The translations under genes and the position numbers were made by a program. The notes beneath the pieces were generated by a model, which was not told the DNA's origin, did no database searches, and saw only the letters and a list, made by a program, of their open reading frames with translations. Positions 1 through 12,093 of a stretch of 12,093 bases of DNA are shown piece by piece. The DNA is from Syntrophomonadaceae bacterium. Its GTDB lineage: Bacteria; Bacillota_D; Dethiobacteria; DTU022. How positions within the stretch are numbered: position 1 is the first letter of the stretch; each line of letters starts with the position of its first letter. Location of the stretch: positions 1 to 12,093 of the forward strand of contig PWUG01000383.1 in assembly GCA_003562605.1 (NCBI GenBank), in the 5' to 3' direction.

Positions 1-719
1 ACATGAGTGAACTGGAGGACTGCCTGCAGCAGGCCAAATCGTCAAAATACCGGATAATCGCCACTGACGGCGTATTTTCAATGGACGGGGATATAGCAAA
101 ATTGCCGGAAATATGTAATCTTGCCGAACAATACGACACCCTGGTCATGGTCGATGACAGCCACGCTACCGGGTATATAGGTAAAACCGGGCGGGGTACC
201 TCTGAACATTTCGGCCTGGAAGGAAAAATAGATTTAATTACCACCACTTTTGGTAAAGCGCTTGGTGGAGCGATGGGCGGCTGTACCTCGGGCCGTACAG
301 AATTGATCGAAATGCTGCGCCAACGATCACGGCCCTACCTTTTTTCCAATTCACTGGCCCCGGCTATAGTCGGCGGGACTTTGAAAGTTTTGGAGATGCT
401 TTCTTTATCAACTGAACTACAGGAAAAGGTTAATGAGAATGCCGCTTACTTCCGTAAAAAAATGGTTGAGGCCGGATTTACAATTGTACCGGGCGATACG
501 GCTATTGTACCGGTTATGCTCTACAATGAACCGCTGGCCCTGAAGATGGCCGACCTGATGTTAAAAGAAGGCATCTACGTGATAGGTTTTGCTTACCCTG
601 TCGTTCCAAAAGGAAAAGCGCGTATCAGGGTCCAGCTTTCTGCCGCACATGAAAAAGAACATCTTGATAAAGCAGTTTCCGCATTTATTAAAGTCGGCAG
701 AGCGCTGGAAGTTATATGA
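1..719 (+). CDS. kbl: Glycine C-acetyltransferase (2-amino-3-ketobutyrate CoA ligase), 3' part
   Basis: PLP-dependent enzyme of the alpha-oxoamine synthase family that interconverts 2-amino-3-oxobutyrate plus CoA and glycine plus acetyl-CoA in threonine breakdown; cytoplasmic. The visible 238 residues are the C-terminal ~60% of a family usually near 395 aa. Signatures, numbered from the first Met in the window: TDGVFSMDGD (21-30), VDDSHATG (50-57) whose Asp and His contact PLP, the PLP-lysine segment TTFGKALGG (K85), and RQRSRPYLFSNSLAPAI, which is close to E. coli Kbl and separates it from 8-amino-7-oxononanoate synthase (BioF). The Met at base 3 corresponds to an internal Met of Kbl, so it is not the true start; the gene continues upstream of the window. 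A threonine dehydrogenase gene often lies beside kbl, but that side is not visible. The stop (717-719) lies 12 bp from the stop of the convergent hydrolase gene, with no convincing terminator between them. Confidence 0.93.
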   Translation, partial: MSELEDCLQQAKSSKYRIIATDGVFSMDGDIAKLPEICNLAEQYDTLVMVDDSHATGYIGKTGRGTSEHFGLEGKIDLITTTFGKALGGAMGGCTSGRTELIEMLRQRSRPYLFSNSLAPAIVGGTLKVLEMLSLSTELQEKVNENAAYFRKKMVEAGFTIVPGDTAIVPVMLYNEPLALKMADLMLKEGIYVIGFAYPVVPKGKARIRVQLSAAHEKEHLDKAVSAFIKVGRALEVI

Positions 720-731
720 CCGGTAAAAATC

Positions 732-1700
732 TTACCTGGATTTGTCAGCTTCTAAGAAATCAAGCAGGGCTGAATTAAATTGATCCGGCGATGTTTCCAT
801 CGGGCAGTGGCCTTCTTCCGTGATAATAACCAGCTCGGCCCGAGGAAATAGCCGAACCAGCTTTTCCCCCTGCTCAAGAGGCACCCAGGCATCATCCTCG
901 CCCCAGAGACAGAGAACTGGAATATCCAATTCTCCGACCCGGTCTAAAAGCGGCGCCGGCGCCGTATTGATTAGATCAACAAAAACAACATCTGTGTTTT
1001 CTAAAGTCAGGGTGAAGTAGTAACCTTTAACTTCGTCCGCGGTGGGTTGCCGGCCGTAAGCAGAAAGCAGGGCTTGTTCCACCCAGCTTTCTCTAAAAAG
1101 TAATCTGGGCCCTAATACTCTTACCCACCGACTTACCGGTGGGTATCTTAATAAGAAGGCAACAAGAGAAGGTTCAAACTCGGCCAGCGCACCTGCAACA
1201 AGGGTAAGGCTGTTTACTTTTTCCGGTTCCTGCAAAGCCATTGCTGTAACCGTAGCTCCACCCATCGAATGCCCCACCAGGTGCCACTTTTCTCCCGGTT
1301 CGAGCTTCTCCAGTAAAGCCCAAAGATGTTCTGCCCTTCCTACTGAAGAATGTTCCAATCCTGCCCGCCTCTCACTTAAACCAAAACCGGGCAGATCAAC
1401 AGCAATGACCAGGTAACCTTCCTGTTCCAGGGCAGGGGCCGTGTAACGCCACGAGAATGTAGATCCACCTAACCCATGGATCAATAGTACAGGGGCCCCT
1501 CTACCATCTCCTCCGGCGAAGCGGCGGTAGTGCATTTCAATTCCATCTATCAAAGAGAATTCACTATCATCATAAACCAGTTCATGGCGATTGCCAGTGA
1601 GCTGTTGTAATGGTATTAAATATGGCAGGACGCTTAGGAGAATAAATAACGCTGCCAAAATTATAGCTGTCCACTTCAATATCCGCTTTAAGGCCGCCAT
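732..1700 (-). CDS. Membrane-anchored alpha/beta-hydrolase
   Basis: A 322-aa serine hydrolase of the alpha/beta fold. One N-terminal hydrophobic helix (about residues 10-30) after a short basic start (KRILK) suggests a signal anchor, with the catalytic domain probably outside the membrane. The catalytic parts are clear: oxyanion-loop HGLGG (75-79), VDLPGFGLS (101-109), nucleophile elbow GHSMGG with Ser145, acid in WGEDD (probably Asp270), and His298 in EEGHCP. A cap region lies at about 170-250. This pattern matches the large group of esterases, lipases, haloperoxidases and C-C hydrolases; the substrate cannot be read from the sequence. The ATG at 1698-1700 is supported by AGGAGT 8 nt upstream. 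The gene stands alone, convergent with kbl and divergent from the YlbF-family gene. I found no good sigma-A promoter for it in the 204-bp upstream gap. Confidence 0.88.
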   Translation of the reverse strand: MAALKRILKWTAIILAALFILLSVLPYLIPLQQLTGNRHELVYDDSEFSLIDGIEMHYRRFAGGDGRGAPVLLIHGLGGSTFSWRYTAPALEQEGYLVIAVDLPGFGLSERRAGLEHSSVGRAEHLWALLEKLEPGEKWHLVGHSMGGATVTAMALQEPEKVNSLTLVAGALAEFEPSLVAFLLRYPPVSRWVRVLGPRLLFRESWVEQALLSAYGRQPTADEVKGYYFTLTLENTDVVFVDLINTAPAPLLDRVGELDIPVLCLWGEDDAWVPLEQGEKLVRLFPRAELVIITEEGHCPMETSPDQFNSALLDFLEADKSR

Positions 1701-1904
1701 TTATTATCACTCCTGATCGATTTTAGTTCTCTTCACCGGCTTAAGCTAAATATTCAACACGCAGATCTCATATCCCTACACAACCTCCCTTTTATATAGA
1801 TTTGTCCAATTTATTAATCTATGACTATTTTAAAAAAGTTGAAGGAATCAAAGGGTTTAAAACAGAAGGGGTAATTACGACTCTAATATCAGGAGGTTTT
1901 TAAA

Positions 1905-2249
1905 ATGAGTGTAATCGCAAAAGCTAAAGAGCTGGGCAAAGAAATTCGTAAAACTGAGCAATACCGGGAACTGGAAAGAGTTTCTGAAAATATGCAGGAA
2001 GATGCCGAAGCCAACCAAATGGTCAAAGAGATCCAGGATCTGCAACAACAAATACAATTTGCCCAGCAGTCAGGGGTTCAACCCAGCCAGGAACAAATTG
2101 AGGAATTCAATAATTTAAAAAATAAAATGGATACAAGCCTGACCATACAAGCCTATGCCAAGGCCCAGAATGACTTCAGCGAGTTCATGCAGGATGTTAA
2201 CAGTGCCATCAGCGAAGGGATTAGTCCTGGCGAAAGCCAGGATTCATAA
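1905..2249 (+). CDS. YlbF/YmcA family protein
   Basis: A 114-aa, all-helical, Gln/Glu-rich protein of the YlbF/YmcA (Com_YlbF, former DUF964) family. In Bacillus subtilis YlbF and YmcA form a complex with YaaT that affects competence, biofilm formation, sporulation and RNase Y-dependent mRNA processing; whether this homologue does the same is inference. The opening residues IAKAKELGKEIRKTEQY and the following long amphipathic helices (about 28-57 and 61-105) are typical, as is the length. There are no Cys, signal or membrane segments. The start is firm: AGGAGG lies 8 nt before the ATG. A weak promoter candidate (TTGTCC at 1802-1807, TATTTT at 1826-1831, 18-bp spacer) lies upstream. It is a single-gene unit closed by a strong hairpin terminator. 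It could be a YlbF- or YmcA-type paralogue; I cannot separate these here. Confidence 0.85.
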   Translation: MSVIAKAKELGKEIRKTEQYRELERVSENMQEDAEANQMVKEIQDLQQQIQFAQQSGVQPSQEQIEEFNNLKNKMDTSLTIQAYAKAQNDFSEFMQDVNSAISEGISPGESQDS

Positions 2250-2290
2250 TGCTGTAAAACTAATAAGCATCTATTTTCCTGTAAACAGAA

Positions 2291-2335
2291 AACACCAACG
2301 CTGCTGCTCCGGCAGAAAGCGTTGGTGTTATTTTT
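2291..2335 (+). terminator. Rho-independent terminator, probably bidirectional
   Basis: A perfect 12-bp inverted repeat, AACACCAACGCT (2291-2302) and AGCGTTGGTGTT (2318-2329), encloses a second short stem CTGC/GCAG (2304-2307, 2312-2315). A T run (2331-2335) follows on the plus strand, 41 bp after the YlbF-family stop. Read on the minus strand, the same stem is followed by TTTTCTGTTT, so it can also end the universal stress protein transcript that stops at 2369. Confidence 0.9.
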
Positions 2336-2368
2336 ACTATCCTTACCTTTAAAAATGGTAAATCTCTG

Positions 2369-2809
2369 CTATTTTATAATCAAGACATTTGTTTTAGTAC
2401 AATGAGCTACCTTGTTGCTAACGCTACCCAGAAAAGCTTCTTGTATCCCCCGCAGGCCTTTACTGCCTAAAACCAGCAGGTTATATTTGCCTTCGTCGGC
2501 CATTTTGCAAATAACATTCGCGGGTGACTCCTGGCCCACCACTACTTCCGTTTTCACAGGTATGCCATTCTCGCTAATTTTATTCGCAGCAGCTTCGACA
2601 ACATTCTCAGCCTGTTCCTTCAGATTTTTTTTGATCTGAACCCAGTAATCGTCAGACATGTGCACGCTTATCCTGGTCTTAAAATCAAATTCTCCCGTTA
2701 CGTTAAGAACGGTTACCTCAGCATTTAAAGGCTGCGCTATCGTTATCACTTCATCAATCACTTTTACGGAATGATCCGAACCGTCAATTGCCAGTAGAAT
2801 ACGATACAA
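2369..2809 (-). CDS. Universal stress protein (UspA family), copy 1
   Basis: A 146-aa single-domain UspA-family protein. These are small alpha/beta ATP- or AMP-binding dimers that accumulate under starvation, oxidative or energy stress. The ATP-binding signature is complete: Asp9 in AIDGS at the end of strand 1, and G-2x-G-9x-G-S at Gly115, Gly118, Gly128-Ser129, followed by VSNKV. It should therefore be an ATP-binding type. The start is TTG (2807-2809), not ATG. It is supported by AAGGAGTGG 6-8 nt upstream, by the family start MYRILLAIDGS, and by alignment with the neighbouring copy, which begins at the same residue with ATG. A TTG start may lower translation relative to copy 2. It is the last gene of the minus-strand stress block, 43 bp after copy 2. 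Confidence 0.93.
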   Translation of the reverse strand: MYRILLAIDGSDHSVKVIDEVITIAQPLNAEVTVLNVTGEFDFKTRISVHMSDDYWVQIKKNLKEQAENVVEAAANKISENGIPVKTEVVVGQESPANVICKMADEGKYNLLVLGSKGLRGIQEAFLGSVSNKVAHCTKTNVLIIK

Positions 2810-2852
2810 CTATCACCACTCCTTTATGAAGGCTATCATCTTTAAAGTATCG

Positions 2853-3293
2853 CTACTTTACAATCAGCACACTTGAACATCCCATATGAGCAACTCTGTT
2901 ACTGACGCTTCCTAAAAACATTTCCTGAATTCCTCGCAGCCCACGGCTGCCAAGAATAATCAAGTCAAACTTGCCTTCCCTGGCCATATCACAGATTGCA
3001 TCCGCAGGAGATTTATGACCCATAACTACCTCGGTGTGTGTAATCAGTCCTTTTTCTCTAAACGGCCTGGCGGCCTCTTCGACAACACCGTCTGCTTCTT
3101 CCATGAGGTGTTTATTTATAGTTTGCCAGTTATCATCAGAAAACTGGACACTCACACGTGGGCTAAAAACATATTCCCCGACTACAGTAAGAACCGTGAC
3201 TTCTGCATTCAGGGATTCTGCGATAACCAGGCCTTTTTCAACCACCTTTTTGGAATGGTCTGAGCCGTCAGTTGCCAGTAAAATCTTATACAT
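2853..3293 (-). CDS. Universal stress protein (UspA family), copy 2
   Basis: A 146-aa UspA-family protein of exactly the same length as its downstream neighbour. Counting by hand without gaps gives 87 of 146 identical residues (about 60%), so the pair is a tandem duplication that has diverged. ATP-binding residues are intact: Asp9, Gly115, Gly118, Gly128-Ser129. Differences cluster in residues 41-60, 76-87 and 137-141, on the faces that usually set dimer contacts and partner choice, so the copies could form hetero- as well as homodimers (inference). ATG start with GGAGG 7 nt upstream. A 7-bp inverted repeat with a 4-nt loop (2843-2860) spans the stop codon but has no T run, so transcription probably continues into copy 1. 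Confidence 0.93.
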   Translation of the reverse strand: MYKILLATDGSDHSKKVVEKGLVIAESLNAEVTVLTVVGEYVFSPRVSVQFSDDNWQTINKHLMEEADGVVEEAARPFREKGLITHTEVVMGHKSPADAICDMAREGKFDLIILGSRGLRGIQEMFLGSVSNRVAHMGCSSVLIVK

Positions 3294-3310
3294 ATGTTGC
3301 CCTCCAGTTC

Positions 3311-3340
3311 ATTATATTAAATGAAATTAAAGATCTTCAA
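3311..3340 (-). promoter_or_regulatory. Candidate sigma-A promoter for the stress-protein pair
   Basis: On the minus strand, TTGAAG (3335-3340) and a consensus TATAAT (3311-3316) are separated by 18 bp. The predicted start, near 3304, would leave a leader of only about 11 nt that begins at the GGAGG ribosome site. The consensus -10 is good evidence; the -35 and the very short leader make the call moderate. Confidence 0.4.
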
Positions 3341-3351
3341 AACCAGAGGCA

Positions 3352-3376
3352 GTTTTCTTGTTGTGACAAGATAAAC
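3352..3376 (-). other. Intercistronic hairpin
   Basis: TCTTGT (3356-3361) and ACAAGA (3366-3371) form a perfect 6-bp stem with a 4-nt loop, extended by GTTT/AAAC pairing around a one-base bulge. It lies 24 bp after the ferritin-like gene and before the stress proteins. There is no T run on either strand, so it looks more like an mRNA processing or stability element, or a weak attenuator, than a terminator. Confidence 0.35.
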
Positions 3377-3399
3377 CACCCCTTCTAAAATTTCGCATA

Positions 3400-3702
3400 C
3401 TAATCCAGTTCTTCAATCATTTCTTCTACTTCTTCATAACCTGACTTGTAAAAAACGTCTTCTTCAGGTTCCAGCTCTTTTAATAAGCGCAGGAACTCTC
3501 CCGCATGCTCTCTCTCTTCGTCAGCGATATCTTTAAGCACCGCCTTTGCCAGCTTGTGATCGATTGATTCTGCCAGCTGCATATATAGTTGTATCGCTTC
3601 ATACTCCGCCGCTATCATAAATCGAATCGCGCGAACCAGCTCTTCGTGAGTTAGCTTGCGATCAGCTGCCAGACCGGAAAATGAATGGCCAAACTCAGGC
3701 AT
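3400..3702 (-). CDS. Ferritin-like protein of the encapsulin-cargo (EncFtn) type
   Basis: A 100-aa acidic protein with two antiparallel helices (about 18-46 and 49-77) and a Glu-rich tail. The iron-site pattern is E33 in AAEYEAI plus E63 and H66 in DEEREH, within one residue of the ferroxidase ligands E32, E62 and H65 of Rhodospirillum rubrum encapsulated ferritin. The sequence also resembles, from memory, the ferritin domain fused to the Pyrococcus furiosus encapsulin (THEELVRAI, EHAGEFLRLL, EEVEEM). This half-ferritin forms a ferroxidase site only as a dimer; the family oxidises Fe(II) and usually works inside an encapsulin shell. No encapsulin gene is adjacent and no typical C-terminal cargo peptide is visible; the tail ends EEMIEELD. 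Start: ATG behind a run of G (AAAGGGGGGGG) about 6 nt upstream. A general rubrerythrin-like protein is the main alternative. Confidence 0.82.
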   Translation of the reverse strand: MPEFGHSFSGLAADRKLTHEELVRAIRFMIAAEYEAIQLYMQLAESIDHKLAKAVLKDIADEEREHAGEFLRLLKELEPEEDVFYKSGYEEVEEMIEELD

Positions 3703-3732
3703 ATAATCCCCCCCCTTTACAGGTTTTAATAA

Positions 3733-3761
3733 ATTATATCAATATTCTGTTACTTGAGCAA
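3733..3761 (-). promoter_or_regulatory. Extended -10 promoter for the ferritin-like gene
   Basis: On the minus strand, TTGCTC (3756-3761) lies 17 bp before TATAAT (3733-3738), and the -10 has the upstream extension TG (TGATATAAT). The -35 lies within the last codons of the AOR gene. Transcription would begin near 3726, giving a leader of about 24 nt with the G-rich ribosome site. This would allow the ferritin-like gene to be expressed apart from the AOR gene. Confidence 0.5.
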
Positions 3762-5645
3762 CCAGTTGAGTGACAGCCTCTTTAAAGTTGCTTCTGTTGG
3801 GTTGCCGGTTTTTTGATCCCACCCGGCAAACTTGTAGTAGAGCGCTAAAGCAGCATCAACCGCTTCCCTGTTGAGACATTCACCCTTCGACGGTCCATCC
3901 GGCAGAGGCTTGAATAAGCGCTCCGGCAATTTATCATCTTTACTGGAAAAACCTTCCCGGGCATTAAAGAAACGCATCATGTTAAAACGCCTTTCCCCGG
4001 CAAGCATTAGTTCATAAAGTGAAGTCTCCCAGCCGAGACCGTAGCGGCAGACATCAACCAGTTCGGAAGGGCCGTACATCTGCCACGATGGGCCCCAAAC
4101 AAACTGGCAGATACATAGAGAGTCAGCTAGAGAATAAAAGCACTGGCTGTTAAAAGCGAAACGCACTTTTTCCTCATCTAGAACCAGTTGATCGGGCTTG
4201 TATCTTTTCCAGATACCAATCTGGTAAAGATAGTTCCACATTGGATTCTTCGGCGAAGCGGTTAAAACAGGGTCATGTTCACTGGACTGGTGGTCTGCGC
4301 CAAATGGGTTCACTGCATAAATTAATCCCAGGGAAGGTTTCTGCTGGGGCATATGAGCCGGCAGCTCCTGGCCCTTGACAGCTATGCTTAATTCTTCGGC
4401 TTCTTTTCCAATCCTACGGGCAGCTATTGCACTTCCTTCCGCCAGCAGATCTCCGAAGCCCTGTCTCCTGGCAATACTTTCGATCAGGGGCTTTAACACA
4501 TTTTCGTTACCGAAATTTAGTTCAAGCCCGTCGGTATCTTCCTTGTCAACCAAGCCTTTTTCATAACATTCCATGGCAAAAGCTATAGTTGCCCCGGTGG
4601 AAATTGTATCGAGCCCGTACATATTGCATAACTGGTTAGCCAGGGCAATGGCTTCCAAATTTTTTATGCCGCAGTATGATCCGAGAGCAGCACAAGTCTC
4701 GTATTCAGGCCCGCCGTAGAGCGGATCGACTATTCCGGGCACCTCCACCACTCTCTTGCACCTTACAACACAGCCATAACAGGTGTCTCTTTTTTTCAGG
4801 ATTGTATCAGTCATTGTTGTTCCGGTGATCTGCCCTGCGCCATCGGGGAAATAGCCCGATGTCCAGTTCCTGGTCACCAGGAACCCTTCCAGATGCATAC
4901 TTTCCAAGCCGCTGTCTGTCCCATGCTCCGCCAGGCTATCGACTGTGCTGTTATCTTTTATTCTTTTTTTAGCATCAAGGGTCAATTCTCGGAACTTATC
5001 CTTATCGACCGGCTTCTGTTTTTCTCCCTTTTTCAATACTACCGCCTTCAGGTTTTTCGAACCCATTACTGCACCGGTACCGGTCCTGCCGTTAGCCCTG
5101 TTACACATATTGATTATGGAAGCATACCTGACCATATTCTCACCGGCAGGGCCGACCTGGGCAATCTGTAAATCATTTTCTCCAAGATCATCACGAATAA
5201 TCTTCTCGGCTTCTCCGGTTACCTTTCCCCAGGCCGCCCCTGCATCATGCAGCTCCGCTTCATCACCCCTGATGTAAAGGTAAACCGGGCTTTGGGCCTT
5301 TCCCCTGAACATGACCGCATCCCAACCGTTTGCTTTCAGTTCCACGGGGAAAAAACCGCCGGCCTGGCTGTCACCTATACCTCCGGTAAGCGGGCTCTTT
5401 GTTGTAATGGCCAATCTGTTCAAACCGCTGATGGGCAGCCCGCTTAAAGGTGAAACCGCCATTACAAGAATGTTTTCAGGGCCAAGCGGTTCGACTCCGG
5501 GCTCTATTTCCTGCAAAATCAGGTAGAGCCCAAGCGCTGAACCTCCCGGATAAAGCCGGTATATCTCCCCGGGGATAGTGCGCCTGGTTACAACACCCCT
5601 GGTTAAATCTACATCTAGAATTTTCGCATCAGGAAAAGCTAACAT
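3750..5645 (-). CDS. Aldehyde:ferredoxin oxidoreductase family protein (tungsten/molybdenum bis-pterin)
   Basis: A 631-aa member of the AOR family: cytoplasmic enzymes with a tungsto- or molybdo-bispterin and one [4Fe-4S] cluster, which oxidise aldehydes to acids with ferredoxin, or reduce acids in reverse. Full length for the family (about 600-640). Order of domains: N-terminal pterin-binding domain (about 1-210; YPGGSALG, SPLSGLPISG, TKSPLTGGIGDSQAGG, GRTGTGAVMGSKNLKA), then the helical domains. Cluster ligands are C289, C292 and C296 (CX2CX3C) and probably C513 in DSLCICQF. Further hallmarks are GGPEYET (311-317), KGQELPAH (424-431) and GADHQSSEHDP (449-459). Substrate class cannot be fixed; the closest characterised subgroup is unclear. 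Start: ATG after GGGGGG about 7 nt upstream. No MoaD/ThiS-like or ferredoxin-like partner gene lies beside it. It is the first gene of a minus-strand series with the ferritin-like and stress proteins. Confidence 0.92.
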   Translation of the reverse strand: MLAFPDAKILDVDLTRGVVTRRTIPGEIYRLYPGGSALGLYLILQEIEPGVEPLGPENILVMAVSPLSGLPISGLNRLAITTKSPLTGGIGDSQAGGFFPVELKANGWDAVMFRGKAQSPVYLYIRGDEAELHDAGAAWGKVTGEAEKIIRDDLGENDLQIAQVGPAGENMVRYASIINMCNRANGRTGTGAVMGSKNLKAVVLKKGEKQKPVDKDKFRELTLDAKKRIKDNSTVDSLAEHGTDSGLESMHLEGFLVTRNWTSGYFPDGAGQITGTTMTDTILKKRDTCYGCVVRCKRVVEVPGIVDPLYGGPEYETCAALGSYCGIKNLEAIALANQLCNMYGLDTISTGATIAFAMECYEKGLVDKEDTDGLELNFGNENVLKPLIESIARRQGFGDLLAEGSAIAARRIGKEAEELSIAVKGQELPAHMPQQKPSLGLIYAVNPFGADHQSSEHDPVLTASPKNPMWNYLYQIGIWKRYKPDQLVLDEEKVRFAFNSQCFYSLADSLCICQFVWGPSWQMYGPSELVDVCRYGLGWETSLYELMLAGERRFNMMRFFNAREGFSSKDDKLPERLFKPLPDGPSKGECLNREAVDAALALYYKFAGWDQKTGNPTEATLKRLSLNWLLK

Positions 5646-5798
5646 CTTAATCCCCCCAAGTCATAATGTAAAGTTTCCTCAACCCCGGTGGTATAAATTG
5701 TTAGGATGCGGTGCATCAGCAATATTACCTGATCTATTTCACCAGTACGGCCAAAGATCCTTCTCTTATAGCAAATTTGACTTATTCTTGAAATCAAA

Positions 5799-5826
5799 AT
5801 TAAAACATTTCAGTTGAAGCCGTCAA
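5799..5826 (-). promoter_or_regulatory. Candidate sigma-A promoter for the AOR gene
   Basis: On the minus strand, TTGACG (5821-5826) is followed after 16 bp by TTTAAT (5799-5804); each box matches consensus at five of six positions. The predicted leader to the AOR start at 5645 is about 147 nt. Confidence 0.42.
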
Positions 5827-5840
5827 ATTAAAGAGTAAGG

Positions 5841-5868
5841 TTGAACACAGGCAATAATACGATATAAT
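5841..5868 (+). promoter_or_regulatory. Sigma-A promoter for the baeRF gene
   Basis: TTGAAC (5841-5846) and a perfect TATAAT (5863-5868) are separated by 16 bp. Transcription would begin near 5875, leaving a long leader of about 175 nt before the ATG at 6051. Confidence 0.6.
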
Positions 5869-5994
5869 AAGGGTATAGGAACAAAAAGAGCAATTAAGAT
5901 ACAAAAGCAAACTCACTTCAATATACCGCAACCCGGGCAATAAACGATCAGATCAATCCAGCTGCTATAAAACAAGGTTTAATAAAGTGACCGC

Positions 5995-6010
5995 ATAGAT
6001 AATTATCTAT
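5995..6010. repeat. 16-bp perfect palindrome in the baeRF leader
   Basis: ATAGATAATTATCTAT reads the same on both strands and is centred about 48 bp before the start codon and about 125 bp after the predicted transcription start. It could be an operator for a dimeric regulator acting as a roadblock. As RNA it would give only a weak AU hairpin. A chance palindrome in AT-rich DNA is possible. Confidence 0.4.
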
Positions 6011-6050
6011 CGATCCACTGATTGACAATCTTTATAAGGGGGATTATTAA

Positions 6051-7208
6051 ATGGAACGTTTGAATAAAGAAGATATGGAACTCCTCTTGGAACAGGGAGG
6101 GAGAAAGCCCTGCATATCAATCTACATGCCCACGCAGAAAGGAAGGGAAGGGGCTAAGGAAAACTCTACCCGTTTTAAAAACCTGCTAAATAAAACAGAA
6201 AAACAGCTCGAAGCAAGAGGTGTGAACTCTTCAGAACAAAAAGAATTGCTTGATTCTGCCAGGAAACTGATCAGCGAAAGTTATTTTTGGGCAAACCAGA
6301 GTGAGGGCTTTGCTTATTTCATTTCACCAGGGTTTTCCCGTAGCTATCGTTTATCCCTGCAATTTGAAGAAATGTCCATAGTCAGGGATTCTTTCCACCT
6401 TAAACCACTTTTCAAATTACTATCTACTGACGGCCAGTTTTATATTCTCGCCCTCAGCCAGAAAGATGTCCGCTTAATGCGCGGCACGCGCAGTATAATT
6501 GAAGAAATAGATTTAAGCAGTATTATTGAAAAGCTTGAAGCTGACCTCGGTGATGAACTTTTTGAACCAACCCTGCAGTTTCATACCGGTGCCCCGGATG
6601 CAAGCGGTACTCGCAGCGCTATATTTCATGGCCATGGCGGGGCGATAGACGGCTTTCTGAGAGAGAGGATGCTTAATTACTTTCGTTTAATCGATCGGGA
6701 AATACAGGGCTTAATTGATGATAAAGGGTCACCCCTTATACTTGCCTGTGTAGATTTCCTGATACCTCTTTATAAGGAGACCAGTAAATATCCCGTTCTG
6801 TTTGAGGAAAGTATCAAGGGGAATCCTGAAAATATCAATGCCCAGGATTTACATCAAAAAGCCTTGGATCTAATAATGCCTTATTTTCAGAAAAACCAGG
6901 AAGAAGCGAAAGCACGCTACCATGAATTAAAAGGGACCGGAAAAACCTCCAATGATATCCTTGAAATCCTGCCGGCAGCTTATCACGGCAGGATAAGCGA
7001 TATTTTTGTTACACCGGGCATCCAGCAATGGGGAAGTTATGATCCCGAAACCGAAGAAGTAAGCCTGAGTGAAGGACCTGATAGCGGTGATGAGGACCTA
7101 ATCGACCTGGCTGCGGCCAAGTCTTATTCAAATAGCGGCAATGTCTATGCCGTAGAACCTGGACAAATGCCCGATCAGAGTCCGGCCGTGGCTATCTTCC
7201 GCTGGTAA
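6051..7208 (+). CDS. baeRF-family protein (bacterial homologue of archaeo-eukaryotic release factor eRF1)
   Basis: A 385-aa soluble protein of the bacterial eRF1-like (baeRF) superfamily, most like the family-3/7 type that databases long called hypothetical. The order seen is: N-terminal domain with CISIYMPT (21-28), RLKNLL-like RFKNLLNKTEKQL (41-53) and FWANQSEGFAYF (79-90); a central domain starting near FYILALSQKDVRLMRG (130-145) with the Gly/His loop FHGHGG (192-197) and LACVDFLIPLYKE (231-243); and a C-terminal L7Ae-like part ending GNVYAVEPGQMP...AVAIFRW. There is no GGQ peptidyl-hydrolysis motif, so ordinary peptide release is unlikely. Members are proposed to act on ribosomes or tRNA in stress or rescue; no function is proven for this one. 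Start: ATG with AAGGGGG about 8 nt upstream. It leads the plus-strand unit with the radical SAM gene 77 bp downstream. Confidence 0.8.
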   Translation: MERLNKEDMELLLEQGGRKPCISIYMPTQKGREGAKENSTRFKNLLNKTEKQLEARGVNSSEQKELLDSARKLISESYFWANQSEGFAYFISPGFSRSYRLSLQFEEMSIVRDSFHLKPLFKLLSTDGQFYILALSQKDVRLMRGTRSIIEEIDLSSIIEKLEADLGDELFEPTLQFHTGAPDASGTRSAIFHGHGGAIDGFLRERMLNYFRLIDREIQGLIDDKGSPLILACVDFLIPLYKETSKYPVLFEESIKGNPENINAQDLHQKALDLIMPYFQKNQEEAKARYHELKGTGKTSNDILEILPAAYHGRISDIFVTPGIQQWGSYDPETEEVSLSEGPDSGDEDLIDLAAAKSYSNSGNVYAVEPGQMPDQSPAVAIFRW

Positions 7209-7285
7209 TTTTTCTATACTAAGAAGTTAGCAAAAAGGGGTAGGCTTGATTCCGCTATCTTATTGACGGGGTGATTCTGCTGGTG

Positions 7286-8365
7286 ATGACACGTAAGGAA
7301 TTTATAAAAAACTGCTGCCTGGCTGGCGGAGCTGGTTTGTTATGCCTCACCTGTGGGTCTTTTCTGCTCAGTGCCTGCATCCGGATTGAGGATACAGAAA
7401 ACGATCCTGCTTTATGGCAGCCGGCTTATTCCAGTTTAGCAGCCTCAGGTGAGCTTGATGAACGAGTCGAAGGGGTTTATGCAATTCTTGAAAATTGTGA
7501 GCTCTGCCCCCGCCGCTGTGGTGTGAACCGGCATGCAGGAGAAAAAGGTTTTTGCCGGGCTCCTAAACAAGCAATAGCTTACAGCCACCAGCCTCATTTT
7601 GGTGAAGAGTTGCCCCTTGTCGGGCGCAGTGGCTCCGGGACGATCTTCTTTTCCAACTGCAACCTGCGCTGCGTCTTCTGCCAGAACTGGCCTATCGCCC
7701 ACGAAGGGAGAGGCCGTGAAATCAGCGATGAAGAACTGGCGGGAATGATGCTCGATCTGCAGCAAAAAGGCTGCCACAACATTAACCTGGTAACGCCAAC
7801 TCACGTTTTACCGAACATCATTAACGCCACTCGTATTGCCTTCCAGAACGGCCTCTATTTACCTCTCTGTTACAACACCAGCGGTTATGAACGCACCGAG
7901 ATTGTTAAACTTCTAGACGGTATCGTCGATATTTATCTTCCTGACCTCAAATTCATGAATGGCGCTGAAGCGGAACGTTACAATTTGGCAGCAGCTTACG
8001 ACTATCCGCAAATGGCTCAGGACGCGATTACTGAAATGCATCTTCAGGTCGGAGATCTAGTCACCGACGATTACGGCATTGCCTTAAGCGGACTGATGAT
8101 ACGGCACCTGGTGATGCCCAATCGTGTGGCAGGCACAAAAGAATTTGTTCAATGGGTAGCTGAAAACTTGTCAAAAGATACCTATATCAATATTATGTCT
8201 CAATACCGGGTTGACTATAAAGCATTTGATTTCGAAGAGATTGCCAGGGCCATTACTTCCGATGAATTCGTAGAGGCAATGGAATGGGCCATAGAAGCGG
8301 GATTGACCAACCTTGATGAACGATCCCTGGCTCAGCTTGATATACACCGCACCAAAATTAATTGA
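7286..8365 (+). CDS. PflX-like radical SAM protein with Tat-like lipoprotein signal
   Basis: Radical SAM protein of the COG1313 (PflX) type, 359 aa from this start. The radical SAM cluster motif CX3CX2C is FFSNCNLRCVFCQNW (Cys125, 129, 132). Before it is a second Cys set typical of the group, CELCPRRCG...GFCRAP (Cys71, 74, 78, 90). NLVTPTHVLPNI, YNTSGYE and DIYLPDLKF confirm the subfamily. The target is unknown. The N-terminus is odd: TRKEFIK (2-8) resembles a Tat motif with RK in place of RR, followed by a Cys-rich hydrophobic stretch and a lipobox LSAC (Cys31), so export and lipid anchoring are predicted. Start choice: GGGGTGAT at 7268-7275 suits GTG 7283 or ATG 7286 better than GTG 7271; all three keep the signal. 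No terminator is visible at the end, and the stop is one base from the stop of the convergent radical SAM gene. Confidence 0.85.
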   Translation: MTRKEFIKNCCLAGGAGLLCLTCGSFLLSACIRIEDTENDPALWQPAYSSLAASGELDERVEGVYAILENCELCPRRCGVNRHAGEKGFCRAPKQAIAYSHQPHFGEELPLVGRSGSGTIFFSNCNLRCVFCQNWPIAHEGRGREISDEELAGMMLDLQQKGCHNINLVTPTHVLPNIINATRIAFQNGLYLPLCYNTSGYERTEIVKLLDGIVDIYLPDLKFMNGAEAERYNLAAAYDYPQMAQDAITEMHLQVGDLVTDDYGIALSGLMIRHLVMPNRVAGTKEFVQWVAENLSKDTYINIMSQYRVDYKAFDFEEIARAITSDEFVEAMEWAIEAGLTNLDERSLAQLDIHRTKIN

Positions 8366-8366
8366 T

Positions 8367-9566
8367 TTAAGCCCACAGGCCTGGCAAAACCGAGCCGCAA
8401 TAACTGCAGGACCCGTTTTTCAAATTTATCTCCTCGATAACAAAGCCTGCCCTGCTGATCACCTTTTCCCCGCAGTCCGGACAGAAGGTGTTTTCACCTT
8501 TGTGGCCGGTTACTTTGGCTATATAGACAAACTTTAAACCTGCATCCAGAGCTGTGTCACGGGCCTTTTCCAGAGTGGAAACAGGGGTCCTCGGCAGGGC
8601 AGACAATCGATACAGCGGATAAAAACGGGCAAAATGAAGAGGCACATCTGCACCCAGCTCACTTACAATCCACTTGCACATTTCACTAATAAGGGCCATG
8701 TCGTCATTTAAAGTAGGAATGACAATCGTGGTTATCTCAATATGGATGCCTGATTCATGAAGCAATTTTAGACTTTTTAAGACAGGTTCAAGTTCCCCGC
8801 CGACATATTCCCGATAAAACTCTGCATCAAAACCCTTGAGGTCAAAATTGACCGCATCCAGTTTTCCGGCAATATTCCGCAGCGGTTCAGGTTGGATAAA
8901 ACCAGCGGTATGCATCAGGTTTAGCAGGCCGGCTTTCCTCGCCTGATCTGCTACTGCTGCCATATACTCATAAAAGGCTACCGGTTCACCGAAAGCATAG
9001 CTAACAGAAGGCACTCCGGCTAACAAGGCATGTTCAATTACCTTCTCGGGCGGCATATCGTAGGCATGGACTTCTTCCGGGTTAACCAGGGCCATATCCC
9101 AGACTTCACAAAATTCACAGGCCAGGTTACATCCTGCCGTCGATATAGAGAGAGCCCTGCTGCCGGGCAGAACATGGAAAAAGGGTTTGCGCTCGACAGG
9201 GTCTTCCTGCACCAGTGCCGGATTCCCGTAAACCAGGGTATATCCATCGCCGTCACGGTTTTCACGCACGCGGCAAAACCCTCTTTCACCTTCCGACAGT
9301 TCACATAATCTGGGGCAAAGCTCACAACGCACAGCATTGCCATCTATCTTGCTGAACCAGGGGGATCGTTTTGCCCTGATCAAGCCTTTTTCTGTAAATT
9401 CAGTCGCTGTTCCAGGCGGAGGATCTTCTGTGGGGGTTTTTTCGGCCTTCCGAAACAGGGCACATCCGGGCATACTCGCCAGGCAAAATGCACAGAATCC
9501 GTAAGCGCCGGCTTTAAGCACTACACGACGGTTTGCCTTGCCTGAAAAATTAATCTGGCCAGCCAT
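8367..9566 (-). CDS. AmmeMemoRadiSam-type radical SAM protein with twin-arginine signal
   Basis: Radical SAM protein, 399 aa, of the PflA-like subgroup called the AmmeMemoRadiSam-system enzyme (usually found with Memo and AMMECR1 proteins, absent here). Features in order: Tat signal NRRVVLK (12-18) with hydrophobic segment to about 33 and a Cys at 35 (SMPGC, a poor lipobox); CELCPRLCEL...GFCRVREN (Cys81, 84, 88, 98); DPVERKPFFHVLPGS (122-136); radical SAM motif GCNLACEFCEVW (Cys146, 150, 153); YAFGEP (190-195), the SAM-binding strand; and a C-terminal Zn-ribbon-like set CPDCG (362-366) and CSYCG (387-391). The open frame runs 44 codons further upstream, but that extension is Cys-rich nonsense within the preceding gene. 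ATG 9564-9566, behind GGGAGG 11 nt away and just before the Tat motif, is preferred. It overlaps the membrane gene by 46 bp, implying co-transcription. Confidence 0.85.
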   Translation of the reverse strand: MAGQINFSGKANRRVVLKAGAYGFCAFCLASMPGCALFRKAEKTPTEDPPPGTATEFTEKGLIRAKRSPWFSKIDGNAVRCELCPRLCELSEGERGFCRVRENRDGDGYTLVYGNPALVQEDPVERKPFFHVLPGSRALSISTAGCNLACEFCEVWDMALVNPEEVHAYDMPPEKVIEHALLAGVPSVSYAFGEPVAFYEYMAAVADQARKAGLLNLMHTAGFIQPEPLRNIAGKLDAVNFDLKGFDAEFYREYVGGELEPVLKSLKLLHESGIHIEITTIVIPTLNDDMALISEMCKWIVSELGADVPLHFARFYPLYRLSALPRTPVSTLEKARDTALDAGLKFVYIAKVTGHKGENTFCPDCGEKVISRAGFVIEEINLKNGSCSYCGSVLPGLWA

Positions 9567-12076
9567 GGCTGATCTAACCTCCCACATATAAATAGTACTA
9601 CAAAAGCAGTTCCATTGGCAATAGCGGCAAAAAGTGCGCAGGCGATAATCCCCAGTACAGGAGCCACAACTGCGCTTGCCAGGGCAGCACCAACACAAGC
9701 CCCGAACAACTCTGCTCCATAAACAATCCCTGCAGTTTTGTCGGCATCCCTCTTCAGGGTCATGTAGCAGGCAACCGCTATCGGAAAGTCGACTCCGTTG
9801 ATCAGACCCGCCCCAAAAGTCAGCATAGAAAATAGCACGAAAATAACTGCCGGTGACTGAGCTGTGGCGGCTAAAGGGAGCACAAAGGCAATCATTACGG
9901 CCAAAAGGGCAATGCTCAACTGAACAGTGGCTAGAGTCTTAATCTCCGATTTATGCTTTACATAGCGATTAGTAAGAAACGCCCCCAGGGCCAGACCACA
10001 CATAAACAAGGCTACAATTAATCCCACTGTTTCATAAACAAATCCGTAAATGCTCTGGAAAGAAAATATCAGGGCAATCTGCAGAGTCATTGTGGAAAGG
10101 CCCGTAGTAAATACGGTAAAGTGAATCGCAAAGCCAAGTGCAAACTTGTTTCTTTTTCGCTTAGCGGCAGCCCGCATACCAAGTGCTGTAAGCAGGGACA
10201 CGATACATAGCGGCAAGATCCACCAGGGTTCAATGTGCAGCAGCCATGAAAAGGTTTGTGCACGGTCCCGGCGCGTCAAATCATCCCAGAACATCAGGGT
10301 ATAAAAATAGCCAATGGGCTTAAAATCAGTGTTAATAAAGTAACGCTGAACAACAGGAAGAAGATCTTTTTCTATAAGTTCCTGTTCTTCCAGGGAAGGA
10401 GGTAAGAGCGGCCCCGCTTCGGGTCCGTCGACGTGAGCTCTAATGCTCCGCCCATGGTTCCGGACTACCCAGTTCACCCTCCTAAGCTGAGAATCCTCCA
10501 GCAGGGTCTGGTAATGATGCGCCGAAAACCCTTCTGCTTCAATGCTCCTTTCGCTGTAGCGTTCTGCCAGAACAACAGGATCAAGCGAAATCTGCCCAGG
10601 GCTGTTAGTGGCAAAAAAGTATATAAAATGTTCACCTGCAGGCAGGACACGGGAAAATACACTGCCCAGGGTATGATAAATAGCCGCATTACGATTGGCC
10701 ACCGCTTTACCCCGTAGGTCGGGTGTAGATACCGCCCCGATTACCAGCACACCGTCGGGATTAAGCAGGTCTCCAACTTCGGTGAAAAATTCCTTCGTGT
10801 AGAAGCGGTTCAAAACCGCCGTGGCCGGATCGGGCACATCGACAATAATAAGATCATATTTTCCATCCGCGGTTTTGACGAAAAGCCGGCCGTCAGCGTG
10901 AACAAGATTAACCCGCGGATCAGCTAAAGCTTCCAAAGTTACACCGGAAACAAAGGGTTCTGCCGCATCAGTAAGCACCTCGTCGAGTTCGACATAATCA
11001 ACCTGCTCAACAGGATGCTTTATTATTTCACTAAGCACTCCACGCAGGCCACCGCCAATTAGCAAAACACGCTCAGGTGATTCGTGCTGCACCATGGCCA
11101 TATGAGCAAACTCCACCGCTTCCTGCTCTTCCAACCCGGGTACCAGTGTCTCCGGCCCGGCGGTGCTGAAAACAAGGTGCCCGCTCTGGTAAAAACTATA
11201 CTGGTCTTCAAGTCTTAGTATGGCAATAGTACCATGTTTTGACTGGTAAGTCCCGATAAGTTCGTGCTGTGGCGAAAAAAACTGCCACTGCAGGCGATAA
11301 GCCCACTGATCAAGGTTTCCGAGCAGGGGGTAAACACCGGCAGAAATAATTATAAGAACAACGAGCAGCAGATGCAAAGCTGACGGCCATCTATCACCTG
11401 CTACGGCATATCTGCGATTCATAAACAGGGCGGCACCGAGCATAAAAAGCCCAACCAACATCGCCGATTGGAATGAGTTTAAGTATTTAACCATCAGGAA
11501 GGTAAAAAGGAGACCGCCAAGCATATTGCCCGCCGCTTCACCAATGTATGTTTTTCCAATCCCCGATGTATCCGGGATCCCTTCGCACTCGCGCCAGACC
11601 CTGGAAAGCAGGACAAACTGTGCTCCCAAAAGCAGGCAGGATGGCGCCATCAGCAGAAAACAGGATAAAACCATATCGGCTAGTGAAAGATAGGCTCCGG
11701 GGGAAATCTCGAAAGAACTACGCAGGACACGCACCAGCAACACAGTTACCGGCAGGGTCAGCAAGATCCCTGCAGCGCTTATTGCAATAAATAACAGGGG
11801 GCGATTGATTCGCCAGACAAAAGCGGCTCCCACCCTGCTGCCTACACCGACCCATGCCAGCCAAGCGGCCAGGATTAACCCGATTGAAAACTCATTGCCG
11901 TGAAAAACCATCAACAGTTCTCGCAAAAACAAAACCTGGGCTACCTGGGAAACAATACCCAGCATCAGCACGGCTAAAAGATGCGGAGGCACTATTCGTC
12001 TTGCTGTCAGAAAGTCATCCGCTTTTTCTTTGCAACCGGATATATTCTGTTTGTCGCTGTTATTGGATCCTAGCAA
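9521..12076 (-). CDS. 14-TM membrane protein with central spermidine-synthase-like domain
   Basis: An 851-aa polytopic protein. Seven predicted helices (about 33-55, 63-80, 94-117, 129-158, 180-198, 203-220, 232-252), a soluble Rossmann domain of the spermidine synthase type (about 275-495), a linker (495-605), then seven more helices (611-634, 646-672, 677-703, 714-735, 742-765, 783-806, 808-832). The domain shows motif I LLIGGGLRG (339-346), YVELDE (361-366), HADGR (393-397) and YDLIIVDVPDP (407-417). The catalytic-type Asp413 is kept, but the Asp of the classical GGGDG is Leu344, so decarboxylated-SAM use is doubtful. Basic loops put the N-terminus inside and the domain outside. Databases call such proteins fused MFS/spermidine synthase; the function is unknown. 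The start is TTG (12074-12076) with GAGG 9 nt upstream and an in-frame stop at 12083-12085, so the frame is complete. It overlaps the radical SAM gene by 46 bp. Confidence 0.83.
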   Translation of the reverse strand: MLGSNNSDKQNISGCKEKADDFLTARRIVPPHLLAVLMLGIVSQVAQVLFLRELLMVFHGNEFSIGLILAAWLAWVGVGSRVGAAFVWRINRPLLFIAISAAGILLTLPVTVLLVRVLRSSFEISPGAYLSLADMVLSCFLLMAPSCLLLGAQFVLLSRVWRECEGIPDTSGIGKTYIGEAAGNMLGGLLFTFLMVKYLNSFQSAMLVGLFMLGAALFMNRRYAVAGDRWPSALHLLLVVLIIISAGVYPLLGNLDQWAYRLQWQFFSPQHELIGTYQSKHGTIAILRLEDQYSFYQSGHLVFSTAGPETLVPGLEEQEAVEFAHMAMVQHESPERVLLIGGGLRGVLSEIIKHPVEQVDYVELDEVLTDAAEPFVSGVTLEALADPRVNLVHADGRLFVKTADGKYDLIIVDVPDPATAVLNRFYTKEFFTEVGDLLNPDGVLVIGAVSTPDLRGKAVANRNAAIYHTLGSVFSRVLPAGEHFIYFFATNSPGQISLDPVVLAERYSERSIEAEGFSAHHYQTLLEDSQLRRVNWVVRNHGRSIRAHVDGPEAGPLLPPSLEEQELIEKDLLPVVQRYFINTDFKPIGYFYTLMFWDDLTRRDRAQTFSWLLHIEPWWILPLCIVSLLTALGMRAAAKRKRNKFALGFAIHFTVFTTGLSTMTLQIALIFSFQSIYGFVYETVGLIVALFMCGLALGAFLTNRYVKHKSEIKTLATVQLSIALLAVMIAFVLPLAATAQSPAVIFVLFSMLTFGAGLINGVDFPIAVACYMTLKRDADKTAGIVYGAELFGACVGAALASAVVAPVLGIIACALFAAIANGTAFVVLFICGRLDQPWLARLIFQARQTVV

Positions 12077-12093
12077 GCCTATTTACCTCAACA

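Follow-up and report, generated by a model that had tools for sequence, protein, structure and literature searches.

A candidate extracytoplasmic radical SAM system: two signal-bearing radical SAM proteins encoded beside a membrane protein with a spermidine-synthase-like domain

Organisation of the locus

The window, i.e. the whole stretch of 12,093 nucleotides that was analysed (contig PWUG01000383.1 of the Syntrophomonadaceae bacterium assembly GCA_003562605.1), carries three genes at positions 7286-12076, here called A, B and C, with the following features.

7286..8365, + strand: A, radical SAM protein of 359 aa, PflX/COG1313-like (PF04055, 44.1 bits)
7286..7378, + strand: A, Tat-like signal from TRKEFIK to Cys31, by direct reading (R3 conserved in 83% and C31 in 88%, n=121)
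7496..7555, + strand: A, N-terminal Cys cluster C71-C74-C78-C90 (at least 97% conserved, n=121)
7658..7681, + strand: A, radical SAM motif CNLRCVFC, C125-C129-C132 (at least 97% conserved)
8367..9566, - strand: B, radical SAM protein of AmmeMemoSam type, 399 aa
8397..8483, - strand: B, C-terminal Cys pairs C362/C365 and C387/C390 (at least 97% conserved)
9108..9131, - strand: B, radical SAM motif CNLACEFC, C146-C150-C153 (at least 97% conserved)
9273..9326, - strand: B, N-terminal Cys cluster C81-C84-C88-C98 (at least 97% conserved, n=121)
9462..9566, - strand: B, Tat signal from NRRVVLK to Cys35, with a Cys-rich hydrophobic stretch (R13 and R14 conserved in 98%, C35 in 94%, n=121)
9521..9566, - strand: 46-bp overlap of the 3' end of C with the 5' end of B
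9521..12076, - strand: C, MFS-like protein of 851 aa with 14 helices and an inserted spermidine-synthase-fold domain
9581..10228, - strand: C, helices 8-14
10247..11263, - strand: C, spermidine-synthase-fold domain, residues 272-610, predicted extracytoplasmic
11039..11056, - strand: C, altered glycine loop GGGLRG, residues 341-346, having lost the dcSAM-specifying acid
11276..11986, - strand: C, helices 1-7

The stop codons of A and B are spaced by 1 bp. Direct reading places the start of A at the ATG at 7286 (N-terminus MTRKEFIK...LLSAC31) and that of B at the ATG at 9566 (NRRVVLK...SMPGC35), the latter with a ribosome-binding-like GGGAGG at 9578-9583. The Tat-like and Tat motifs, the Cys that ends each signal and the overlap of B with the 14-helix protein, all described in the original prediction, were found again on re-reading. 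A promoter and terminator scan of the window, set aside as evidence, gave 9 versus 5.5 and 6 versus 6.3 in shuffled sequences.

B scores 334 bits against TIGR04337 (AmmeMemoSam radical SAM; cut-off 220), with the CX3CX2C of this family at C146, C150 and C153, and is thus a member. A passes the cut-off of PF04055 and that of none of the NCBIfam models. It is tentatively a COG1313 (PflX-like) protein, the label used in the original prediction; several of its relatives carry the source name 'putative pyruvate formate lyase activating enzyme'. The fold of B is shared by PflA, but the block enzymes differ in bearing signals and, unlike PflA and PflX, they have no glycyl radical enzyme fixed beside them. 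Known AmmeMemoRadiSam systems combine the TIGR04337 protein with Memo (PF01875) and AMMECR1 (PF01871), whereas the window block has A and C instead; neither Memo nor AMMECR1 was detected among the 10 window proteins scanned, nor as a recurrent neighbour in 80 C loci, whose neighbour clusters were taken without individual annotation.

Export signals and conservation of the block

Signals were judged by motif, hydropathy and eye, directly on the sequences, and 'block' and 'C-like' are types defined in the present analysis. By motif and eye, A and B show a twin-basic motif, a hydrophobic region and a lipobox or AxA site, as expected for Tat substrates. Among the 80 loci, a twin-basic motif is present in all 70 readable B copies (53 RR, 17 of RK/KR/NR/RN type) and in 51 of 53 A copies (44 RR, 7 others), the scanned strings including in-frame residues 5' of the start. 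It is lacking from two A copies, L026 (SREKLLK) and L052, the latter truncated at the edge of its contig. In the window, A reads TRK at this place instead of RR. A 19-residue hydropathy scan detected no segment in the window's B. Some block signals end in a lipobox and others in a cleavable AxA site, the latter in several phyla. A lipobox expression matched 31 of 51 A and 26 of 70 B, which are undercounts with a few misparsed rows, and the endings were also read by eye.

In the controls, where only RR strings were counted, 2 of 13 rows for A and 5 of 25 for B had one; we take these to be either accidental or from rows that are repeats or already known to bear a signal. A chance origin of the signals was rejected: the residues are conserved, and the cytosolic paralogues that were fetched begin at the enzyme core. 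Of the 80 loci, 49 were traced to genomes, and from genomes of the loci 20 canonical AmmeMemoRadiSam members were fetched; unlike block B, they have no signal by eye. In quick trees, block B forms a single clade (support 100) whose nearest fork holds distant relatives, most of them signal-bearing, and the 69 rows of exported A form one clade (support 96) separate from 30 cytosolic copies; the cytosolic paralogues fetched for A and B fall outside these clades. The B tree was built without the Desulfobacterota B copies, and L147 and L143 are labelled 'canonical' by script though they repeat L051 and L112. A TatC gene was detected in 54 of 58 genomes, the search giving no match in G034, G049, G627 and G675. 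A fused c-type haem was rejected as proof of location, CxxCH lying between signal and radical SAM domain in L253 only (1/15).

The C>B> <A arrangement is tightly kept: B adjoins C in 66 of the 67 loci with room for it, and A is present in 51 of 54. Beyond A, B and C, every clustered neighbour family is limited to at most 6 of the 80 loci. By name, these loci span 14 phyla. In one order (60 genomes), C occurs in 15; the same 15 and none of the other 45 have a B of more than 60% identity (Fisher 1.9e-14), and a close A is found in 14 of the 15 and again in 0 of 45. The original prediction had proposed an extracytoplasmic system on the grounds of Tat-type signals, an outside synthase-like domain and association of the three genes. 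The conserved twin-basic residues of both radical SAM proteins (R13/R14 in B, R3 in A) and the co-occurrence in other genomes bear out these grounds.

The distribution of the block is sporadic. Across 151 Chloroflexota genomes, only one full-length block C was found, plus a distant one in G064. General MFS-spermidine synthases of this phylum (L126-L140) have no radical SAM neighbour in any of 15 loci, and radical SAM linkage as a general trait of such proteins was therefore rejected. A plasmid search with C returned weak matches in 17 records, none spanning 80% of C. The data are sequences, mostly MAGs of soda-lake sediments, in which binning errors may occur.

The membrane protein and its synthase-like domain

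In C, a Spermine_synth domain is flanked by 7 + 7 membrane helices of MFS fold, and the AF2 model has a pLDDT of 84.7 and a pTM of 0.85. C exceeds the cut-off of the fused MFS/spermidine synthase family NF037959 (MFS_SpdSyn; 48.4 versus 40), while staying below those of the polyamine aminopropyltransferase equivalogs (172.1/472, 111.8/260 and 97.6/249.55). Foldseek groups its domain with aminopropyltransferases, with which it has the SpeE fold in common. K+R residues per loop number 3.1 inside versus 0.6 outside (n=120 sequences), in agreement with the outside position originally predicted for this domain.

Asp101 of spermidine synthase is described as the acid that blocks SAM (PMC1282579). 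This glycine-loop acid is kept in all four SpeE references but missing in all 120 block C proteins, where the position is L, M or F; of 35 C-like proteins, L365 shows a gap here and the remaining 34 a different residue. E363, D365 and D395 are present in 120/120 block C and in 30, 34 and 35 of the 35 C-like proteins. Because the SAM-excluding acid is lost, we lean towards C binding SAM itself rather than modifying a polyamine product. The loss is nevertheless non-specific and not confined to radical-SAM-linked proteins: general MFS-spermidine synthases with no radical SAM gene nearby seem to lack the acid as well, judging from those of their glycine loops that could be matched. The DxPDP motif is kept in block C (catalytic Asp D413 in 117/120, D416 in 119/120), so transfer chemistry would still be possible for it. 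Its first Asp is kept in 1 and its second in 16 of the 35 C-like relatives. L172 and L365 have a Glu 1 or 2 places ahead of the lost-acid position.

A putative extracytoplasmic module and its alternatives

Desulfobacterota provide relatives with other partners. C or a C-like protein is encoded in 28 of 148 genomes, 25 of which have a Tat-bearing B (N-terminus read) and 2 more a Tat-bearing A beside C; G683 has a C-like protein and no exported enzyme was found in it. The 120 genomes without a C-like protein comprise at least 25 with a Tat-bearing B, 40 whose read copies have no signal, 11 with no B match, 41 with B unread and 3 with B cut. Restricted to read genomes, the association is significant (Fisher 4e-6). 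Reading the B copies of a further 26 Desulfobacterota genomes added one Tat-bearing case (G576). In this phylum, relatives of B adjoin Memo and AMMECR1; all nine Memo copies beside a Tat-bearing B carry a signal, as does a separate AMMECR1 in one genome. We can predict that Tat-bearing B and signal-bearing Memo constitute an extracytoplasmic AmmeMemoRadiSam system.

Radical SAM enzymes require SAM and low-potential electrons, both cytoplasmic, and their chemistry is usually viewed as restricted to this reducing, SAM-rich compartment. We know of no SAM supply beyond it. Tat-exported Fe-S enzymes likewise combine a cofactor, for which folding would have to precede export, with a twin-arginine signal. 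We know of no characterised radical SAM enzyme among them, and none is described among the literature matches listed. We favour, with moderate confidence, the reading that A, B and C form one extracytoplasmic radical SAM module in which C binds and perhaps supplies SAM. B and A would fold round their Fe-S clusters in the cytoplasm, leave through Tat and act beyond the membrane, lipid-anchored in the window organism. On the same outer face, the MFS-type C would present its spermidine-synthase-fold domain, which, free of the SAM-rejecting residue, probably binds SAM and may deliver it to the two enzymes outside. Rather than on RNA, they would probably act on a protein, peptide or small molecule that is secreted or belongs to the envelope. 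At the sequence level, conserved signals, predicted topology, tight linkage, radical SAM motifs and acid loss argue for the module. More tentatively, the MFS protein with its repurposed domain could export or present SAM, and Tat-delivered enzymes, some with exported Memo/AMMECR1, could modify envelope or secreted targets. Both readings are weakened by the lost acid being common to unlinked MFS-synthases. Against the module also stand the Tat-bearing B of C-like-negative Desulfobacterota and the fact that a Tat-bearing A or B is seen adjacent at only 9 of 30 C-like loci of this phylum. Electron-donor or substrate genes are not linked to the block, which also counts against it.

This last point, together with SAM outside the cytoplasm being unproven, would suit A and B being exported but catalytically retired, as Fe-S or metal-handling proteins, which we consider improbable. 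Somewhat less so, though still unlikely, is C acting as an outward aminopropyl or aminocarboxypropyl transferase, or as exporter of a SAM-derived product, rather than as SAM supplier, with A and B further altering its product. The kept DxPDP, the Foldseek grouping and the acid loss in unlinked MFS-synthases are all in line with such a role, yet the partnership with Tat-bearing B persists in C-like proteins despite loss of catalytic Asp (e.g. L111, L112 and L190). That the N-terminal segments serve only to hold A and B at the inner membrane face, the fallback of the original prediction, would keep them near the cytoplasmic pool of SAM and electrons, and the window's own signals do terminate in Cys. 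We judge this very improbable: the signals of the block terminate in a lipobox or, across several phyla, in a cleavable AxA site, the twin-arginine residues are conserved, Memo partners and one AMMECR1 bear signals, and the domain of C is placed outside.

If real, an exported radical SAM pair with an outward, SAM-fit partner would imply a supply of both SAM and low-potential electrons outside, and would open a class of envelope modifications; the exported pair and its membrane partner seem common to many anaerobic bacteria. It would also bear on the function of AmmeMemoRadiSam: an exported branch would point away from RNA and towards a small molecule, peptide or protein as the target, in this branch at least, and the question could be approached in a culturable sulfate reducer by way of its periplasm. 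In L365, a signal-bearing Memo-AMMECR1, a C-like protein and a Tat-bearing B overlap in a single operon-like run.

The three-gene block and its conservation

The region 7286-12076 of the window is wholly occupied by three genes:

7286-8365, + strand: A, radical SAM protein of 359 aa (PF04055)
8367-9566, - strand: B, radical SAM protein of the AmmeMemoSam family, 399 aa (PF04055; TIGR04337, 334 bits versus a cut-off of 220)
9521-12076, - strand: C, 851 aa, with a Spermine_synth domain (95 bits) between 7 + 7 membrane helices

No NCBIfam model scored above its cut-off for A. A gap of 1 bp separates the A and B stop codons, and B starts inside C. The 46-bp overlap of these two genes and the 14-TM spermidine-synthase-like protein of the original prediction are thus both borne out. 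The rest of the window holds the end of a glycine C-acetyltransferase-like gene and codes for hydrolase, YlbF-like, Usp, encapsulin-cargo-like, aldehyde ferredoxin oxidoreductase and baeRF proteins. The encapsulin cargo ferritin-like protein (3400-3702; NF058679, 98.6 versus 90) adjoins the aldehyde ferredoxin oxidoreductase (3750-5645); no encapsulin shell protein was found among the window proteins scanned. The baeRF/ribosome hibernation factor-like protein lies at 6051-7208, upstream of A.

Of 120 confirmed relatives of C, 80 were kept as loci, sampled mostly from soda-lake sediment MAGs; these records are assigned by name to 14 phyla, and one only to the PVC group. Where the contig is long enough, B lies downstream of C in the same direction in 66/67 loci and A follows, convergent, in 51/54, a co-occurrence of the kind that the original prediction had proposed as a check. 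The exceptions are L069 for B, with about 7.9 kb between C and B, and for A L029 and L040, both without A. The L069 interval (2019-9912) contains other genes and is the sole clear break in the block. No other clustered family recurs in more than 6 of the 80 loci. In the spirochaete loci L045, L048 and L049 a Tat-signal protein, presumably aldo/keto reductase-like, adjoins A; the same protein is found near A, further off, in L019.

One order was covered with 60 genomes, of which 15 have C (E <=1e-100). Copies of B with more than 60% identity occur in exactly these 15 genomes and in 0/45 others, and such copies of A in 14 of the 15 and 0/45 others; in the remaining C genome, G245, the contig stops inside B. 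Paralogues at 33-53% identity are common both with and without C, and their alignment mostly begins behind the signal; in G211, G216 and G248 for A and G237 for B it begins at residues 12 to 27. B-like copies at 42-47% identity occur in 3 of the 45 C-negative genomes. Two of them (L111 in G218, L112 in G237) bear a signal and share an overlap, in reverse order, with a distant C-like gene, and the third contig (L113) is cut; L144/L190 is a further signal-bearing pair of B-like and C-like genes. As contrary evidence, no radical SAM neighbour was seen at 15 general MFS-spermidine synthase loci of Chloroflexota, so the linkage is a property of this branch of C.

Export signals of A and B

The Tat-like signals proposed for both radical SAM proteins are conserved across homologues. 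B homologues bear S/NRRxFLK and behind it a Cys-rich hydrophobic segment, then a Cys (R13 98%, R14 98% and C35 94% conserved in 121 aligned sequences), and A homologues bear TRRxFIK, followed in most by a Cys (R3 83%, C31 88%). Within the 80 loci, the twin-basic motif is present in 70/70 readable B copies and 51/53 A copies. Cytosolic paralogues taken as controls (20 of B, L081-L100, from the genomes of the loci; 12 of A, L114-L125, from the order set) begin directly at the enzyme core, without a signal. The signals could merely tether the enzymes to the inner face of the membrane. However, many spirochaete, Trueperaceae, planctomycete, proteobacterial and sulfate-reducer copies, such as L049, have by eye an AxA-like site instead of a lipobox, and cleavage there would release a tethered enzyme, so export is the better reading. 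The sequences strongly support export of A and B, and the features seen in the original prediction are confirmed. Radical SAM chemistry outside the cytoplasm is putative. No description of an exported, periplasmic or lipoprotein radical SAM enzyme was found among the titles and abstract starts listed from the open PMC literature, nor in passages of selected papers, among them PMC7159879, which cites Memo-Ammecr1 systems.

Two conserved Cys within the hydrophobic part of the B signal (window 9483-9494, residues 25-28; C25 76%, C28 77% of 121) are unusual for a signal peptide and are present also in cleavable-end copies such as L049. The exported B of L253 (G623) carries a CxxCH between Tat signal and radical SAM domain, as for c-type haem. 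Attachment of c-type haem takes place outside the cytoplasm.

A quick tree was made for 93 B rows (Desulfobacterota left out, L113 with a cut N-terminus, two rows wrongly labelled by script). It groups the block copies in a single clade (100*), which a starred fork (97*) unites with the distant forms L111, L112, L144, L113 and a further copy from L044; all 20 canonical copies that were fetched fall outside. For A, a quick tree of 99 rows places all 69 exported copies, including 13 Desulfobacterota sequences, in one clade (96*), with 30 cytosolic copies outside.

Exported B and Memo in Desulfobacterota

Among 148 Desulfobacterota genomes, 137 have a B match and 28 have C or a more distant relative, here called C-like (E <=1e-60). 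The N-termini of B were examined in 96 genomes (30 best copies, 40 further copies, G033 (L051), and 27 copies from 26 genomes), three copies being cut at contig ends (G665, G634, G551), and 50 of the genomes read have a Tat-bearing B. It is found in 25 of the 28 C-like genomes, all read, and in at least 25 of the 120 others, of which 41 are unread; B can thus exist without C-like at this threshold. For read genomes alone the difference is 25/28 versus 25/65 (Fisher 4e-6). The C-like partners in G674 and G627 lie below the 1e-60 threshold. In two further C-like genomes, G564 and G602, a Tat-bearing A adjoins C, and in G683 neither a Tat-bearing A nor B was found. A Tat-bearing A or B was seen adjacent at 9/30 C-like loci; a tenth, L187, is cut, its Tat-bearing B being seen in L212. 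In L163, L167, L168, L171 and L177 a signal-less B lies about 1.5-1.8 kb from the C-like gene, and L181 has a tandem pair of Tat-bearing B genes (6905-9045) beside its C-like gene. Neighbours in L152, L155, L156 and L158 we take to be MazG- and RsmI-like.

Sixteen regions around Tat-bearing B were fetched, some picked for Memo (PF01875) already seen, and 9/16 have Memo beside B, frequently fused to AMMECR1 (PF01871). All nine Memo proteins (G549, G591, G597, G627, G633, G637, G662, G674, G675) carry a hydrophobic signal, versus 4 of 27 other distinct copies at the loci collected (those of G566, G651, G034 and G020); L313 scores mechanically only, and L319 lies at a contig end. These four genomes each have an exported B or the block elsewhere. 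AMMECR1 has its own signal in G549; none was seen on the separate AMMECR1 of G633 and G662. In G674 (L365), Memo-AMMECR1, the C-like protein and Tat-bearing B overlap in a single run. From these signals and this run, it appears that these lineages export an entire AmmeMemoRadiSam system. A Memo match is absent in 13 of 15 Firmicute-group block genomes (G001, G002, G005, G007, G010, G011, G012, G015, G016, G021, G022, G035, G040, G043, G049) and weak in the other two; in this group A and C may serve as substitutes.

Ligand of C

According to PMC1282579, the spermidine synthase glycine loop has an invariant Asp that denies space to the SAM carboxyl group. This acid is kept in 4/4 SpeE references and lost in 120/120 block C proteins, which have L, M or F there, followed by Arg in 115. 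Among 35 C-like proteins the residue is non-acidic in 34, with a gap in L365; L172 and L365 carry a Glu one or two positions ahead. E363, D365 and D395 are each kept in 120/120 block C proteins (30/35, 34/35 and 35/35 in C-like), and the first catalytic Asp in 117/120 versus 1/35. Taken together, these residues suggest that what block C and C-like proteins share is more likely the ability to bind an adenosyl compound, plausibly SAM, than aminopropyl transfer. The acid is missing too in matched loops of general MFS-synthases without radical SAM linkage, which counts against weighting its loss. From the MFS part of C we infer that it could move SAM, and a role in SAM delivery is plausible.
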